Virus record (IMG/VR): IMGVR_UViG_3300042509_002108
Coordinates: 1 to 58,171 of that record
Source of the DNA: a virus
Length of the DNA: 58,171 nt
Strand: one strand, 5' to 3'
Below the pieces are notes generated by a model. It was given only the letters and a program-made list of their open reading frames with translations. It searched no databases and was not told where the DNA came from. This document shows, piece after piece, positions 1 to 58,171 of the stretch. Numbering within the stretch: the first letter of the stretch is position 1; the number at the start of each line of letters is the position of its first letter. The position numbers and the translations under genes are program-made.

Positions 1-127
1 AGGATGCCACTCTGCCATTGGACTCCGAATTCAGGTGGCTTGGCGCCAAACAGAATGATGTCACCATCGTAGATGGGAGCATCCAGAGTGTCGCAGTAAA
101 CAGACAGCTCCCGCAAGATGCCGCGTG
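1..127. repeat. Left copy of terminal direct repeat
   Basis: Bases 1-127 are identical to 58045-58171. The length of 127 matches a common assembler k-mer, so this is best read as overlap of a circular or circularly permuted molecule rather than a biological terminal repeat. The unique genome is then 58,044 bp. Genes at both window edges are one continuous minus-strand tail cluster. Confidence 0.95.
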
Positions 128-257
128 GGTTGAGCCGATACCAATCGTCAGCGACGTCTGGCGGGTTTTTGCCTAAGGCTTTTAGCGCGTCGATGACGAG
201 GTGGATGCAGTCGTCGCCGCCGTATTCATAGCGTCGGCCGATCAGGTGCTCACACAC
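1..257 (-). CDS. NlpC/P60-type tail peptidase, N-terminal part (cut by window edge)
   Basis: The start is GTG at 257, overlapping the upstream minor tail gene by 8 bp. The reading frame leaves the window at base 1 and finishes at 57957 in the closed circle, giving 114 residues. The N-terminus carries the NlpC/P60 signature LIGRRYEYGGDDCIHLV, with the catalytic Cys in the DDC motif. The later catalytic His is not obvious in this short protein. In lambda-like tails this protein (gpK type) sits between the minor tail proteins and the tip protein, where it is thought to help assembly or cut peptidoglycan locally during entry. It is too short for the other domains often fused to gpK. The frame is open and continuous across the junction, which also supports circular closure. 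Confidence 0.85.
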   Translation of the reverse strand, partial: MCEHLIGRRYEYGGDDCIHLVIDALKALGKNPPDVADDWYRLNPRGILRELSVYCDTLDAPIYDGDIILFGAKPPEFGVQWQSGI

Positions 258-702
258 TGATTTGAGCCGTAAACGGGATGCTGCCGACCTGCCAGCGATG
301 AAGGCGGCGCCCTGGGATGTTGGTTTGAACTGCGTCAAGCACTGAGTTCAGGCTGACTTGGATGTTGACCTCATCCCAGCCGCCACTGGAACAGGTGCCC
401 CAATAGTTGTAAAGGGTGCGCTGGACTGCTCCAGTGGAGGGTTCCCAGAGCACCGTGGTGACCTTGGCAACCCATAGGTTATCGAGTGCGTCAACGATCC
501 ACGCGCGGGTCATTTCGATGTTGGCGAACTGGAGCGTGGCATCCAAGTTGTCGCCTTGGAGGGTGGCTACCGCTCCACCGAAGCTGAACGGCAGAAACAA
601 GTACCCATCTACGTTCTGGTTGATCGCGTAGTTTTGGAAGCGGTATTGGGCTGCTTGGCCGCTGGGGCCGATATCGAGCAGGTGGCCGTAGGCGTATTCC
701 AC
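250..702 (-). CDS. Minor tail protein (lambda gpL position)
   Basis: This 150-residue protein starts with GTG, sharing one base with the tape-measure stop codon, and its own stop lies inside the NlpC/P60 gene. Position directly after the tape measure and before an NlpC/P60 peptidase is that of lambda M/L-type minor tail proteins, which cap the tail tip. The sequence is mostly beta-type (repeated YLFLPFSFGG and TLQFANIEMTRAW-like strands) with no transmembrane segment. The assignment rests on gene order and general composition; I recognise no catalytic motif. Confidence 0.75.
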   Translation of the reverse strand: MEYAYGHLLDIGPSGQAAQYRFQNYAINQNVDGYLFLPFSFGGAVATLQGDNLDATLQFANIEMTRAWIVDALDNLWVAKVTTVLWEPSTGAVQRTLYNYWGTCSSGGWDEVNIQVSLNSVLDAVQTNIPGRRLHRWQVGSIPFTAQISV

Positions 703-3700
703 TACAAACCAATCCCCCTTCTAGTTGCACTGCTGTTCTTCAGGCTACGCATGGCGCGGCGTTCGCCTTGGATGGCGCCTTGCTGAGCAGCCTGTGCCAT
801 GCCGCGCTGGAACTGATCGGCGGTGACGTAATCCACGTTGTTGATGCGTTCCACGCTGTAGCGGACGTCGATCGGCTCCATTGTGGCCGCCCCTGCCGCA
901 GCCAGCGAAGCACTGTCACCTTCTGCTGCGGCGGCTGCGCTACCAGGCGTCGAACGGTACCGTTTCATGGCACCGTCCAGGCGAGCGGCGACGCCAAGCT
1001 TGCCATCAGCACCACGCTTGAGCGGCATGATCGCCTCAGGCCCAGCTTCGCCCATGAGGCCGTTTTGCATTTCGCCGCCCTTTGCGTACTTGAAGAATGT
1101 GGGCTTGGTGACGATGCCGCCCATTGCAAAGGGTTGAATGCCGTTTTTAGCAAACGCCGCTCCATTGGCCGCCGGAAGCAAACTTGGCCCCGTAAACACG
1201 GATGGATTGAACCCTGCCTGACCGCTACTGAAAACACCGCTGTAGTTAGGAGCGGCGCCTCCACCGCTGAGACCCACCCCAAGCGCTTTCATGATGGTGC
1301 CGTAAAGAATCATCGCAATTTGTTGCGTAATGATTTGCTGCGCCATATCCAGAAAATGCTTGCCAATTGATGCCATCAAATCTGCAAGTGCCTGCTTTGC
1401 TGACTTAGAGCCCGTAATCGTTTCAATAAATGCGCTAGAGAATGCCTCCCCCATTTGCATCGCGCCTGCTTCCACTTGATTCTGAAGGGAAACTATTTCC
1501 TCCAGTTGTTGACGCATTTCTTGGAAGCGCTGAGCTTCTGGCGTCATAAATTCTTGAGGCTGGTAAATCTGCTCGCCACCGGCAAAATTGGCAGCGCCAG
1601 CTTGGCCGTAATCAAAAACGCCAATCGCAGCGCGACGACCGGCTTGACGCATTTCCCGCGTCAGTCCCGTGGCTTCAATAATTTGCCGTTGCAGCTCAAG
1701 TTGATCAGTGATATTTTTTTCTGCTTCAAGTTGAAGCTCTAAATATTCAATTTTATTTCTAGAAATTTCTTCCGCTGTTTTTGAAACATCAAGTCCTTGC
1801 CTTAGCCCCTGGACACGCAAATCTTCCAAGCGCTCGTTGACTTCATTCAAATGCGTTTGCCTGATATCAAGGCCAAGTTGTTTTTGCTTTAGATCAAGGA
1901 TTGCAAACTCAATTCTGTCGGCGTCGCGGTTGACAAGCTGTTGGCGCTCTCTTTCAAGCGTTGTCAGCTCTTCAAGCTGAAGCGTCCGCAAGCCAACGTC
2001 TTGCAAGCGCATTGCATTGCGAAGATTTTCTTCGTATAGGCGTTGAGCTTCACGAGCAGCCTTTTCAGCTTCTTTATCTGCTTTGCCTTTGGTGCCATCT
2101 CCAGCGATGTCTGGAAATTGGGTGAAGGCGGGTCCCGCTGCAGCCGTAGGCGCGTTGGGCAGGCGACCGACCACCGCTCTGTAGCGTCCTTCGACCAGTC
2201 GAACAGCCGCTTCTTCCCTAGCGAGTTGAGCCTTAAGGCGTTCTATCCCAGGCGTAGCAGCAAGTGTCGCGCCACCAGATATTTTCGCTGCAGATTGAAG
2301 CTGGTCTAGCTCTTTGCGCAAACGAATTACATTATCACTTGCACGCGCATATTCTTTCCCGATGTCCGAAGCGGCCTTTGCAAGCTGCTTTTGAGTAAGC
2401 GCATCTCCGCCTATCTCCTTGAGGAACTGCTCGCCAGTTGCCTGGCTTTGAATGTTACGCAACTCATCACGAGCTTTTTTAATCTTCTGCAGCCATTGAA
2501 TAACCAGTTCAGCGCCAACGATTGCAAATGTCACCACAAGTGGAGCCACAAGCGAAGCAGCAACAGTTTTGACTGCTGTGCCAAAAGCGATAATTCGAGT
2601 CTGAGCTGCAGCCGCTTGTGCCGTAGTAGCAGTAAATCCGCTCTGAAGGGCAACGAACAAAGCGCCAATTGGCCCCTGCATCGCTTGCAAAGCTTTCAGG
2701 GCAAGAGTGACGCCAGCAAGCTTTGCTGCAAATTCAACAACAGCACCAATTTGTGATGCATTGTTAATAATAAACTTGATCCCATCCCCGACCGCTTTAG
2801 CCGCTGCAACAAGACCTGGAGTGATATTTACGATGAAATCAGCAAAGGCTTCCTGGAATTGCGCACCAACTGGCTGAAGCGTTTCGCCAATCGCAATCCT
2901 CATATCGTTGAATGCCACCGTCAGGCGAGCGCCAGCATCCTGACTGGAATCTGCGATCTGATTTGCGGTGCCAGAGTATTCATCACCAAGCTGCACGATG
3001 AAATTCATCAGCTCGTTCAAGCCAACCTGACCTTGCTCGAGCGCTTTTGACAGCTCAGGCAGCGTCATTTCGTTCGCTTGGGCAAACTTCGTAACTGCAC
3101 CAGGCAAGCGCTCGCCAAGCTGACCGCTTAGCTCTTCTGCGCTTACCTTGCCCTTCGAGAACACCTGAATCATCGCAGTGATGGCACCGTCAACATCCTG
3201 CGCTGAACCACCGGTTGCCTTGATTGCTGCGGTCACATTCTTGAAGACCAATTCGGCATCGGTGACCTGACCGCCTGCCCCTTTCACGGCAGCGGTTAAT
3301 TTCGTCATGCCCTGAATCGCAACATCTTGCGGCACATTCAGGTTGCGAACCGCAAAATTAGCTGCCTCAACGGCTTGGTTGAATTGATCCTGGCTTCCAG
3401 CCGCATCTCGCAGTGCGATCTGCATTTTCTGAATCTGTGCTGCGTAGTCAGCGAATCCACCAAGCTGTTGTCTCAGCATGCCAACTTGCGCGCCAGCAGC
3501 AGCACCAGCAAATGCACCGCCTACGCCGCCAAACACGCCGCCAAGCGCGCCACCGAGGAAGCCCTCGGGGCCGCCAAAGATGCCACCGCTCAATGCAGCG
3601 CCAGCAGCTTGAGCGACTTCCATTCCTCTCATGCGACCGCGACCACCAAGCTGACGTTTCTCAAGCTCTTTGTCGATATTTCCAATGCTACGAACAATAC

Positions 3701-5525
3701 GCTTTTCGGTAGCTTCAAATCCCGCCGCTAAAGGATTTAGATCTAAGCGCAACTCTTGCAATGATTGCCGGACAAGTTGCAATTCGCGTGTTGTTCCTTT
3801 TCGGAACGACTCAAAATCAGGAAGATCAGCAGTTCCGACTCCACCTCTAATTCGTGAAATGTACTCAGAAGGCATCTCGGCGCCTCCAGGAAACATTGAA
3901 GCCGGCGTCTGACCAAGGGGAATACGAGCAAAAGCACGCTTAACCTCTTCTGACCCGCTAGCAAAATTAATTGCTGCTTCACGAAGTTGACGCTCGGATT
4001 CCAAAAAGCCGTTTCCGGCTTTATCGAGATCAGAATTAAATACGCTGACAATATCGGCAAGCGCCTGCTGAGGTGTCTTGCCCATGCGGGCCTGCTCTCC
4101 GACAGCACGACGAGTGCCAATGTCCACAATCCCTTGATACAAGGGAGACAGTTCGCGTCCCTCAAGGCCAAGCATGCCTTTGACCGCTGTCCGCCTTTGA
4201 AGCAATTGATCTCGCTGCTTTAAATTTTGATCAAATAAAGCAAGCTCCTCCTCGAATCTTTGCTGCTGAGCCCTCAAGGATTGATTGTGCTGCCTATCCA
4301 GGATTTCATCCTGAGCTATCGCCCCTTTTGCCGCGATTTCAGCTTTATTAACTTGATGATCTCCAAATAATTTTTCAATATCAGAATACGCTTGTTCCCA
4401 GCGATTATATAAAAGTTCAATTTCGCTAACAGCACCTTGATCGACAATTCGATTCCTGGCTCGTTGCATTGCTTTTTGAGTACCAGGATCGTAAGAGCCC
4501 TCTGCGCCGCGAGCGCGAACATCGGCGGAGAACGCCCCAAAGCCGGATCGACCAAGAACTTCACGCGCAGCAGAGGCTCGCTGCCTCGTGGCCATTGCGG
4601 CTAGCTCTTCCGTAGTTGTAATTTCAACAACTGTATTTTTAAGTCGACGATTAAGGTCAATTAACTCAATCGTCAATGCACGTCTGCGCTCATATCCAGT
4701 TACGTTTGCAAGCTCTTGATTCACCTCTGAAATTCTTTGCTGCAAGCCAGCAGTCGTTTCAGGAAGCGGAAGCGCCTGTGCGCGACTTTGTATAAATCGC
4801 TCAAAAAGGCCGCTTTCAAACATCTGGTTGGCGGCTCTTGCTTGCTGCCTGCCAGTAGTTGTTGCCTGAACAGCACTGACAAGATTAATTCTTTGCAGTG
4901 TTTCTAAATATTCATCACTTGTAATTTTAAGCGTATTCATAGTACGCCTTAAAGTTTCAATTTGCCTTACTTGTTTTTCTACGCTTGCTGCTGGAATTTG
5001 ATTCAAGGCGAGCGTAAATGCTTGCGCTTCACTGCGAACTTTGACTAATTTTTCGTCTACTCTTTCAATATCTTTGCCAAGCTGAATAAAAGCGGCAGAT
5101 CCAGGTCGTGTTTGCTGCTGAAGCTTGCCCAGGGCTTCGGCTTGCTTGCGCAATGCGTCTGCATTGCCCTGAGAAGCAGCAGTCGATCTCAGGATGGCGT
5201 CACGTTGACGATTTATTGCAGCAGTAGAGCCGCTTAATTCAATCTCAAGTTTTTTAATATCTTCGGTAAGTTTTATAAAAGTTGCACCATTGATTTCCGC
5301 CTGTGATTTCAGGCCACGAAATGCCTCAAGTTGACCACGAATAACTTGCTCACTTTTTCCGCTTGCTTCGCCAAAGTCAAGAATGCTTTTGCGCGCCTTC
5401 TGAATTGTTGCATCAGATGGACCAATAGACCTTTCAAGCTCGCGAAACGAACTCTTTAGCTTGTCCAGGCCCTCAGCGCCCTGGATACCAAGCTTGACGA
5501 GAATTTCGCTTACCTGTTTAGCCAT
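702..5525 (-). CDS. Tail tape measure protein
   Basis: At 1607 residues this is the largest gene. It sets tail length and lies coiled within the tail tube. The first third is charged coiled coil. A Gly/Ala-rich membrane-like stretch follows (about residues 640-680). Then comes a conserved tape-measure domain with LPGAVTKFAQANEMTLPELSKAL-type sequence, further hydrophobic helices, more coiled coil, and a C-terminal segment ending in the GEAGPEAIMPLKR motif typical of lambda-type tape measures. It starts at ATG 5525, overlapping the end of the tail chaperone frame by 8 bp, exactly where a tape measure is expected after a gpG/gpGT pair. Confidence 0.97.
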   Translation of the reverse strand: MAKQVSEILVKLGIQGAEGLDKLKSSFRELERSIGPSDATIQKARKSILDFGEASGKSEQVIRGQLEAFRGLKSQAEINGATFIKLTEDIKKLEIELSGSTAAINRQRDAILRSTAASQGNADALRKQAEALGKLQQQTRPGSAAFIQLGKDIERVDEKLVKVRSEAQAFTLALNQIPAASVEKQVRQIETLRRTMNTLKITSDEYLETLQRINLVSAVQATTTGRQQARAANQMFESGLFERFIQSRAQALPLPETTAGLQQRISEVNQELANVTGYERRRALTIELIDLNRRLKNTVVEITTTEELAAMATRQRASAAREVLGRSGFGAFSADVRARGAEGSYDPGTQKAMQRARNRIVDQGAVSEIELLYNRWEQAYSDIEKLFGDHQVNKAEIAAKGAIAQDEILDRQHNQSLRAQQQRFEEELALFDQNLKQRDQLLQRRTAVKGMLGLEGRELSPLYQGIVDIGTRRAVGEQARMGKTPQQALADIVSVFNSDLDKAGNGFLESERQLREAAINFASGSEEVKRAFARIPLGQTPASMFPGGAEMPSEYISRIRGGVGTADLPDFESFRKGTTRELQLVRQSLQELRLDLNPLAAGFEATEKRIVRSIGNIDKELEKRQLGGRGRMRGMEVAQAAGAALSGGIFGGPEGFLGGALGGVFGGVGGAFAGAAAGAQVGMLRQQLGGFADYAAQIQKMQIALRDAAGSQDQFNQAVEAANFAVRNLNVPQDVAIQGMTKLTAAVKGAGGQVTDAELVFKNVTAAIKATGGSAQDVDGAITAMIQVFSKGKVSAEELSGQLGERLPGAVTKFAQANEMTLPELSKALEQGQVGLNELMNFIVQLGDEYSGTANQIADSSQDAGARLTVAFNDMRIAIGETLQPVGAQFQEAFADFIVNITPGLVAAAKAVGDGIKFIINNASQIGAVVEFAAKLAGVTLALKALQAMQGPIGALFVALQSGFTATTAQAAAAQTRIIAFGTAVKTVAASLVAPLVVTFAIVGAELVIQWLQKIKKARDELRNIQSQATGEQFLKEIGGDALTQKQLAKAASDIGKEYARASDNVIRLRKELDQLQSAAKISGGATLAATPGIERLKAQLAREEAAVRLVEGRYRAVVGRLPNAPTAAAGPAFTQFPDIAGDGTKGKADKEAEKAAREAQRLYEENLRNAMRLQDVGLRTLQLEELTTLERERQQLVNRDADRIEFAILDLKQKQLGLDIRQTHLNEVNERLEDLRVQGLRQGLDVSKTAEEISRNKIEYLELQLEAEKNITDQLELQRQIIEATGLTREMRQAGRRAAIGVFDYGQAGAANFAGGEQIYQPQEFMTPEAQRFQEMRQQLEEIVSLQNQVEAGAMQMGEAFSSAFIETITGSKSAKQALADLMASIGKHFLDMAQQIITQQIAMILYGTIMKALGVGLSGGGAAPNYSGVFSSGQAGFNPSVFTGPSLLPAANGAAFAKNGIQPFAMGGIVTKPTFFKYAKGGEMQNGLMGEAGPEAIMPLKRGADGKLGVAARLDGAMKRYRSTPGSAAAAAEGDSASLAAAGAATMEPIDVRYSVERINNVDYVTADQFQRGMAQAAQQGAIQGERRAMRSLKNSSATRRGIGL

Positions 5526-6188
5526 CCTTGTCCTTGGCCAATTCGCTTAACGCCGTAGCCTCCATGATCTGGAGGTCTTCAAGCATCTCGCGGCGATTCT
5601 CCACATTGTAGAGGTCGAACATTCCGCCGGGGCAAACGAGCACGTCATATCGCAGCCCCATATAACCCGCCATCGTCGTCGTCCATTGCGTTTGCATACG
5701 CAAAAACATCATCACCACATCCCAATTTTCCTCCCAAACCTCGAAATCATTCGATCGCTCGGCAGGTTGCTCAGGGAGGACAATGCCAAACACAGCAGCG
5801 TCCTCCTTGGTTTTATCTTCTATTCGCTTGCCGCCGCCCGCCCAGTAGACGGCAGCATCTTTCAGTTTCCCTGGCGACCGCCCTCAAAGGTCTCGGTATA
5901 AGCCTTCAGCACGCCGCGAATCCAGTACGGATCATCGCTGAATTCACGCATTGCCTCAAGCGAAAACGGGATTTCTTTGCCGTCTTCGTCAAGAATTCCT
6001 TCCCAACCAACCATGATCACCTTCAGAAGATCCAGTTCGCCTTTCTCGCCTAGCTTTTGAAATTCCTTTCGTCCTACACGCTTAAACTTCGCATCAAAAG
6101 TGGCCGTATCAAAAGTGCCACCATCACTGGGCTCCTCGATGGAAACGGGCCAAGAGAAAACCTTTACCTTTTTGCGGACAAATGCCAT
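5518..6188 (-). CDS. Tail assembly chaperone G-T fusion made by -1 frameshift
   Basis: The downstream frame (stop at 5518-5520) stays open upstream through 5793 to 5865, meeting the end of the gpG-like frame exactly at the slippery heptamer GGGAAAC (5865-5871). A -1 slip continues reading as CTG AAA GAT and adds 115 residues to the 108-residue G protein, giving about 223 residues. The T part resembles the DUF1799-type tail chaperone: the segment MMFLRMQTQW followed by Gly-rich sequence and GLRYDVL matches that family. In lambda, gpG and gpGT coat the tape measure during tail assembly. A GTG at 5793 could start the T part independently, but no ribosome-binding site decides for it, and the fusion explains the open frame better. 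Confidence 0.88.
5862..6188 (-). CDS. Tail assembly chaperone (gpG-like, unshifted product)
   Basis: This 108-residue protein lies between tail tube and tape measure, the gpG place. I chose ATG 6188; the longer frame back to 6269 crosses a terminator hairpin and is implausible. It ends with Gln-Gly-Asn and TGA directly after the slippery sequence, so the stop codon abuts the shift site as in many phage chaperone pairs. It is an acidic, helical protein with the sequence PYWIRGVLKAYTETFEGG near the end. Expected role: bind the tape measure and recruit tail tube subunits; not part of the virion. Confidence 0.88.
   Translation of the reverse strand: MAFVRKKVKVFSWPVSIEEPSDGGTFDTATFDAKFKRVGRKEFQKLGEKGELDLLKVIMVGWEGILDEDGKEIPFSLEAMREFSDDPYWIRGVLKAYTETFEGGRQGN
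5865..5871 (-). promoter_or_regulatory. Slippery heptamer GGGAAAC for -1 frameshift
   Basis: On the minus strand the G frame reads CAG GGA AAC TGA, so the heptamer is in the correct X XXY YYZ phase. Lambda uses GGGAAAG at the same place. Slipping back one base bypasses the adjacent TGA and enters the T frame, which has no stop for 115 codons. Confidence 0.88.
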
Positions 6189-6225
6189 GCGTAATGCACG
6201 CGATACTGCAACAGCATACACCCAA

Positions 6226-6251
6226 TAAAAAAGGGCCGCATTACCGGCCCT
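6226..6251 (-). terminator. Rho-independent terminator after the tail tube gene
   Basis: The minus strand shows a 7-bp stem AGGGCCG/CGGCCCT (6232-6238 with 6245-6251), a 6-base loop and then six or more T residues. It lies 23 bp past the tail tube stop, and probably lowers transcription into the chaperone and tape measure relative to the abundant tube protein. Confidence 0.85.
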
Positions 6252-6273
6252 CATCATCCGTCTGTCCAACGAA

Positions 6274-7209
6274 TCAAGTGTAGACGAGACTGAACTCGTC
6301 GTTGCCTGCGGTCGAGGGGACGCAGGTGTAGGGGATGGTCAGCATGTGGATGCCATCCTGGTCGCTGTAGCTGACATCGCCGATGTCGACCTTAGTGGAG
6401 GCAAAATCAACGATGTTGCCGGCGGTCTGGCCGTGCTGGAACAGCAGGTTGCCAAGCGCGCCGTCAGCAAGCGCAGCAGTGAAGTAATCCTTCTGCGCAA
6501 TGGTTGGCGCTTCGATGGTCACACTGCCAGTGCTGGCGCGATCAGTCAGCAGCACCTGCTTGGTGCAGTTGATCAAGTCGCGGTACACCAGAGTGTTGCC
6601 GATGTCGAAAGTCACCGACTGCAGGCAACCGCTATAAGAAAGCAGTTCAAAACCAGTCGTGTTGCCGTTTTTGGCAACTACCGGGTTGGCTTGATCGGCG
6701 TAGGTGACCGAAGGAGCTGCGGTGTCAGTGGGAGCGTTATACACACCAGTGAAAGTGAAATCAATGGTGGGGATCTCGCCAACGGCTACATTCAGCGTGT
6801 AAGTGCCACGAGCACCAGTCACTTTATGCAGCAAGCCATCGATGTTGTAATAGATGGTGCAGCTACCAAAACTTGCGCTTACGGGCGCATAGGTCACGCT
6901 GGTAGTGGCAACGATAGTTTCACTCATGCCACAAGCAAGCAGAGCCTTGCCATAGCGAGGAGCGGTGCCAGCGGTGCCAGAACCAGCCAATTCAACGCTA
7001 AACGTACACTCAACACGAGTGTTAGCCAGCAGTTGCTGAGACGCGCCTAGATAAGGGCGAATCAGATCACGGCTGACAACATCACTCTGCAGAGGAGTGA
7101 TATTCAGATCGCGAACCAGAACGGCGTCGGCGCCGGTCGGAGTCGGATCCGTCCCGTACGTCGATTCCGTCTCCAGAAGGATCAGGCGCTTCCGAGTTAG
7201 AAGGGGCAT
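6274..7209 (-). CDS. Major tail (tube) protein
   Basis: This 311-residue protein begins with the LTRKRLILLETESTYGTDPTP-like opening typical of siphophage tail tube subunits. It polymerises as rings around the tape measure. It has a beta-rich composition with repeated Thr/Gly/Val segments and no membrane region. The ATG at 7209 is preceded at good spacing by AAGAGG. It lies just after the tail completion gene and ahead of a strong terminator and the chaperone pair, as expected. Confidence 0.93.
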   Translation of the reverse strand: MPLLTRKRLILLETESTYGTDPTPTGADAVLVRDLNITPLQSDVVSRDLIRPYLGASQQLLANTRVECTFSVELAGSGTAGTAPRYGKALLACGMSETIVATTSVTYAPVSASFGSCTIYYNIDGLLHKVTGARGTYTLNVAVGEIPTIDFTFTGVYNAPTDTAAPSVTYADQANPVVAKNGNTTGFELLSYSGCLQSVTFDIGNTLVYRDLINCTKQVLLTDRASTGSVTIEAPTIAQKDYFTAALADGALGNLLFQHGQTAGNIVDFASTKVDIGDVSYSDQDGIHMLTIPYTCVPSTAGNDEFSLVYT

Positions 7210-7321
7210 TGGAAATTACCTCTTGTGGAACAGGTGGCAGCGTCCGCTTAACGAGAGTGCGGATGCCTGTCTCGGGGTCAAGGATGTACGAGCCACCTTG
7301 CCCTTGAAACTCATCAATCAC
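7082..7321 (-). CDS. Small hypothetical protein overlapping the tail tube gene
   Basis: A 79-residue frame with GTG start. The first ~38 residues (GGSYILDPETGIRTLVKRT) lie in the gap between the tail completion gene and the tube gene and look like real coding sequence. The last ~42 residues overlap the tube gene in another frame and are low in complexity (Arg/Ser-rich). Either a short connector-region protein with a long overlap, or a remnant. A competing 32-codon frame (about 7314 to 7220) cannot be excluded. Confidence 0.45.
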   Translation of the reverse strand: MIDEFQGQGGSYILDPETGIRTLVKRTLPPVPQEVISNAPSNSEAPDPSGDGIDVRDGSDSDRRRRRSGSRSEYHSSAE

Positions 7322-7346
7322 TGTAAATCGCGCGGCTTATCAGACT

Positions 7347-7772
7347 CTACGTCGCCAAACTTGCCACAGTTGTGCGATATTGAATGATATAATCATTGAA
7401 AATTACACCGGCGGGCTGATCGGCGTCCAGCATGTTGTACGTCACTTCATCCGGTTGCACGTCAATCGCATAGCCGCCAAGCGTCAAATCAGTCACCATC
7501 TTGGCGTGCATGCTCTCAATAATTGGATCAGCAAGTTGATCTGGCGTGTCACCGCGCACGATCACAGTCACACGCACACGCATCCGCCAATCCAATGTCG
7601 GCAAGCTGGTGTTTTGCGTTGGCGTGTCACTGATCGGCTCAATAACAATCGCAGGCGACTCAGCGCGCTGCATTGCAGTGACCCTGCTGCGATACACGCG
7701 ACCATTTACCCCCGCAGTGCTAGCGAGTGCGCTTGCAATCGCGCTCAGAATCTGTTCGCGCTTAGTGGTCAT
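7347..7772 (-). CDS. Tail terminator/completion-like protein
   Basis: A 141-residue protein using ATG at 7772 (MTTKREQILSAIA). The alternative start at 7799 is internal to the small upstream gene and less likely. The ...SPAIVIEPISD... then ...DWRMRVRVTVIVRGDTPDQLADP... pattern resembles gpU-type tail terminator proteins that close the tail tube and join it to the head. Its position, immediately before the tail tube gene, agrees. The start overlaps the end of the 54-residue upstream gene by 11 bp. Confidence 0.75.
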   Translation of the reverse strand: MTTKREQILSAIASALASTAGVNGRVYRSRVTAMQRAESPAIVIEPISDTPTQNTSLPTLDWRMRVRVTVIVRGDTPDQLADPIIESMHAKMVTDLTLGGYAIDVQPDEVTYNMLDADQPAGVIFNDYIIQYRTTVASLAT

Positions 7773-7926
7773 TGAATCCTCGCTTGGGAAGCGGACCAAA
7801 CGCGCCAGGATCGACCTGCTTGGTCACAATTGATTTCGCTCGATAATAAATGTAACAGTCTGTTTTGCCCGCCACCTCCAAAGCCTGCATCACCTTGACC
7901 CAGTTTTTGAAGGTGTCGCGGTCCAT
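7762..7926 (-). CDS. Small connector-region protein, 54 aa
   Basis: A short open frame fills the otherwise empty gap between two structural genes. ATG is at 7926, two bases past the upstream stop, and TAA is at 7762-7764, overlapping the next start. The protein begins MDRDTFKNWVKVMQAL and ends KRGFNDH; it is mixed charged with no membrane segment. Tight coupling on both sides supports translation. Function unknown; a head-tail joining subunit is possible from position only. Confidence 0.65.
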   Translation of the reverse strand: MDRDTFKNWVKVMQALEVAGKTDCYIYYRAKSIVTKQVDPGAFGPLPKRGFNDH

Positions 7927-7928
7927 GG

Positions 7929-8549
7929 CTACAGCACCACCCCCGGCCCCATGACAACCAAGGCCCCCGTATTGCTATTCCCCCTTGTTACGCGACCAAT
8001 CGGCTGCTTGTTTGCGGGAGCAGTAGTAGTAAATCCTCCACCTTCCGCGACATATAAAGCGGAATTGACCGCATAACCATTGGTGTCCATCGCCGTTATC
8101 TCACCACTGATCACTACGTGCCCATCTGCTCCTGCCGCAAGAGCCGCGTCAAGAATTCCAATTGCAGGCATCTTGGCGAGGTTGGCTGCATCAGCGCCTG
8201 CCACAATCACGGTCGCAGTATCGCCAACATTTCCGGTGATATAAACAGGCGTACCCTTCGCCAGCGTTGATGCAGTGCCATTGCGGCAATGAATGTAAAC
8301 AGGACCCGCCAGTGCCCCGTGAATATGAGGCAATGTTGCAATGCCAGTAACAGATAATGTCGTAAATACTGGGTTGTCATATCCCTGCACGTACAGCAAT
8401 GAATTCCAGGCCGTTGTTCCGTTGCCTAGCTTCAGCTTTCGCGTATCAGACTCAAATCCAACTTCACCAGCAAGCAGCACTGGATTGGCCGCCGTCCAAG
8501 CTGCAGCAGTACCGTTACGAAGCTTGAAGCGCGTAATCGTGTCGCTCAT
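7929..8549 (-). CDS. Virion protein with fibre-type N-terminal repeat
   Basis: 206 residues, starting with an ATGA overlap with the upstream gene. The first ~50 residues (LRNGTAAAW, LAGEVGFESDTRKLKLGNG) match the short beta-repeat found at the N-terminus of many phage fibre and tropism proteins. The rest (GTPVYITGNVG, IGILDAALAAGADGHVVISGEI) resembles repeats of capsid- or fibre-attached surface proteins. Lying among head-tail connector genes rather than tail-tip genes, it may decorate the neck or capsid. No reverse transcriptase or variable-repeat pair was found, so it is not part of an evident diversity-generating system. Confidence 0.7.
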   Translation of the reverse strand: MSDTITRFKLRNGTAAAWTAANPVLLAGEVGFESDTRKLKLGNGTTAWNSLLYVQGYDNPVFTTLSVTGIATLPHIHGALAGPVYIHCRNGTASTLAKGTPVYITGNVGDTATVIVAGADAANLAKMPAIGILDAALAAGADGHVVISGEITAMDTNGYAVNSALYVAEGGGFTTTAPANKQPIGRVTRGNSNTGALVVMGPGVVL

Positions 8550-8962
8550 GGCGTGCCACCGTCAAGTACATTCCCGGCCACATACGTCGTCGCAGGACCG
8601 CCTCCATCAAGAATAACGACACTGTCTGTATCGGCTCCGTCACCATCGAGCACAGCGGCAGACACTGCAGCCAATACAGGCGTTGCGCTGCGTTGCAGCA
8701 TCAGATCGCAAAATTTTCCATCATCAAGCAGCTCAACATTGCGCACCGTATAAGGCAATCCATCAACGTTGACACCAGCGCCGTATTGCAAATCACCAAA
8801 CAAGCTTGCCAAGCAAGTGACCTTGTAATCAGTGGTCATCACCACGCCATCAGCGATCATCTCGCTTGGCATATCCAAAATCCCCAGGCCACTCGCAGCG
8901 CCAGCCGAAATCGGAACACCGAAATCGGCCAAAAATACGCTTAGGTCTTCGGTGAGTGCCAT
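8546..8962 (-). CDS. Head-tail joining protein (gpFII-like)
   Basis: Using ATG at 8962 the protein has 138 residues (MALTEDLSVFLADFG). The frame can extend to a TTG at 9007, but that N-terminus is unlike the family. The segment TTDYKVTCLASLFGDL...GLPYTVRNVELLDDG is the small beta-barrel of gpFII-type connector proteins that attach the tail to the completed head. The C-terminal ~40 residues are Ala/Asp/Gly-rich. It overlaps the next gene by ATGA. Confidence 0.78.
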   Translation of the reverse strand: MALTEDLSVFLADFGVPISAGAASGLGILDMPSEMIADGVVMTTDYKVTCLASLFGDLQYGAGVNVDGLPYTVRNVELLDDGKFCDLMLQRSATPVLAAVSAAVLDGDGADTDSVVILDGGGPATTYVAGNVLDGGTP

Positions 8963-9020
8963 GTAAACAGCATAAAGCCCCAGGCCGCCGAAGCAACCCA
9001 GGGCCAATGCAGTACGGCTA

Positions 9021-9431
9021 TCAGCCGTACTTCTTCACGCCAACACCATTAATCGAATAGGTGTGGGTCGAGGTCGAAGTGGTCGACACAGCCTTGATCC
9101 AACGCTTAGCAGCGCCCTTGGGAAACACCAGAAACTGCTTGGAAGCAGAGGTGCTCACCTGGGTGAATGCCACAGCGGCAGAAGCAACTTCAGAGCCACC
9201 GCGATAAAAAGCAGTGGTTACATCGCTGTAGCTACCACCAGATGTGTCGCTTGATTGGATTTTTACATCCAAAGTCGAGGTGCCACCAGCCTCAACATCA
9301 AGGATGATCACAAGGTCGCCCTCATAATCATTCATGTCAATAGCAGTGCCGTCCAGGTTGGAAGTGCGCTGAGCAGTAGGAGCCAGAGCAAAATGCTGGA
9401 GCTTCTCCAGACCGGTAGAGAGGATGGCCAT
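9021..9431 (-). CDS. Probable head decoration or connector protein
   Basis: 136 residues, directly downstream of the capsid module. Repeated Ser/Thr/Val strands (TLDVKIQSSDTSGGSYSD, FLVFPKGAAKRWIKAV) suggest an all-beta capsid-associated protein such as a decoration protein. No domain recognised with certainty. The stop lies 14 bp before the TTG that would extend the next gene. Confidence 0.7.
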   Translation of the reverse strand: MAILSTGLEKLQHFALAPTAQRTSNLDGTAIDMNDYEGDLVIILDVEAGGTSTLDVKIQSSDTSGGSYSDVTTAFYRGGSEVASAAVAFTQVSTSASKQFLVFPKGAAKRWIKAVSTTSTSTHTYSINGVGVKKYG

Positions 9432-9433
9432 GA

Positions 9434-9673
9434 TCAGTCCTTAGTAGGGAATTCAGAAGTCACAGTCTTAGCCTTCCGCACCGGCTTAACAGCAGGCACC
9501 GGAGCAGGCTCTTCCGTCACCTCAACAGGTGCGGGCTTCTCAACGGCAGGTGCCACAACAGCCTTACCGCTACCAACCAATAGATTGCCGTCAGCCTCAG
9601 TGACCTCGACAAAGGAGCCAGCCTGAACTGGCTCCCCCGAGATCATGACTTGACGCAGGATCTCGATCCTCAT
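9434..9673 (-). CDS. Small Pro/Val-rich structural-region protein
   Basis: 79 residues. An N-terminal ~35-residue beta-type domain (VQAGSFVEVTEADGNLLVGSGKAV) is followed by a Pro/Ala/Glu/Val linker and a basic tail. Such proteins are common between the capsid gene and connector genes; the function is unknown. It starts two bases after the capsid stop and ends two bases before the next gene, so it is translationally coupled. Confidence 0.7.
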   Translation of the reverse strand: MRIEILRQVMISGEPVQAGSFVEVTEADGNLLVGSGKAVVAPAVEKPAPVEVTEEPAPVPAVKPVRKAKTVTSEFPTKD

Positions 9674-9675
9674 GA

Positions 9676-12306
9676 TCAGGTGCCGAGGCAGAAGGCGCCA
9701 GGCTGCTTAACAGCCACATCCACGTCCTGCAGTGCAATCACGCGAACGGTACCAGCAGTAGCACCGGCATAGGGATCAACGGTCAGATCCAGGCCAGACC
9801 ACATACCCATGATCATCATGGAGAAGTCGCCGAACAGCGCATCGTTGTTCTGGAGCTGGTTCGACACGATCACGGGGTAGCCGTTGATCTCGTTGTTCTC
9901 GAACACGTAGTTGCCAGTGTCGGTACCCTTATCGGTCGACTTCAGCGCACCACGAGCAGCAGCGTTAATCACGTAACGCAGACTGCCGGCATCAGCGTTG
10001 GCAGATGCCACATCGGTTTCCATGCCGATGTACTCAGCAAAGGTGCCGTAGGTGGTGATGGTCTGGCTGCCAATACCGGTGGTATTGGTCAGGCCCAGAG
10101 GCTGGTTGCTAGAGCCGGTGCCGTAGATGGCAGCGCGGTCAAGCTCAAGAGCGATCACGCGAGCCAGATCATTGCGGATCATGCCTTCCACATCGATGGA
10201 AGACTGCAGCAGCAGACGACGGCTGTAATCAACAAAAGCACCCACAGTCTTGGGGGTCATGTTGACCTGATCGATTGCCTGCTGGCTCTCGGTCGGCGAA
10301 CCGTTCTCACCCACCCAGTAGGCAGTAGCAGCAGAAGTCTGACGGGGGATGCTGATGTTGCCCTGCAGACCGGTCAGCATGGTGACGCCAGCCTGGGCCA
10401 GTGCCAGACGATTGCGCAGCAGATCGATGAAGCTACCGGCCAGCAGCTCATCGGCAACCAGGTTGCCACCAGCAGTAGGGGTGCCCACCACCAGATCGCG
10501 ACGCAGCACCTCGTTGGGGATCACGATGCCGTTAGAGGAGCGCTCATACTTTTGAGCAGCAGCCTTACCGACTTCGATCTCAAACTCGGCAGCCCGACGA
10601 GCGGAAGCGTCGCTGGGATTAGCAAGGAAGTTCAGTGCGCGAGCAAAGCTGAACGAACGGGTCTCCTTATCGGAGAGGCCGACATCGTTAGAGGTGATGT
10701 CAGCAGAGCGAATGACTTGTTCCACGGGTTGAGTGCCGAGTTTTTCAAGGACAGCAGCACGAGCTTCGTCGATAGTGCGACCACCGTCGATCAGCTCGCG
10801 AGCCAGGTCTTGCATCTGGTGCTTATCGCCCAGTGCACTGATGGCGGCGATACGGGTACGCTCGGCCTCGACGGCCTCGGACCGGATCACCTCCAGATCT
10901 GGAGTGTTTTCCATTTCGGGTTCAGGTGTTGGTGATGCGGCTGGGGCCGCTTGAACAACGGTCTCGTCAGTTAGAGACCTGCCGATTCCAATCGTAGGGT
11001 CAGCAGGTATAGAGACCACACTGACTTCGTAAGGCGACCATTGAGTCGCAACGAAGTCATCGCCTCGCTCTTCCATCTTGTCGATCGAATAGCCGAAGCT
11101 GATGCCGCGCAAAATATTATCGCGGACATCGTCGAGCACTTCTTGCGCAAACTTGTTACGCGAGAAGCGCACCTTCACATAACCGCGTCGTTTCTGCCCA
11201 TCAACCCAAGCGCGCTCCACAACGCCGACCACGCGATCAGGATCGTGATTAAACAGCAGCGGGGCGCCATCGTTCAGACGACTCAGGTTTGCTGCATCCA
11301 TCTCGTGGCTCAGCACTTCATTCCCGAAGTAACGCATCACCGGATATTCAGAGCTAAACGGAAATTCGAAGCTCCGCTCCTCATCCAGCGCGCGGAATGA
11401 TGTGACCTCAGATCGCTGAAACTTGCCGCCCTCAGTCGCACGGATCGGATCGATCTTGGTCAAAGTACTAAAACGATGACCCACCATCGTCTCAGTCGCC
11501 TCACCGTCGCGATAAATCCGAATCAACGCAGCCGGATCCTCTTCGGTTGCATCAATGCTGAATTCAGTGTCAGGCACGCCCAATGTACCCTCGCGCATCA
11601 CATGCTCAATACGACCGCGCGCGCGACCGCCAGAACTGTTCCACGAAACAAAATCACCCTCCTTCAGCGCATCAGGCGCTGCACGTTTTTCAGTCACGGC
11701 TGCGTTCTCAATTTCTTCCACTTTAGAACGCTCGCCTGTTGCCTCTTCAAATTCAAGCGGCTCATAATCACGCTCGCTCAGCCATGCGCGTGCTTCTGCC
11801 GCCGTGAATTCGCTTAAACGAAACCTGATTGCCTGTAGCTCAGCACCTTCCTCGCCTTCCTTGATCCCAAAAATAAAGTCGACTCCGTTGCCGCCTTCAT
11901 CATTACGACGCCTGAAGCTGTCGTACTGATCTGGATCACGCAGCCGCGCTGCATGCTCATTTGGATATGGCCTCTCAGCCATCATTTCGCGGTCAGATTC
12001 CATGCGAGCCACAAGTGCATCACTCCATGTTTTACCCGAATCACCTCCCCAGGCTGCCCATGCCACCCTGCCAGGTGATGGATACCCTTCTTCACCAGGA
12101 CTGAAACCATCGGCTCGCTTGTCGATCTCATGGCGAGCAAACCATGCACTCATCGTGCGAATAGTCTCATCGCTCAGCTCATCACCGCTCAAAATCTGCC
12201 CAGCACGCCTGGCTGCAACCTCAGTTCCACCCTTGCGTCCTTCAGCTTTCCACTCTCGATATCTGCGCGCTTCTTCGCGCATTCCATCAGTCGGCATTGC
12301 GCCCAT
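9676..12306 (-). CDS. Fused prohead protease-major capsid polyprotein
   Basis: 876 residues in one uninterrupted frame. Residues ~1-110 form a small domain (MSAWFARHEIDKRADGF, GRVAWAAWGG) seen in some phage protease proteins. ~210-290 resemble a DUF2945/tudor-like fold (LKEGDFVSWNSSGGRARG). ~305-450 are an HK97-type S78 prohead protease with candidate His354 in LLFNHD and Ser403 in GISFGYS. ~465-540 are a helical scaffold-like segment. ~545-876 are an HK97-fold capsid protein with IPRQTSAATAYWVGENG and DRAAIYGTGSSNQPLG. The protease is expected to cut itself and the scaffold away during head maturation. Protease and capsid genes are usually separate, so the single frame is noteworthy. The start overlaps the portal stop. 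Confidence 0.92.
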   Translation of the reverse strand: MGAMPTDGMREEARRYREWKAEGRKGGTEVAARRAGQILSGDELSDETIRTMSAWFARHEIDKRADGFSPGEEGYPSPGRVAWAAWGGDSGKTWSDALVARMESDREMMAERPYPNEHAARLRDPDQYDSFRRRNDEGGNGVDFIFGIKEGEEGAELQAIRFRLSEFTAAEARAWLSERDYEPLEFEEATGERSKVEEIENAAVTEKRAAPDALKEGDFVSWNSSGGRARGRIEHVMREGTLGVPDTEFSIDATEEDPAALIRIYRDGEATETMVGHRFSTLTKIDPIRATEGGKFQRSEVTSFRALDEERSFEFPFSSEYPVMRYFGNEVLSHEMDAANLSRLNDGAPLLFNHDPDRVVGVVERAWVDGQKRRGYVKVRFSRNKFAQEVLDDVRDNILRGISFGYSIDKMEERGDDFVATQWSPYEVSVVSIPADPTIGIGRSLTDETVVQAAPAASPTPEPEMENTPDLEVIRSEAVEAERTRIAAISALGDKHQMQDLARELIDGGRTIDEARAAVLEKLGTQPVEQVIRSADITSNDVGLSDKETRSFSFARALNFLANPSDASARRAAEFEIEVGKAAAQKYERSSNGIVIPNEVLRRDLVVGTPTAGGNLVADELLAGSFIDLLRNRLALAQAGVTMLTGLQGNISIPRQTSAATAYWVGENGSPTESQQAIDQVNMTPKTVGAFVDYSRRLLLQSSIDVEGMIRNDLARVIALELDRAAIYGTGSSNQPLGLTNTTGIGSQTITTYGTFAEYIGMETDVASANADAGSLRYVINAAARGALKSTDKGTDTGNYVFENNEINGYPVIVSNQLQNNDALFGDFSMMIMGMWSGLDLTVDPYAGATAGTVRVIALQDVDVAVKQPGAFCLGT

Positions 12307-13814
12307 CAGCCTTCCTCCTGTGGTAACGGTTGATCAGCCGGCAACATCGGCTGCTCAATGATGTCCCGATCCAACTCAACGCCCAAACGCTCAGCAGCAG
12401 CCTGCTCGCGAGCAATCTCGGCTAAATTATCGTCAAAATCACCGCCAAGTTTCGCAACAATTTGCGCCTTGGTCATGTAGCCCGCCTGCTCCATCTCCCG
12501 ATAAGCCTTCACCTCTTTCAGCGGATCCACCCAGTCCCAACCACGGGCCATCCAGCGCGGCGTGTCATAACGCTCAGGCCGCGCTTCAAAGTCATCAAAC
12601 GGCAGCTCGCCAGCAAGCACAGCCAGCGACAGCCATTCACGGAATACGCGCAGGTGGAAATGCTCAATCAGATAAGCCTGCACCACCTTCCAGTGCTCCC
12701 GATCCTCAAGCAACGACAGCCTGCTGCTCGAATAATTCGTATCACTAAAATCACGGCTTAGCGTTTCATACGAGCAGCCAAAACCGCTCGCAAATCGACG
12801 TACTTTATTTTTGACAAACATTTCAAATTGCTGATCTGGCGAGTCGATGCTTGGCACCGTCACGTTCTCACCAGGCATCAAATATTTGAACATCCCTGGT
12901 TCAAACTCACTGATCCGACGCTCGTTCTCGACGTCGTCAGCGGTAAGTTCGCCTTCCTGGTTTGTAATGAATCCCATGATTGACGCACCAGCGCGCGCAC
13001 GAATTACAGCAGCTTCTTCATATCCTTGAAGTTGATGCGCGTCAGCCATCACAGAGTGGAACCACGGCACGCCACGATGTTGCTGTGGCCTTTCTGGAAT
13101 AAACAAATGAATGACATCTTCCGCCGACAGGAAGACATGCTTTTCATTTCGCTGCGGCGCATTCTGGAACCAGTAGTCACCTGGATGGCGCGTGAGGAAG
13201 GCGTACCGCACAGGGCGGCCCCATTCATTGACCTCCACGCCCATACGCCATTCGTTCCCCTGGGCGAGGGTTGGGCCTTGATACTCCTCATCCAGGTAAT
13301 CAGCCTCAAGCATCTGGAGCGCCAATGGCACTCGACTGCCACCGAACGGACGGCGAACAATCCTGAACAGCGCTTCTCCTGACTCCGGCAGTGCGCCAAT
13401 TGCCAACCACTCCATCATGTGGAAGCTTTGGCGCCCAGCTACATCACAATGCTCAGCGCGGCACCAAGACGCCCACTTCTGCTCAATCAGGCTGTTTGTC
13501 CGCTCATCACGGCGATTACCGCGCAGCAATGCAACCTGCGACTGCATCTTGATGCCACTGCCGACAACGTTGATTTGCGTTGTCCGCTTTGCCTGCTTTG
13601 CGTACGGATTATTCCGCACCATTTCGCGGCTGCGATCACGCAGCTTGCGCAGACTGGTGCGAATTTCAGCGTCCGCACTGGCTTGTGACGACATCCAGTC
13701 CGCAGTTAGGCGACTGATGATTGCGCCCGCATAGTTACGCCGCCTCACAGGTGGCAGTGCCTTGGGAATCGGCTGGAGGCCAATACGACGCAGAATGTTG
13801 GTGCGGATGCCCAT
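12306..13814 (-). CDS. Portal protein, lambda family
   Basis: 502 residues. The opening (LTADWMSSQASADAEIRTSLRKLRDRSREM followed by NPYAKQAKR), the middle FIPERPQQHRGVPWFHS and the C-terminal DWVDPLKE region are hallmarks of lambda gpB-type portals, which form the dodecameric ring for DNA entry and exit. The start codon shares one base with the upstream stop, and the stop overlaps the start of the capsid polyprotein, as in a co-translated head operon. Confidence 0.96.
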   Translation of the reverse strand: MGIRTNILRRIGLQPIPKALPPVRRRNYAGAIISRLTADWMSSQASADAEIRTSLRKLRDRSREMVRNNPYAKQAKRTTQINVVGSGIKMQSQVALLRGNRRDERTNSLIEQKWASWCRAEHCDVAGRQSFHMMEWLAIGALPESGEALFRIVRRPFGGSRVPLALQMLEADYLDEEYQGPTLAQGNEWRMGVEVNEWGRPVRYAFLTRHPGDYWFQNAPQRNEKHVFLSAEDVIHLFIPERPQQHRGVPWFHSVMADAHQLQGYEEAAVIRARAGASIMGFITNQEGELTADDVENERRISEFEPGMFKYLMPGENVTVPSIDSPDQQFEMFVKNKVRRFASGFGCSYETLSRDFSDTNYSSSRLSLLEDREHWKVVQAYLIEHFHLRVFREWLSLAVLAGELPFDDFEARPERYDTPRWMARGWDWVDPLKEVKAYREMEQAGYMTKAQIVAKLGGDFDDNLAEIAREQAAAERLGVELDRDIIEQPMLPADQPLPQEEG

Positions 13815-14401
13815 CAGCCGTTACCGAAACGGATAAACAAATTGTTCGGATCGCCAAGACCCGATGCAATGATCTTTGCTTTATTCTCACGCACCACAGT
13901 TGCCTTCAACTGCGACTCCAGGGCGAGCAAATCAGTCAGGTCATATCGCTTCAGGCTGCGATTGCCAATGCGATATTCCTGCGTTGCACCCCCTGTCATC
14001 AAGGAGCGAATTGCAGCCTGAACCGCCTCTAAATCTTTCTGCGCCTGCGTTCGGCCGTCAAATGCTGCAGGCGATCCGGCATAAGCCAATGATGCCTGGA
14101 CCTCGATCTGACCTCGGCTGTACTCACTGACCGCGCCACCGCTGATCGCAGTCAGCACAGCCTGGAAATACCACCCAGTGCTGGCGTCCATTCCGGCGCT
14201 GGTTGCAGCAGGAATCGTGATCCGCCAACCATCTGAATACGCAGTACCGGTCGCGGTAACACCCTCGCCTGCTGTATTTAATCTGAAATAATACGTAAGA
14301 TTATGCGTTGCACTCGTTACCGCGTTGCCGAAAATATCCGTGGTCGCAGCGTCAGTCCACACCACGTCCACGCCGGCTGTTATGGACGGGGGAATCGCCA
14401 T
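13814..14401 (-). CDS. Head-joining-like protein between terminase and portal
   Basis: 195 residues in the place of lambda gpW. The N-terminal ~110 residues look like an Ig-like beta domain. The C-terminal ~70 (RIGNRSLKRYDLTDLLALESQLK) resemble the short helical gpW-type head-completion domain. A two-part protein of this kind might bind the portal and carry a surface beta domain. This is inference from position and secondary-structure pattern. Confidence 0.62.
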   Translation of the reverse strand: MAIPPSITAGVDVVWTDAATTDIFGNAVTSATHNLTYYFRLNTAGEGVTATGTAYSDGWRITIPAATSAGMDASTGWYFQAVLTAISGGAVSEYSRGQIEVQASLAYAGSPAAFDGRTQAQKDLEAVQAAIRSLMTGGATQEYRIGNRSLKRYDLTDLLALESQLKATVVRENKAKIIASGLGDPNNLFIRFGNG

Positions 14402-14444
14402 TCGACCTCTAACTTCAGGCTTCTTGGTACTTTAGCGCCGTAAC

Positions 14445-16298
14445 TCACCACTGCTTCACAAAACTCCGCTTCGGTGTCGCCGCCGCACGCACACGCTTCG
14501 GCTTCTCCTCACCGCGCCTTTCGAGTTGATCCCATATCGTCCTCCTGTCCATCTTCTGGTACAAACGATGCAATGCCGCATACGCATAATTCATTTCATC
14601 CAACGCTTCGTTTGCAGCCTGACTCTTCTTCACCCACACACGCTCGGGATAGCCGTTCCTAAACCGCAAGATCTGCTTCTCGGCTGTCAATTCCTCGAAA
14701 TAATCCGTTCCAATCGTTGGGAAGAAATGCAAATATCCCGCCCCGGGCTCATTGTGCTTCAACCGACCAAACAACAGCGATTTCACCGTGTCGACGCCTA
14801 CCGGAAACAACTGTGCCCCTTTCTTTAGCGCTTTACCTTTGTAGTCCACGTCTACCTTCGATGCCTTGCCAAGCGGTGGCTTGCCCTTCTGCGACATACC
14901 CTTAATCGCAATCACGCCCATTGCTGCACGCTCCCTGCTGTACTGATACACCTCTTGCGTGTGATGACCGCCGGAGTCAATCGCGCAACACAGTACCTTC
15001 ATCTCCTCATCGGCCTCATTCAGGTAAGGCTTCTGCAAAATTTCGTCCAATTGCTTCCACACCTCTGGTCGAGATGGACTCCCATATAGCTTCACGCGAT
15101 CGATCAGCCAGCCTTCTTCCTCGCGACCCCATCCCCACACACTGAGCGACAGGCGGTCATCCTGCACATCGCACCCAATCGTCAACGCCAGCACCTCGGC
15201 AGGTGGCACATATTGCTGATACTGCTCCTCTGCTGCGCGCTCGAGCAGAGAATCGGCGCCAACCTTCGACGCATACTCGTCTTCCCACGTCTCGCCAAGC
15301 ACCGTATTGACGAACGTTTTTAGCTGTTCTGCGTCATTTTTTGCATCCAAGAATTCTTCCACCAGATTTGGCCACGTTGCATTAGGGCTGTAGCTATACG
15401 CCGCCCAGATATGAAACCCCACATGCTTCCCATTGCCCGGTGCAGTAGCGCGCCACTCGCCCCGCTCCACCATCCAACGCTTTTTAGAATGTGGAATTAT
15501 TACACCACATGACTCGCAGCAATATCCCGCTGTGCTCGGGTCACCATCAGTCCAGCGAATGTTTGGCCATTTCAGGTACTGCATATGACCACAATCAGGA
15601 CACGGAACGAAATAGCGACGCTGATCCGTTTGCAGGAACATGCGCTCCACACGGCTGAAGTCCTTCACTGTCGGCGTGCTACCGGACACAATTGTGCGAT
15701 TCCAGTAGTACTCCGTCCTTCGGATACCAAGCTTGATCTGGTCGCCTTCCGCACCCGCAGAGGCTGGGTAACCATCGATCTCGTCAAATAACACCACCCT
15801 TCTGCTGACACGCCGGAAGCCGCGCGGGCTATTAGCGCCCACCATGCTCAGCGTTCCACCTGGGAACTGCTTTTGCAAAATCGTATTCGCGCCATCTTTT
15901 GCCTTTGACTCGCTCACCAAACCCTTCAAGCAAGGCGTATCACGCAACATCGGCGCGATCTCTTCCTTTGAATATCCCTGCGCATCCTCAATTGTTGGCT
16001 GCACCAGCATGATCGGACACGGATCCTGGTGAATATGGAATGCAATGGTGTGGTTCAAAATCTTCGAGTACCCCACGCGGGCGCTCTTCATCACCGTCAC
16101 CTGTTCAACCTTTGCATCCGTTATTGCATCCATAATTCCTTTTTGATACGGCAAAGTATGCCATCTGCCGCCCTCTGCGCTGCTTTCTGCGCTTAAAAAC
16201 GCATAACGATCCGCCCACTCGCTCAAAGTCAGCTTTTCTGGCGGTCGAAACGCCATAAACGCTGCTTTTTTTACCCTTAGCAGGTTGTCCTCAGTCAT
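14445..16298 (-). CDS. Terminase large subunit, GpA type
   Basis: I use the ATG at 16298 (617 residues), which overlaps the small-subunit stop by the 8 bases ATGACTGA; the frame up to 16373 lies within that gene and is rejected. The sequence carries a GpA-type ATPase with a variant P-loop (MKSARVGYSK), a Walker-B-like VVLFDEIDGYP, and a zinc-binding segment with CPDCGHM and CCESCGV. Downstream is a nuclease domain with TIGCDVQDDRLS. GpA terminases cut concatemers at cos and pump DNA through the portal, implying cohesive-end packaging. Confidence 0.96.
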   Translation of the reverse strand: MTEDNLLRVKKAAFMAFRPPEKLTLSEWADRYAFLSAESSAEGGRWHTLPYQKGIMDAITDAKVEQVTVMKSARVGYSKILNHTIAFHIHQDPCPIMLVQPTIEDAQGYSKEEIAPMLRDTPCLKGLVSESKAKDGANTILQKQFPGGTLSMVGANSPRGFRRVSRRVVLFDEIDGYPASAGAEGDQIKLGIRRTEYYWNRTIVSGSTPTVKDFSRVERMFLQTDQRRYFVPCPDCGHMQYLKWPNIRWTDGDPSTAGYCCESCGVIIPHSKKRWMVERGEWRATAPGNGKHVGFHIWAAYSYSPNATWPNLVEEFLDAKNDAEQLKTFVNTVLGETWEDEYASKVGADSLLERAAEEQYQQYVPPAEVLALTIGCDVQDDRLSLSVWGWGREEEGWLIDRVKLYGSPSRPEVWKQLDEILQKPYLNEADEEMKVLCCAIDSGGHHTQEVYQYSRERAAMGVIAIKGMSQKGKPPLGKASKVDVDYKGKALKKGAQLFPVGVDTVKSLLFGRLKHNEPGAGYLHFFPTIGTDYFEELTAEKQILRFRNGYPERVWVKKSQAANEALDEMNYAYAALHRLYQKMDRRTIWDQLERRGEEKPKRVRAAATPKRSFVKQW

Positions 16299-16818
16299 CA
16301 GCCACGCTCTCCGACAAATCTTCCAGTGTCTCGCGAACAATATCTTCCAGCATTGATACCGCATCAGTATCAAGATCAGGGATCCTTTGCTTTGCCTTGG
16401 TTGGGATACCCATAATCTTTGTCCTAGCCAGCGTCACAATCTCAACCCATTGCAACTCCACCTCGTCTGCCTTGATCAGTAATCCTTCTTTTTGCTTGCG
16501 ATCTAACTCGAGCAACTCTGCTTTTAGGTGCTCGGTGCGTGCTCTTGACTCGTCGTAATCAGGAATTGACTCCTCAGTCCTCGCCATCCGCGATCTGGCT
16601 GCCGGAAATGCTTTCTCTCCCAACGGCGGCTTTGGTCCTCGACCAATTCGCTTCTGTGTGTTTTTCGCCCAGTGCTCGCGCATGGTTTCGCTGTTCACCA
16701 GCTCGCGGCCATCCGCTGTTCGCACTACCGGCAAGCGGCCTGCTTTCACTGCTGCATACACCGCCTCTGGTGTCACGCCCAGCGCACGGGCTGCCTCGGA
16801 TCTCGTAATCAATGGCAT
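16291..16818 (-). CDS. Terminase small subunit, Nu1-like
   Basis: 175 residues starting MPLITRSEAARALGVTPEAVYAAVK, a winged helix-turn-helix that in the Nu1 family binds cos. A basic linker (KRIGRGPKPP) and a helical C-terminal part for assembly with the large subunit follow. It is the first gene of the leftward morphogenesis cluster. About 400 bp without a gene lie upstream, where the packaging site is expected. Confidence 0.92.
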   Translation of the reverse strand: MPLITRSEAARALGVTPEAVYAAVKAGRLPVVRTADGRELVNSETMREHWAKNTQKRIGRGPKPPLGEKAFPAARSRMARTEESIPDYDESRARTEHLKAELLELDRKQKEGLLIKADEVELQWVEIVTLARTKIMGIPTKAKQRIPDLDTDAVSMLEDIVRETLEDLSESVADD

Positions 16819-17164
16819 AAATAGATGTTACACGCAATGTCCAGCTAGCGTAAAGCAAAATCTTGTGATATAATGCCCGGCTTTTTCGAAAGCGGACGGG
16901 GTAGGGGACGCATTGTTTGACGAATAGAAGATACTTCGGCGAATTGTACCTAGCCGTATGGAGCGATTCGAATTACCTCGCGGGTCCCGGGCGCCAGAGG
17001 GACCCGAGTTTGTGTCAAGATATCAGCCGCAGATAAGATTGCAGGGTATTCTTTATAGTTTGCAGATTCTCGCGATAAAGAACACAAACGAAACGCAACC
17101 GGCAAAGCGCACGGCCGCGCATGCAAACGCGCGCCAATAGATGTCAGCTACTGGCGCGCACAAT
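16819..17164. other. Gene-free region upstream of the terminase; candidate cos/packaging site
   Basis: About 350 bp without a convincing gene between the terminase start and the end of the GC-rich island. In phages with Nu1/GpA terminases, cos lies just upstream of the small-subunit gene. Visible structure: an extended -10 element reading rightward (16866-16874), an 8-bp inverted repeat CGGGTCCC/GGGACCCG (16981-17006) and smaller hairpins. A 60-codon plus frame (16958-17140) lacks protein-like composition. Confidence 0.5.
16866..16874 (+). promoter_or_regulatory. Extended -10 promoter TGATATAAT
   Basis: A perfect TATAAT preceded by TG at the extended -10 spacing, with no good -35 box. It would transcribe rightward into the gene-free stretch, against the flanking minus-strand genes, so it would make a non-coding or antisense transcript. 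Confidence 0.45.
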
Positions 17165-17167
17165 AAA

Positions 17168-17188
17168 GGCGCCGTTGTTAGCGGCGCC
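17168..17188 (-). terminator. Terminator-like hairpin after the GC-rich island
   Basis: A 7-bp perfect GC stem GGCGCCG/CGGCGCC with a 7-base loop lies 27 bp past the stop of the GP88-like gene. The minus-strand continuation is TTTATT, a weak T tract. It probably ends the leftward transcript of the island. Confidence 0.6.
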
Positions 17189-17214
17189 GTTGTGGTTTCG
17201 TTTGGCGGTAACGC

Positions 17215-18276
17215 TTACCTGGTGAGGATCAATCGACCGTCCGCTAGTTCAACCGTCGGCGCGTCCGCGATCGTGAAACGTTCCGCGATCGTTCGATCCG
17301 CACCGCGTGCGCGCTTCTCTCGCAAGATGACGGCCGAACCGGCCGGATCATTCCAGCGTGCGTCGCCGGTTGCGTCGCCGTCGACGGCCGGCAATGTAAC
17401 GGCGTCGCCGTACGTTTCGATCGTGACGGATCGCAGGGGCGCCGCATCGCGCGCAAGCCGAACCGGGAATGCAACGCGCAAGCCAGCACGCACGGCCGCG
17501 ATTGCGTCGCGGCAAGCGGTCGACCGATCGGCCGCAAACGATGCGGTGACGTCTTGCCATCCGGCGGCAAGCCAGGCAAGCGGCGACGTCGGCGCGTCAA
17601 CGCCGGCCTTCAGGTATTCGTAGAAGCGCACGGCGCCGCGCGCGCGCATCGGCGCGAACGTTTCAGCAAGGTTTAACGCGTCGCCGGTTTCAATGTCGAC
17701 GCCGAACCGCCGACGGATTGCGACGGCGTCGGCCGGCGTTATGGGTGCGACGCGACCAGCCCAGAACGTTTCGTCAGTTCCGCACGTCCGCACGGCGCAC
17801 GGCATGCCAAGACGTTCCGCGCGCGCCAGTTCGGCCGCGATTGCGTAAACCATGGCGCGCGTATACGTAACGGGATCGGCGACCATGGCAAGCGTTCGCC
17901 GGCCGCGACACGCGGCGACGTCGGTAGAAAGGCCGCCGTGGCCGGCGCTTGCTAGGCAGCCTGCGATGCATCCGGCGGTCGCATGCATGCATCCGTTGTG
18001 ACGGCGCGCCAGTTCGGCGGTCCCGGTACGTTCCGCAAGCGCGGCAAGCTCCGGTAGGTAACCGCGCGGCGCGATGCTCGCGACCGTTCGCGGATCGATC
18101 GCGCGCGCTAGTTGGCGTTGCGGTAACGCATAGTGCATCGCGTTATATGTTCCGCCGGCGGCCGTCTTGGCGGCCTTGGCGCTTGTCGTTGTGAGAAGCG
18201 AACCTAGGGTCAGTTCGAACGTTTCAAGCATGCCGGCAATGTCGGCCGGTAAGCGGTGCGGTGCGTTTGTGCGCAT
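17215..18276 (-). CDS. GP88-like protein of unknown function
   Basis: 353 residues. The segment HNGCMHATAGCIAGCLASAGHGG, then RRTLAMVADPVTYTRAM, then LGMPCAVRTCGTDETFW matches the GP88/DUF7227-type family found in actinobacterial and proteobacterial phages and plasmids. Its cysteines are spaced C-x6-C-x3-C (residues ~96-107), suggesting metal or cluster binding; the biochemical role is unknown. Codon use is far more GC-rich than in neighbouring phage genes. Start at ATG 18276, ten bases downstream of the CTTACCGCTT motif. Confidence 0.7.
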   Translation of the reverse strand: MRTNAPHRLPADIAGMLETFELTLGSLLTTTSAKAAKTAAGGTYNAMHYALPQRQLARAIDPRTVASIAPRGYLPELAALAERTGTAELARRHNGCMHATAGCIAGCLASAGHGGLSTDVAACRGRRTLAMVADPVTYTRAMVYAIAAELARAERLGMPCAVRTCGTDETFWAGRVAPITPADAVAIRRRFGVDIETGDALNLAETFAPMRARGAVRFYEYLKAGVDAPTSPLAWLAAGWQDVTASFAADRSTACRDAIAAVRAGLRVAFPVRLARDAAPLRSVTIETYGDAVTLPAVDGDATGDARWNDPAGSAVILREKRARGADRTIAERFTIADAPTVELADGRLILTR

Positions 18277-18286
18277 GGTTTCAGAT

Positions 18287-18296
18287 AAGCGGTAAG
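18287..18296 (-). promoter_or_regulatory. Upstream motif CTTACCGCTT before the GP88-like gene
   Basis: The 10-base motif lies 10 bases upstream of the ATG at 18276, framed by two copies of GGTTTCAGATAA (plus strand). The same motif precedes other starts in the island. It has no Shine-Dalgarno match, so it may be an operator or a translation enhancer. Confidence 0.55.
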
Positions 18297-18300
18297 GGTT

Positions 18301-19023
18301 TCAGATAATGCCAAGCAAACTCAGCCAAGACTCTGGCGCGTCCGGTTCGACACGCGAACCGTCCGGTGTTTCGGCGACGCCGTCTAGCGACCATTCCATC
18401 AGTTCCGCCGTTGTGGGAACGTCGACCCACGCGCCGCGCCATAGCAAGCGAAAGACCGGCGTTAACGGATCCTGACCTTTAAAGGCCGCGACGTCGCCGT
18501 CCATCCGTAACGCTTTGCCGGTTTCGGGATCGCGCAAGCGTTCGCGGCCGTTGTTTAAGCGGCGCGCGAAACGTACGCGACCGGGGCTCGCCGGCGTCAT
18601 CGTTGGCGTTGCCGGGAACTGCTCACCGCCGTCACCGTCAACCGCTGCAACGCGTTCGCGCGTGCGGATCGTTTCGGCGGACGGTCCGGGACCGGTCGCC
18701 GGTTCGGCGCCGGTTACCTGAAGCGACCATTGGCGCGCATGCTCCCATTGTGAGAGAGACGGCGCGGACGCGCGCGATTCCGGCAACGCGGCCGCAAATG
18801 CGCCATCCCATAGGCGCGCTAGCGCAATCGCGTCGCGCAACGGTCCGCGAAACGTTCCGGCCATTAATCCGTGCACGCGACCGGAGATAACCCATAGACC
18901 GCGCGTTTGCTTGCCGTCGCGCACGTGGTTAACCGGCGCGTGCACGGCAAGCGCGCGACCGCGCCAACGGGCTGGCGCTTCAATGGTTGCGCCGTCAGGA
19001 AGAGAAAGGGTAACGGTCTGCAT
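18301..19023 (-). CDS. Unrecognised protein of the GC-rich island, 240 aa
   Basis: Using ATG 19023 (MQTVTLSLPDG) gives 240 residues; this start lies 6 bases from the CTTACCGCTT motif. The N-terminal ~95 residues look folded and beta-rich (GRALAVHAPVNHVRDGKQTRGLWVISG is broken by a basic turn). The middle is Pro/Gly/Arg-rich and probably disordered. The last ~70 residues contain Trp-rich LWRGAWVDVP. I do not recognise the family. GC-rich codons as in its neighbours. Confidence 0.68.
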   Translation of the reverse strand: MQTVTLSLPDGATIEAPARWRGRALAVHAPVNHVRDGKQTRGLWVISGRVHGLMAGTFRGPLRDAIALARLWDGAFAAALPESRASAPSLSQWEHARQWSLQVTGAEPATGPGPSAETIRTRERVAAVDGDGGEQFPATPTMTPASPGRVRFARRLNNGRERLRDPETGKALRMDGDVAAFKGQDPLTPVFRLLWRGAWVDVPTTAELMEWSLDGVAETPDGSRVEPDAPESWLSLLGII

Positions 19024-19027
19024 GGTT

Positions 19028-19333
19028 TCAAGCGGTAAGGGGAACGATGGGAGCCAGTTCAGCGGACCCAACGGGATACGCGTAAGCGTTGCCGCCGTCT
19101 AGGGAGAGCGCAGCGCCGATAAGGCGCCAATCGGCGCCCATAGCGCGGTTGAAACGTTCAACCACGGCAAGCGCGGCCGCGTCCGGACCGTCCGCGTACG
19201 GAACGGCGACGCGGAATCGATCAGCGGCCGTTGTGCCGCGTTTGATCACGGCGACCCATTGCGAACCGCGCGTGTCAGTCGCGCCGCTATAGGTGACGGT
19301 ACAACCGGGAACGTATCGGAAAGGAGAATGCAT
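19028..19333 (-). CDS. Unrecognised small protein of the GC-rich island, 101 aa
   Basis: ATG 19333 (MHSPFRYVPG) is chosen because it follows the CTTACCGCTT motif by 7 bases. A beta-type N-terminus (CTVTYSGATDTRGSQWVAVIKRG) precedes a helix (AAALAVVERFNRAMGADWRL). The protein may be a small regulatory or modification-binding factor, but nothing specific is visible. It ends 4 bases before the next start. Confidence 0.62.
   Translation of the reverse strand: MHSPFRYVPGCTVTYSGATDTRGSQWVAVIKRGTTAADRFRVAVPYADGPDAAALAVVERFNRAMGADWRLIGAALSLDGGNAYAYPVGSAELAPIVPLTA
19030..19039 (-). promoter_or_regulatory. Upstream motif CTTACCGCTT before the 240-aa gene
   Basis: Same decamer as at 18287-18296, here 6 bases from the ATG at 19023 and inside the end of the preceding gene. 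Confidence 0.5.
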
Positions 19334-19340
19334 GGCAGGC

Positions 19341-19350
19341 AAGCGGTAAG
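19341..19350 (-). promoter_or_regulatory. Upstream motif CTTACCGCTT before the 101-aa gene
   Basis: Same decamer, 7 bases from ATG 19333 and extended upstream by a further TTACCG, giving a direct heptamer repeat (AAGCGGT twice on the plus strand). Confidence 0.5.
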
Positions 19351-19399
19351 CGGTAAAAGTGGCCGGATTGGGTGCGGTTTCGGCCGGACCGCGCGCGTG

Positions 19400-19576
19400 T
19401 CAGTATCCGCGCGCTAGTTCGGCGTCGATTGTTGCGCGCATGCTGGCGATCCGCGCGGACGCGGACGCAGTCGCGGTCTCCTCAATCGCGCGCAGTCGCG
19501 CAGTAGCTACAGAGAATGCATCGGCAAAAGACGGGAGCGACGGCGCGGCGTTGCCGTGAAAAGGCGTTGTGCGCAT
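19400..19576 (-). CDS. Small helical protein of the GC-rich island, 58 aa
   Basis: An open frame from ATG 19576 to TGA 19400: MRTTPFHGNAAP followed by a long Ala-rich helix (ATARLRAIEETATASA) and RATIDAELARGY. It overlaps the end of the upstream gene by 95 bp in another frame. Protein-like composition here versus the Arg/Cys-rich tail of the overlapping frame suggests this one is real. Confidence 0.5.
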   Translation of the reverse strand: MRTTPFHGNAAPSLPSFADAFSVATARLRAIEETATASASARIASMRATIDAELARGY

Positions 19577-19901
19577 CGGCGGCGCTTAGACGCGGATCGA
19601 CGCGATACGCGGCAAGGCATGCGGCGCGGTGCGCGTCGGCGGCCTTGCGCGCAATCGCGCGAACAGTGAGCGGATGCGGCGCGGTACGCGCCGAAATGGC
19701 GTCGACGGCATCGGCCGTCTTGGCTTCTAGCGCTAGTTGGCGCAAGCCGCCGACGTTAACGGCGCGACCGTCGATCACATACAGAAGCGTTTGGCAGCCA
19801 TAGCGGCGCGCGGCGTCGCACTTAGTTGTGCGCGTAACGGTGTGACCGGCGGCGCGCAGTGTGGCGATTGCGTCGGCAACGCGCGTAAGGGTTTCAGCCA
19901 T
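19482..19901 (-). CDS. Unrecognised protein of the GC-rich island, 139 aa
   Basis: ATG 19901 (MAETLTRVADAIATLRAAGH) follows the CTTACCGCTT motif by 3 bases. The first ~115 residues are a plausible folded helical protein (TTKCDAARRYGCQTLLYVIDGRAVNVGGLRQLALEAK). The final ~25 residues overlap the 58-aa gene and are unusually Cys/Arg-rich, perhaps read-through of an eroded end. Function unknown. Confidence 0.58.
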   Translation of the reverse strand: MAETLTRVADAIATLRAAGHTVTRTTKCDAARRYGCQTLLYVIDGRAVNVGGLRQLALEAKTADAVDAISARTAPHPLTVRAIARKAADAHRAACLAAYRVDPRLSAADAHNAFSRQRRAVAPVFCRCILCSYCATARD

Positions 19902-19904
19902 GGC

Positions 19905-19914
19905 AAGCGGTAAG
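19905..19914 (-). promoter_or_regulatory. Upstream motif CTTACCGCTT before the 139-aa gene
   Basis: Same decamer, 3 bases from ATG 19901, with a second TTACCG next to it. This is the first gene of the island operon, so a promoter should lie just upstream (about 19915-20095), but no clear -10 box is visible. Confidence 0.5.
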
Positions 19915-20095
19915 CGGTAACGCACCCATATATAGGTGCACGCGCGCCGCATGGCAAGCCGTGCATGGGGCAAGTGTGCCGGATTGCCGCGCGGACGCGT
20001 TGCCATCAGCACAACGGCCGGCGCGACCGTTACCGCATGCCGGCCGCGTTCGCGTGCGTCGGCGTCGACGGGTCGCCAGTTCGACGCGTGCGCCG

Positions 20096-20263
20096 GTGAG
20101 CTTCACCAACCCCACGGGGTAGTGAGCTTCACCAACCCCACGGGGTAGTGAGCTTCACCAACCCCACGGGGTAGTGAGCTTCACCAAGCCCACGGGGTAG
20201 TGAGCTTCACCAACCCCACGGGGTAGTGAGCTTCACCAACCCCACGGGGTAGTGAGCTTCACC
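20096..20263. repeat. Iteron array: 6.5 copies of a 26-bp repeat
   Basis: Units start at 20096, 20122, 20148, 20174, 20200 and 20226, with a 12-base partial copy at 20252-20263. All are identical except one base in the fourth. Each contains two short inverted repeats, GTGAGCTTCAC and ACCCCACGGGGT. Strict 26-bp spacing and no spacers argue against CRISPR. Iterons of this type bind replication or partition proteins, so this is a candidate origin, partition or operator locus. Confidence 0.9.
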
Positions 20264-20282
20264 GTGCCGGCGCAAGTTACAG

Positions 20283-20329
20283 ACGCAAACACCCCGCGCG
20301 TTTGCGTTTTAAACACCCCGCGCGTTTGC
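20283..20329. repeat. Two 19-bp direct repeats with internal palindromes
   Basis: AAACACCCCGCGCGTTTGC occurs at 20287-20305 and 20311-20329, 24 bp apart. The first is extended into a perfect 8-bp inverted repeat ACGCAAAC/GTTTGCGT around a 9-base centre. It lies 20 bp from the iterons and is likely part of the same protein-binding locus. Confidence 0.8.
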
Positions 20330-20450
20330 ATCACCCACAGGCGCAATCGCATCGTCGCTGTCACTAACTCACTGCGAGTTTGTGACATCGGCCGCTGCAT
20401 TGACGATTGCACGCTGATGCAAACCGTGCGGCCTTATGTATAAACAATAG

Positions 20451-20520
20451 GGGGCGTGTGCGCGCGCGGCGGCGCTCGGCGGCGCGGCGGCCGGCGGCGC
20501 GGCGGCGGGGCGTAGGCGGG
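20451..20520. repeat. GC-only low-complexity tract
   Basis: About 70 bases built almost only of GGCGGC/GCGCGG words. No coding or hairpin-terminator logic is evident. It separates the iteron locus from the 27-bp repeats. Confidence 0.7.
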
Positions 20521-20551
20521 TATGCGTGTGTATGCAAGTATGCGCAAAAAC

Positions 20552-20632
20552 CCTTAAGAAAACCGACGCTTCAGAGTTCCTTAAGAAAACCGACCCCTCG
20601 CAAGTCCTCAAGAACCCGCCCCGTCTGAGTTC
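20552..20632. repeat. Three degenerate 27-bp repeats
   Basis: Units begin CCTTAAGAAAACCGAC at 20552 and 20579 and CCTCAAGAACCCGCC at 20606, exactly 27 bp apart. The first 16 bases are identical in the first two. The spacing equals nine codons, but the plus frame through them has no convincing start or domain, so a binding-site array is preferred. Confidence 0.7.
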
Positions 20633-20668
20633 CTGGGCTTTTTTTGCGCCGGTCAACCGAAAAAAATC

Positions 20669-20677
20669 TGATACAAT
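20669..20677 (+). promoter_or_regulatory. Extended -10 promoter for the HNH-AP2 gene
   Basis: TGATACAAT has a TG extended -10 and a TATAAT-like box 50 bp ahead of the plus-strand HNH-AP2 gene. No good -35 is present. It gives this isolated gene its own promoter. Confidence 0.5.
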
Positions 20678-20703
20678 AAAAAGCCTGGGCGGCAAGCCAG
20701 GCT
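20678..20703 (-). terminator. Minus-strand terminator
   Basis: Stem AGCCTGG/CCAGGCT (20682-20688 with 20697-20703), loop of 8, followed on the minus strand by TTTTTATTG. No minus-strand gene ends directly here; the nearest ends at 21265, beyond the plus-strand HNH gene. That gene may have been inserted between the operon and its terminator. Confidence 0.75.
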
Positions 20704-20727
20704 CATCTGCTTTCTGCAAAACCAATC

Positions 20728-21234
20728 ATGCCACGCAAGCTGCCAAGCGCCGATTATTTGCGGCAATTCGTAAAATACGACCCAACCACTGGTGACTTCA
20801 TATGGCTCGGGGACAATTCGACAAGGAGAAAACAGGGCGAAGCGATAAAAACCAAAAGCAAAAGCGGATACATTTTGGTAAGACTCGCGCCGCTTAATTA
20901 CATGGCGCATCGACTTGCGTGGCTTCTAGAGAAAGGTGAAGACCCAGGCCATTTCGAGGTTGATCACATAAACGGCGACAAAGCCGACAATCGAATTGAA
21001 AATCTAAGGCTTTCAACTCGCGGACAAAACAGAGCAAATTCAGCTCACAACAAAAGCAGCAAATCCGGCCTAAAAGGGGTTTATTGGTGTAAAAAGCAAA
21101 AGAAATGGCGAGCGCAAATTACGGTAAATAAAAAAGTGATGAAGCTTGGCGCTTTTACCGATCCATTTGAGGCTCACATGGCATACAGGGAAGCGGCGGT
21201 TAAATATCACGGCGAATTCGCCAACTTCGGCTAA
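20728..21234 (+). CDS. HNH homing endonuclease with AP2 domain
   Basis: 168 residues. An HNH nuclease core (FEVDHINGDKADNRIENLRL) is followed by an AP2 DNA-binding domain (SGLKGVYWCKKQKKWRAQI). Such free-standing enzymes cut a target site and spread with their own gene. It has its own promoter and terminator and is transcribed opposite to its neighbours, with lower GC than the adjacent island, all signs of insertion. It is a paralogue of the gene at 45058-45564. Confidence 0.92.
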   Translation: MPRKLPSADYLRQFVKYDPTTGDFIWLGDNSTRRKQGEAIKTKSKSGYILVRLAPLNYMAHRLAWLLEKGEDPGHFEVDHINGDKADNRIENLRLSTRGQNRANSAHNKSSKSGLKGVYWCKKQKKWRAQITVNKKVMKLGAFTDPFEAHMAYREAAVKYHGEFANFG

Positions 21235-21242
21235 ACGACACA

Positions 21243-21265
21243 GGGGCGCACAAGCGCCCCTTTTT
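21243..21265 (+). terminator. Terminator of the HNH-AP2 gene
   Basis: Perfect 7-bp stem GGGGCGC/GCGCCCC with loop ACAA followed by TTTTT, 8 bp past the stop codon. Confidence 0.9.
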
Positions 21266-21534
21266 CAATCCTCCCGCTCATAAGCCGCTTCAATCAACTT
21301 CCCGCAGCAATCGCACCGAAGCTCGTGATCCTCCCAGTTGATCACGGTGTCGACCATGCACCATCCATCGCGACCGTTGGTGAGCGCAATCGACTCGCGC
21401 TCCTCAGCAGCGCACACGCGACACACGGCTCCGCCGTCATCCATCAGTCCATACAGCGGGTAGCCACCAGGCCATGCATATGGCTCACGCACAAACGCAT
21501 CAGCAAGCCGAAGCGATTTCGATCCAGTGCTCAT
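21265..21534 (-). CDS. Zinc-ribbon hypothetical protein
   Basis: 89 residues with two pairs of cysteines (CRVC near residue 38 and CDCC near residue 75), suggesting a small zinc ribbon. The sequence PYAWPGGYPLYGLMDDGGAVC is typical of short phage proteins of unknown role. It overlaps the upstream gene by ATGA and ends within the last T of the neighbouring plus-strand terminator. Confidence 0.7.
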   Translation of the reverse strand: MSTGSKSLRLADAFVREPYAWPGGYPLYGLMDDGGAVCRVCAAEERESIALTNGRDGWCMVDTVINWEDHELRCDCCGKLIEAAYERED

Positions 21535-21950
21535 TCGGCGTCCTTCCTGCCACGCGCATCAAGCTTCCAACCGTATTCCAAGTGCGTCTGAACCTGCCGT
21601 AACGCAACCTCACGCGAGATCTGGATGCGGCCTTCCATTCGATTGCGGCTGTGTGATACATGACCGCCAGTGCCGTACATCGAGATCACGCGATCGCCAT
21701 CAGGCAACCACGATGCCCACTCATCGCCATCGCGGAGAGTGACGGGTGAGCCAAGCTGAAGGATCGTGAGCGGATCGACCTCGCTGCGATTGCAGTAACC
21801 CCAACTCGGCTTCGAGACCGACTCCGAACAATGCGCGCAAGTGAGCGCGCTCCAACAGAAGTGATGCACAAGCGATACCTCTTGGCAATAAGGGCAGCGA
21901 ATGAAGGCGCCAGCGCGTGGAGCGCGGGTGTGACGGGTGATGAGTTTCAT
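21531..21950 (-). CDS. Zinc-ribbon hypothetical protein
   Basis: 139 residues from ATG 21950 (MKLITRHTRAPRAG); the longer frame to 21992 overlaps the RlpA-like gene end. A CPYC...CAHC ribbon lies near residues 20-45. The C-terminal half (SHSRNRMEGRIQISREVALRQV) looks like a nucleic-acid- or cofactor-binding helix pair. No known family is certain. Coupled to the downstream zinc-ribbon gene. Confidence 0.66.
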   Translation of the reverse strand: MKLITRHTRAPRAGAFIRCPYCQEVSLVHHFCWSALTCAHCSESVSKPSWGYCNRSEVDPLTILQLGSPVTLRDGDEWASWLPDGDRVISMYGTGGHVSHSRNRMEGRIQISREVALRQVQTHLEYGWKLDARGRKDAE

Positions 21951-21988
21951 AGTTGAGACAGATGAGATTCCTTCCGGCGCAGTGAGTC

Positions 21989-22318
21989 TCAATATGAGAT
22001 CTGCACTGTCGCAATGCCGTCCAGCGGCACACCAAGTGCCGCTGCGGCCCCAGCGGACAGGTCAATCGACCCACACGAGCACCGATCCCGTATCGGCACC
22101 ACAAGCACGCGCCCCCGGTGTCGCACCGTCACCCGCGTGTTACACGGCAGCCATGGATGCGCTGCTGAGATTCCCCAATGTTGATATGTGCCGCCGCAAT
22201 ATTCAGTACGACCGTGATACCAACCGTCGTAAACCGTTGCAGTCACTGGCCGTGCATCTGCTGGCGCAGGCACCAACTGCTGAAGAATTACGGCAAAAAA
22301 AATTACTGTGCGTTTCAT
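21989..22318 (-). CDS. Secreted RlpA-like double-psi beta-barrel protein
   Basis: 109 residues with a clear N-terminal signal peptide (MKRTVIFFAVILQQLVPAPADA). The mature part (GGTYQHWGISAAHPWLPCNTRVTV ... VVPIRDRC ... IDLSAGAAAALGV) has the layout of RlpA/expansin-like double-psi barrels that bind or cleave cell-wall glycan. The Asp of RDRC and the Asp of IDLS correspond to the usual active-site region. Export to the periplasm suggests help in lysis, superinfection exclusion or wall remodelling during lysogeny. Confidence 0.82.
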   Translation of the reverse strand: MKRTVIFFAVILQQLVPAPADARPVTATVYDGWYHGRTEYCGGTYQHWGISAAHPWLPCNTRVTVRHRGRVLVVPIRDRCSCGSIDLSAGAAAALGVPLDGIATVQISY

Positions 22319-22348
22319 GATTAAAAAAATAAGAGTTAAACAAAGCGA

Positions 22349-23071
22349 TCACTTAACGGCCAGCGCCCATCGAGGCGCACGGCCGCTCTCGCCCATTTCG
22401 CGCTGCAGCTCACGGCAGACCACCTTCACCACCACGCCATCAGTCCCCCACGGGCGATTCCACAGCTTCCCTGCCTTCCACTTCGCATGCAGCCCCTGCA
22501 CCTCATCGATGCGGGTGGTGAGCAGCGAATCCACCACGTCGAAACCCAGGTCGCCGATCAACGCCATCGCATCGATCTCTGTGCGCTCCTGGAAGGCGCC
22601 TCCATATGCGATGAAGCCCAAACCACCTGAACCACCCTTCATGCGCCTCAGGGCCGTCGCTGGCGTGCTCTGACGGCCATCGTGCCCCCATAGCTCACCG
22701 CGCACCTCCAACACATCACTCACAGGCAGCCGCACAGGCACAAGCCCCTGCACCACCGCCATGCAATCGCGACCGCTCCGTGTCCACGCCGCAGCAAGCA
22801 CACCACGCTCGTAACGCAGCGCCACTGCAGCGCCGTCGATCTTCGGCTGCACCAACACCGGCACACCAGGCCACCAATCCTCGAGCAGGCCGTTATCGAG
22901 CGACAGCAGCGCCGTACCACCGCCTGGCTGCTGCAGCTCTGGCGCCATCGGTGCCACCACGCGCAGCTCTGCACACAGCGCATCGAACTCGGCATCGGTC
23001 ATCAGCGCCTGGCCGGCCCTGTAAGCCGCGTCTGCCTGCCGCACCTGCTTCCTCAACGAATCAACCGACAT
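22349..23071 (-). CDS. Minimal NAD-type DNA ligase (adenylation domain)
   Basis: 240 residues from ATG 23071 (MSVDSLRKQVRQAD). The Ia-type helical opening is followed by the nucleotidyltransferase domain: KIDG at residues 77-80 holds the AMP-accepting Lys, then EVRGELWG, GFIAYGG, TDGVVVKV and RWALAVK. Cellular LigA is about 670 residues; OB-fold, zinc finger, HhH and BRCT domains are all missing here. It may be a compact nick-sealing enzyme or need a partner. A GGTAAGCGATAA variant of the island motif precedes the start. Confidence 0.88.
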   Translation of the reverse strand: MSVDSLRKQVRQADAAYRAGQALMTDAEFDALCAELRVVAPMAPELQQPGGGTALLSLDNGLLEDWWPGVPVLVQPKIDGAAVALRYERGVLAAAWTRSGRDCMAVVQGLVPVRLPVSDVLEVRGELWGHDGRQSTPATALRRMKGGSGGLGFIAYGGAFQERTEIDAMALIGDLGFDVVDSLLTTRIDEVQGLHAKWKAGKLWNRPWGTDGVVVKVVCRELQREMGESGRAPRWALAVK

Positions 23072-23105
23072 AACCGGTAAGCGATAACGCCACAAATTAT
23101 GGCAC

Positions 23106-23834
23106 CTATTTCAGCGCGTTGTCAAGCGCCCGCGACAGCAGCGACGGCAGCAGCTCCTGCGAACGACGAGCCACCACACCCTCGAAGTCAAACAGCACCG
23201 GCACTGTCGGTTGCCTACGCGCATACGTGAACAGGAGCTGCACGTCGTTCGACTTCGCTCGGTAGATGCCCGGCTTCAACCGACCCGTGTTGCGACCGCC
23301 ACCTCGACCATCCGGCACCGAGAAGTACCGCCATTGCGACCCCTGCCTGCCCGCGCCCATGCCCGTCTTCAGACCTTGCAGCACCTGCTGATACTGGCCA
23401 GGCGACATGTTCCCGTAGGCGTTCACCCGCACGCCACGACCCTTCAGGAACGGAATCGCGTAGTAACTCGCATCCACCACACCAAGCGCCCGCACGGCCC
23501 TGGTGAAGCGTGTGATGTACGCAGGCTTCCCGCCACCAGCCCCGCCCCCCTCAGCAGTCACCGGAAATAAATACCGCGCCGGATCCTGGCCTTTCGCACC
23601 GTCCTTCGAAATCGACACCGTCAGCTCGAGCCCATCCACCCGATAACGCGGGCTGGAAATCGTGAACGGCACCGGGTTCTCGAACTTGTCGCGCATCTCA
23701 CGCTGCAGGTCCTGCCTGAGCTGAAAACCGAGCTGCTGCAGGGCGCGGTTACCAGCGAATGGAAGCTGAGCACCGCGCAAGGCGTCGATGCTCCCGATCA
23801 GCTTTTCGGCGTCGAATTCGATGGAGCGGGCCAT
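23106..23834 (-). CDS. GpZ-like minor tail/head protein, displaced
   Basis: 242 residues from ATG 23834 (MARSIEFDAEKLIGSIDALRG). A helical N-terminus with LPFAGNRALQQLGFQLRQDLQREM, then RYLFPVTAEGG, and a C-terminal PTVPVLFDFEGVVARRSQELLP segment resemble the minor tail protein Z family of phage. It lies between a DNA ligase and the replication primase rather than with the tail genes, which is unusual. The frame extends to 23951 but that part overlaps the AACGGT-rich control region. Confidence 0.68.
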   Translation of the reverse strand: MARSIEFDAEKLIGSIDALRGAQLPFAGNRALQQLGFQLRQDLQREMRDKFENPVPFTISSPRYRVDGLELTVSISKDGAKGQDPARYLFPVTAEGGGAGGGKPAYITRFTRAVRALGVVDASYYAIPFLKGRGVRVNAYGNMSPGQYQQVLQGLKTGMGAGRQGSQWRYFSVPDGRGGGRNTGRLKPGIYRAKSNDVQLLFTYARRQPTVPVLFDFEGVVARRSQELLPSLLSRALDNALK

Positions 23835-23986
23835 GGCTTGAGCGTAGGCGGGAATTCCGGCCACGGACTGCGCGCGCGGCTTTTCCGGTTGTGGGGCAGG
23901 AGCCCATTTCCAGCGCCTCGAAAGGGCTTGTAACGGTGCAACGGTCTGCAACGGTGACCGTTACGCCGAGATCCCAGTCAGGGCAA

Positions 23987-24125
23987 GGCTTGTAACGTTG
24001 TAACAACTATCTATCTATAAGTAGATAGTAGTAGTAAGAGGGGTGTATAAAAGCGTATATATAATTGTGTATAAATATATATAGGGGTATCTATAGGGGT
24101 GTTCTCTGGGAAAGCGTTACAAGCC
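23987..24125. other. AT-rich element flanked by 11-bp inverted repeats
   Basis: GGCTTGTAACG (23987-23997) and CGTTACAAGCC (24115-24125) are perfect inverted copies about 117 bp apart. The interval is strongly AT-rich (repeated GTATAAA, ATATATA and CTATCTATAAGTAGATAG words), quite unlike the surrounding sequence. Further AACGGT and GTTAC repeats lie on either side. With the primase-helicase gene next to it, this is a candidate replication origin or operator. Confidence 0.7.
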
Positions 24126-24211
24126 GTGATTCCGTGACATCCCTTGCGGCGCAAGGGATCTCGCTGTTGCGGTGACCGTTACTTTGTAACGCTTTGCCAG
24201 TCTCAACTGTC

Positions 24212-26821
24212 TCAAGCGGGACTCTTGTGAGACTCGGTAGGTTCCAATTGCTCAAGCGGCACAAGCGTGGCCCGTGACGTCCCCATGCCCTTAAAACGAA
24301 TTGCTGAGCTCGCTGCGGACGCTCCAGGCACCCTCCGAAGCGATTGTCGATATGCGTTACCGGCCCAGGGTGTGTCCTTCAAAATGCCCTGCAAATTCGT
24401 GCTGCTATTCGCGATGGCGAGCTCTCGATGCATCACTCGCAGCCCATAGCGACCAAGAACAGTTTCGATTTCGTCCGATGCCTGGTCCCTTCCTGGCAGC
24501 GCATAGACCACTCCCCGTCGAGCAAGCTGGATCAGCTCCATGACGCTCATGCGCTTGCCCCCCTCCACCTGAATTAGGTGCTGCAGGACGTAGTTCAGGC
24601 ACTTGTTCTCATCGGCGTCTTCTGCGTCAATTTCGCGTGACTGCCAGTCCATTTGATCGATCCACTGAAGAGCCTGCTCAAGCGAAAGCTCGCCGCCGCC
24701 ATCTACCTCCAGACTCCAGGCACCAGCGAGGAGCGTGCCGTACTGATCGCCAAAGCGCTGACCAAAACGGCGTGATAGAGCAGTGGCGAGGGTCCGAGCG
24801 TTTTTGCGAATGGTGGGGATGTGCTTGAGGGTCCGAGCGACGAGGAGCCTGCCGTTCTCTTCAGTGCAGGCATCCAAGATTTGCTGCTCGAATTCAGCCC
24901 AGTCGTCTCGCTTGGTCTCATCGCGTCTCAGGCTGAGAACACAGAAGCGATCAAGATCAGCGCGTTGTACCAGAGCGACGTTGATGGAAGAGACGCAGAA
25001 CATGGAGCGGATCTCGAAAGTGTTGGATCCGCCGGTCGCGGTGCCCTTATAGATCTTTCCGCCTTCAGATGAGGCGATGCGAGCGAGAGCAAGGATGTTC
25101 TGGACGATCTGCTTGTCCTTCTGTTCGTTCTGCTCAAGCTCGTCGAAAACGATGGGGATAGCGTCTGAGCGAAGTTGACCGCGCAGGCCGGCTTCAGTGG
25201 TGCCACCGGTAGCGCCTTCGAACATGCCACCGAGGAGTGGCTTCATGAAGGTTTTGAGGATGGTGGTTTTTCCGGTGCCGGCCCCGCCAGTGATCCATAT
25301 ATGAGGTCTCCAGGTCAGGGCGCCACAGACCGGTGCGAGAACGATCCAGCCGAGGAGGAGCTGAGAAGATGCGGGTGTTTCCCAGCGGAAGCGTTCGGCA
25401 ATGTTGGCGATTGAACGAGCTAGGTCGTCTGAGAGGGACTCAGAGCCTGGGCCGTCAATGGCTTTGGCGTTTTCGTAGAAGTAATAGCTACGGAAAGAGC
25501 TTGGAAGTTTGGTGATGGCAGATGAGATGCCATCGATAACGAGTCGATTGCCGAGGTGAAGAATGACGCGATCTGCATCTGCCCATGCACCGCGACCACG
25601 CACGCGGGAAGGATCGTAGATGCCTTGTGCCATGCAGGTGCGCATGACGTGATTAGCGGCCGAATCCCAATCAACGCGGCCCTTGTCATCACCGAAGCCA
25701 TCAATCCACCACTGAATATCTGCTAGCTGGAAGAAGTGACTTTTGTTGTGCTGTGCGGCGGTAAGGGATAGAACCTGACAGGACTCGCGGGGGAGGTAGA
25801 AGTAAGTGCCGCGATCATGGCCGAGGAGGAGGAAGGGTAGCGAGGAGCCAGTGATAGGCGCTTCTGGTTCAGCGGCTATCTGTTTTAGGGCTTGGGGTGG
25901 TTCGACGACTCGCTTTGGCTGTCGGTAACCGTCTTTACGAGCCCAGTACCAGAAGGAGGCGGCGTTGATGCGATTGAAGGTCGATGCTGCAACCTGATCG
26001 ATTTCAGCGAAGAGCGGGCTGTGGCGCTTCATAAGGCGCTTGGCATCCTCGACACCTCCACCTGCCTCTTCACAAGCTTTGATTAACGCCCAAAGAAGAT
26101 TACGGTAAAAAGGATATTTTTCAGTCTTAGGAATAGCTGCGGGAATGTGATTTAGTGCTTTCTCAATTTCAGTAAGATCTTGCTTTTCGTACTGCGTAAA
26201 TGATTGCGCTTGCTGTATTTCCTGCTGCAGCTCTTCAGTAGGTATCGCGGAATTAAGTTGATCGTATGTGTAGTACTTTTCGGAGCTATGAATAATACTT
26301 ACTTTATCAGTTAACGCACCGGAGCCATTTGCATAAAAAGTGCCAGGCAACCTGAGAACGCGCGAAAGATTCCGTATTGTTTGATCAGCTTGCGTGTATT
26401 CCAGCAAGCGGGCCTGGAGAGGCAGCCACTGATCTGGTGAAATGGTGTCGCTGAAGATCCAATAGTTGTGGATTGATTTGCCACCCGTCGCCACCTGTAG
26501 AGAGGGCTCAGGAAGGCCAAGTTCTTTCCAGGCTGTGACCTGCCATTCAACAGGGCGATTGTCCCATTCGCAGAAGATTGCGCGACACTGTTTGATGTCT
26601 GCATCTTTATCACCACCATCATTAATGACGACGTAAATGCCGCGACCCTCTTGCTGCCATTGGTGAATCAGTGTCGGATCAGGACCGCCCTTACGACCGG
26701 AGTCACCTTGTTTGGCGGGGTTTTCGGAATGGTAAAAAGCACGCAGACGGATGGCATCTGCGGGCTTGCGCAGTGCGCGAATGAAGGCGCGTGCTTCATC
26801 GCGATCAAATTGTTTTTGCAT
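24212..26821 (-). CDS. RepB-type primase fused to SF3-like helicase
   Basis: 869 residues. The N-terminal ~200 residues form an archaeo-eukaryotic-type primase: YVVINDGGDKDADI with acidic residues, CEWDN, GGKSIHNYW with the conserved Ser/His, and SRVLRLPGTFY. The C-terminal half is a helicase with Walker A GGAGTGKTT at 512-520 and Walker B IVFDELE at 557-563. Such primase-helicases start and drive replication of phages and plasmids. The start codon shares one base with the stop of the ribbon-helix-helix regulator gene. Confidence 0.92.
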   Translation of the reverse strand: MQKQFDRDEARAFIRALRKPADAIRLRAFYHSENPAKQGDSGRKGGPDPTLIHQWQQEGRGIYVVINDGGDKDADIKQCRAIFCEWDNRPVEWQVTAWKELGLPEPSLQVATGGKSIHNYWIFSDTISPDQWLPLQARLLEYTQADQTIRNLSRVLRLPGTFYANGSGALTDKVSIIHSSEKYYTYDQLNSAIPTEELQQEIQQAQSFTQYEKQDLTEIEKALNHIPAAIPKTEKYPFYRNLLWALIKACEEAGGGVEDAKRLMKRHSPLFAEIDQVAASTFNRINAASFWYWARKDGYRQPKRVVEPPQALKQIAAEPEAPITGSSLPFLLLGHDRGTYFYLPRESCQVLSLTAAQHNKSHFFQLADIQWWIDGFGDDKGRVDWDSAANHVMRTCMAQGIYDPSRVRGRGAWADADRVILHLGNRLVIDGISSAITKLPSSFRSYYFYENAKAIDGPGSESLSDDLARSIANIAERFRWETPASSQLLLGWIVLAPVCGALTWRPHIWITGGAGTGKTTILKTFMKPLLGGMFEGATGGTTEAGLRGQLRSDAIPIVFDELEQNEQKDKQIVQNILALARIASSEGGKIYKGTATGGSNTFEIRSMFCVSSINVALVQRADLDRFCVLSLRRDETKRDDWAEFEQQILDACTEENGRLLVARTLKHIPTIRKNARTLATALSRRFGQRFGDQYGTLLAGAWSLEVDGGGELSLEQALQWIDQMDWQSREIDAEDADENKCLNYVLQHLIQVEGGKRMSVMELIQLARRGVVYALPGRDQASDEIETVLGRYGLRVMHRELAIANSSTNLQGILKDTPWAGNAYRQSLRRVPGASAASSAIRFKGMGTSRATLVPLEQLEPTESHKSPA

Positions 26822-27027
26822 TACTTAACGGTAGGCATGGCAGCCTTCATGGCCTGATCGATAAGGCGGCGGATGAGGGCAGAGCGTGTATCGATGTCGC
26901 CAGCTTGACGATCGAGCCAGGCGACTTGGCGTTCGGGGAGTCGGATGCTGAGTGGCTTCAAGCGGGAGGGTCGGTTCAGACGGCATGGTAGCCGGTCCGC
27001 CAGCTTTGTGCTACGTTTCCGAGGCAT
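26821..27027 (-). CDS. Ribbon-helix-helix DNA-binding regulator
   Basis: 68 residues. A basic N-terminus precedes KPLSIRLPERQVAWLDRQAG and RSALIRRLIDQAMKA, the beta-strand plus two helices of CopG/Arc-type repressors. It starts 14 bp from the divergent plus-strand gene at 27041 and is cotranscribed with the primase-helicase, so it may control both directions from the short shared intergenic space. Confidence 0.85.
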   Translation of the reverse strand: MPRKRSTKLADRLPCRLNRPSRLKPLSIRLPERQVAWLDRQAGDIDTRSALIRRLIDQAMKAAMPTVK

Positions 27028-27040
27028 TGTATTTCAACGT

Positions 27041-27769
27041 ATGGCGGCGAGACGCCAAAAACCCTGCCCACCACTAGCCGGAAGGCAGTGGAAGGCTTAT
27101 CGGGACTACGAAGCCCACATGAACCAGATCCGCAAGCAGGCCGAGCCAGGCATGCCGCTGGAGGGGGACGAGCTTGACTACGCGATGGCCTACCTCAGGT
27201 GGCACGAGGAGTGGGAGGAGCATCTTGCGACTCACGGCGAACCGGAGGCAGTGTTTGTTGAACTCAATCTTGATGTCCCTCCATATCGAGACAAAACTGA
27301 TCAGCATCAGTTTTGGGTTCACTATGAGGATGGCGACAGTGAAGTTTTTTCTTATAAGCTTGATCGAAGTTTGTTTGGTTACGCCGATAGCGGATCGCTT
27401 GACAGGAGGCGAAAGCTAAGAGATATCAAGCTGGCTGCCAGACACATTATTCGCCCGCTGCATGAAGAGTTAAAGCATCGCAGTTTTCTGACAGGCGACC
27501 TTGATGTTCATCACGATAAGGAAAGCTTTCAATCTTTGCTTTTCAGGTTTTTCTGGGATGAGCTTGGCGTGAGGACGCTCGGGGAGATTAATGTTTGCGA
27601 TTTAGATAACATTGGCACTAAACGATTCACCCCAGAGCAGGTTGCACAAGCTTGGTATGACTTTCACGAGCGTGAGGCTACCTTGGTCGTGATGACCAAG
27701 CAGGAGCACCAGTCTTGGCATTCCGCTCACGGCAAGGATGCCGACGCCGACTGGGATCTGCTATTATAG
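27041..27769 (+). CDS. DUF3223-like hypothetical protein
   Basis: 242 residues from ATG 27041 (MAARRQKPCPPLAGRQWKAY), the first start after the divergent regulator. An N-terminal acidic helical half is followed by FWVHYEDGDSEVFSYKLDRSLFG and a C-terminal region with DLDVHHDKESFQSLLFRFF and HEREATLVVMTKQEHQSWH. The His-rich part resembles DUF3223/HNH-related nucleases, but this is tentative. It opens the rightward early operon and is followed by the helicase. Confidence 0.62.
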   Translation: MAARRQKPCPPLAGRQWKAYRDYEAHMNQIRKQAEPGMPLEGDELDYAMAYLRWHEEWEEHLATHGEPEAVFVELNLDVPPYRDKTDQHQFWVHYEDGDSEVFSYKLDRSLFGYADSGSLDRRRKLRDIKLAARHIIRPLHEELKHRSFLTGDLDVHHDKESFQSLLFRFFWDELGVRTLGEINVCDLDNIGTKRFTPEQVAQAWYDFHEREATLVVMTKQEHQSWHSAHGKDADADWDLLL

Positions 27770-27792
27770 AAAAAATTATCCTTATTTTTGCC

Positions 27793-29190
27793 ATGCTTCG
27801 CCCCCACCAGGAAAAAGCCATCGCCGATGTCCGCGCCGCTTATGCGGCCGGCCGGCGAGCGCCGATTCTCTGTGCGCCAACTGGTGCTGGCAAGACTTTT
27901 ACTGCGGCTGAGATTATCCGCTCGGCCGTGGCCAAAGGTAATCGAGTTTGGTTTCTGGCGCACCTGAGGGAAATTCTTGAGGACACGTCAAGCAGACTGA
28001 AGCGCGCTGATATCTCGCATGGCTTCATTATGTCCGGTAAGCCACGGAACCTGTATGAGCAGGTGCAAGTGGTTTCGGTGCAGACGGCGATGCGCAGGTC
28101 GTTTGCAGTTAAGCCTGGGCTGATCATCGTTGATGAGTGTCACCTTGCGGTTGCGAGCACGTATCGCAAGGTGATTGAAGCTGCAGGTAATCCGCCGATC
28201 TTGGGGCTGACTGGTACGCCATGCAGACTTGATGGCAAGGGGCTGGGGGAGATGTTTGATTGCATCATCCCCACTTGTAGTACTGGTGACTTGATTGGCG
28301 ATGGCATGCTGTCACCGATCAAGTATTTCGCGCCAAGTAAGCCTGACCTAAGCGAGATCAGAACCAGGGGCGGAGATTATGCGCTAGAGGAACTGGAAGA
28401 GTTGGTGGATCGCAATGTGATTACAGGCAATGCAGTGCAGCATTACCGCAAGATGTGCAGCGGCAAGCCAGCGGTGGCATTTTGTGTGAGCATCAAACAT
28501 GCCGAGCATGTTGCCGATTCTTTTAGGCGAGCGGGCTATCGAGCGGTTGCGGTGTCTGGTAGGTCGACTAATGAGGAGCGTAAGTTTGCGCTGGAAGGGT
28601 TGCGAACGGGGCAGCTTGACGTGGTGTGCAACGCCCAACTATGGGTAGCGGGCGTGGATGTACCTGGGATCGAGTGCATTATTTTGCTGCGTCCAACGAA
28701 GAGCTTGACGTTTTATTTGCAGGCAATTGGTCGCGGTCTCAGGCTTGCTGATGGGAAGCAGCATTGCACGGTGCTCGATCATGCGGGATGCGTATTTGAG
28801 CACGGGATGCCTGATATCCAGCGCGAGTGGAGCTTGGAAGGAAGGAAGAAAAAGAAGAAATCAGATGCGCCTGCGGTGAAGCAGTGCCCGATGTGTTTTG
28901 GCGTGCATGAGCCAGCGCCAGTGTGTCCGATGTGCGGACATATTTACACGACGATTCAGCGGAATGGTCCGCAGCAGGTTGATGGCGAGCTAGTGGAATT
29001 TACGATGCGAGAGGCGGCCGCGATGGAGAGAGCGGAGGTTAAGAGTAAGCAAAAAGAGCAGGCGCAGGCTCGAACTTTGTCAGAATTGGAAACGATCGCC
29101 CGCGATAGGGGATATAAACCAGGATGGGCGCGTCGCGTGATGGCTGCACGGGAAGCGAAGCGAGCCGCCGCGAGTGGAATACTCCGGTAA
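27793..29190 (+). CDS. SF2 DEXH helicase
   Basis: 465 residues from ATG 27793 (MLRPHQEKAIADV); the upstream frame overlaps the preceding gene and is rejected. Q-like motif, Walker A APTGAGKT (28-35), DECH (114-117), LTGTPCR and motif VI QAIGRGLR place it among SSL2/RecG-like SF2 helicases of phage replication. A C-terminal Cys cluster (CPMC...CPMCG) forms a zinc finger, then comes a basic helical tail. Likely role: DNA unwinding in replication or recombination. Confidence 0.94.
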   Translation: MLRPHQEKAIADVRAAYAAGRRAPILCAPTGAGKTFTAAEIIRSAVAKGNRVWFLAHLREILEDTSSRLKRADISHGFIMSGKPRNLYEQVQVVSVQTAMRRSFAVKPGLIIVDECHLAVASTYRKVIEAAGNPPILGLTGTPCRLDGKGLGEMFDCIIPTCSTGDLIGDGMLSPIKYFAPSKPDLSEIRTRGGDYALEELEELVDRNVITGNAVQHYRKMCSGKPAVAFCVSIKHAEHVADSFRRAGYRAVAVSGRSTNEERKFALEGLRTGQLDVVCNAQLWVAGVDVPGIECIILLRPTKSLTFYLQAIGRGLRLADGKQHCTVLDHAGCVFEHGMPDIQREWSLEGRKKKKKSDAPAVKQCPMCFGVHEPAPVCPMCGHIYTTIQRNGPQQVDGELVEFTMREAAAMERAEVKSKQKEQAQARTLSELETIARDRGYKPGWARRVMAAREAKRAAASGILR

Positions 29191-29357
29191 GAGCGCCATG
29201 GAATGCATTGATCAAGGAAGCGCTACAGGCTGTCGACCGTCATAATTGTGCGTATTTCGAAACAGGTGATGCTAGGCACATGCACCTAGCTGCGAAGTTG
29301 CGTGAATATGTGGGTGAACTCAAGGTGTTGATCCATGAGCTTGAAGCTAATTCTTGA
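29124..29357 (+). CDS. Small hypothetical protein after the helicase
   Basis: 77 residues overlapping the helicase end by 67 bp. The non-overlapping part (RAPWNALIKEALQAVDRHNCAY, then KLREYVGELKVLIHELEA) is a convincing helical pair with aromatic and acidic residues. An alternative TTG start at 29207 would avoid the overlap. Function unknown. Confidence 0.58.
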   Translation: MGASRDGCTGSEASRREWNTPVRAPWNALIKEALQAVDRHNCAYFETGDARHMHLAAKLREYVGELKVLIHELEANS

Positions 29358-29424
29358 GCTGTGCGCTGCGTATGTGGGCGTGTGTTCAGCGTTGTTGTGG
29401 ATGGCGTGGTTGCTTCTGCCCTAG
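29335..29424 (+). CDS. Tiny membrane protein, 29 aa
   Basis: ATG at 29335 overlaps the end of the previous gene. The product is one hydrophobic helix (ILELCAAYVGVCSALLWMAWLLLP). Its end overlaps the convergent HNH gene. Plausible but unproven; the role is unknown. Confidence 0.42.
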   Translation: MSLKLILELCAAYVGVCSALLWMAWLLLP

Positions 29425-29679
29425 CCACAGAACGATTGCCCATTCACGGGTATCAGACCAGAAGTGCTGAGTGCGATACCAAGTGATCCAATCGCGATGA
29501 CCCTTGGAGCTATTGCAAGCGAGACAGCAGGAAATTGTGTTGTGAAGTTCTGCTGAGCCACCAAGGGCTTTTGGGATGACGTGATCAAGGGTGCCGGAAC
29601 GGCCTAGGGGTTCAGCGCAGTAAGCGCATTCATAATTCCACGCGAGGTGAATTTGATCGCGTTTACTGCGGGGCAGGCG
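29386..29679 (-). CDS. HNH endonuclease
   Basis: 97 residues from ATG 29679 (MRLPRSKRDQIHLAWN). It has the compact zinc-HNH layout: CAYCAEPL, LDHVIPKALGG, then CCLACNSSKGHRDW. It is transcribed against the early operon and overlaps the 29-aa frame. It is similar in layout to the HNH gene at 41326-41691, and probably a free-standing homing-type nuclease. Confidence 0.88.
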   Translation of the reverse strand, partial: RLPRSKRDQIHLAWNYECAYCAEPLGRSGTLDHVIPKALGGSAELHNTISCCLACNSSKGHRDWITWYRTQHFWSDTREWAIVLWLGQKQPRHPQQR

Positions 29680-29848
29680 CATCGTCCCAGCGCGGAAGGA
29701 CGAATACACCTACGTCTAAATCAATGATGTCGTCGTCGTTGTGAATAAATTCTGAAAGCTGCGAATAAATATTTGCGGGCAGCTCATCGGCTGGGATGTC
29801 GCTGCGGATGATGACTTTGGCGTTGATTTCAACCAGGTGTGCCTGCAT
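29663..29848 (-). CDS. Small acidic hypothetical protein, 61 aa
   Basis: ATG 29848 (MQAHLVEINAKVIIRSDIP) is preferred to the frame start at 29893. Helical and very acidic (HNDDDIIDLDVG), then FVLPRWDD. The end overlaps the HNH gene start by 17 bp, so the two are coupled. No family recognised; acidic small phage proteins often act as inhibitors or DNA mimics, but nothing here shows that. Confidence 0.6.
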   Translation of the reverse strand: MQAHLVEINAKVIIRSDIPADELPANIYSQLSEFIHNDDDIIDLDVGVFVLPRWDDAPAPQ

Positions 29849-30068
29849 GCACCGCCCGCGACTTGCCTTACGGTAGCGAGATAGACAGTCCAAGCCCCAG
29901 TGATCCTGGGGCCGGCTACTGCCCGATGCGAAAGCAGAGCGGGAACGTGGTCACTGTAAGAGGGTTGCCCGGTGGTTGGTCCTCACGCGGTGTCAACCTT
30001 GCCGCTGCCGGGCGCAACGGTACCGCCCAGACTCCTCAAAAAGGGTCTAGATCAATAGGATAGCGACC
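29849..30068. other. Gene-free 220-bp stretch with hairpins
   Basis: Contains CCCCAG/CTGGGG (29896-29912) and a longer possible stem pairing GTTGCCCGG near 29963 with CCGGGCGCAAC near 30008, enclosing GGTT-type inverted repeats. It separates the divergent 61-aa gene and the VRR-NUC gene, so promoters for both should be here. A structured leader RNA is possible. Confidence 0.4.
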
Positions 30069-30425
30069 ATGAGCGAAACCGCGATACAGCAGACGATCAG
30101 ATTGGCGCTGGGCAAGGTGCGCCATCTGAGGTTGTTTAGGAACAATGTCGGCAAGCTTCCTGATCCAAGAACTGGCAGGTGGGTTGAGTTTGGTGTGGGC
30201 GGGTCTGGCGCTGCTGATCTGCTGGGCTGGCGGACAGTGACGGTGACACCAGAGATGGTGGGACAAAAGGTGGCGCAGTTCGTGAGTTTGGAGGTGAAGA
30301 CGGCCACGGGAAGGGTGAGGCCAGAGCAAGAGAACTGGCGGCGTGTGGTGCTGGAGGCGGGTGGTGTGGCCGCTGTCGTGCGAAGTGTGGAGGATGCCCA
30401 GCGGGTGTTAGGGTCTGAAGGATAG
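30069..30425 (+). CDS. VRR-NUC nuclease
   Basis: 118 residues with the VRR-NUC pattern: ETAIQQTIRLALG, NNVGKLPDPRTGR, GGSGAADLLGW with the catalytic Asp, VSLEVKTATGRVRPEQ with the Glu-x-Lys, and ENWRRVVLEAGGVAAVVRS. These small PD-(D/E)XK enzymes act as structure-specific nucleases in phage DNA processing, often near helicases, as here. Start at ATG 30069. Confidence 0.93.
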   Translation: MSETAIQQTIRLALGKVRHLRLFRNNVGKLPDPRTGRWVEFGVGGSGAADLLGWRTVTVTPEMVGQKVAQFVSLEVKTATGRVRPEQENWRRVVLEAGGVAAVVRSVEDAQRVLGSEG

Positions 30426-30426
30426 A

Positions 30427-30459
30427 GCCCAGATCCCTGCTGCTGCAGCACATCTGGGC
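30427..30459. terminator. Hairpin between convergent genes
   Basis: Perfect GCCCAGAT/ATCTGGGC arms (30427-30434 and 30452-30459) with an inner TGCTGCTGCAGCA palindrome, right after the VRR-NUC stop and ahead of the end of the minus-strand gene at 30480. No T tract on either strand, so it may only pause transcription. Confidence 0.5.
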
Positions 30460-30479
30460 CATCTAATGCGACAAAACCT

Positions 30480-30680
30480 TTACATCTGCGATTCGGCGTC
30501 TTGGGTTCGTTGCTCTTCGATGGCGCTGAGTTGAATGCGAGTCCAGAGAGCTAGGCGACCAAGGCTGATCACCATGTCAGCTTCTTCGGCGCTGGTAACG
30601 TCGCTGCAAAGGATGGGAAGGTGGTGGGCGATCCAGTCGTTGAGCTTGCTGCGGGCGTCGCGAACGGAAGGATGATGCAT
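30480..30680 (-). CDS. Small helical hypothetical protein
   Basis: 66 residues from ATG 30680 (MHHPSVRDARSKLNDWIAHH); almost wholly helical with SAEEADMVISLGRLALWTRIQLSAIEEQ. It lies alone on the minus strand inside the rightward operon. Possibly a small regulatory coiled-coil protein. Unrecognised. Confidence 0.6.
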   Translation of the reverse strand: MHHPSVRDARSKLNDWIAHHLPILCSDVTSAEEADMVISLGRLALWTRIQLSAIEEQRTQDAESQM

Positions 30681-30786
30681 GGCTGGCCTGGTAGCGGACA
30701 CCACCTATTGCCGACCTGGATTATGCGAGACATTGCGCTTAAGCCGGATTTGGGGTAGGGTGGGCGAGCCCTAAGGGTTACCGCTT

Positions 30787-31014
30787 ATGGATTGGACTGA
30801 GATTTTGGAACGTGCTGGGGTGCCGGAGTCGCCTGGCCGCGCAGAGGCATTGCGTGGCTTGAGGGAGGAGCGGCCTTTTGTTGCGACTGTTCGAAGCAGG
30901 TCGACGCAGCTAGTCAAGACAGTGCGCTTTGAGGCGCGTGATTATTCGCATGCATTGATTAAGGTGCGCGGCATGCTGGCAGGGCACACACTGGTTCGGC
31001 TTGCGGAGGATTGA
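30787..31014 (+). CDS. Small hypothetical protein, 75 aa
   Basis: Starts MDWTEILERAGVPESPGRAEALRGL. The second half (VRSRSTQLVKTVRFEARDYSHALIKVRGML) is a compact alpha/beta fold seen in several small cyanophage proteins. The start codon directly follows TTACCGCTT, the motif of the GC-rich island, with AAGGG 10 bases ahead. It is the first gene of a long chain of overlapping small genes. Confidence 0.68.
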   Translation: MDWTEILERAGVPESPGRAEALRGLREERPFVATVRSRSTQLVKTVRFEARDYSHALIKVRGMLAGHTLVRLAED

Positions 31015-31151
31015 TGATGACACCACATCGACTTGGGGACATCTGCGCTGCATTGATCGCAGCGTGGGCGTTTGCAATGCTTGGCATTGAGGCTGGCGCA
31101 CACCACAGCCCCACCCACTCCGGCACGCAGCAGGTGGTGCGGCATGACTGA
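31014..31151 (+). CDS. Tiny membrane protein, 45 aa
   Basis: Opens with ATG overlapping the preceding stop (31014). One hydrophobic helix (DICAALIAAWAFAMLGI) is followed by a His/Thr-rich polar tail. It ends with an 8-bp ATGACTGA overlap with the next gene. Coupling on both sides supports translation; function unknown. Confidence 0.6.
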   Translation: MMTPHRLGDICAALIAAWAFAMLGIEAGAHHSPTHSGTQQVVRHD

Positions 31152-31473
31152 GCACCCCATCACCCCACCGCCCGAGCTGGTGCAGCAGTGGTTTCTTGGC
31201 GCCAAGGCGATGCCTGTTGACCAGTGGGTAACTGATGTAGCCACCCGCGCCGCCCAATGGGGCGCCGACATTGAGCTGGAGGCGTGCTGTGAGTGGGTCA
31301 AAAGCAAGCAGACCTATTGGGCACACGACGAACTTCGCGCCACCAGGCGGCCCAAGCCACCGAGCTTGAAGGAGCAGGCGCTTGACGAGCTGCACATCAG
31401 TTTCGACAGGGGCTACCTCAAGGAAGGAGCTGCCGACACCATCCGTCGAGCACTGGAGCAACTCAATGACTGA
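31144..31473 (+). CDS. PPPEL/LEACCEW-family protein, paralogue 1
   Basis: 109 residues, MTEHPITPPPELVQQW start, then ARAAQWGADIELEACCEW and RRPKPPSLKEQALDEL. This family recurs at 33179 and 47512. The two Cys of EACCEW and the long helices suggest a small helical fold. Role unknown; I associate such proteins with picocyanobacterial phages. Joined on both sides by the same ATGACTGA overlap. Confidence 0.8.
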   Translation: MTEHPITPPPELVQQWFLGAKAMPVDQWVTDVATRAAQWGADIELEACCEWVKSKQTYWAHDELRATRRPKPPSLKEQALDELHISFDRGYLKEGAADTIRRALEQLND

Positions 31474-31612
31474 GCGACGCTTTGTGTTTGCTTTTCCGAC
31501 GCTGAATCTTTACGAGGTAATCAGAGCGGTGACCGCCGTTGAAGCTAGGCACAAGCTGATGAATTCGAACCTTGCACGTTTTTATAGGCAGGCAGTGCTG
31601 CTTAATCCATGA
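31466..31612 (+). CDS. Small hypothetical protein, 48 aa
   Basis: The ATG at 31466 overlaps the upstream stop by 8 bp (ATGACTGA); an apparent longer frame is not needed. MTERRFVFAFPTLNLYEVIRAVTAVEA and a basic end suggest a small helical factor. The next gene starts at an ATGA overlap. Confidence 0.6.
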   Translation: MTERRFVFAFPTLNLYEVIRAVTAVEARHKLMNSNLARFYRQAVLLNP

Positions 31613-31977
31613 AGCAACGTATTTCAATTGTCAAGGAAGATCGTATCTGGGATCTTCGCAGCCAAGGTTACGACTACGATTCGATTTCGCGAATCGTAAA
31701 TGTACATCCTGCGCTTACCAGTGTGATTAGGCGAATTCGCCGCCGCCCACCATTGGAGCAGGATCCAATTAAGCGTGGCCGCAAGAAGGGATGGATGTCT
31801 GATGCGCAGATCGAGGAGATTAAACGCAGACGAAGCATGGGTGAAACGCTGCTTTCACTCGCAAGGTCATTTGATGTAAGCGAAACTTGCATCTGCGATA
31901 TTTGCAAAGGCAAAACTTATCGCGAACCCGAAAGCAAGGGCTACACGTTCGATTTTTCTAATCGTTTACGCCGATGA
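31609..31977 (+). CDS. Helix-turn-helix DNA-binding protein
   Basis: 122 residues with two HTH-like parts: DRIWDLRSQGYDYDSISRIVNVH near the start and IEEIKRRRSMGETLLSLARSFDVS in the middle, with CICDICKGKTYR at the end. Arg/Lys-rich and resembling HNH-associated or resolvase-like HTH modules. Likely an early regulator or DNA architectural protein. ATGA overlap with the exonuclease gene. Confidence 0.75.
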   Translation: MKQRISIVKEDRIWDLRSQGYDYDSISRIVNVHPALTSVIRRIRRRPPLEQDPIKRGRKKGWMSDAQIEEIKRRRSMGETLLSLARSFDVSETCICDICKGKTYREPESKGYTFDFSNRLRR

Positions 31978-32642
31978 ATTTACTAATTGTTGACACAGAG
32001 ACGACTGGTCTGACGCCTGCTGATGCGCGCTGCATTGAAGTGGGCGGAATTTTATTTAGCGTTGATGAGCGTGCTGTTTTGGGGCAGTGCTCGTTTTTGT
32101 TGCCAACGGATGAGAATCCGGTTGCGCACATTAACGGAATCAGGGCGGAGCTAACAAAACGCCCGCAAGCTGCTCGCGCTGGCATGGAGTATTTCTATGC
32201 AATGGCAAAACAGGCTGACTACATCGTGGCTCACAACACTGACTTCGACCGGCAATGGTTCGGTTACGGTTCATTGCCTGCGCTTGGTCAGCAGTGGATT
32301 TGCACGATGGATGATGTGGAGTGGCCTCGTGTCACACGGAGCCGCCCTGCTGTTACGCATCTTGCGCTTGCGTATGGCGTACCAGTGTGGGCAGCACACC
32401 GCGCGCTGACTGATTGCATTTATCTGGCGCAGGTAATGGAGCGCGAGCCTGATTTGGAATTGCTGCTGACGCAAGCGTTGGAGCCGAAAAGGCTGTATAT
32501 GGCGATGGTGAGCTATGAAGACCGTCAAAAGGCAAAGGATGCTGGGTTCCGGTGGGATGGTGAGCAGCGCAGGTGGTTGCGAAAGATGCGTGAGTCGAAG
32601 GTGACTGAGCTGATGTTTGGTGTTCGGGAGGTGGCGGCATGA
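31974..32642 (+). CDS. DnaQ-like 3'-5' exonuclease
   Basis: 222 residues. DEDDh motifs are present: DTETTGL (residues ~7-13), VAHNTDFD, and HRALTDCIYLA. The C-terminal part (YEDRQKAKDAGFRWDGEQRRWLRK) is a DUF5710-like add-on that may bind DNA. It may proofread the host polymerase or trim recombination ends. Start overlaps the HTH gene by ATGA. Confidence 0.92.
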   Translation: MNLLIVDTETTGLTPADARCIEVGGILFSVDERAVLGQCSFLLPTDENPVAHINGIRAELTKRPQAARAGMEYFYAMAKQADYIVAHNTDFDRQWFGYGSLPALGQQWICTMDDVEWPRVTRSRPAVTHLALAYGVPVWAAHRALTDCIYLAQVMEREPDLELLLTQALEPKRLYMAMVSYEDRQKAKDAGFRWDGEQRRWLRKMRESKVTELMFGVREVAA

Positions 32643-32836
32643 GCAAGGCGAGCGATTTTTGCAAAACATGCGCTGAGACTTTGGGATTCAAAGGTCGCTT
32701 CTCATTGCTTGCGTTTGGAGTTTTGGGATTATTTTTCCCTGGACTTGTTACGTATCTGCTGCTTAGCGGCATTGCCAAGAGCCTTAAGAATGTTGATATT
32801 CAGCAAATGCTGAAGGAGCTTGAAGATGATGCTTGA
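32639..32836 (+). CDS. Small membrane protein, 65 aa
   Basis: A Cys-containing N-terminus (SKASDFCKTCAETLGF) leads into a strong hydrophobic segment (LLAFGVLGLFFPGLVTYLLLSGIA), then an acidic helix ending KELEDDA. Single-pass topology is likely. Overlaps its neighbours at both ends. Confidence 0.65.
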   Translation: MSKASDFCKTCAETLGFKGRFSLLAFGVLGLFFPGLVTYLLLSGIAKSLKNVDIQQMLKELEDDA

Positions 32837-32933
32837 ATGGCACTACATGTTCGATAGCGATCTTGAATGGCAGATCGCTTATCTGGAGTATTGCTGGTTG
32901 CTTGATGCGGCTTTTCACTACTGTGATTTTTAG
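32826..32933 (+). CDS. Tiny aromatic/acidic peptide, 35 aa
   Basis: ATGATG at 32826 inside the end of the membrane protein gene; TAG at 32931. The sequence is Trp/Tyr/Asp-rich (MLEWHYMFDSDLEWQ). Too short for any family; weak but open and coupled. Confidence 0.4.
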   Translation: MMLEWHYMFDSDLEWQIAYLEYCWLLDAAFHYCDF

Positions 32934-32982
32934 ATCTACACACCATTAGGTTCAACAATTTGCCACGCACTAAAACAACTCG

Positions 32983-33189
32983 ATGACTAATTCCAAACTT
33001 CAAGAATTCCACGCAACCTCTGCTCAACTCATCCGCGCTGTCATCTACAACGCAATCAAAGACACTGCCGATTGCCATTGGCGTGTTGCTGAAGGGCCAG
33101 AAGAAGGTAGCCAAATGGTGCGTGTTCGCGACCTGCTGGCATGGGCTGAACAAATCGCTTCCAACCTGGAGAAAACTGATGACAACTGA
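32983..33189 (+). CDS. Small hypothetical protein, 68 aa
   Basis: MTNSKLQEFHATSAQLIRAVIYNAI and VRVRDLLAWAEQIASNLEK are two helices. Likely a coiled-coil or four-helix subunit. It follows a ~50-bp gap after the 35-aa peptide and overlaps the next paralogue gene. Unrecognised. Confidence 0.66.
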   Translation: MTNSKLQEFHATSAQLIRAVIYNAIKDTADCHWRVAEGPEEGSQMVRVRDLLAWAEQIASNLEKTDDN

Positions 33190-33532
33190 GCACCCCATTA
33201 TCCCGCCGCCGGAGCTGTTTGCCGAGTGGCTCGCTGAAGCCAAGCGGTTGCACCCCGCAGAATCGACTGGTTTCATCGCTGGTGAAGTTGCCAGACTCGC
33301 GTATCAAACGGGCGCAGACCAAGAGCTGGAGGCGTGTTGTGAGTGGCTTGACGATTATCTCTTAGCTCCTAAGTCAGGTCAGCTTCGCGCCGCACGACGG
33401 CCCAAAGCATTGAGCTTGAAGGAGCAGGCGCTTGAGCAGTTGGATGGAATTGCAGCCGTATTCCGAATGACTCACGGTGGCAACCTCGTATGTGACACCA
33501 TCCGCCGCGCACTGGAGGCCCTGCCCGAATGA
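33179..33532 (+). CDS. PPPEL/LEACCEW-family protein, paralogue 2
   Basis: 117 residues, MTTEHPIIPPPELFAEW, then ARLAYQTGADQELEACCEWL, RRPKALSLKEQALEQL and a C-terminal TIRRALEALPE helix. Same family as 31144 and 47512, with a longer middle. The recurrence suggests duplicated gene cassettes. Function unknown. Confidence 0.82.
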   Translation: MTTEHPIIPPPELFAEWLAEAKRLHPAESTGFIAGEVARLAYQTGADQELEACCEWLDDYLLAPKSGQLRAARRPKALSLKEQALEQLDGIAAVFRMTHGGNLVCDTIRRALEALPE

Positions 33533-33741
33533 CTTACGTGACAGGCCACAGCCAAGAAATACGAGGGCTGCTTGATGCTTTGGGCATTCCGCTCAAAGCC
33601 GTTACAGGAGTTCGCTTGTTTGTTGAAACCGATCAAATCGTTCGAGTTGAAGTAGAGCGGCTGGTTACTGCTGACGAGATAGGTGAGATAATAGAGTGGG
33701 TTCTCAAGCACGGCATCAAGGCGGAGCAACTCAATGACTGA
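33529..33741 (+). CDS. Small hypothetical protein, 70 aa
   Basis: MTYVTGHSQEIRGLLDALGIP, then VRLFVETDQIVRVEVERLVTADE and a helix, ending QLND like other genes of the chain. An alpha-beta-beta-alpha fold is likely. Overlaps the next gene by ATGACTGA (33734-33741). Confidence 0.7.
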   Translation: MTYVTGHSQEIRGLLDALGIPLKAVTGVRLFVETDQIVRVEVERLVTADEIGEIIEWVLKHGIKAEQLND

Positions 33742-34054
33742 CCATCTCACCTCCCGCGCTCAGCGCCTGGTCGAAGAGTTTGAGTACGGCGAAAGCGTTC
33801 GCGAGGGCATTGCCAACGTGCTGCTGCACTTGGCCGCCACCTGGGCCAACTACAGCGATGGCGACGAGTATTGGCACGGGGTAACGGTTAACACCATTGA
33901 AGAATTCGCCACTGAACTCACCGCTCCCACCTTGCTTGACCGCGCTATGGCCGGCGATCGTGCTGCCGCCAGGCAGTTCCTGCAGGAGGCGGGCTTTGTT
34001 GACGAGCACGGCCAACTCACTGCTTTCTATCGACTGGAGAGCCCCAATGATTGA
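33734..34054 (+). CDS. Hypothetical helical protein, 106 aa
   Basis: LTSRAQRLVEEFEYGESVREGIANVLL and the tail AAARQFLQEAGFVDEHGQL; mostly helical and acidic. It starts at the recurrent ATGACTGA overlap. No family recognised; the genomic chain suggests an accessory early function. Confidence 0.68.
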   Translation: MTDHLTSRAQRLVEEFEYGESVREGIANVLLHLAATWANYSDGDEYWHGVTVNTIEEFATELTAPTLLDRAMAGDRAAARQFLQEAGFVDEHGQLTAFYRLESPND

Positions 34055-34145
34055 CAACCGAATGGTGCAAGCATTCATGATTGGTTTTTTGGCTAATCCC
34101 ATACTCTGGATCGCAATCCATCACTTGATCAATTACCGTCAATGA
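34047..34145 (+). CDS. Tiny membrane peptide, 32 aa
   Basis: ATG 34047 overlaps the preceding stop; TGA 34143-34145 overlaps the next start. One hydrophobic helix (AFMIGFLANPILWIAIHHLI). Possibly a membrane-associated accessory protein. Confidence 0.5.
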   Translation: MIDNRMVQAFMIGFLANPILWIAIHHLINYRQ

Positions 34146-34345
34146 CTGACCTAATCTCACTTGAAGAGCACAACAAAAAACACGGTACTCTTTATGACTT
34201 CACACGTCCCCGTAGAAACGGAATTGCTTGTCCAGCCTGTGGTTGTGAATTGATAGATTCCAACCCTTCTACGGTGCTTGCTAGTTATCCCCCTCAATAT
34301 CGCGTTCATTGTTCGTCTTGTGACTACCATGGCACCCGCTTCTGA
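34142..34345 (+). CDS. Zinc-ribbon small protein, 67 aa
   Basis: CPACGCEL and CSSCDYHG form a four-cysteine ribbon at the C-terminal half; the N-terminus is LISLEEHNKKHGTLYDFTRP. Such ribbons bind nucleic acid or partners; the role is unknown. ATGA overlap upstream, 17-bp overlap with the next gene. Confidence 0.72.
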   Translation: MTDLISLEEHNKKHGTLYDFTRPRRNGIACPACGCELIDSNPSTVLASYPPQYRVHCSSCDYHGTRF

Positions 34346-34655
34346 TGTCTCCCCCGCCGCGCAAGCAGTACTGAACGCCGTAACACTTAATCGCTACGAC
34401 GTACCTTACTACGCCTGTCCGAAGTCGATTGACCAGATCAAATCCGATGTCGCCGCCGCCTTTCGCGCTGCTGCTGATCAGGTGGTGCCAGATCAACAAG
34501 AGCCAGCCAGCTCACCGCACATGGGCAATTTCATCTCTAATGTGCAGTGGCGTCAATCTCAGGCTATCCGCACCCAACTCCTCGCAATCGCTGATGAGCT
34601 TGAAGCCATTGACGAGGAAGATGCTTTTGTCGTCACCACCGAATTTAAAGCTTAG
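34329..34655 (+). CDS. SPAAQAVL/AAADQVVP-family protein, paralogue 1
   Basis: 108 residues from ATG 34329 (MAPASDVSPAAQAVLNAV); the frame start at 34278 is internal to the ribbon gene. Then FRAAADQVVP, RTQLLAIADELE. A second member lies at 47091-47318. The family has two helices around a variable centre; I associate it with cyanophages, function unknown. Confidence 0.8.
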   Translation: MAPASDVSPAAQAVLNAVTLNRYDVPYYACPKSIDQIKSDVAAAFRAAADQVVPDQQEPASSPHMGNFISNVQWRQSQAIRTQLLAIADELEAIDEEDAFVVTTEFKA

Positions 34656-34670
34656 CAGCCAAGCACACTT

Positions 34671-34877
34671 ATGACCGACATCACGTTTTACAAACTCAAC
34701 GCAGCCTTTGCGCATTTAAAAAAGTTTGATCACTTAGCGAAAGATCACGACTTCATTGAAGTGTCTTTATGGCATAACGGTGAAGGTTTTGACGCTCACC
34801 TAGGCGATCAATTCTTCAAACTGACATGGGGTGAGTTCAAGGCACTTAAGAAGCTCGTCAAGGAGTTGGACAAATGA
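34671..34877 (+). CDS. Small hypothetical protein, 68 aa
   Basis: MTDITFYKLNAAFAHLKKF, then FIEVSLWHNGEGFDAHLGDQFF and a Lys-rich helix ending KELDK. An alpha/beta fold is likely. ATGA overlap with the next gene. Unrecognised. Confidence 0.66.
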   Translation: MTDITFYKLNAAFAHLKKFDHLAKDHDFIEVSLWHNGEGFDAHLGDQFFKLTWGEFKALKKLVKELDK

Positions 34878-35287
34878 CCCATCCTCAAGCGTCGTCAAAC
34901 AAACATGACCCCAAAGGTGGCAATTGCACTCATACAGCCTGGGTCAAGAACGGCAGGGTGTTCCTGTCCAATGACGATGACTCTTATTACCAGCAAGACT
35001 TCAAAAATCGAGAAGAGCTTCAAGCATTTGTCGACCACCTCTGGCGGATCGCTGATGAAGCCTGGCCCAAACAGTCTGACGATCTGCTGAAGCGTCTGCG
35101 CAACGCCTACCAGTGCTGCAAATCATGCGGCACCACGTATGGCGTTTACAGCGTTGGGTGCAGCAGCAGTCGAATCGGCAAGTGCGACGTATGCGACGCA
35201 GAAACCTGGGTTACGGAAACGCGAGACTACGCTTACTTGATCACAGGTATTCGCCGTGTGGAGACTGCTCGCAAAAGCGCTGGGTGA
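34874..35287 (+). CDS. Hypothetical protein with zinc ribbon, 137 aa
   Basis: An N-terminal ~50 residues (THTAWVKNGRVFLSNDDDSYY) precede a helix and a Cys-rich part CCKSCGTTYGVYSVGCSSS...CDVCDAETWV, a zinc ribbon of NrdR/ClpX-like look. Last gene before a convergent regulator. Function unknown; DNA or RNA binding is plausible. Confidence 0.68.
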   Translation: MTHPQASSNKHDPKGGNCTHTAWVKNGRVFLSNDDDSYYQQDFKNREELQAFVDHLWRIADEAWPKQSDDLLKRLRNAYQCCKSCGTTYGVYSVGCSSSRIGKCDVCDAETWVTETRDYAYLITGIRRVETARKSAG

Positions 35288-35312
35288 ACGGGCCAGCGCA
35301 TGTGATCGCGAG

Positions 35313-35522
35313 TCAGATCGGGTTGCCTTGATCCGGCTCGTGATCCTTGCCAGTTACTTGATCACGAATTGTTTCATCATTGCGGGTGTCATTCGACATT
35401 GGGGGCCGAAGGGTCCGCAAGACCCGGCTGTACGGGATTTTGAGTGCGCGCGCGATGGCGGCAGCTTTCATGCCACCACGGTGCATGAAGAAGATCAGCT
35501 CTCGATCAAAGACCTCAGGCAT
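35313..35522 (-). CDS. Small HTH regulator, divergent from the recombination operon
   Basis: 69 residues from ATG 35522; the longer frame to 35660 overlaps the divergent gene and is rejected. FMHRGGMKAAAIARALKIPYSRVLRTLR is a helix-turn-helix; the tail is acidic. It sits opposite the gene at 35580, sharing a 57-bp intergenic space with CCTTTAT repeats. A candidate lysogeny or early-switch repressor. Confidence 0.72.
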   Translation of the reverse strand: MPEVFDRELIFFMHRGGMKAAAIARALKIPYSRVLRTLRPPMSNDTRNDETIRDQVTGKDHEPDQGNPI

Positions 35523-35554
35523 GGGGCTGGACAATTCGTCTAGGGCTATGGTAG

Positions 35555-35573
35555 CCTTTATAGGTACCTTTAT
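35555..35573. promoter_or_regulatory. Possible operator: direct CCTTTAT repeats
   Basis: CCTTTAT at 35555-35561 and 35567-35573, 12 bp apart, around the palindrome TAGGTACCTA-like centre (35561-35570). They lie between the divergent HTH gene and the first gene of the recombination operon, just upstream of its start. A plausible binding site for that HTH protein. Confidence 0.5.
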
Positions 35574-35579
35574 CCACTT

Positions 35580-35744
35580 ATGACTCCAGAGGAATTTCGG
35601 GACGCATTGGTCCCCATCCGAGACCAACTCGATCAGGTGCTCGGCAAGATTTATTGGCAAGACGGCATGGCGGAGTCATTTCTTGCGCTTCGCCACTCAC
35701 TTGAAAACCTAAAACTCGCTCGCGACTTATCTCATCGTGTCTGA
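35580..35744 (+). CDS. Small helical protein, 54 aa
   Basis: ATG 35580, MTPEEFRDALVPIRDQLDQVLGKIYW, then SFLALRHSLENLKLARDL; two helices. It overlaps the exonuclease start by 8 bp, so it is cotranslated with it. Position suggests a leader protein of the recombination cassette. Confidence 0.62.
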   Translation: MTPEEFRDALVPIRDQLDQVLGKIYWQDGMAESFLALRHSLENLKLARDLSHRV

Positions 35745-36573
35745 TTACCACTCACATCCAGCGCTGTCAGCGTCGAAGCTCAAGACAATTATCAGTGGCA
35801 CACCGCGTGACTACTGGGCAAAACACGTTGATCCAGATCGCAAGCCATTCCTGCCCACAGATGCAATGCGTCAAGGCAGCTTGGTCGATTGCCTGATTAC
35901 TGAGCCGGCCGAGTACTCGGCAAGATATCTGATTGCACCTCAGTGTGATCGCCGCACCAAGGAGGGAAAAGCGATCTGGTCTGAGTTCCAGGCCGAAGCC
36001 GCCGGTCGTGAGGTGATCACCCGCGACTGGGAGGACAATGCACTGCGCGTTGTGGAGGCGCTGATGCGTGATCCAGATGCAGCTTCACTGCTCAGGGATG
36101 GCCAAGGGCAGGAGCCTCACTTCTGGCATGACAGCCTGATGGAGGTCGACTGCCGGTACAAGCCTGATGTAGAGCATCCTGATCGCGGCATCCTTGTGGA
36201 CCTCAAAAAGGCACGGTCCGCAAGTCCTCGGATGTTTGCAGCGCAGTCGTATTCGCTGGCGTATGACCTGCAGATGGCGCATTACAGCGCAGGCTGGGCC
36301 GATCGTTACGGCGAGCCCCCGCACACTCACATCCTTGTTGCGTATGAGTGGCAGTGGCCGCATAACATCAGCGTCAACGTACTCAGCCCCGATCTGATTG
36401 AGGAGGGCCATCGCCGCCGCGAGGAAGCGATCGTTGCAGTCAAACGCTGCATGGAAGCTGATCAGTGGCCGTCATGGGGCACTGTTGAGATAGATGTACC
36501 GCGCTGGGCGCATGCGGATGATCCTGCGAATGCGACCGATGCTGATGACCTTGAACTGGAGGGGCTCGAGTGA
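35737..36573 (+). CDS. RecE-like exonuclease (PD-(D/E)XK)
   Basis: 278 residues, GTG start at 35737. ALSASKLKTIISGTPRDYWAKH, MRQGSLVDCLITEP, EVDCRYKPDVEH and GILVDLKKARSASPRMFAAQSY give the RecE/exonuclease VIII-type core: Asp of RYKPD and Asp-x-Lys of VDLKK. Such 5'-3' exonucleases work with an annealing protein in phage recombination. Overlaps the next gene, which may be that partner. Confidence 0.88.
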   Translation: MSDYHSHPALSASKLKTIISGTPRDYWAKHVDPDRKPFLPTDAMRQGSLVDCLITEPAEYSARYLIAPQCDRRTKEGKAIWSEFQAEAAGREVITRDWEDNALRVVEALMRDPDAASLLRDGQGQEPHFWHDSLMEVDCRYKPDVEHPDRGILVDLKKARSASPRMFAAQSYSLAYDLQMAHYSAGWADRYGEPPHTHILVAYEWQWPHNISVNVLSPDLIEEGHRRREEAIVAVKRCMEADQWPSWGTVEIDVPRWAHADDPANATDADDLELEGLE

Positions 36574-37118
36574 ATTTTGATGAGCTGTATCCAGGCCGCT
36601 TTTTGAAAGCTGGCCTGATCCCAAACGGAAAAGCAAATTACACGATTAAATCTGTCGCCAAGGAGCAGATCGAAGGCGAGCGCGGCCTTGAGGACAAGGT
36701 TGTGATGGGATTCGAAGAAACCGCATTGCAGCTAGTTCTTCCCAAGGTGAATGCCGTTGCTGTCCGTGCGATGTTTGGCAGCGATGTTCAAGCATGGATT
36801 GGCAAGCGTTTGACGTTGTATGCGACGACGGACATCATGCCGTTCCCCAAGCGCAGGAACGAGCCATGTATTCGCGTATTCGGCAGTCCCGATATTCGTG
36901 AGCAGGTGGTGTGTGAGTGGCAGCCACCGAAACGCCGCAAGCTTGTGCAAACGCTGCAGCCAACTGGGTATTACGTGACGGCGTGGAATGCAATCCATCA
37001 AGCCACGCCAGATCAAATGCCAGCGATGCGTGCCAGGGTTGATCAGCTCACCGCACAGGGCGAACTGACAGCCGAGGAGGCAACGCAATTGGTTGCTGCA
37101 ATCGAAGCCAGAGTGTAG
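36570..37118 (+). CDS. Putative ssDNA-binding recombination partner
   Basis: 182 residues. MNFDELYPGRFLKAGLIPNG, then VVMGFEETALQLVLPKVNAVAVRAMFGSDVQAWIGKRLTLYAT; a beta-rich first half like OB-fold ssDNA-binding proteins found beside phage RecE genes. The basic QPPKRRKLVQ and the helical C-terminus may bind partners. Coupled by ATGA to the exonuclease. No annealase motif is certain. Confidence 0.6.
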   Translation: MNFDELYPGRFLKAGLIPNGKANYTIKSVAKEQIEGERGLEDKVVMGFEETALQLVLPKVNAVAVRAMFGSDVQAWIGKRLTLYATTDIMPFPKRRNEPCIRVFGSPDIREQVVCEWQPPKRRKLVQTLQPTGYYVTAWNAIHQATPDQMPAMRARVDQLTAQGELTAEEATQLVAAIEARV

Positions 37119-37149
37119 TCTGTTTATCGAGTTCGTTTTATTTTGCGTT

Positions 37150-37482
37150 ATGTCGGAGTTCGAAAAGGTATCGATCGAAGAGGCGCGTAGTCGCATTGCG
37201 CGTCGCAGTAAGACCACTCCGCTGCGGGACGAAATTCTCGCCATGCAGGCAGGTGACGCGATCTCCGTTTCGTTCTATAATTCGGAAACGGGCGATGGGT
37301 TCAAGCCGACCACGGTCGCCCAGGTCGTCAGCCAGATGTCGAAAGACGGTGAGCTGCGATATTCAATGCGCAAGAACACGGATGGCGACGGCTGTTACGT
37401 GATGTGCATTGCCAAAACCCCTGAGGATGCATTGCGTCCAAAGCGTGGTCGGAAGCCCAAAATCCAGGAGACAGTCTCTTGA
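37150..37482 (+). CDS. Hypothetical DNA-metabolism protein, 110 aa
   Basis: ATG 37150 (MSEFEKVSIEEARSRIARRS). A beta-type centre (AISVSFYNSETGDGFKPTTVAQVVSQM, RYSMRKNTDGDGCYVMCIA) and a basic end (KRGRKPK). Between the ssDNA-binding-like genes, so probably part of recombination or replication. Overlaps the next gene by four bases. Confidence 0.62.
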   Translation: MSEFEKVSIEEARSRIARRSKTTPLRDEILAMQAGDAISVSFYNSETGDGFKPTTVAQVVSQMSKDGELRYSMRKNTDGDGCYVMCIAKTPEDALRPKRGRKPKIQETVS

Positions 37483-37907
37483 CTTTTACCGCTAGTGGCG
37501 CGCTGTTTCAACAGACCGCAGAGCAACTTCAACAGCGTCTTGGTGATCGTTACGATGCATCCAAGAATTATCCGCAGTATGACGGGATCATGAATATCCC
37601 GGCTGATCAGGCGTATGCGCTTGCTCAGTACTTGATGAACGGGCAGCCGATTGGTGAACGGCAGGAAATCCCGGTGCGGATCTCAGGCTGGAAGAAGCAG
37701 TCGAATGCTGGAAAGCCGTATCTGAGCTTGAGCTTCAAGCCTGATTCACGTGTACAGCAAGTCGCTCCGGCGCCCGCGCCCGCACCCGCACCCGCACCCG
37801 CACCCGTAGTGGCAGCTCCGCCACCAGTGGTGCAACAAGCTGCTCAGCAGGTTGCAACTGCGTTTAACGGCGTGGTCTCAACCTTCGAAGACGAACTGCC
37901 CTTCTGA
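37479..37907 (+). CDS. SSB-like protein with acidic tip
   Basis: 142 residues, TTG start overlapping the previous stop. A compact domain (ASKNYPQYDGIMNIPADQAYALAQYL, EIPVRISGWKKQS, PYLSLSFKP) is joined by a long (Ala-Pro) linker to the tail FEDELPF. That acidic tip is the hallmark by which bacterial SSB recruits partners. The linker comes from a GCACCC-type DNA repeat (about 37768-37805). The domain is not a classical SSB OB fold that I can confirm. Confidence 0.75.
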   Translation: MTFTASGALFQQTAEQLQQRLGDRYDASKNYPQYDGIMNIPADQAYALAQYLMNGQPIGERQEIPVRISGWKKQSNAGKPYLSLSFKPDSRVQQVAPAPAPAPAPAPAPVVAAPPPVVQQAAQQVATAFNGVVSTFEDELPF

Positions 37908-37949
37908 TCAACCTGGGGCGGCTCCGGTCGCCCCTTACTTCGCGAAATT

Positions 37950-38372
37950 ATGGAATTTACCTTCAACAGCAAATCTCTAGAGCGTCAAGTTTCGCTGCAT
38001 CAAATTCACGAGCTGACGGCTACTGATGCCCGCAAGCTGCACGCTGAACTTGTGATCGCCGTCCAAGCAATGGACGACAAGGTTAATGAAGCGCAAATTA
38101 CAGCGCAAGCATCAGGCATTCCTGCCGATAAAGATTGGATTCATCGCGTCAAGAAAAAACGTCGCATTTGCGTTGCGTTTGCTACGCAGGTAAAGCAAGC
38201 GATGGAAAGTTCGACGACGCCCCAGCAGCCGACCAGCTTCGTGACGATCTATCAGCAAAGACTGGACGAGCTTTTGCTTGAGGAGCTTGGTCAAACTGTT
38301 TTTGACGAGATCAAGGCAGAAGCGAGGGATCTTGCGCTTGCAGATCTTCAAGTGCCAGCTCAAGGCGCATAA
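37950..38372 (+). CDS. Hypothetical helical protein, 140 aa
   Basis: Mostly helical and charged: LHQIHELTATDARKLHAELVIAVQAM, basic VKKKRRICVAFA, then QQRLDELLLEELGQTVFDEIK. No family recognised. It follows the SSB-like gene by 42 bp and overlaps the end of a minus-strand frame. Confidence 0.66.
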   Translation: MEFTFNSKSLERQVSLHQIHELTATDARKLHAELVIAVQAMDDKVNEAQITAQASGIPADKDWIHRVKKKRRICVAFATQVKQAMESSTTPQQPTSFVTIYQQRLDELLLEELGQTVFDEIKAEARDLALADLQVPAQGA

Positions 38373-38514
38373 TTTCCCAAACTGCTTGCTGAAGCATGTT
38401 TTGGTACATCACGCAGGAGCGGTAAAGGCTAGCCTCACGCTCCGTCATCGAACGAGCAGCGAGTTCATGCTGCAGCTCCTGCTCGGGCGAAATGTTGTTT
38501 TTAATCCATTCCAT
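38311..38514 (-). CDS. Possible small helical protein on the opposite strand
   Basis: 67 residues, MEWIKNNISPEQELQHELAARSM then LYRSCVMYQNMLQQAVWEIMRLELALE; protein-like and amphipathic. It overlaps the preceding plus gene by 62 bp and lies alone on the minus strand. It could be an antisense-encoded accessory gene. Confidence 0.48.
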   Translation of the reverse strand: MEWIKNNISPEQELQHELAARSMTEREASLYRSCVMYQNMLQQAVWEIMRLELALEDLQAQDPSLLP

Positions 38515-38603
38515 TTTTCATCATGCACTGGGTCGAGGAAGACGCTGGCAAAACACAGCACGGGGAAGGGATCAGCAGAGCGCCAGCAGGTGTCAGAACA
38601 AAA

Positions 38604-38735
38604 ATGTTTAATTTAATCGTAAAGCAACCAGGAGCAAGGCCCATGAAATTCAGCATTCCAGCAGAATCAGCGACGAAGGCAAGGCAATATGCCGCTGCAC
38701 GCTGGCCGATGGCTCAGGTGGAGGTGGTGAAATGA
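38604..38735 (+). CDS. Small hypothetical protein, 43 aa
   Basis: ATG 38604 (MFNLIVKQPGARPMKFSIPA) is preferred over 38523, because the extra upstream part is not protein-like. A beta-strand, then ATKARQYAAARWPMAQVEVVK: a small alpha/beta module seen in cyanophages. Overlaps ThyX by ATGA. Confidence 0.62.
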   Translation: MFNLIVKQPGARPMKFSIPAESATKARQYAAARWPMAQVEVVK

Positions 38736-39367
38736 GTCGCGTCAGCTTGGTGCATTGCACGCCGGATGCGGAAAAGTTGATTGTGCGGATGGCGCGAGTG
38801 TCCAATCCAGCCAACCAGGAAAACGATGAAACAGCACCTCGATTGCTGCGTTACCTGATCAAGCATTCCCACTGGAGTCCGTTTCAGATGGCGACAATGT
38901 GCGTTCAAATTGAGACTGAGCGGGACATTGCGGCGCAGATTTTGCGGCATTCTTCGTTTGCCTTTCAAGAGTTCAGCACCCGCTACGCCAAGACCGACAT
39001 CGCCGACGCACCGCACCAACGATTGCAGGACCACAAAAATCGGCAGAACAGCATCGATGAGCTGGAACCGTATATGCAGAACTACTGGGCAGAGCGCACA
39101 AGCGACGTAATTGCGCGTTCATTCACCCTGTATGAGCAGATGCTCGAGGAAGGCATCGCCAAGGAGACCGCACGCAGGATTCTGCCGCTATGCACGCCGA
39201 CCACGCTTTATATGTGCGGCTCTTTGCGTTCGTGGTTGCATTACATCCAACTGCGCTCTGCTCACGGCACCCAGCTAGAGCACCAAGAGATCGCCATTGC
39301 CTGCCGCGACATTTTCACCGAACAGTTCCCGACTATCGCGGAGGCAGCATTCGGTGAGATGCCCTAG
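38732..39367 (+). CDS. thyX: Flavin-dependent thymidylate synthase ThyX
   Basis: 211 residues. It makes dTMP from dUMP with FAD and NADPH for phage DNA synthesis. The signature reads ILRHSSFAFQEFSTRY (residues 70-85). The usual RHR-x7-S motif has its second Arg replaced by Ser (72-74 = RHS), although Ser82, Arg84 and Tyr85 are kept. The rest (KHSHWSPFQM, SLRSWLHYIQLRSAHGTQLEHQEIA) is typical. Variant activity or substrate handling is possible. Overlaps neighbouring genes. Confidence 0.94.
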   Translation: MSRVSLVHCTPDAEKLIVRMARVSNPANQENDETAPRLLRYLIKHSHWSPFQMATMCVQIETERDIAAQILRHSSFAFQEFSTRYAKTDIADAPHQRLQDHKNRQNSIDELEPYMQNYWAERTSDVIARSFTLYEQMLEEGIAKETARRILPLCTPTTLYMCGSLRSWLHYIQLRSAHGTQLEHQEIAIACRDIFTEQFPTIAEAAFGEMP

Positions 39368-39578
39368 CTGCGATCACTACGAAATGCGCGTTACGCATAC
39401 TGCTAGAGACACTGCGGAATCTATTACAAGACATCGCAAATGCTTGAAATGCGGCTACAAGACATTCACCGTTGAAGTTGAGCTGCCGCAAGGCGCTGCA
39501 CAGCACAAAAGAGGCGAACCCAGAATTATTCGCCTGCCCTCATACCGTCGCGTCGCTTTTCCTGATGGCAGTCTCTAA
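39354..39578 (+). CDS. NrdR-like zinc-ribbon protein
   Basis: 74 residues, GTG 39354 overlapping ThyX by 14 bp. MRCPSCDHYEMRVTHTARD and RHRKCLKCGYKTFTVEVE match the N-terminal zinc ribbon of NrdR, the repressor of ribonucleotide reductase genes. The ATP-cone domain is missing, so it is at most a truncated or mimic version, perhaps to influence host nucleotide genes. Confidence 0.8.
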   Translation: MRCPSCDHYEMRVTHTARDTAESITRHRKCLKCGYKTFTVEVELPQGAAQHKRGEPRIIRLPSYRRVAFPDGSL

Positions 39579-39852
39579 GAATGCTCGACCCTGCATAACC
39601 TGCAGCCGTATGACAACCAGCTTGCTGCAGTGTCCAGCTTGTTACAAGGAAACTGCTGCTGGCAAAGCCGAAGCGAAACTGAAGAATCGGTTACAGAAAT
39701 ATAAGCCCGCGCATAATGGCGGTCCATGTGCGGCATGCTTGCACTGGATCGGTCGCTGCGGTCTCGGCCTGCCAGAAGGCGGGTCAGAATATGCCCGTGA
39801 CTGCTCTGTGCTTTTACTTCAAAACGAATTATGCGAAGCCATCCCTTCTTGA
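39565..39852 (+). CDS. Zinc-finger protein with CxxCxHW domain, 95 aa
   Basis: ATG 39565 (MAVSKNARPCITCSRM). Two Cys pairs near the start (CITC, CPAC), a basic helix, then CAACLHWIGRCGLGLPEGG and YARDCS. The last motif also occurs in the gene at 40937. Probably a small zinc module of unknown role. Confidence 0.7.
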   Translation: MAVSKNARPCITCSRMTTSLLQCPACYKETAAGKAEAKLKNRLQKYKPAHNGGPCAACLHWIGRCGLGLPEGGSEYARDCSVLLLQNELCEAIPS

Positions 39853-40064
39853 ATCCCCTTGAAGCGGCCCTTATCCGTTGGATCAGCCGCTCACCTCGCA
39901 TTGGCATGATCATGGTTAAAGAGCACAGTTCGCTTGTGAGCTGGATCGTTCGCGATGAGTCTGATCTTTGCGTCGCTGATCTTCACCAGGAAGATGAAGA
40001 CTTTGAAGAGCCGCCTTCGATGCAGTTCGAGCGGCTTTACCATGCACCTGACGCCCAGCGTTAG
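39831..40064 (+). CDS. Small hypothetical protein, 77 aa
   Basis: MRSHPFLNPLEAALIRWISRSP, then MVKEHSSLVSWIVRDESDLCVADL and an acidic end. Alpha/beta composition. Overlaps the previous gene by 22 bp. Unrecognised. Confidence 0.6.
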   Translation: MRSHPFLNPLEAALIRWISRSPRIGMIMVKEHSSLVSWIVRDESDLCVADLHQEDEDFEEPPSMQFERLYHAPDAQR

Positions 40065-40158
40065 ACCTACATGTACCTGCCAAGTGCAGGGGTGGGGTCC
40101 TTTGGCGTTCACCCTGTGACCTGGGGTGTCGAAACCTATTTCAAACCTTGGTTTTTCA

Positions 40159-40398
40159 ATGGAAGAATTGTTTACTGGGATTATCCGTCCCTTGACTGCC
40201 GAGATGCTTTGCGAAGAGCTGAAGCCATGGCAAATCGAGACCGGCAAGTCTGATTTCCTTGATTATCTTTATGAGCTTTACGACCGCGACAATGCCGAGA
40301 TTGGCTTGCGTGGCACGTATACCGGCCTGTGGGAGCAGTTCAAAAATGACACTGCCGAAATCGTGCGCGCCGGTCACATTTCAACTGGTACTCTTTAA
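40159..40398 (+). CDS. Small hypothetical protein, 79 aa
   Basis: ATG 40159 (MEELFTGIIRPLTAEMLCEEL); a GTG at 40126 is an alternative. GKSDFLDYLYELYDRDNAEIGLRG is a helical acidic core. Its stop shares one base with the dNMP kinase start (40398). Function unknown. Confidence 0.62.
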   Translation: MEELFTGIIRPLTAEMLCEELKPWQIETGKSDFLDYLYELYDRDNAEIGLRGTYTGLWEQFKNDTAEIVRAGHISTGTL

Positions 40399-40934
40399 TG
40401 CAAAAAATTATTGGTCTTTACAGCCCGGCACCGCAGTCGGGCAAATCAACTGTTGCTAGTGAGCTGGAGCAGCGGGGTTACGTCATTGTGCCGTTTGCTG
40501 AAACGCTCAAGCTGATGCTGATTCCGATGCTGGAATCACTTGGCTATGACAGACGTGGCGCAAATTATCTGGTCTATCAGGCTAAGCAGGTTGTCGTCGG
40601 TGACGCTGGCGTGAGCGTGCGGCATATGCTGCAAACTTTGGGCACAGAGTGGGGGCGAGCCTGTATTCATCCTGATATCTGGGTGCGCTGCTGGAAAGGG
40701 CGCGCTCAGCAGTACTCGGCCGTGGTTGCGGACGACGTGCGCTTCCCGAATGAAGCAGCAATGATCAAGCTGCTGGGTGGTGAAATGTGGCGCATCGAGC
40801 GACCTGGTGTGCCGCATGAACACGGTCACGTCAGCGAAGGCAGTCTTGACGATTTTGACGGTTTCAGTCGTCATATCGTGAATGATGGGACAATTGATGA
40901 CTTGATCTGTAAACTCCGGGAAATACCCGTGTAA
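40398..40934 (+). CDS. Deoxynucleoside monophosphate kinase
   Basis: 178 residues. P-loop LYSPAPQSGKST (7-18), a LID/NMP-binding part with DAGVSVRHMLQTLGTEWGR, and ADDVRFPNEAAMI, as in T4 gp1-type dNMP kinases. It would raise dNMPs to dNDPs alongside ThyX and dCTP deaminase. Start overlaps the previous stop. Confidence 0.88.
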   Translation: MQKIIGLYSPAPQSGKSTVASELEQRGYVIVPFAETLKLMLIPMLESLGYDRRGANYLVYQAKQVVVGDAGVSVRHMLQTLGTEWGRACIHPDIWVRCWKGRAQQYSAVVADDVRFPNEAAMIKLLGGEMWRIERPGVPHEHGHVSEGSLDDFDGFSRHIVNDGTIDDLICKLREIPV

Positions 40935-40936
40935 AA

Positions 40937-41242
40937 ATGGCAAGTTTGCGTTACCACGCCGGTCGGATGGTGCTTTACGAGGCGCCACCCGGCTGGCGGG
41001 TGCGCATTAAAACCAAGAAAGGCAAGCTCGATCTGCCGCTTGGAGCCATCAACCTGGAACTAGCGGTACCAGAAGCGGAGCAACTTTATGCCGATGCTCG
41101 CGCGATCGACGACAGTCATCCATATTGCCAGCAATGCATCCACTGGAAGGCAGTTGCGGCAAGATGTAATTTAGGTTTTCCAGAAGGGAGAGCATCCGGT
41201 GGCCGATTCGCAAGAGACTGCAGTGCCTACAGGGGCAATTGA
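40937..41242 (+). CDS. CxxCxHW-domain protein, 101 aa
   Basis: An N-terminal beta part (GRMVLYEAPPGWRVRIKTKKGKLD) is followed by the shared motif CQQCIHWKAVAARCNLGFPEG and FARDCSAY, paralogous to the end of 39565-39852. A zinc module is likely. The end overlaps the next gene. Confidence 0.72.
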   Translation: MASLRYHAGRMVLYEAPPGWRVRIKTKKGKLDLPLGAINLELAVPEAEQLYADARAIDDSHPYCQQCIHWKAVAARCNLGFPEGRASGGRFARDCSAYRGN

Positions 41243-41402
41243 CTGCGGCGACGGTTATTTCATTGAGATCGGCGAAGAGCCGGGCATTGGCGAGGTGCGT
41301 TATGCCGCCTGCAGCCCCGGTGGTGCTATCTGCCGGTATGCCAATGATCTATGGCAGGTGCAAATTTATATTGAACACTTGAAGGGTAACAGGCCCCAGT
41401 GA
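41199..41402 (+). CDS. Small hypothetical protein, 67 aa
   Basis: GTG start at 41199 inside the previous gene. ADSQETAVPTGAIDCGDGYFIEIGEE then VRYAACSPGGAICRYANDL. Last gene of the rightward early operon; its end overlaps the convergent HNH gene by 77 bp. Confidence 0.55.
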   Translation: MADSQETAVPTGAIDCGDGYFIEIGEEPGIGEVRYAACSPGGAICRYANDLWQVQIYIEHLKGNRPQ

Positions 41403-41691
41403 TCCATTCGTAAACCTGTTGCGCGCGATGCCAGTTCCAGTGATGTTGCATCGTCCACCACGTCCACAACGAAGTGTGACCTTTTGAAGCGTTACAAGAA
41501 AGACAGGCGGGCACGCAGTTCTCAGGAACCGTGAGCCCGCCTCTCGCTTTTGGCTTTACGTGATCAATTGTGGTGGCGTGACGACCACAATATGCACAGC
41601 AGTCATGCCATGCGTCAAAGATTGATGCCCTGAATCGCTGTCTTGTAACTTTTTTGCTAACCAGTTCGACGCCATCGATCTGGTGCTCCAT
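41326..41691 (-). CDS. HNH endonuclease
   Basis: 121 residues. CAYCGRHATTIDHVKPKARGG then ACLSCNASKGHTSLWTWW gives the zinc-HNH core as in 29386-29679. It closes the rightward operon from the other strand, as homing-type inserts often do between modules. The C-terminal ~25 residues overlap the 67-aa gene. Confidence 0.88.
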   Translation of the reverse strand: MEHQIDGVELVSKKVTRQRFRASIFDAWHDCCAYCGRHATTIDHVKPKARGGLTVPENCVPACLSCNASKGHTSLWTWWTMQHHWNWHRAQQVYEWITGACYPSSVQYKFAPAIDHWHTGR

Positions 41692-41721
41692 AAGGGCGAG
41701 TCGGGCTCGCCTACAGGGTAG

Positions 41722-42522
41722 CTAGGCGGGCCCACTCCCAATATCGAGCCAACCCCAATTGACACCTCTTTTGATGGCGGAAATCGTAGAAGGCGCTATG
41801 CCATATTCCCTTGCAAGACTTCTGCATTTTTCGCCATTCTTTAATCTTGTTTTTATTTGCCTAGCCTGAGCTTCGCTAATAATAGATTTTTTATTTTCTT
41901 GTCCACGTATACCAATTCTGTCACTTTTTATCTCTGCATATCCCTTGATCAATCCTCTTTTTAACTCGGAAATTACCTGACGTTTTACGCTAAATCTTGC
42001 AGCAACAGTGTTAATTTTTTCTCCTTTTAATAGCATTTCATATGCAGATCTTCGATCAACATCTGAAAGCGATGACTGCCAATGCTCTTGACCGTATTTA
42101 AGTCGATCTCGCAAAGCCGCCTGCCTGCAGTTTTCGTTATGAGTGCCCCATTGTAAATTTGCAACATTATTATTTGTTGCATCATCATCTAAATGCAAAA
42201 CAAATGGGTAATTAAAGGAATTGGGTATAAACGCTTGAGCAACTAATCTTGCTACATTAAAGGTATAATCTTTTCCATCTTTAGAAAGGCAAACCTGCTT
42301 GCGCCTGTAGTCTCTGCCGCTTTGCTTGTTCGTCTTCTGCGCAATTAATCGACCACGCATGGCTCGCTGGCTCTATTTTGGATGATTTCTTGCGCCAATA
42401 ACGCGGTCAAGGCTTTTCACCTTGCCTTGACTTGATACTTCATAGAATCCTTCAAAGCCAGCAATGGCAGCCCATCGCTCGGCGGCGTACAATTCTTTCA
42501 TCACTGGTAGAGCAGTGGTCAT
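41722..42522 (-). pseudogene. NUMOD4-HNH homing endonuclease broken by an amber codon
   Basis: From ATG 42522, 49 codons encode a NUMOD4 segment (IAGFEGFYEVSSQGKVKSLDR). Then TAG at 42373-42375 stops the frame. The same frame resumes four codons later at ATG 42360 and encodes 212 residues: HNH parts (FNVARLVAQAFI, FVLHLDDDATNNNVANLQWG) and a C-terminal HTH region (SLAREYGIAPSTISAIKRG). The halves together match a complete NUMOD4-HNH enzyme, so the stop is probably a nonsense mutation. Readthrough or restart at 42360 could still give active protein. Confidence 0.82.
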
Positions 42523-42563
42523 GGGCTGGGCGTTGGTAGCGCCGCAGCCCTATCACTATACAG

Positions 42564-43079
42564 TTAGCCCTTGCTTGCCGTTACACAGCGATCTTGGTTG
42601 TAGCGACCAGTGACCGCATAAGAGCGCTCAGGTTGATCTGACATCAAACAGAAAACAATCTGCCCAATTTTCATGCCTGGATATAGCGGCAATGAGTGAA
42701 ATCTCCTGAGGGAGTGGAGTTCAAGCGTCAGTTTGCTGCCATGCCACCCTGGGTCGCAGTAACCGCAAAGCGCGTGAGAGTAACCTTCGCGACCACGGCT
42801 ACTTTTTAGGATAAATTGAGCCGCAACATCTTCAGGAAGGTTGAATGTTTCCTGAGTTTCTGCAAGAACAAATTCACCAGGCGCAAGCCAGTACGGGTCA
42901 GTTTCGGTGTGATGACTCATGTCAATTGGCTGCAGTTTTTCGGTGTGCTCAGCCTCAACAAGAATGAGTCGCCCAAGTCTTACATCAAGACTTGCCGGAT
43001 TCAGCAGCGATTCGTCATAGGGCGTGACCATTGCCTCTCTTTGGCAAAGCTCACGGATCTGATGGTCGGCAAGAATCAC
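42564..43079 (-). CDS. dcd: dCTP deaminase
   Basis: 171 residues, GTG start. LLNPASLDVRLGRLI, the core QFILKSSRGREGYSHALCGYCDPGWHG and LTLELHSL, and YPGMKIGQIVF match the dCTP deaminase/dUTPase fold. The deaminase SSRGREG motif with the following GYCDPGW and Glu supports deamination of dCTP to dUTP, feeding ThyX with dUMP. Lies between the endolysin and the broken HNH gene. Confidence 0.9.
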   Translation of the reverse strand: MILADHQIRELCQREAMVTPYDESLLNPASLDVRLGRLILVEAEHTEKLQPIDMSHHTETDPYWLAPGEFVLAETQETFNLPEDVAAQFILKSSRGREGYSHALCGYCDPGWHGSKLTLELHSLRRFHSLPLYPGMKIGQIVFCLMSDQPERSYAVTGRYNQDRCVTASKG

Positions 43080-43088
43080 GAAATGGTC

Positions 43089-44174
43089 CTAGTAATCCCA
43101 GCGAACTCTAGGACGCCCTGCGCGAATTCCAAGATGACAGAATCCTTTTGGTGCGCCATACCCAAGACTGAACGGCCAATTTTTGTCACACCAGTCCTGA
43201 AGCTTGTAAATGTCGACGCCTTCGATGTACCAATCAACTGCCCCGACTCCGGGAGCGTTGAACAGGTGCTCCGAACCAGATGCGCCGCCAACTGAACGAT
43301 TTACAGCCAAAGGGCGAAATCCGCTCGTAACAATCACTGGCTTATTCCCGAAAGCCATCCGCGCTCGCTCAAGAAATGCTGCCAGTTCAGCCGCAGTGTC
43401 GACCTGGTATTGATGATCGAACCTGCGCGCTTCCTGTCCAAGTGCAAATTCACCCAACGTGATGTGTGGCGTCAGTCGAGCGCTAAACGGGCTGTTTGGT
43501 GTCAGCTTGGCAGGATCTTGCTGAACCTCAGGCTGCTTCGGCAAGCTAGAGCGCCAGAGTTCTCCTTCCGCGCGACGACGCCGAAGAAGACCAGATTCCA
43601 CATTTGTACCCGGATTGCGATACAACTCAAGCGCTGCTGGCACTGCGTTCCAGTCGCGTTCACGCAATCGTTTGCTGATGGTCTCGAAGCCGGTAGTGCC
43701 ATAGAAGCCAGCCCCTAGGTTGTAAGAAAACGAAATAAGCGCAGATTGCTGCCCATCCGTCATCGCCGACCAGTGCGGCACTGTTTCGCTGAGCTTTTTA
43801 GCGATTTGATCGATTTCGGTGCGGACAAACATGTCCGCCTCGATCACGGTGATCTTGTCGCCACGGCTGACACGCCTGCCGCCTGGGTAGCGAGTGGTGC
43901 CGTAACCGATTGTCCAGGGGTCACCACCACTGAGAGGGTCTGGGTAAGCGGTGAGGTGACAGCCTTCAAATTCTTTAATGAGTTTTAGCGCTGGGGCATA
44001 ATCGCCCTGCTTGCCGCCTTGACTCCAAGTCTTGAACCAACCCTGATCGCGACCAAGGATGTGCGGATTTGCTTTATTGATCGCGTTTTCAAGCTCGCTT
44101 AGGGCCGCCATTTGATGCGGCAATGCTTTGTAATATTTAAATAAATCAAGCAGGCGGATTTTGTTTTGCGTCAT
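43089..44174 (-). CDS. Two-domain endolysin: GH24 lysozyme + M15 peptidase
   Basis: 361 residues. After ~55 helical residues comes a GH24 lysozyme (60-205): IKEFEGCHLTAYPD with candidate catalytic Glu70, then DPWTIGYGTT. A linker (PEVQQDPAKLTP) leads to an M15A-type peptidase (240-361): VIVTSGFRPLAVN, SEHLFNAPG with His303, AVDW with Asp314 and CHLGI with His347 as zinc ligands. Together they cut glycan and peptide bonds. No signal peptide, so holin-dependent release is expected. Confidence 0.92.
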   Translation of the reverse strand: MTQNKIRLLDLFKYYKALPHQMAALSELENAINKANPHILGRDQGWFKTWSQGGKQGDYAPALKLIKEFEGCHLTAYPDPLSGGDPWTIGYGTTRYPGGRRVSRGDKITVIEADMFVRTEIDQIAKKLSETVPHWSAMTDGQQSALISFSYNLGAGFYGTTGFETISKRLRERDWNAVPAALELYRNPGTNVESGLLRRRRAEGELWRSSLPKQPEVQQDPAKLTPNSPFSARLTPHITLGEFALGQEARRFDHQYQVDTAAELAAFLERARMAFGNKPVIVTSGFRPLAVNRSVGGASGSEHLFNAPGVGAVDWYIEGVDIYKLQDWCDKNWPFSLGYGAPKGFCHLGIRAGRPRVRWDY

Positions 44175-44409
44175 CAGTCCAAGGGGCGTGAATACTCATT
44201 GCGCCACCGAGGAGGCGGCTGTTGCCGGTTTGCAGTTCAGGGTCAACCGGGTGCTCGATGATGACAGGCGGCTCGATCGCAGGTGGTTGCGTTGCATGCC
44301 ACTCTGCCTCAGCTTGATCAAGTTTGGCCGGAAGTGTCAGCTCAAACCACCATTGCCTGATGGCCTGCTCCAGTCGACGCTGCCAGCCTGGCTTGCCAAA
44401 GCTGATCAG
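44146..44409 (-). CDS. Lysis-cluster protein with CTG start, 87 aa
   Basis: A clearly coding frame (ISFGKPGWQRRLEQAIRQWW...KLDQAEAEWHA...) has no ATG, GTG or TTG near its beginning. The CTG at 44409 sits in a four-base CTGA overlap with the upstream stop, exactly as an ATGA overlap would. A mutated start or CTG initiation is likely. A Pro-rich middle precedes a C-terminus overlapping the endolysin by 29 bp. Cytoplasmic or spanin-like role unknown. Confidence 0.62.
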   Translation of the reverse strand: MISFGKPGWQRRLEQAIRQWWFELTLPAKLDQAEAEWHATQPPAIEPPVIIEHPVDPELQTGNSRLLGGAMSIHAPWTDDAKQNPPA

Positions 44410-44546
44410 AGCTTTTTTCCTTTGAGCGCGCGCAGAGCGTGAAAGACAAGTTGGATAATGCCGTTGTCTTTAAGAGGCGACAGTGCGATCAGCTCAGAAG
44501 CTGCCGCGATAATGATCCAGAATGCTGGATGGGACAGAAAGTCCAT
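44406..44546 (-). CDS. Holin-like small membrane protein, 46 aa
   Basis: ATG 44546, MDFLSHPAFWIIIAAASELI then a polar turn (SPLKDNGIIQLVF) and a basic end ALKGKKL. Two short hydrophobic stretches with a positive tail, immediately upstream of the endolysin cluster: a holin or antiholin candidate. Confidence 0.68.
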   Translation of the reverse strand: MDFLSHPAFWIIIAAASELIALSPLKDNGIIQLVFHALRALKGKKL

Positions 44547-44549
44547 GAG

Positions 44550-44801
44550 TCAGCAGGACGGTGGGCGTACTTCCAGCTTAGAGACCCTTTGTTCAACGGT
44601 ATTAAGACGCGAGAAAAATTCTTTGCGATCTTCTTTAATGTCTGAATGCAATACTTCTAATTGTGTTGCGATGTGTTCGACGGCACTCGTGAGGCGAATA
44701 ACCGCATCACGAGCTTCGTCTGATTTACGACTGAATCCCATTGCCCCCATAGCGGCAACTGAGATACTTGCGCCGGCCACTGCGGCTATGACTTCAATCA
44801 T
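44550..44801 (-). CDS. Membrane-anchored coiled-coil protein (holin/spanin candidate)
   Basis: 83 residues: one N-terminal membrane helix (IEVIAAVAGASISVAAMGAMGF) and a long coiled coil (DAVIRLTSAVEHIATQLEVLHSDI). This plan fits XhlA-type holin helpers or inner-membrane spanins. Its stop lies 3 bp before the next small membrane gene. Confidence 0.7.
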   Translation of the reverse strand: MIEVIAAVAGASISVAAMGAMGFSRKSDEARDAVIRLTSAVEHIATQLEVLHSDIKEDRKEFFSRLNTVEQRVSKLEVRPPSC

Positions 44802-44825
44802 GGCAGCAATGGCTACTTGACTAGC

Positions 44826-44963
44826 TTAGCGACCCTGGCCGCGCAGTTTTTTCTTGCCGCGACGCTGGGGACGTGAATTTTGCCCCATACCTTGGCTTGT
44901 CGTTTTTGGGCGGCCGCCTTGATGCTCGAGCCTGCCAGTGCCAGTTTTAGCTTTTACTGCCAT
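44826..44963 (-). CDS. Small very basic protein, 45 aa
   Basis: ATG 44963, MAVKAKTGTGRLEHQGGRPK..., end RRGKKKLRGQGR: Lys/Arg/Gly-rich without hydrophobics. Similar tiny basic proteins are frequent near cyanophage lysis or tail genes; DNA or RNA binding is likely. The start shares a base with the stop of the next upstream frame. Confidence 0.6.
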   Translation of the reverse strand: MAVKAKTGTGRLEHQGGRPKTTSQGMGQNSRPQRRGKKKLRGQGR

Positions 44964-45052
44964 TAGTCGTCAGAGGGTGGATTGATTGCAACAAAACAAT
45001 AAGCAAGAAAGATGCCGGCGCACCAGGCACCGGCCAAAAGAACAGTCGTCAT
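44963..45052 (-). CDS. Tiny membrane protein, 29 aa
   Basis: ATG 45052, MTTVLLAGAWCAGIFLAYCFVAINPPSDD; one transmembrane helix and an acidic tail. Coupled to the basic protein gene by a one-base overlap. Possible lysis accessory. Confidence 0.5.
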   Translation of the reverse strand: MTTVLLAGAWCAGIFLAYCFVAINPPSDD

Positions 45053-45057
45053 AGAGG

Positions 45058-45564
45058 TTAAGTTTTTGCAAATTCTCCGTGCAACCGCGCGCGCAAAGCC
45101 GTCACTGCCGCAGCAGCTTCCTCTTTTGTGTCAAAATAGCCAGCATGATGCTGTTTGTAATTAAGCTGAACAATAGCTCTCCATTTGTTGATGTTTTTAT
45201 ACCAATAAACTCCTTTGACTCCCGTCGTGCTGTTTGAGTTAGATCCTCGATTCATGCCATTTTGTGAATATGTAGCTGCACGCAAATTTTCAATACGATT
45301 ATCTGCTTTGTTTCCGTTAATGTGATCTAAAACAGGGGCGGGCTTATTGCCGTGTAACACCCACACGATTCGATGTACATAATAAGATTTTCCGTCAACA
45401 CAAACCTGCAGATATCCGTTCGCAGAAAGCGTGCCGGCTGGGCATCCCATTTTGCGATTGCGCTTGTAGGTTTTCCAAAAAAGGCTCCCGTTTTTGTAGG
45501 TAAATAACTCGTTAGCCTTTATATGGCCAAGGTTGGCGCGGCGGTGATAAGCTCTTTTTGTCAT
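45058..45564 (-). CDS. HNH homing endonuclease with AP2 domain
   Basis: 168 residues from ATG 45564 (MTKRAYHRRANLG). HNH core LDHINGNKADNRIENLRA and AP2 module GVKGVYWYKNINKWRAIV. Close in layout to 20728-21234, and inserted among the lysis and integration genes. It probably cuts phage lacking it during mixed infection. Confidence 0.9.
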   Translation of the reverse strand: MTKRAYHRRANLGHIKANELFTYKNGSLFWKTYKRNRKMGCPAGTLSANGYLQVCVDGKSYYVHRIVWVLHGNKPAPVLDHINGNKADNRIENLRAATYSQNGMNRGSNSNSTTGVKGVYWYKNINKWRAIVQLNYKQHHAGYFDTKEEAAAAVTALRARLHGEFAKT

Positions 45565-45630
45565 CGTGGAAAAGCACGGTGGCCGGGGGCAAGGTGTTAC
45601 AAGCACCGTTGCCCCGCAACTATAGCAAGA

Positions 45631-45738
45631 TCACCAAAATCGATCCTGCCAATCAGAAGTATGGCACCACTGCCACACCATCATTCCAACGATGGCGATG
45701 GCGAGCAGTGATGCCGCAGCAGCGATCAAGAAGCCCAC
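45631..45738 (-). CDS. Tiny membrane protein, 35 aa
   Basis: GTG 45738 overlaps the upstream stop; MGFLIAAAASLLAIAIVGMMVWQWC is a strong membrane helix, followed by an acidic/aromatic end. Possible pinholin-like protein near the lysis cluster, now separated from it by the HNH gene. Confidence 0.5.
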   Translation of the reverse strand: MGFLIAAAASLLAIAIVGMMVWQWCHTSDWQDRFW

Positions 45739-46040
45739 GGCAGACCGGGAGCAACGGTAGGTGCGTGCTGCTGATCGAGTTGCTGCTGAAGTGCGGCTTC
45801 AATTTCAGCGACTTTTTCGTCACCAAAGTGTTGCTTCACCCAGCCCACCACAAGCTCCTCAGTCAAATCGGCATACGGCACCATTACGGAAGGATCAGGC
45901 TTTTCAAGCCCAATGGATCCATATGCCGAGCTGCTGTAAGTGCCATCGTTGGCGCCAATCGTATAATGCACCGTAAATACAATGCCATTAGCGGTGTAAT
46001 GCTCCATGTTGGCAATGTGCCATTCGAACGTGGTAGCCAT
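45726..46040 (-). CDS. DUF7936-like cyanophage protein
   Basis: 104 residues from ATG 46040 (MATTFEWHIANMEHYT). The core FTVHYTIGANDGTYSSSAYGSIGLE and LTEELVVGWVKQHFGDEKVAEIE match a conserved cyanophage family with beta-sandwich and C-terminal helix; it is usually near structural or lysis genes. Function unknown. Confidence 0.85.
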   Translation of the reverse strand: MATTFEWHIANMEHYTANGIVFTVHYTIGANDGTYSSSAYGSIGLEKPDPSVMVPYADLTEELVVGWVKQHFGDEKVAEIEAALQQQLDQQHAPTVAPGLPWAS

Positions 46041-46106
46041 AAGAAAAAAGTGGCGATAAAACAAATTTAGCAGCATCGCCACCGAAAGACACGGCGGATT
46101 ACCGAT

Positions 46107-46961
46107 TCAAAGCACCGGCATTTCGTACTCCTTGGTTGTACCGGCGTAATGCTTGAAAATAATGTTTGCAGTGTTGCCCGCCCAAGCTGCGATCTGAGTG
46201 ATCGGGATGCCCGCCTCTAGCCAGCGACTGATGGCAGTGTGGCGGGCATCATATGGACGGTAAATATGAGAAGTCAGGCCAGCGGTGTGAAGCTGAACAG
46301 CGCGACACCTGAAGAAGCTTTGGAACGCAAGTCGGTCCCAAGGAAAAACGTATTCATCAACCTGTGGCGCTTGATCAAGAATTTCGATGCACTTCTTATT
46401 AAGTGGCACGGAGCGGCGCTTGTTGGTTTTCGTACTGTTTTTCAATCCGTGGGTCAGCGTGTAATTCGAGTGAACAAGCACGCGATTATCTTTGATGTCG
46501 TCCCATCTCATTGCACGCACCTCGCCTGTGCGCATTGCAGTTTGAAGCATAAATTCTGCATATAAAGCCCAATTTACGTCGCGATGGCTGAGCTTGGCTT
46601 CGAGCGCTGCAAGCAGAATTCCAACTTCTTCGCGTGGAATTACGATTACGTCTTCATCCCGCTGTGGCTTTTTCGGCATGCGGAAGCTGGCGACTGGATT
46701 GCGGGGCAGGATCGCAATGTCCTCCTGCACGGACCATCTGTACAGACTGCGTACGTACATTGCAACCCGGCGAGCCGATAGGACTGGATGCTGCTGCAGG
46801 ACCCAAGTCAGGATCTGACGGCCTTGCTGAAAATCTTGTATTGGACAGCGCTTGAGCCATTTGGTCGTTTGCTGGTAATCAGAGGTAAGGCTGGTGGGGC
46901 AGAGTGCGATGGAACGCTCGTCAACGAATTGCTGCCAGGCTTCGACAAGAGTAATGGACAT
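46107..46961 (-). CDS. int: Tyrosine integrase
   Basis: 284 residues from ATG 46961 (MSITLVEAWQQFVDE). An N-terminal helical SAM-like domain is followed by the catalytic domain: Arg144 in TAMRTGE, a Lys in TKTNKRR, RPYDARHTAI with Arg240/His241, AAWAGNT and Tyr272 in KHYAG. Two usual His positions are Tyr237 and Asn263, a variation I recall from cyanobacterial-type integrases. It shows the phage can integrate. A 9-bp palindrome lies about 70 bp upstream. Confidence 0.93.
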   Translation of the reverse strand: MSITLVEAWQQFVDERSIALCPTSLTSDYQQTTKWLKRCPIQDFQQGRQILTWVLQQHPVLSARRVAMYVRSLYRWSVQEDIAILPRNPVASFRMPKKPQRDEDVIVIPREEVGILLAALEAKLSHRDVNWALYAEFMLQTAMRTGEVRAMRWDDIKDNRVLVHSNYTLTHGLKNSTKTNKRRSVPLNKKCIEILDQAPQVDEYVFPWDRLAFQSFFRCRAVQLHTAGLTSHIYRPYDARHTAISRWLEAGIPITQIAAWAGNTANIIFKHYAGTTKEYEMPVL

Positions 46962-47000
46962 AATGCTGAAGATAAGCCTAAGCATAATAGCATATTAAAA

Positions 47001-47021
47001 AGCCGGGCAGGCAGCCCGGCT
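47001..47021 (-). terminator. Terminator upstream of the integrase
   Basis: Stem AGCCGGGC/GCCCGGCT (8 bp, loop of 5) followed on minus by TTTTTAA. It insulates the integrase from the small-gene array transcribed towards it. Confidence 0.78.
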
Positions 47022-47030
47022 AGTTCGTTC

Positions 47031-47053
47031 CTCAATAAATGGCGTTTATTGAG
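47031..47053. other. Perfect 9-bp palindrome, candidate attP core or operator
   Basis: CTCAATAAA and TTTATTGAG are perfect inverted arms around the 5-base centre TGGCG. It lies between the integrase and its upstream genes. Integrase core sites have inverted arms of similar size, but an operator is equally possible. Confidence 0.5.
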
Positions 47054-47090
47054 AATCTTGATGCCTGCTTGGTCGCCTTAGGGAAGGTGA

Positions 47091-47318
47091 CTACTGGGCT
47101 TCAAGTTCAATAGCAATGGCCAAAAGTTCGGCGCGTATTGCTGATGCGTTTACATCACAGCAAGAGTCATACGGAAGATGTGGCGCTGGCACTACCTGAT
47201 CCGCAGCAGCTCGCAGGGCGGCCGCGAGCGTTGCTTCTACCTCGTTGTGCGGGTTTTCGTCCATTCGCTGATAGGCGGCATCTAGCACCGCCTGTGCAGC
47301 GGGGGAGATGTCAGTCAT
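47091..47318 (-). CDS. SPAAQAVL/AAADQVVP-family protein, paralogue 2
   Basis: 75 residues from ATG 47318 (MTDISPAAQAVLDAAY), then ALRAAADQVVPAPH and AELLAIAIELEAQ. Shorter relative of 34329-34655. Stop TAG is followed by the conserved spacer of this region. Overlaps the upstream gene by 8 bp. Confidence 0.8.
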   Translation of the reverse strand: MTDISPAAQAVLDAAYQRMDENPHNEVEATLAAALRAAADQVVPAPHLPYDSCCDVNASAIRAELLAIAIELEAQ

Positions 47319-47493
47319 CTTCGTCAGGCAGGATTTCGAGTAGGGATGTGATGCAGTGGCCGGTGGAGTTCTCAGCGCCAAGGCAGTAGCGCTCGGCTTC
47401 GCAAAGTGCCATTCGCAGCCGCTCGACGACAGGCCATGGATCGCCCAGCTCAGTTGAAAAGTCTTGAAACGGCGCGGGGTGGAAGTCGGTCAT
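47311..47493 (-). CDS. Small acidic hypothetical protein, 60 aa
   Basis: MTDFHPAPFQDFSTELGDPW, VVERLRMALCEAERYCLGA and LLEILPDEDD. Helical, acidic end. Preceded by the conserved spacer (47494-47511). Unrecognised. Confidence 0.65.
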   Translation of the reverse strand: MTDFHPAPFQDFSTELGDPWPVVERLRMALCEAERYCLGAENSTGHCITSLLEILPDEDD

Positions 47494-47511
47494 GGTGATT
47501 AGTGGAAGCGA

Positions 47512-47826
47512 CTACTCGTGATCGGGCAAAGATTCAAGTACAGAGCGTATGAGCTTGTAGTTTTGGATGCTTAACTCAGCCTGCTCTTCATCCAAAGCTT
47601 CCAGCGCCATCTCCTTCAAGCTCTGAGGTTTAGGCCGGCGAGCGGCGCGGAGTTTGTAAGTGTCTACATTTAAATCAGGATCTTGTAACCACTCACAGCA
47701 CGCCTCCAGCTCTTGGTCAGCGCCCCATTGGGCGGCTTGACGAGCCAAGTCGTACTTGGTGGCGTGATCTTGCATCCACTGCTCAACCAGCTCTGGCGGT
47801 GGGGTGATGGGGTGTTGTTGTGTCAT
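47512..47826 (-). CDS. PPPEL/LEACCEW-family protein, paralogue 3
   Basis: 104 residues, MTQQHPITPPPELVEQW, QAAQWGADQELEACCEWL and RRPKPQSLKEMALEAL. Third copy, on the opposite arm to 31144 and 33179. It is flanked by conserved spacers on both sides (47494-47511 and 47827-47845). Confidence 0.82.
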   Translation of the reverse strand: MTQQHPITPPPELVEQWMQDHATKYDLARQAAQWGADQELEACCEWLQDPDLNVDTYKLRAARRPKPQSLKEMALEALDEEQAELSIQNYKLIRSVLESLPDHE

Positions 47827-47845
47827 GGGTGATTAGTGGTAATGA

Positions 47846-48061
47846 CTACGAAAGCGGGTAAAGCTGATTGATCGCATCACGAATGAGAAGAGCATCTGCC
47901 TTGCCAAGGCTTAGCTTTATTTCACCCACTTGATCGTTGTCGTCGTGATACTTGATGGTAAGGCCAGAGCCAGGCTCTACGTCGCACTCAGCAAAGCAGT
48001 CTTCGATTGTCCACCACCACTCGGATTCAGATTGACAGCGTTTAATGGTTGTTACTGGCAT
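47846..48061 (-). CDS. Small hypothetical protein, 71 aa
   Basis: MPVTTIKRCQSESEWWWTIEDCFAE, then GLTIKYHDDNDQVGEIKLSLGKADALLI. A beta-hairpin plus helix design. Flanked by conserved spacers. Unrecognised. Confidence 0.65.
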   Translation of the reverse strand: MPVTTIKRCQSESEWWWTIEDCFAECDVEPGSGLTIKYHDDNDQVGEIKLSLGKADALLIRDAINQLYPLS

Positions 48062-48079
48062 AGTCGATTAGGAAAATGA

Positions 48080-48256
48080 CTACTCGATTACAGGCAGAGG
48101 CTCACCAAGCGACACCAGCCAGCACAACTGGCACCAGTGGCCTTCGTGACCTGGGATAGTGCTCTCGATTGTGTGGCTATGAATTCCGTGCTTTGGGCAA
48201 TCAATCTTTGGCAACTGTCGCCCGATTGCCAACGTGGGGTAAGGTTCTTGGGTCAT
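48080..48256 (-). CDS. Zinc-binding small protein, 58 aa
   Basis: ATG 48256 to TAG 48080. CPKHGIHSHTI and HWCQLCWLVSLGEP give a Cys/His zinc-ribbon pattern. The stop is followed by the conserved 18-base spacer. It is the first gene of the small array; function unknown. Confidence 0.68.
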   Translation of the reverse strand: MTQEPYPTLAIGRQLPKIDCPKHGIHSHTIESTIPGHEGHWCQLCWLVSLGEPLPVIE

Positions 48257-48325
48257 GGTCTCCAGGGGATCGTGGCCAGGGGCAGGAGGTGCAAACTCGC
48301 TGCCCCCACCACAATATCACGCATT

Positions 48326-48348
48326 AAAAAGGGCGGTGTGTACCGCCC
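48326..48348 (-). terminator. Terminator after the tail fibre gene
   Basis: Stem GGGCGGT/ACCGCCC (7 bp) with loop of 4, then TTTTTAA on minus, 32 bp past the fibre stop. Ends the late structural transcript. Confidence 0.85.
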
Positions 48349-48379
48349 CAGACGTTTTAACGAGTAGGGCTTCTGTGCC

Positions 48380-50590
48380 TCAGCAAGCCATCAGCACGCA
48401 AGGTACGCAGTAGCTGCCATCGTTGTAGGTGCAGGTGACGTGGGCGGATGTCACCTTGGCGATGGTCTTGCTGCGAACGATGTCATCGCCTTGGGGTTTG
48501 GCGGTGCCATCACCAGCGGACATCAGCAGATCACCGCGCTGAACCGTGACGCCTTCGGCAATCCGGATGATCATGTCACCCGTCATTGCAACAAAGAAGT
48601 CCAGCGGACCATCTTCAGAGAACGACGTTGAGACAAACACGCCAGCCACGTTTGGATCACCCTCAACGTCGCTCACCTTGGCCTTGTTGAGCTGCTCGTT
48701 GTCTTCCTCGCCCCACTCACACATCTCGTCCAGGTTGGACATGACGGTGCCCTTCAGCAGGCCAGTGGGATCCTCCTCATCGGGCAGTTGCGACCAGCGG
48801 GCGAGGTGGCCGCCTCCGTAGGTGACGGTTGTGCCGGAGACAGAAATAGTACCTTCCGAACTTCCATCTTGCAAGAAGTTAACAAGCGTTCCGTCAGTTG
48901 TCTTTCTATTGATCGTAAGAACGTCCAAACTGGTTGCAGTTATGTATGTATTGCCTCCTACTCCCATAAGCACGCCGTTATTGGAGGCGCTAAATACAGT
49001 ATTGTTGAACAGTATGTTGCCAGCGTTATCAATCCTCATCCGCTCCGTCGGGCTGCTCGCTCCGTCGGCGGTAGTGGAGAACACTAGGCGGCCTGGATTG
49101 TCTCCTGATCCCGAAGCAGCATCGGTCCAACAAGAAATAGATGCACAGTATTGACTACTGCCTCCATTGGTAAAAGAGATAAACCCAATCGCACCTCCTG
49201 CTCCTGTAGCGGCTGTACCGCGATTAAGAGTGAGGTACGTTTCTTGGTTATCAATGCTATTCCCTGAAAATACTGCTCTAGTAGTATCAGACCAACTAGA
49301 CGTGCCAACTAACAGGCGTCCCGAGCTGTCGATGCGGGCGCGTTCTGTTGGTGTGGAGCTATTGCTGCACCGCATGACAAGTGCAGTGTTCTCAAGGCCA
49401 ATGCCTGCGTAGTTGGTATCGTCGGCGTTGAACTTGACTACTGAGTTAAATGATGCGCCACCTGTTCTAATGCTAACCGCAGCGTTAGACGAGCTGCTGT
49501 TGAGAGATAGGAGTTCGCTGGGCGCAGTAATGCCAATCCCTACGTTGCCTGCGGAAGTAATACGAAGGCGCTCTGTGCCTGAAGCGTAAGTACCATTAAA
49601 GAACCTAAAAGTGCCGTCAGCCTGAGAACCTACAGTCCAATTATTTGTGGTAGTAGCATTGGCGCCGTATTGAATATATGAATCACCTGCAGTGGTTCCA
49701 AGAAACAAAGGCGACACACTTGTAATACGGGCAGTACCTGAAACATCCAGCGTATAGCTAGGGCTACTAGTCCCCAGACCTAAAGCACCTGTTGAGGTAA
49801 GACGCATCCGTTCAGCGCCTCCAGCATTAAATATGTGCGCTCCAGATCCAGTTGTGCCATATGAAAGTTGCCCAGGAGCAGAGGAATGCGACTCACCAAA
49901 AGCAACAATGTTTGCACCCAAGCCCAAGCCACTTCCACCATCAAGGCGAATATAACCAGTTGCAGAAGTTTGAGAAATCTCACCATTAGAGACTTTAACG
50001 TACCCACTCGCATCAATGAAGAGTCTCCCAACCCCGTTAGTCGAGATGGCTACTTGATCTGCGCCGGGGGAGTAAATGCCGGTGTTGTTGTCTCCAGTGA
50101 ATGTCAGCGTCGGAGCCGCAGCACTCCCAAGTGGATACTGCGCAATGCTGTCGAATGTTGCGGTGCTGGTTACATCAAGTGTGCCAGGCACGTCGACGTT
50201 GCTGGTCCACTCGACACCGGTGCCGGCAGCATCGGTCTGGATGAGCTGGCGGGCAGCACCGTCTTGCAGTTTGGAGACAGGCAGTTCGTCGGCGACGATG
50301 CCGACCCAGGTGCTGCCGTTCCAGACTTTCATCTGAGCAGGGGACACACTCGTGTCCAGCCACTGCTCACCTGTGTAGTTTCCGCTGCTTCCGCCAGAAG
50401 CCGGCACACTGTTTGGTGCCGTGGTGCCGACGTGCACCGGGCCTACTTTGACGATGCCTGTGCCAGCGGAATCCTTGAAAAAGAGACCGGGGCTTGCGGT
50501 GTTCGTGTTGATCGCAATTCGCCCGTCAGCCAAGCTGGTGGTGGGGCGCTTGTTTGCGGTGCTGCTACGGAGATGCTGCCAAGTAGCCAT
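48380..50590 (-). CDS. Tail fibre protein with repeated GNVGIG units
   Basis: 736 residues. The N-terminal ~30 residues (LRSSTANKRPTTSLADGRIAINTN) resemble fibre attachment repeats. A long middle has recurring ERLRITSAGNVGIG/ERARIDSSGRLLVGTS units typical of trimeric fibres. The last ~150 residues (DEMCEWGEEDNEQLNKAK, ...MTGDMIIRIAEG) form a distinct head. Its middle resembles fibres that carry an S74 chaperone, but no chaperone end is clear. Likely host-range determinant. Confidence 0.88.
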   Translation of the reverse strand: MATWQHLRSSTANKRPTTSLADGRIAINTNTASPGLFFKDSAGTGIVKVGPVHVGTTAPNSVPASGGSSGNYTGEQWLDTSVSPAQMKVWNGSTWVGIVADELPVSKLQDGAARQLIQTDAAGTGVEWTSNVDVPGTLDVTSTATFDSIAQYPLGSAAAPTLTFTGDNNTGIYSPGADQVAISTNGVGRLFIDASGYVKVSNGEISQTSATGYIRLDGGSGLGLGANIVAFGESHSSAPGQLSYGTTGSGAHIFNAGGAERMRLTSTGALGLGTSSPSYTLDVSGTARITSVSPLFLGTTAGDSYIQYGANATTTNNWTVGSQADGTFRFFNGTYASGTERLRITSAGNVGIGITAPSELLSLNSSSSNAAVSIRTGGASFNSVVKFNADDTNYAGIGLENTALVMRCSNSSTPTERARIDSSGRLLVGTSSWSDTTRAVFSGNSIDNQETYLTLNRGTAATGAGGAIGFISFTNGGSSQYCASISCWTDAASGSGDNPGRLVFSTTADGASSPTERMRIDNAGNILFNNTVFSASNNGVLMGVGGNTYITATSLDVLTINRKTTDGTLVNFLQDGSSEGTISVSGTTVTYGGGHLARWSQLPDEEDPTGLLKGTVMSNLDEMCEWGEEDNEQLNKAKVSDVEGDPNVAGVFVSTSFSEDGPLDFFVAMTGDMIIRIAEGVTVQRGDLLMSAGDGTAKPQGDDIVRSKTIAKVTSAHVTCTYNDGSYCVPCVLMAC

Positions 50591-50631
50591 GCCTTAACTC
50601 CCCTCTGGGACGGCGTTACTCAGGCAGTCTA

Positions 50632-50790
50632 CTAATACTCACCCTCGTCGATCACAATGTCGTATTCGTCAAAGATTTCGGGCAGCGTTTTGTACTGCAC
50701 GTAATAGTCAGCATTGCTGACTTTGATCAGCATTTCGCCTTCAACGCCGCCGCGAGGGAGGTACTCGCCGTTGTAATTGAAGCTCGACAT
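50632..50790 (-). CDS. Small acidic protein between fibre genes, 52 aa
   Basis: ATG 50790 shares a base with the stop of the upstream fibre gene. MSSFNYNGEYLPRGGVEGEML, then FDEYDIVIDEGEY. The end resembles the end of the preceding fibre (VVDEGTY). Possibly a small tail-fibre accessory or a duplicated fibre end. Confidence 0.6.
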   Translation of the reverse strand: MSSFNYNGEYLPRGGVEGEMLIKVSNADYYVQYKTLPEIFDEYDIVIDEGEY

Positions 50791-52463
50791 CAGTAGGTGC
50801 CTTCATCGACCACTCCGACTTCCATCAACCCAGTGCTGTTATTGACCGTGATTTCGGTACTCTCAAGTACTACACCAACGGTTGAGGTGGTTGCGATTTG
50901 AACGCGACCCCAAAGTGTTGTTAGTGCAGCTTCGGCGTCTGCCACGCCGGTCATGGCTGGCGTTAGAGCGGCACCATTAAATGTGACGTCGCCAGCGTCG
51001 ATCACGCTGATGCCTGCGCCAACGATATTGACGTGAGTCCACGTCGTGCCAGAGCCGGGGCTCAAAATCCAGTCACCGACGTCCAGCGAAACTGCAGGAG
51101 CCGGCGCGGTACCAGTGCCTGTTGTTGTGACCAGCAAGTAGAGACCAGAACTTGCGGCGGTTGGAGCAACTAGTGCAGAACCAACAGTCAGACCTGCCGA
51201 TGCGCCATAGGTATTAAGGCTGGCGATTGTGTTGGTGTTTGCGTTGTACGTACCACCAAAGCGGAGGTTGGCTTGGGCGCCAAACTCATTGTTGAGGGGA
51301 AGGTAGTAGCCCTGCGCCGGAGAAACCTGGCCGACCCAGACATAAGCCGTGCGGTCGGTGGGGTTGATCCAGAGCTGACCCGCAAACTCAGGAACTGGCT
51401 GGCTGCTACTGACTTGCGCGATGCCGTAGTCAGCAAGCTGTTCTGCCGTGACGCTATTGGCAGCAAGCCGCGCTGATGCAAACGTGCCCGTCGTGATTTT
51501 GCTGGCGTCTAGTTCGGGAATATCTGTTGCGGACAGCGCCAGTGCAGCAACAATGTGACCTTGGCTGTCGTAGGTGACCTTGGCAGCGCTTGCCGGAGTG
51601 ATTGAGTTGGTGTGGTCAAGTGTTCCAGCGCCGTCGACACCGAGACCGGAACCAGGCTTAACTACACCGATGCTGCTGGCTGTGGCGACTGGAACGTCAG
51701 CCGCGATAATTTGCCGGCCGCCGGTGACCAGACCCTTGGCGTTGTACTGGACGACGTGGTAATTGCTTGTTTCGGCGGTGACCGTGTTGTTGATGGCGAT
51801 AGTGTCGCCGCTCATTGTCAGGCCATTGCCGTTGACGACAACAGCGCCTTTGGCGCCGGTGGTCGCTGTAGGGAGATCGCCGGCTGCAATCGTGCGGTAG
51901 GTGACTGCGCCAGCTCCGGCAGTTGGACCGGCGAGGAATTGCGCTGCTGCGCCAGTAGCGTCCAGTGAAGTTGTGATCGTGACCTGATCACCGGATGTGG
52001 TGACGGTCAGGTTGACGATGCCGGCTGTGTCACCGACAACGGTGTTGATGCTGCCTGCGGCCTTGATGCTGACCCAAGTGCTGCCGTTCCAGCAATAGAT
52101 CTTGCTATCGTCGGTGTCGAGCGCGATCTGACCCACGAAAGCACCGCTGGCGGGCAGGGTGGTTACAAGGTCGACGCTTGATTCGTCAGCGAGTTTGGCG
52201 GCTGTTACAGCATCAGCAGCAAGCTGGGCTTCCCCAACGGCGCCATTGACGAGGGTTGATCCGGCAATTTGTTGCGATCCAAACAGGATCTTGGCGCCAG
52301 GAATGGTGGCGTCAGCGATCAGCGTGACCGCTTTGCCGGTAAAGTCAGTAACGGTAATTTTTTTGGTTTCACTAGCGCTGATGTCAGCGACTGCCAGAAA
52401 GTCACCTGCAGCCAGGTCACCGCTGGAGAGCGCTGCTAATTCGGTGATCCTGAGGTCTGCCAT
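50790..52463 (-). CDS. Tail fibre protein
   Basis: 557 residues, beta-rich: DLRITELAALSSGDLAAGDFLAV at the start, repeated KAVTLIADAT, AAKLADESSVD and SNYHVVQYNAKGLVTGG units typical of phage fibres, and a C-terminal region with AQANLRFGGTYNANTN. Precedes the larger fibre; the two may form one fibre complex. Confidence 0.82.
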   Translation of the reverse strand: MADLRITELAALSSGDLAAGDFLAVADISASETKKITVTDFTGKAVTLIADATIPGAKILFGSQQIAGSTLVNGAVGEAQLAADAVTAAKLADESSVDLVTTLPASGAFVGQIALDTDDSKIYCWNGSTWVSIKAAGSINTVVGDTAGIVNLTVTTSGDQVTITTSLDATGAAAQFLAGPTAGAGAVTYRTIAAGDLPTATTGAKGAVVVNGNGLTMSGDTIAINNTVTAETSNYHVVQYNAKGLVTGGRQIIAADVPVATASSIGVVKPGSGLGVDGAGTLDHTNSITPASAAKVTYDSQGHIVAALALSATDIPELDASKITTGTFASARLAANSVTAEQLADYGIAQVSSSQPVPEFAGQLWINPTDRTAYVWVGQVSPAQGYYLPLNNEFGAQANLRFGGTYNANTNTIASLNTYGASAGLTVGSALVAPTAASSGLYLLVTTTGTGTAPAPAVSLDVGDWILSPGSGTTWTHVNIVGAGISVIDAGDVTFNGAALTPAMTGVADAEAALTTLWGRVQIATTSTVGVVLESTEITVNNSTGLMEVGVVDEGTY

Positions 52464-52515
52464 GGTGATGTGCGGCTATAAGTGCTGGTAGGCATGGCCT
52501 GACACCAGTTTAGTG

Positions 52516-53412
52516 TCAGTCGGATTGCTCCAAAAGCAAGAATGACGTGCCATCTTGCTCAAGCTTGAATTTATCTCCAGATTCTTGGAGCAAGTATTCG
52601 GTTGTGCGTGTCTTGGCGCGCAGCCTGATAGGACCAGTTGCAACAAAATCGACAGAACTGACGATGATATTGCCTGATGCAAAACTTGTAGCGCTAGAGG
52701 TGATCAAGCCATCGAACTCCCACCACAATGCGTCATTGATTTGAGCGGAATCAAACGAGCCAGCGGACGCGCGTGTACCGGCAGATTTAATGAAAAATTT
52801 TGCGTGAAATGATGAGCCAACCTCTGTGCGCAATACAAGTTGCATTAGATAGTTGACCGGCTCTGTATTGCCTTCTTTTACGTAATCCCATTGAGCGGTT
52901 AAGCGACCGCTGCCAGTGATCAGGCTGCTGTATTGCTGCCTGTATTCATCGCTCAATGCAGTGACATCGACCGTTTCTCGCGTTGTGTTAATTTCATAGT
53001 CAGATACACACCCAAGTAATCGCGCATCACGATCGCGCACTGTGACTCTGATTGGAATATTGCGCGCAATTGCATTGAGAGCCACGAGGCCGGTACTGGC
53101 GCCCTCAAGGCTGTCATCAAAGTTTGTGTACAGACGAATACCGCCTAGCTCATCAATAAATGCGTACCAATTTCCACTTGGCTGAACAGTATTATTCGCC
53201 CATCCACTTGCGGCGACGAAATCAAGATTCGTGCCATCTGTTGTGGCAATCTCAACTAGGTCACCACTGATTAAATAACTAGGGTCAAAATCAAAGCTAA
53301 ATCGATCGCGAGCGGCATTGACGTCTGACGGATTGACCACAGACTCTTTGCTGCCTTCAAGCGACAAGCGGGTCAGCTCAATATTGCCGACATTGCCGAG
53401 GTAGATGCCCAT
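52516..53412 (-). CDS. Tail-tube-like protein, 298 aa
   Basis: The middle (INTTRETVDVTALSDEYRQQYSSLITGSGRLTAQWDY) is the tail-tube fold signature. The C-terminal ~60 residues include LLQESGDKFKLEQDGTSFLLLEQSD, a repeat-like extension. An extra tube-type protein near the tip may form the tail-tip hub or a second ring. Confidence 0.75.
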   Translation of the reverse strand: MGIYLGNVGNIELTRLSLEGSKESVVNPSDVNAARDRFSFDFDPSYLISGDLVEIATTDGTNLDFVAASGWANNTVQPSGNWYAFIDELGGIRLYTNFDDSLEGASTGLVALNAIARNIPIRVTVRDRDARLLGCVSDYEINTTRETVDVTALSDEYRQQYSSLITGSGRLTAQWDYVKEGNTEPVNYLMQLVLRTEVGSSFHAKFFIKSAGTRASAGSFDSAQINDALWWEFDGLITSSATSFASGNIIVSSVDFVATGPIRLRAKTRTTEYLLQESGDKFKLEQDGTSFLLLEQSD

Positions 53413-53837
53413 CAGATTGTCACCGCTGTGAGTGCACCAGTGGCTTGGAAGCTGATCTGGGCAGAGCTGACTTCACCCACGCTGGCACCAAACGAGACGC
53501 TGGTGATATAAGCAGTCAGTTGCACGTCGCTGTTTGTGTTGCCATCCACCAAACGCAGACGCATTGTGACGGTATCGCTGCTGGATACGCCAGCAACACG
53601 CAGCACTCTCTTCAAAGCTGTGGCGGCGTCGTTGCGGCCTGCGTCGTCTTTGTAATACAGCAGTGTGGCGCTGCCGTTGAATTCTTGGACGCCTGGTGCG
53701 TAACTGCGTTGTGATTCGCCAAGGGTGGTGGTCTCCAGCACTTCAAGAGAACCAGTCAAGGTCCAGTTACTGACCTTGATCTGTTCGATGCCGTCGATCA
53801 GCAGGCGGCCGTCGCGTCCGGTATAAACCTTAGCCAT
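53412..53837 (-). CDS. Tail-tube-like protein, 141 aa
   Basis: MAKVYTGRDGRLLIDGIEQIKVSNWTL, ETTTLGESQRSYAPG, and AQISFQATGAL match small tail-tube subunits. It shares one base with each neighbour gene. A separate large tube protein exists at 6274-7209, so this may be a specialised tip tube. Confidence 0.75.
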   Translation of the reverse strand: MAKVYTGRDGRLLIDGIEQIKVSNWTLTGSLEVLETTTLGESQRSYAPGVQEFNGSATLLYYKDDAGRNDAATALKRVLRVAGVSSSDTVTMRLRLVDGNTNSDVQLTAYITSVSFGASVGEVSSAQISFQATGALTAVTI

Positions 53838-54211
53838 TAGATCACCGCCACCAGATTCACTGTAACGCTGCTACGGCCGGGTCTCACTGAGCGGATTTGC
53901 GGCTCGCTTTCGTAGCGCCACTTTGTGCCAGGTGGCGCATCCAAAGTTTCCGCACTGCCGTTCCAGCCGTTTCGCGTAGCGGAAGGAAGCGTGAAAGTAC
54001 GAAGTGTGCCGATGTTTGAATTGAAATCGTCGATGAAGAGCTGGGCGTTTGCGTCAGTTACGTTTTCGTAGCTAAGACCGAGCTTGGCGTTGGTACGTTG
54101 AGATCCGTACAAAATCCGTATTTCAGCGCCGGATTGTGAGTTGTAATTTTTGATGGGCCACGCACCAGGGCTGAACTCGCGGCTGGTTGGCGTCAGTGTC
54201 GGAAAAGCCAT
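53837..54211 (-). CDS. Minor tail protein, 124 aa
   Basis: PTLTPTSREFSPGAWPIKNYNSQSGAEIRILYG and PGTKWRYESEPQIRSVRPG are beta-type and typical of tail-tip accessory proteins of the gpM kind. Coupled to the J-like gene by a one-base overlap. Confidence 0.78.
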   Translation of the reverse strand: MAFPTLTPTSREFSPGAWPIKNYNSQSGAEIRILYGSQRTNAKLGLSYENVTDANAQLFIDDFNSNIGTLRTFTLPSATRNGWNGSAETLDAPPGTKWRYESEPQIRSVRPGRSSVTVNLVAVI

Positions 54212-57200
54212 TACTCCAGTACGCGGAAATTCGCTTCAGTGAGCACGTCCTTAGCCACAATGCTAACGCCAGTGGAATCGACGGGCACTTCTACAGCGCT
54301 GATATTTACCAGGCCGTCCTCGTCCAGCGTTAGCTGCTCCACTTGATAAACGGATGCGCTGGTCTGGAGGCTGAGCAACGTAAACAGACAGCCGCGCAAA
54401 GCAGAATCTGTGACGGCGTTGTTTTGGATCGTAATGCGTTGCTCGGTTACGGCTCCAGTGCTGGGGTTATAGATCAGGGCGTCGTAGGTCCCGTTGGCGA
54501 TGGAGGTTACGCTGACCAAGGTCCCAGCGTCTGTGATGCCTCCGTTGTTGGTGGCGCTGTAGGTGGTGGCTTCGGTGATGACGCGGATGTAGGAACCGGG
54601 TTGGATGCCGAGGGCGTCGGGCACTGTTTTGAAGCTGACGGTGTGAGTGACGCGGCGGCGGATGCTCAGCAGGAACCGTGCGGTCCTTAGTGCTTGGGCG
54701 CGATTGGTGCAGAAGTCGGTTAGATCAAAGGTTTGCTGGGTTGTGGAGCGGCTGCCTTCGGGGATGTCGGCCCAGTCAACCAAAGCGGAGGCTTGTGTCG
54801 GCAGATCGTTTTCGACGGTGACACGCCAAGTGACCAAGGCGCGGAAGTTGGCGCGTTGGGCGGCGTCGATGTACTGGACCTGCAGGCTGTCTTGGATGAT
54901 GTTGCCCGAGGTGAAGATTTGCTCGATAGCGATTGGCGTGGTGCTGATCTGGTAGCTGCTGTCGTAAGGCAGCGCCGGCATCATGCCGAAACGGCCGTTT
55001 TTAATCGTGAAGTTACACAGCTGTAGGGCTGCGTTGTCGTAAAGGAATGAGCGCAGGCTGTCGCTGTCTTCTACCACGCCGTCAAAGAAGATCTTGTTGG
55101 CGCGTAGGTACTGGGCGGTTGTGGTGAGAGATTCGACGTCGATCAGCTCTGTTGGGACAACGTTGCCGACGCCTTGGCTCTTGCTGGTCAGCAAGTAGTA
55201 AACGAGGTCGGCGAAAAGGTTGCTGGGTTTGTTGTCCTGTTCGATCAAGCGGTACACGTTGATGCCGGTTGGGACCCAGGCGCGTATTTGACCGATGCCG
55301 CCCAGTTGACCGCTGGACTTAACGGTGAATCCCAGTGTGGACATGCCGTAGTACTCGGCGAGTGTTTCGTTGGAAAGGCACTCGTTGACGTAAACGATCT
55401 GATGCTCGGGTCCGCTTTCGTTGGACTTGGTCAGCTCCAGATAATGGCTGCAGTCTGAGACTTGCGAGTTTTCTTCAAATACGCGCTCAGCGCTGCTGAC
55501 TGTAGAGCTGTTGACTGTCGATACGGCTTGGACAGCAGTAACAGCAAAGGCAACGTTGACTGCCGAGTAGCCGCCAACCCTAGAAAAATCGTTGTTTACG
55601 GGGATGACAACTGTAAATGCGTGGCTTGTGTTCCAAGTACCGTTTGCAGAAATAATGCTGTAAGAAACGTTTGTCCACTGATAAGGATTTCCACGGTTTG
55701 CGTTGAGATAGACCTGACCGATAGTGACGCCAAGTGTGCCAGCTACAGATGTGGCGTTTACGTTGAAGACAATTTGCCCGACGCCGGGCTTGTCAAATGT
55801 GATGGTGGCACTGCGCACGCGACCGGGGTAATCGCGTGCATAGCCCAGTTTTTCAGTAAGCCACGCATTGACGACTTGCTGAATACTGCCGTTATTTGAA
55901 CTTTGGTCGTATTGGGATAGTGCTGTTGGCAGCGTGGTTTGAGTGGTAGTTACGCTGCTAGCTTCTTGCGGGTCTGTTACAAGTTCGTCGTTTAAGCGAA
56001 TGTCAGCAATGGATACGACATCACCGTTTGTTGTTACGCGGAAGGCACCGTAATCTGTTGCGTAATCTTGACCAAATTCAGCTCCGGTGTTCGCGTTGAG
56101 ACGAACGACTTGATTCGTGTCGATACTGTTAATTGCAATGTCTGATCCAGTACGTGGAATGAAGCGGTACTCGTAGTAACCGACTTGGCGAGGACGAATG
56201 CGGATGTAGTTGTACTGATCGACTGGTGCATTACCAGTAACGCAGAAAACTTGTGGAATCCTGCGCCAAGGCTGCTGGGCTTGACCGTAGACCTGAACTG
56301 GGCGTACCCAAATAGAGAAACACGATGTGCGCTCGAAGTATTTATCCATTCGAGGCGTTGTAAGCGTTATGTCCTGTTTATCGAGCTGATGCAGCTTGAA
56401 AGGAGTAGGAATTGCGTTGAAGTTGCACAGACCGTTGGCGCGGTTCCAGACTTGGCTGCGGAGTCCAATTTCGATGACTTGTGCATCACGCCGCACAGGA
56501 CGGATGCTTGCCATGTGCAGACGGCAGATGTTGAAGAAAGCTGCGCCGCAGTGTTTGTTGGGGTTGAAAACGCTGCCTTCATAGCCGCCGAGGGGTTCGC
56601 GGACGGTGCGCGTGCCAGGGATGCCTACAGTGGCAACACCTGTGATTGCGGTGCAGCGGAATGTAATTTGCTGTGTAACACCTTTTTTCCAGGTATCAGG
56701 ACTTCTGCTTTCTACGACCCAAACAGAAGAGCCGATGATCCATTTGGATCCGATCGCTAGCAAATCGGATGCACGGGCCCGCCACGAATCAGCAGATGCT
56801 TTTAGATCTTTGACGTTTACTTCTGTGTCTTTAAAGTCTGATTGATTGAATTCTTTCCAGTTGTTGCCGTTAATTTCAAATACCAGCGTGTCATTTTCTG
56901 ACACTGCCACGATTGTGCGGTTGTCGTAGGTTGTGCCATTGTGGGCAACAAAGCCCATGCGACGGGAGTAGGCGCGGCCCACGCCGGGCATTCCAACCTG
57001 CGGAATGTCCTCCTTGGGTTGATCGGCGTAGCGATGCAGAACATCGGCATCGGAACCCGCGATCTTGCGGCGGCGGGCTTGAGTTTCTACGCGAGCATCT
57101 TTATTGTCCGGGCCTTCAGTTGCTGCATAAGGCGCCGAGATGATTTCCCAGTTGAAGCGGAAGGCCGTGCCGTTGTGGATTGGCTCGGCTGTTCCAAACG

Positions 57201-58062
57201 ACGTATCCGCTTGAGGGGTGTAAGCCATGGAAAATCCTTGGCTGAACTGTCCGTCCTCGGTTGGAGCGGTAAAAATCTGGCGGCCAACAGTACCGCTAGC
57301 GCCACCTTGATCTGTGCCAGCAATGCGACGGCTGGGCGTAGGGCGATTTTCACCGAGCTGCGAGGACCAGTAGACGGCAAAGTCGCGGTTGCCAAGGCTG
57401 TTCAGTGCTGTGGTGCCAACGCGGATGCCGCCAAGCTCAGGGGCCTCACTGCCGTACTCGCCGGCAACGTAGATGCCTTCAAATGCTTGGTAGCTGCCGT
57501 AGCTGTAGATGCGGCTCCACACCAGTGCAGGCGCAAGAATCAAACCGCCGGTTAGAGCGCCGTCAGTGCCAGTGCCTCGCTTGCCAAACGGGATTGGAAT
57601 TGGCTGGCCGTATTCAGCAAGGGCGCTGATGTTATCGAAGCTGGTGGTTTGATTAAAACGAGTAGGGCCAATTTGATCTGCAAGTTTTTTACCCTTGATT
57701 TTTGCGGGTGACTCAAGTGCCGGTGCCTTAGGCGCCAGCAAAATACTGATCGCTGTAAGCGCAATACCAATAGCAACATTTACAGCAATAGTTGTTGCAA
57801 CTGTTTTTGCGCTGGCTGCCGCAGCAACGACAACTGGAACCATTGCCGCATAAATTTCTGGAATATTTTCGTATTCAGCAGGACGTACATAGGTCCGTTG
57901 AACTGCATAACGAGCAAAGGTTTTGTACTCTTCTTCGCTGCAACCAAGCGCCTCAATTAGCGCGATTTCATACGGTAGGAGCGGCGGATCGTAAAGCTTG
58001 CCACCGGTTTCCAGTCCACTGCGGAAATCAAGTGGTTTATGAATAGGATGCCACTCTGCCAT
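54211..58062 (-). CDS. J-like tail tip/host-specificity protein
   Basis: 1283 residues. Starts MAEWHPIHKPLDFRSGLETGG. An early hydrophobic region (about 70-115, VVVAAAASAKTVATTIAVNVAIGIAL) resembles the gpI part of lambda and suggests membrane interaction during DNA injection. The body carries beta/fibronectin-like modules and IRVITEATTYSATNNGG near the end. It begins inside the end of the NlpC/P60 gene in another frame (106-bp overlap); both frames look coding. Confidence 0.9.
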   Translation of the reverse strand: MAEWHPIHKPLDFRSGLETGGKLYDPPLLPYEIALIEALGCSEEEYKTFARYAVQRTYVRPAEYENIPEIYAAMVPVVVAAAASAKTVATTIAVNVAIGIALTAISILLAPKAPALESPAKIKGKKLADQIGPTRFNQTTSFDNISALAEYGQPIPIPFGKRGTGTDGALTGGLILAPALVWSRIYSYGSYQAFEGIYVAGEYGSEAPELGGIRVGTTALNSLGNRDFAVYWSSQLGENRPTPSRRIAGTDQGGASGTVGRQIFTAPTEDGQFSQGFSMAYTPQADTSFGTAEPIHNGTAFRFNWEIISAPYAATEGPDNKDARVETQARRRKIAGSDADVLHRYADQPKEDIPQVGMPGVGRAYSRRMGFVAHNGTTYDNRTIVAVSENDTLVFEINGNNWKEFNQSDFKDTEVNVKDLKASADSWRARASDLLAIGSKWIIGSSVWVVESRSPDTWKKGVTQQITFRCTAITGVATVGIPGTRTVREPLGGYEGSVFNPNKHCGAAFFNICRLHMASIRPVRRDAQVIEIGLRSQVWNRANGLCNFNAIPTPFKLHQLDKQDITLTTPRMDKYFERTSCFSIWVRPVQVYGQAQQPWRRIPQVFCVTGNAPVDQYNYIRIRPRQVGYYEYRFIPRTGSDIAINSIDTNQVVRLNANTGAEFGQDYATDYGAFRVTTNGDVVSIADIRLNDELVTDPQEASSVTTTQTTLPTALSQYDQSSNNGSIQQVVNAWLTEKLGYARDYPGRVRSATITFDKPGVGQIVFNVNATSVAGTLGVTIGQVYLNANRGNPYQWTNVSYSIISANGTWNTSHAFTVVIPVNNDFSRVGGYSAVNVAFAVTAVQAVSTVNSSTVSSAERVFEENSQVSDCSHYLELTKSNESGPEHQIVYVNECLSNETLAEYYGMSTLGFTVKSSGQLGGIGQIRAWVPTGINVYRLIEQDNKPSNLFADLVYYLLTSKSQGVGNVVPTELIDVESLTTTAQYLRANKIFFDGVVEDSDSLRSFLYDNAALQLCNFTIKNGRFGMMPALPYDSSYQISTTPIAIEQIFTSGNIIQDSLQVQYIDAAQRANFRALVTWRVTVENDLPTQASALVDWADIPEGSRSTTQQTFDLTDFCTNRAQALRTARFLLSIRRRVTHTVSFKTVPDALGIQPGSYIRVITEATTYSATNNGGITDAGTLVSVTSIANGTYDALIYNPSTGAVTEQRITIQNNAVTDSALRGCLFTLLSLQTSASVYQVEQLTLDEDGLVNISAVEVPVDSTGVSIVAKDVLTEANFRVLE

Positions 58063-58171
58063 TGGACTCCGAATTCAGGTGGCTTGGCGCCAAACAGAAT
58101 GATGTCACCATCGTAGATGGGAGCATCCAGAGTGTCGCAGTAAACAGACAGCTCCCGCAAGATGCCGCGTG
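57957..58171 (-). CDS. NlpC/P60-type tail peptidase, C-terminal part (cut by window edge)
   Basis: This is the same gene as at 1-257, seen through the repeated end. The part up to 57957 reads DIILFGAKPPEFGVQWQ, INHLISAVDWKPV and RRSYRMKSR, in frame with the N-terminus. It overlaps the first ~106 bp of the J-like gene. Confidence 0.85.
   Translation of the reverse strand, partial: RGILRELSVYCDTLDAPIYDGDIILFGAKPPEFGVQWQSGILFINHLISAVDWKPVASFTIRRSYRMKSR
58045..58171. repeat. Right copy of terminal direct repeat
   Basis: Identical to 1-127; see the left copy. It lies inside continuous tail genes, so no packaging site is implied here. Confidence 0.95.

Follow-up and report, generated by a model that had tools for sequence, protein, structure and literature searches.

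A 26-bp tandem array with adjoining covarying stems as a candidate replication origin in a tailed phage known from environmental DNA

What is the role of a block of 26-bp tandem repeats lying beside inverted repeats in the genome of a tailed phage? The window, by which we mean the whole 58,171-bp stretch of DNA analysed here, is an IMG/VR virus record of a tailed phage known from environmental DNA only. A sequence-only reading had taken the block for a plasmid-type iteron origin, partition or operator locus. The origins of PrimPol-helicase phages are poorly defined, with pRN1 and NrS-1 as the main models. The evidence presented below fits a genome-copying start site better than a plasmid-partition site, and we put the probability that the locus is an iteron-plus-stem-loop replication origin at about 0.5.

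The two ends of the window, which IMG/VR classes as linear, share 127 identical bases (1-127 and 58045-58171). Assembly of a closed circle leaves shared ends of this kind, and the window is therefore probably one, with a complete genome of 58,044 bp. Its structural genes encode a lambda GpA-type large terminase, a portal, a fused head protease-capsid protein and tail proteins, and are accompanied by genes for a tyrosine integrase, SF2 helicase, exonuclease VIII, thymidylate synthase and a PrimPol-helicase. A 13-mer present at both ends of the G001 contig (ATTCGAATTACCT) recurs in the window at 16966-16978, between terS and the GP88 gene; the L010 contig also stops at the equivalent place, and G003 carries ATTCGAATTAACC at both contig ends. 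The 16966-16978 site is a probable cos site. Other genes include one amid the replication genes for a small DPBB (RlpA-like) protein whose start is signal-like (21989-22318), a protein whose match to NAD-dependent DNA ligase is confined to the adenylation part (22349-23095) and a short HNH-like protein weakly matching IscB and Cas9d (41326-41691).

A partition centromere or plasmid-maintenance locus would account for tandem iteron-like repeats in a genome that also encodes a small ribbon-helix-helix (RHH) protein, and the sequence-only reading had gone on to suggest that the prophage could persist as a plasmid. However, profile searches found neither ParA (PF13614) nor ParB (PF02195) in any of the 11 genomes of this phage group, eight of which, the window among them, carry a tyrosine integrase, and the RHH gene lies 6.6 kb from the array, overlapping the primase gene. 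This leaves partition, and with it plasmid persistence, very improbable; judged by its gene content, the group looks integrative. Plasmid initiators of the Rep_3 (PF01051) and RepA_N (PF06970) families are likewise absent from all 11 genomes, for which reason we do not class the locus as a classical iteron plasmid replicon.

Within the window, TRF reports a single 26-bp array of 6.5 copies (98% match, score 329; Table 1). The number of units had been read correctly, as had the two inverted repeats inside each of them (GTGA-GCT-TCAC and CCCC-AC-GGGG), but the units are not all exact, copy 4 carrying one C>G change. No additional copy of the 26-mer occurs elsewhere in the record at up to 3 mismatches, and a reversed-pattern control also gave 0. 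The array is real and not a product of chance, since no other tandem array in the window reaches a score of 140, nor does any besides its counterparts in the relatives G001 and G003; in G002, too, only the array, split across the contig ends, reaches that score. Its copy number is probably correct as well: the apparent assembly word is 127 bases, the array measures 168 bp with the C>G variant near its middle, and every 127-base word inside it therefore covers the variant. Searches of plasmid and phage DNA returned zero matches, and Rfam gave none above the gathering score. Hairpin folding of the units is strong in the window (z -3.6) and is not general among relatives.

Table 1. Positions of the repeats, stems and genes discussed in the text, numbered along the window.
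Feature	Position	Strand	Basis
GP88-family protein (PF17338), locus marker in relatives	17215-18276	-	family match, model
First gene of the GC-rich operon; L030 homolog adjoins a different 26-mer	19482-19901	-	comparison
Promoter-like TTGCCA-N17-TATATA ahead of the GC-rich operon, recurring in relatives	19929-19957	-	by eye
Tandem array, 6.5 x 26 bp (GTGAGCTTCACCAACCCCACGGGGTA), proposed iterons	20096-20263	+	TRF, pattern search, comparison
Stem A, inverted repeat ACGCAAAC-N9-GTTTGCGT	20283-20307	.	compensatory changes in 6 relatives
19-bp direct repeat, copy 1 (AAACACCCCGCGCGTTTGC)	20287-20305	+	sequence search
19-bp direct repeat, copy 2 (AAACACCCCGCGCGTTTGC)	20311-20329	+	sequence search
Stem B, inverted repeat TGTCACTAACTC...GAGTTTGTGACA	20359-20387	.	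conserved with compensatory changes
AT-rich block TATGTATAAACAATAGGG, conserved; may be an unwinding element or a promoter	20435-20452	.	alignment of six relatives
2-3 imperfect 27-bp repeats (CCTTAAGAAAACCGACCCCTCGCAAGT), at the same place in relatives too	20552-20631	.	TRF, comparison
Replication protein, AEP PrimPol N-terminus and helicase C-terminus, possible winged-helix end; proposed initiator	24212-26821	-	sequence and model
Small RHH (CopG-like) protein whose gene overlaps the start of PrimPol	26821-27027	-	below Pfam cut-off, typical sequence

Relatives were collected through the PrimPol-helicase, the GP88 family and DNA patterns; two pattern hits, L053 and L058, are possibly due to chance and were given no weight. 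Arrays lie at the same syntenic place in these relatives, with a period of 26 bp (25 bp once), while their units differ and copy number ranges from about 2 to 30. The exact 26-mer of the window is shared with a single other IMG/VR contig (G001/L008, 10 copies), from a phage closely related to the window across much of its genome. By contrast, L010, with 94% identity in the replication protein, carries 5.6 identical copies of a different unit, GTGAGCATCACCTACTCAACGGGTCG, at the same place. Other relatives have their own units in 29.7 (G008), 9.8 (G009), 4.1 (L030), 3 (G003) and 2.3 (L031) copies; the G002 contig breaks inside its array, leaving some six copies at either end, and G012 has two sets, one of 25 bp and one of 26 bp. 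Beneath this diversity lies a shared directional core, GC-N-CACCTAACC, which aligns ten units in one orientation, their mean pairwise identity being 14.8 of 26 positions versus 11.9 ± 0.17 in shuffles. The core persists in G004 (four cores spaced 26, 26 and 25 bp) although the spacers have diverged. Chains of at least three cores are found at this locus only and run in a single direction, the exceptions being two doubtful pattern hits (G013 and G014). Direct repeats that stand in tandem in noncoding DNA and keep a common core are what one expects of iterons, and both the constancy of place and period and the persistence of the core support an origin.

The same comparison reveals losses. In L007, whose replication protein is 95% identical to that of the window, there are only about two degenerate copies; about half of the relatives have a degenerate array or none, which speaks against an indispensable origin, and several relatives bearing GP88 have no 26-bp array. 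Six cultured phages with a homologous helicase also have no array, a further point against the origin. Given L007 and the GP88-bearing relatives without one, the array may be dispensable, or its place may be taken there by other elements such as TAGTACAAATGTACTA palindromes. These losses, the 2 to 30 copies and the homogenised units that differ between close relatives would be explained if the tandem repeat turned over fast and had little or no function, or acted as a decoy for host proteins. That would not, however, explain why period, core, orientation and place are conserved across divergent relatives, and we consider it unlikely. A separate 15-bp repeat (35.6 copies, L048 7251-7797) lies about 2.6 kb from the 29.7-copy array.

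To the right of the array stand the two identical 19-bp direct repeats that the sequence-only reading had noticed, 24 bp apart from start to start. The gap separating them from the array measures 23 bp rather than the 20 bp given, and the supposed 8-bp palindrome around which they were said to be built is in fact an inverted repeat with 8-bp arms and an N9 spacer (stem A), complete at the first copy only. Stems A and B were examined together in an alignment of six relatives covering about 190 bases right of the array (120 cells). Pairing holds in 97.5% of cells, with both sides changed in 11, values that 0 of 500 shuffles reach in either respect; when partners are slid by 1-3 columns, 27-43% of cells pair. 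In the six relatives, the stems are therefore kept in pairing and not in sequence, as in pRN1, and this covariation argues for an origin. As judged from the aligned bases, it shows selection on symmetry and does not imply single-strand folding as such, since covarying pairs would also fit dimer-binding sites; this ambiguity, together with the small set of six related sequences, counts against the origin. At 12 of 12 loci the right flank, on the far side from the GC-rich block, is richer in AT than the left (about 60-75% AT in seven of them, weakly enriched in the window), again in support of an origin.

Dimer-binding sites would be at home in an operator or upstream activating array, in which a phage regulator on the 26-bp units and palindromes would control the promoter of the GC-rich operon at 19.93-19.96 kb. 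The promoter-like site stands about 140 bp from the array, between it and the operon, and recurs in relatives with a spacer of N16/17; on this account we retain the operator as the leading alternative, a real if doubtful possibility. A consensus promoter scan did not report this site. Variable copy number suits regulation, and other palindrome sets, for example four copies of TAGTACAAATGTACTA, occupy the same region in relatives. On the other hand, the conserved core is directional and not palindromic, up to 30 copies over 772 bp would be extreme for an operator, and the first operon gene does not track repeat type. We had considered such covariation with the adjacent gene and discarded it: the window and L008 share the gene, but in L030 it stands beside a different repeat.

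Several features of the surroundings are recorded here in their own right. In L015 (near 14800-15310, numbered along the locus), L043 (near 6900-7130, likewise), L035 and L036, the same intergenic region holds Fur-box-like palindromes (GAGAATGATTCTCATT) and repeated TAGTACAAATGTACTA palindromes. An HNH-AP2 endonuclease gene (20728-21234) adjoins the locus in the window and has a homolog at the same place in L030; none was found at this place in L010, L007 or G001. The GP88-family protein is modelled, weakly, as an alpha/beta (TIM-like) protein and not as a DNA-binding fold, and a Foldseek search against PDB gave no significant match for it.

Upstream of the array lie the genes for the RHH protein and the PrimPol-helicase, a putative operon of initiator-like make-up that adds to the comparative support for an iteron-type origin. 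Both the RHH protein and the AEP primase named by the sequence-only reading exist, encoded by overlapping genes, with several further genes in the roughly 4 kb between helicase gene and array. The RHH-type protein has 68 residues; ORF56 of pRN1 is of the RHH/CopG kind. The PrimPol N-terminus matches the AEP domain of cyanophage S-2L (6zp9, E 1e-32). The helicase half was modelled from 14 sequences with low confidence (pLDDT 63), and in this model it weakly resembles the self-loading initiators of SaPI/SCCmec: Foldseek places SCCmec Cch nearest (probability 0.92, E 0.006), and VIA-align gives MCM helicases, Cch and SaPIBov1 Rep at Z 6-7 (6.9 for the latter two, all Z below 8), with D5 helicases also among the best matches. 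The end of the model is predicted to run helix-helix-helix-strand-strand, an order compatible with a winged helix. Pfam gave no DUF927 match in the helicase. The AEP PrimPol, SF2 helicase and exonuclease VIII genes and the model's weak resemblance to Cch and SaPIBov1 Rep support an origin, against which stand the low pLDDT and Z values.

Could the array instead consist of sites at which the AEP PrimPol itself primes? NrSPol, the NrS-1 PrimPol, uses GTG(A/G) and TTTGGTTA (PMC8718748); each unit carries GTGA/GTGG motifs, most contain three GTG/CAC versus about two in shuffles, and the core holds the GGTTA of TTTGGTTA. Yet GTG is only slightly in excess, and not at all in L010; S-2L lacks an array of this kind; and in G012 (L087 6787-9282), as read from sequence, a CHC2 zinc finger and Toprim (DnaG-type) N-terminus replaces the AEP domain on the same helicase while array and core are kept. 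The array is therefore independent of the AEP primase; GTG priming as the reason for its conservation is weakened by this swap, and we hold the idea to be quite improbable.

Among the remaining points against an origin, DnaA boxes, which are common though not universal at iteron origins, are absent from the vicinity of the window array, and the turning point of GC skew falls at about 24.7 kb, within the primase gene and 4.6 kb from the array. As the minimum is scattered in relatives, we dropped skew as a pointer to the origin. We also looked for repeat type following the C-terminus of the replication protein and saw no covariation, which likewise tells against the origin.

Should the locus nevertheless be an origin, we infer protein binding, unwinding and firing there as follows. 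The PrimPol-helicase, or a small protein working with it, for instance the RHH protein, would bind the directional 26-bp iterons; the helicase would load and open the neighbouring inverted repeats and AT-rich block; and the single strands thus exposed would act as templates for the primase. More tentatively, and with rather low probability, this may be an origin type of the whole phage group, with a PrimPol-helicase or DnaG-helicase starting at a 26-bp iteron array that is homogenised per genome and switches type between close relatives. If so, co-infecting relatives could differ in replication compatibility. The group forms a natural series, in which locus and spacing stay constant while units change, the primase domain is swapped and some close relatives are array-poor, so that one can ask by experiment which protein recognises the repeats and which of the two, array or stems, is the part that matters.

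Known systems offer partial parallels. Cyanophage S-2L shares homologous PrimPol AEP domain, SF2 helicase and exonuclease VIII-type nuclease genes but lacks a comparable tandem array, its PrimPol being followed by a noncoding stretch with GTG/CAC-bearing inverted repeats (by eye). RSF1010 (IncQ) oriV combines iterons and a helicase with stem-loops at which an AEP-type primase acts (PMC4234260, PMC4538821); it differs in using three separate proteins, including a dedicated iteron binder, RepC, whereas the window has neither Rep_3 nor RepA_N. In pRN1, a small repressor gene (ORF56) and an AEP-helicase gene (ORF904) precede a stem-loop needed for replication, its pairing conserved and its sequence not (PMC4234260). 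The window appears similarly arranged, with an RHH match below the Pfam cut-off, but the pRN1 stem-loop begins 54 bp past the gene, where the window has several genes between, and no iteron array is described for pRN1. In SaPI/SCCmec, a self-loading initiator helicase (Rep, Cch, Cch2) binds direct repeats in noncoding DNA downstream of its own gene, where inverted repeats also occur; Cch2 binding is lost when the direct repeats are deleted, but not when the inverted repeats are (PMC7581432). Iterons there are short (5 nt in SCCmec), whereas in the window, a tailed phage genome of 58 kb, the putative iterons are near-exact tandem repeats of 26 bp and the helicase gene is about 4 kb away. That such helicases bind iterons beside their own genes (PMC7581432), together with the pRN1 layout (PMC4234260), supports an origin, and we place this reading first because the window has parts corresponding to SaPI/SCCmec, pRN1 and RSF1010 in one neighbourhood.
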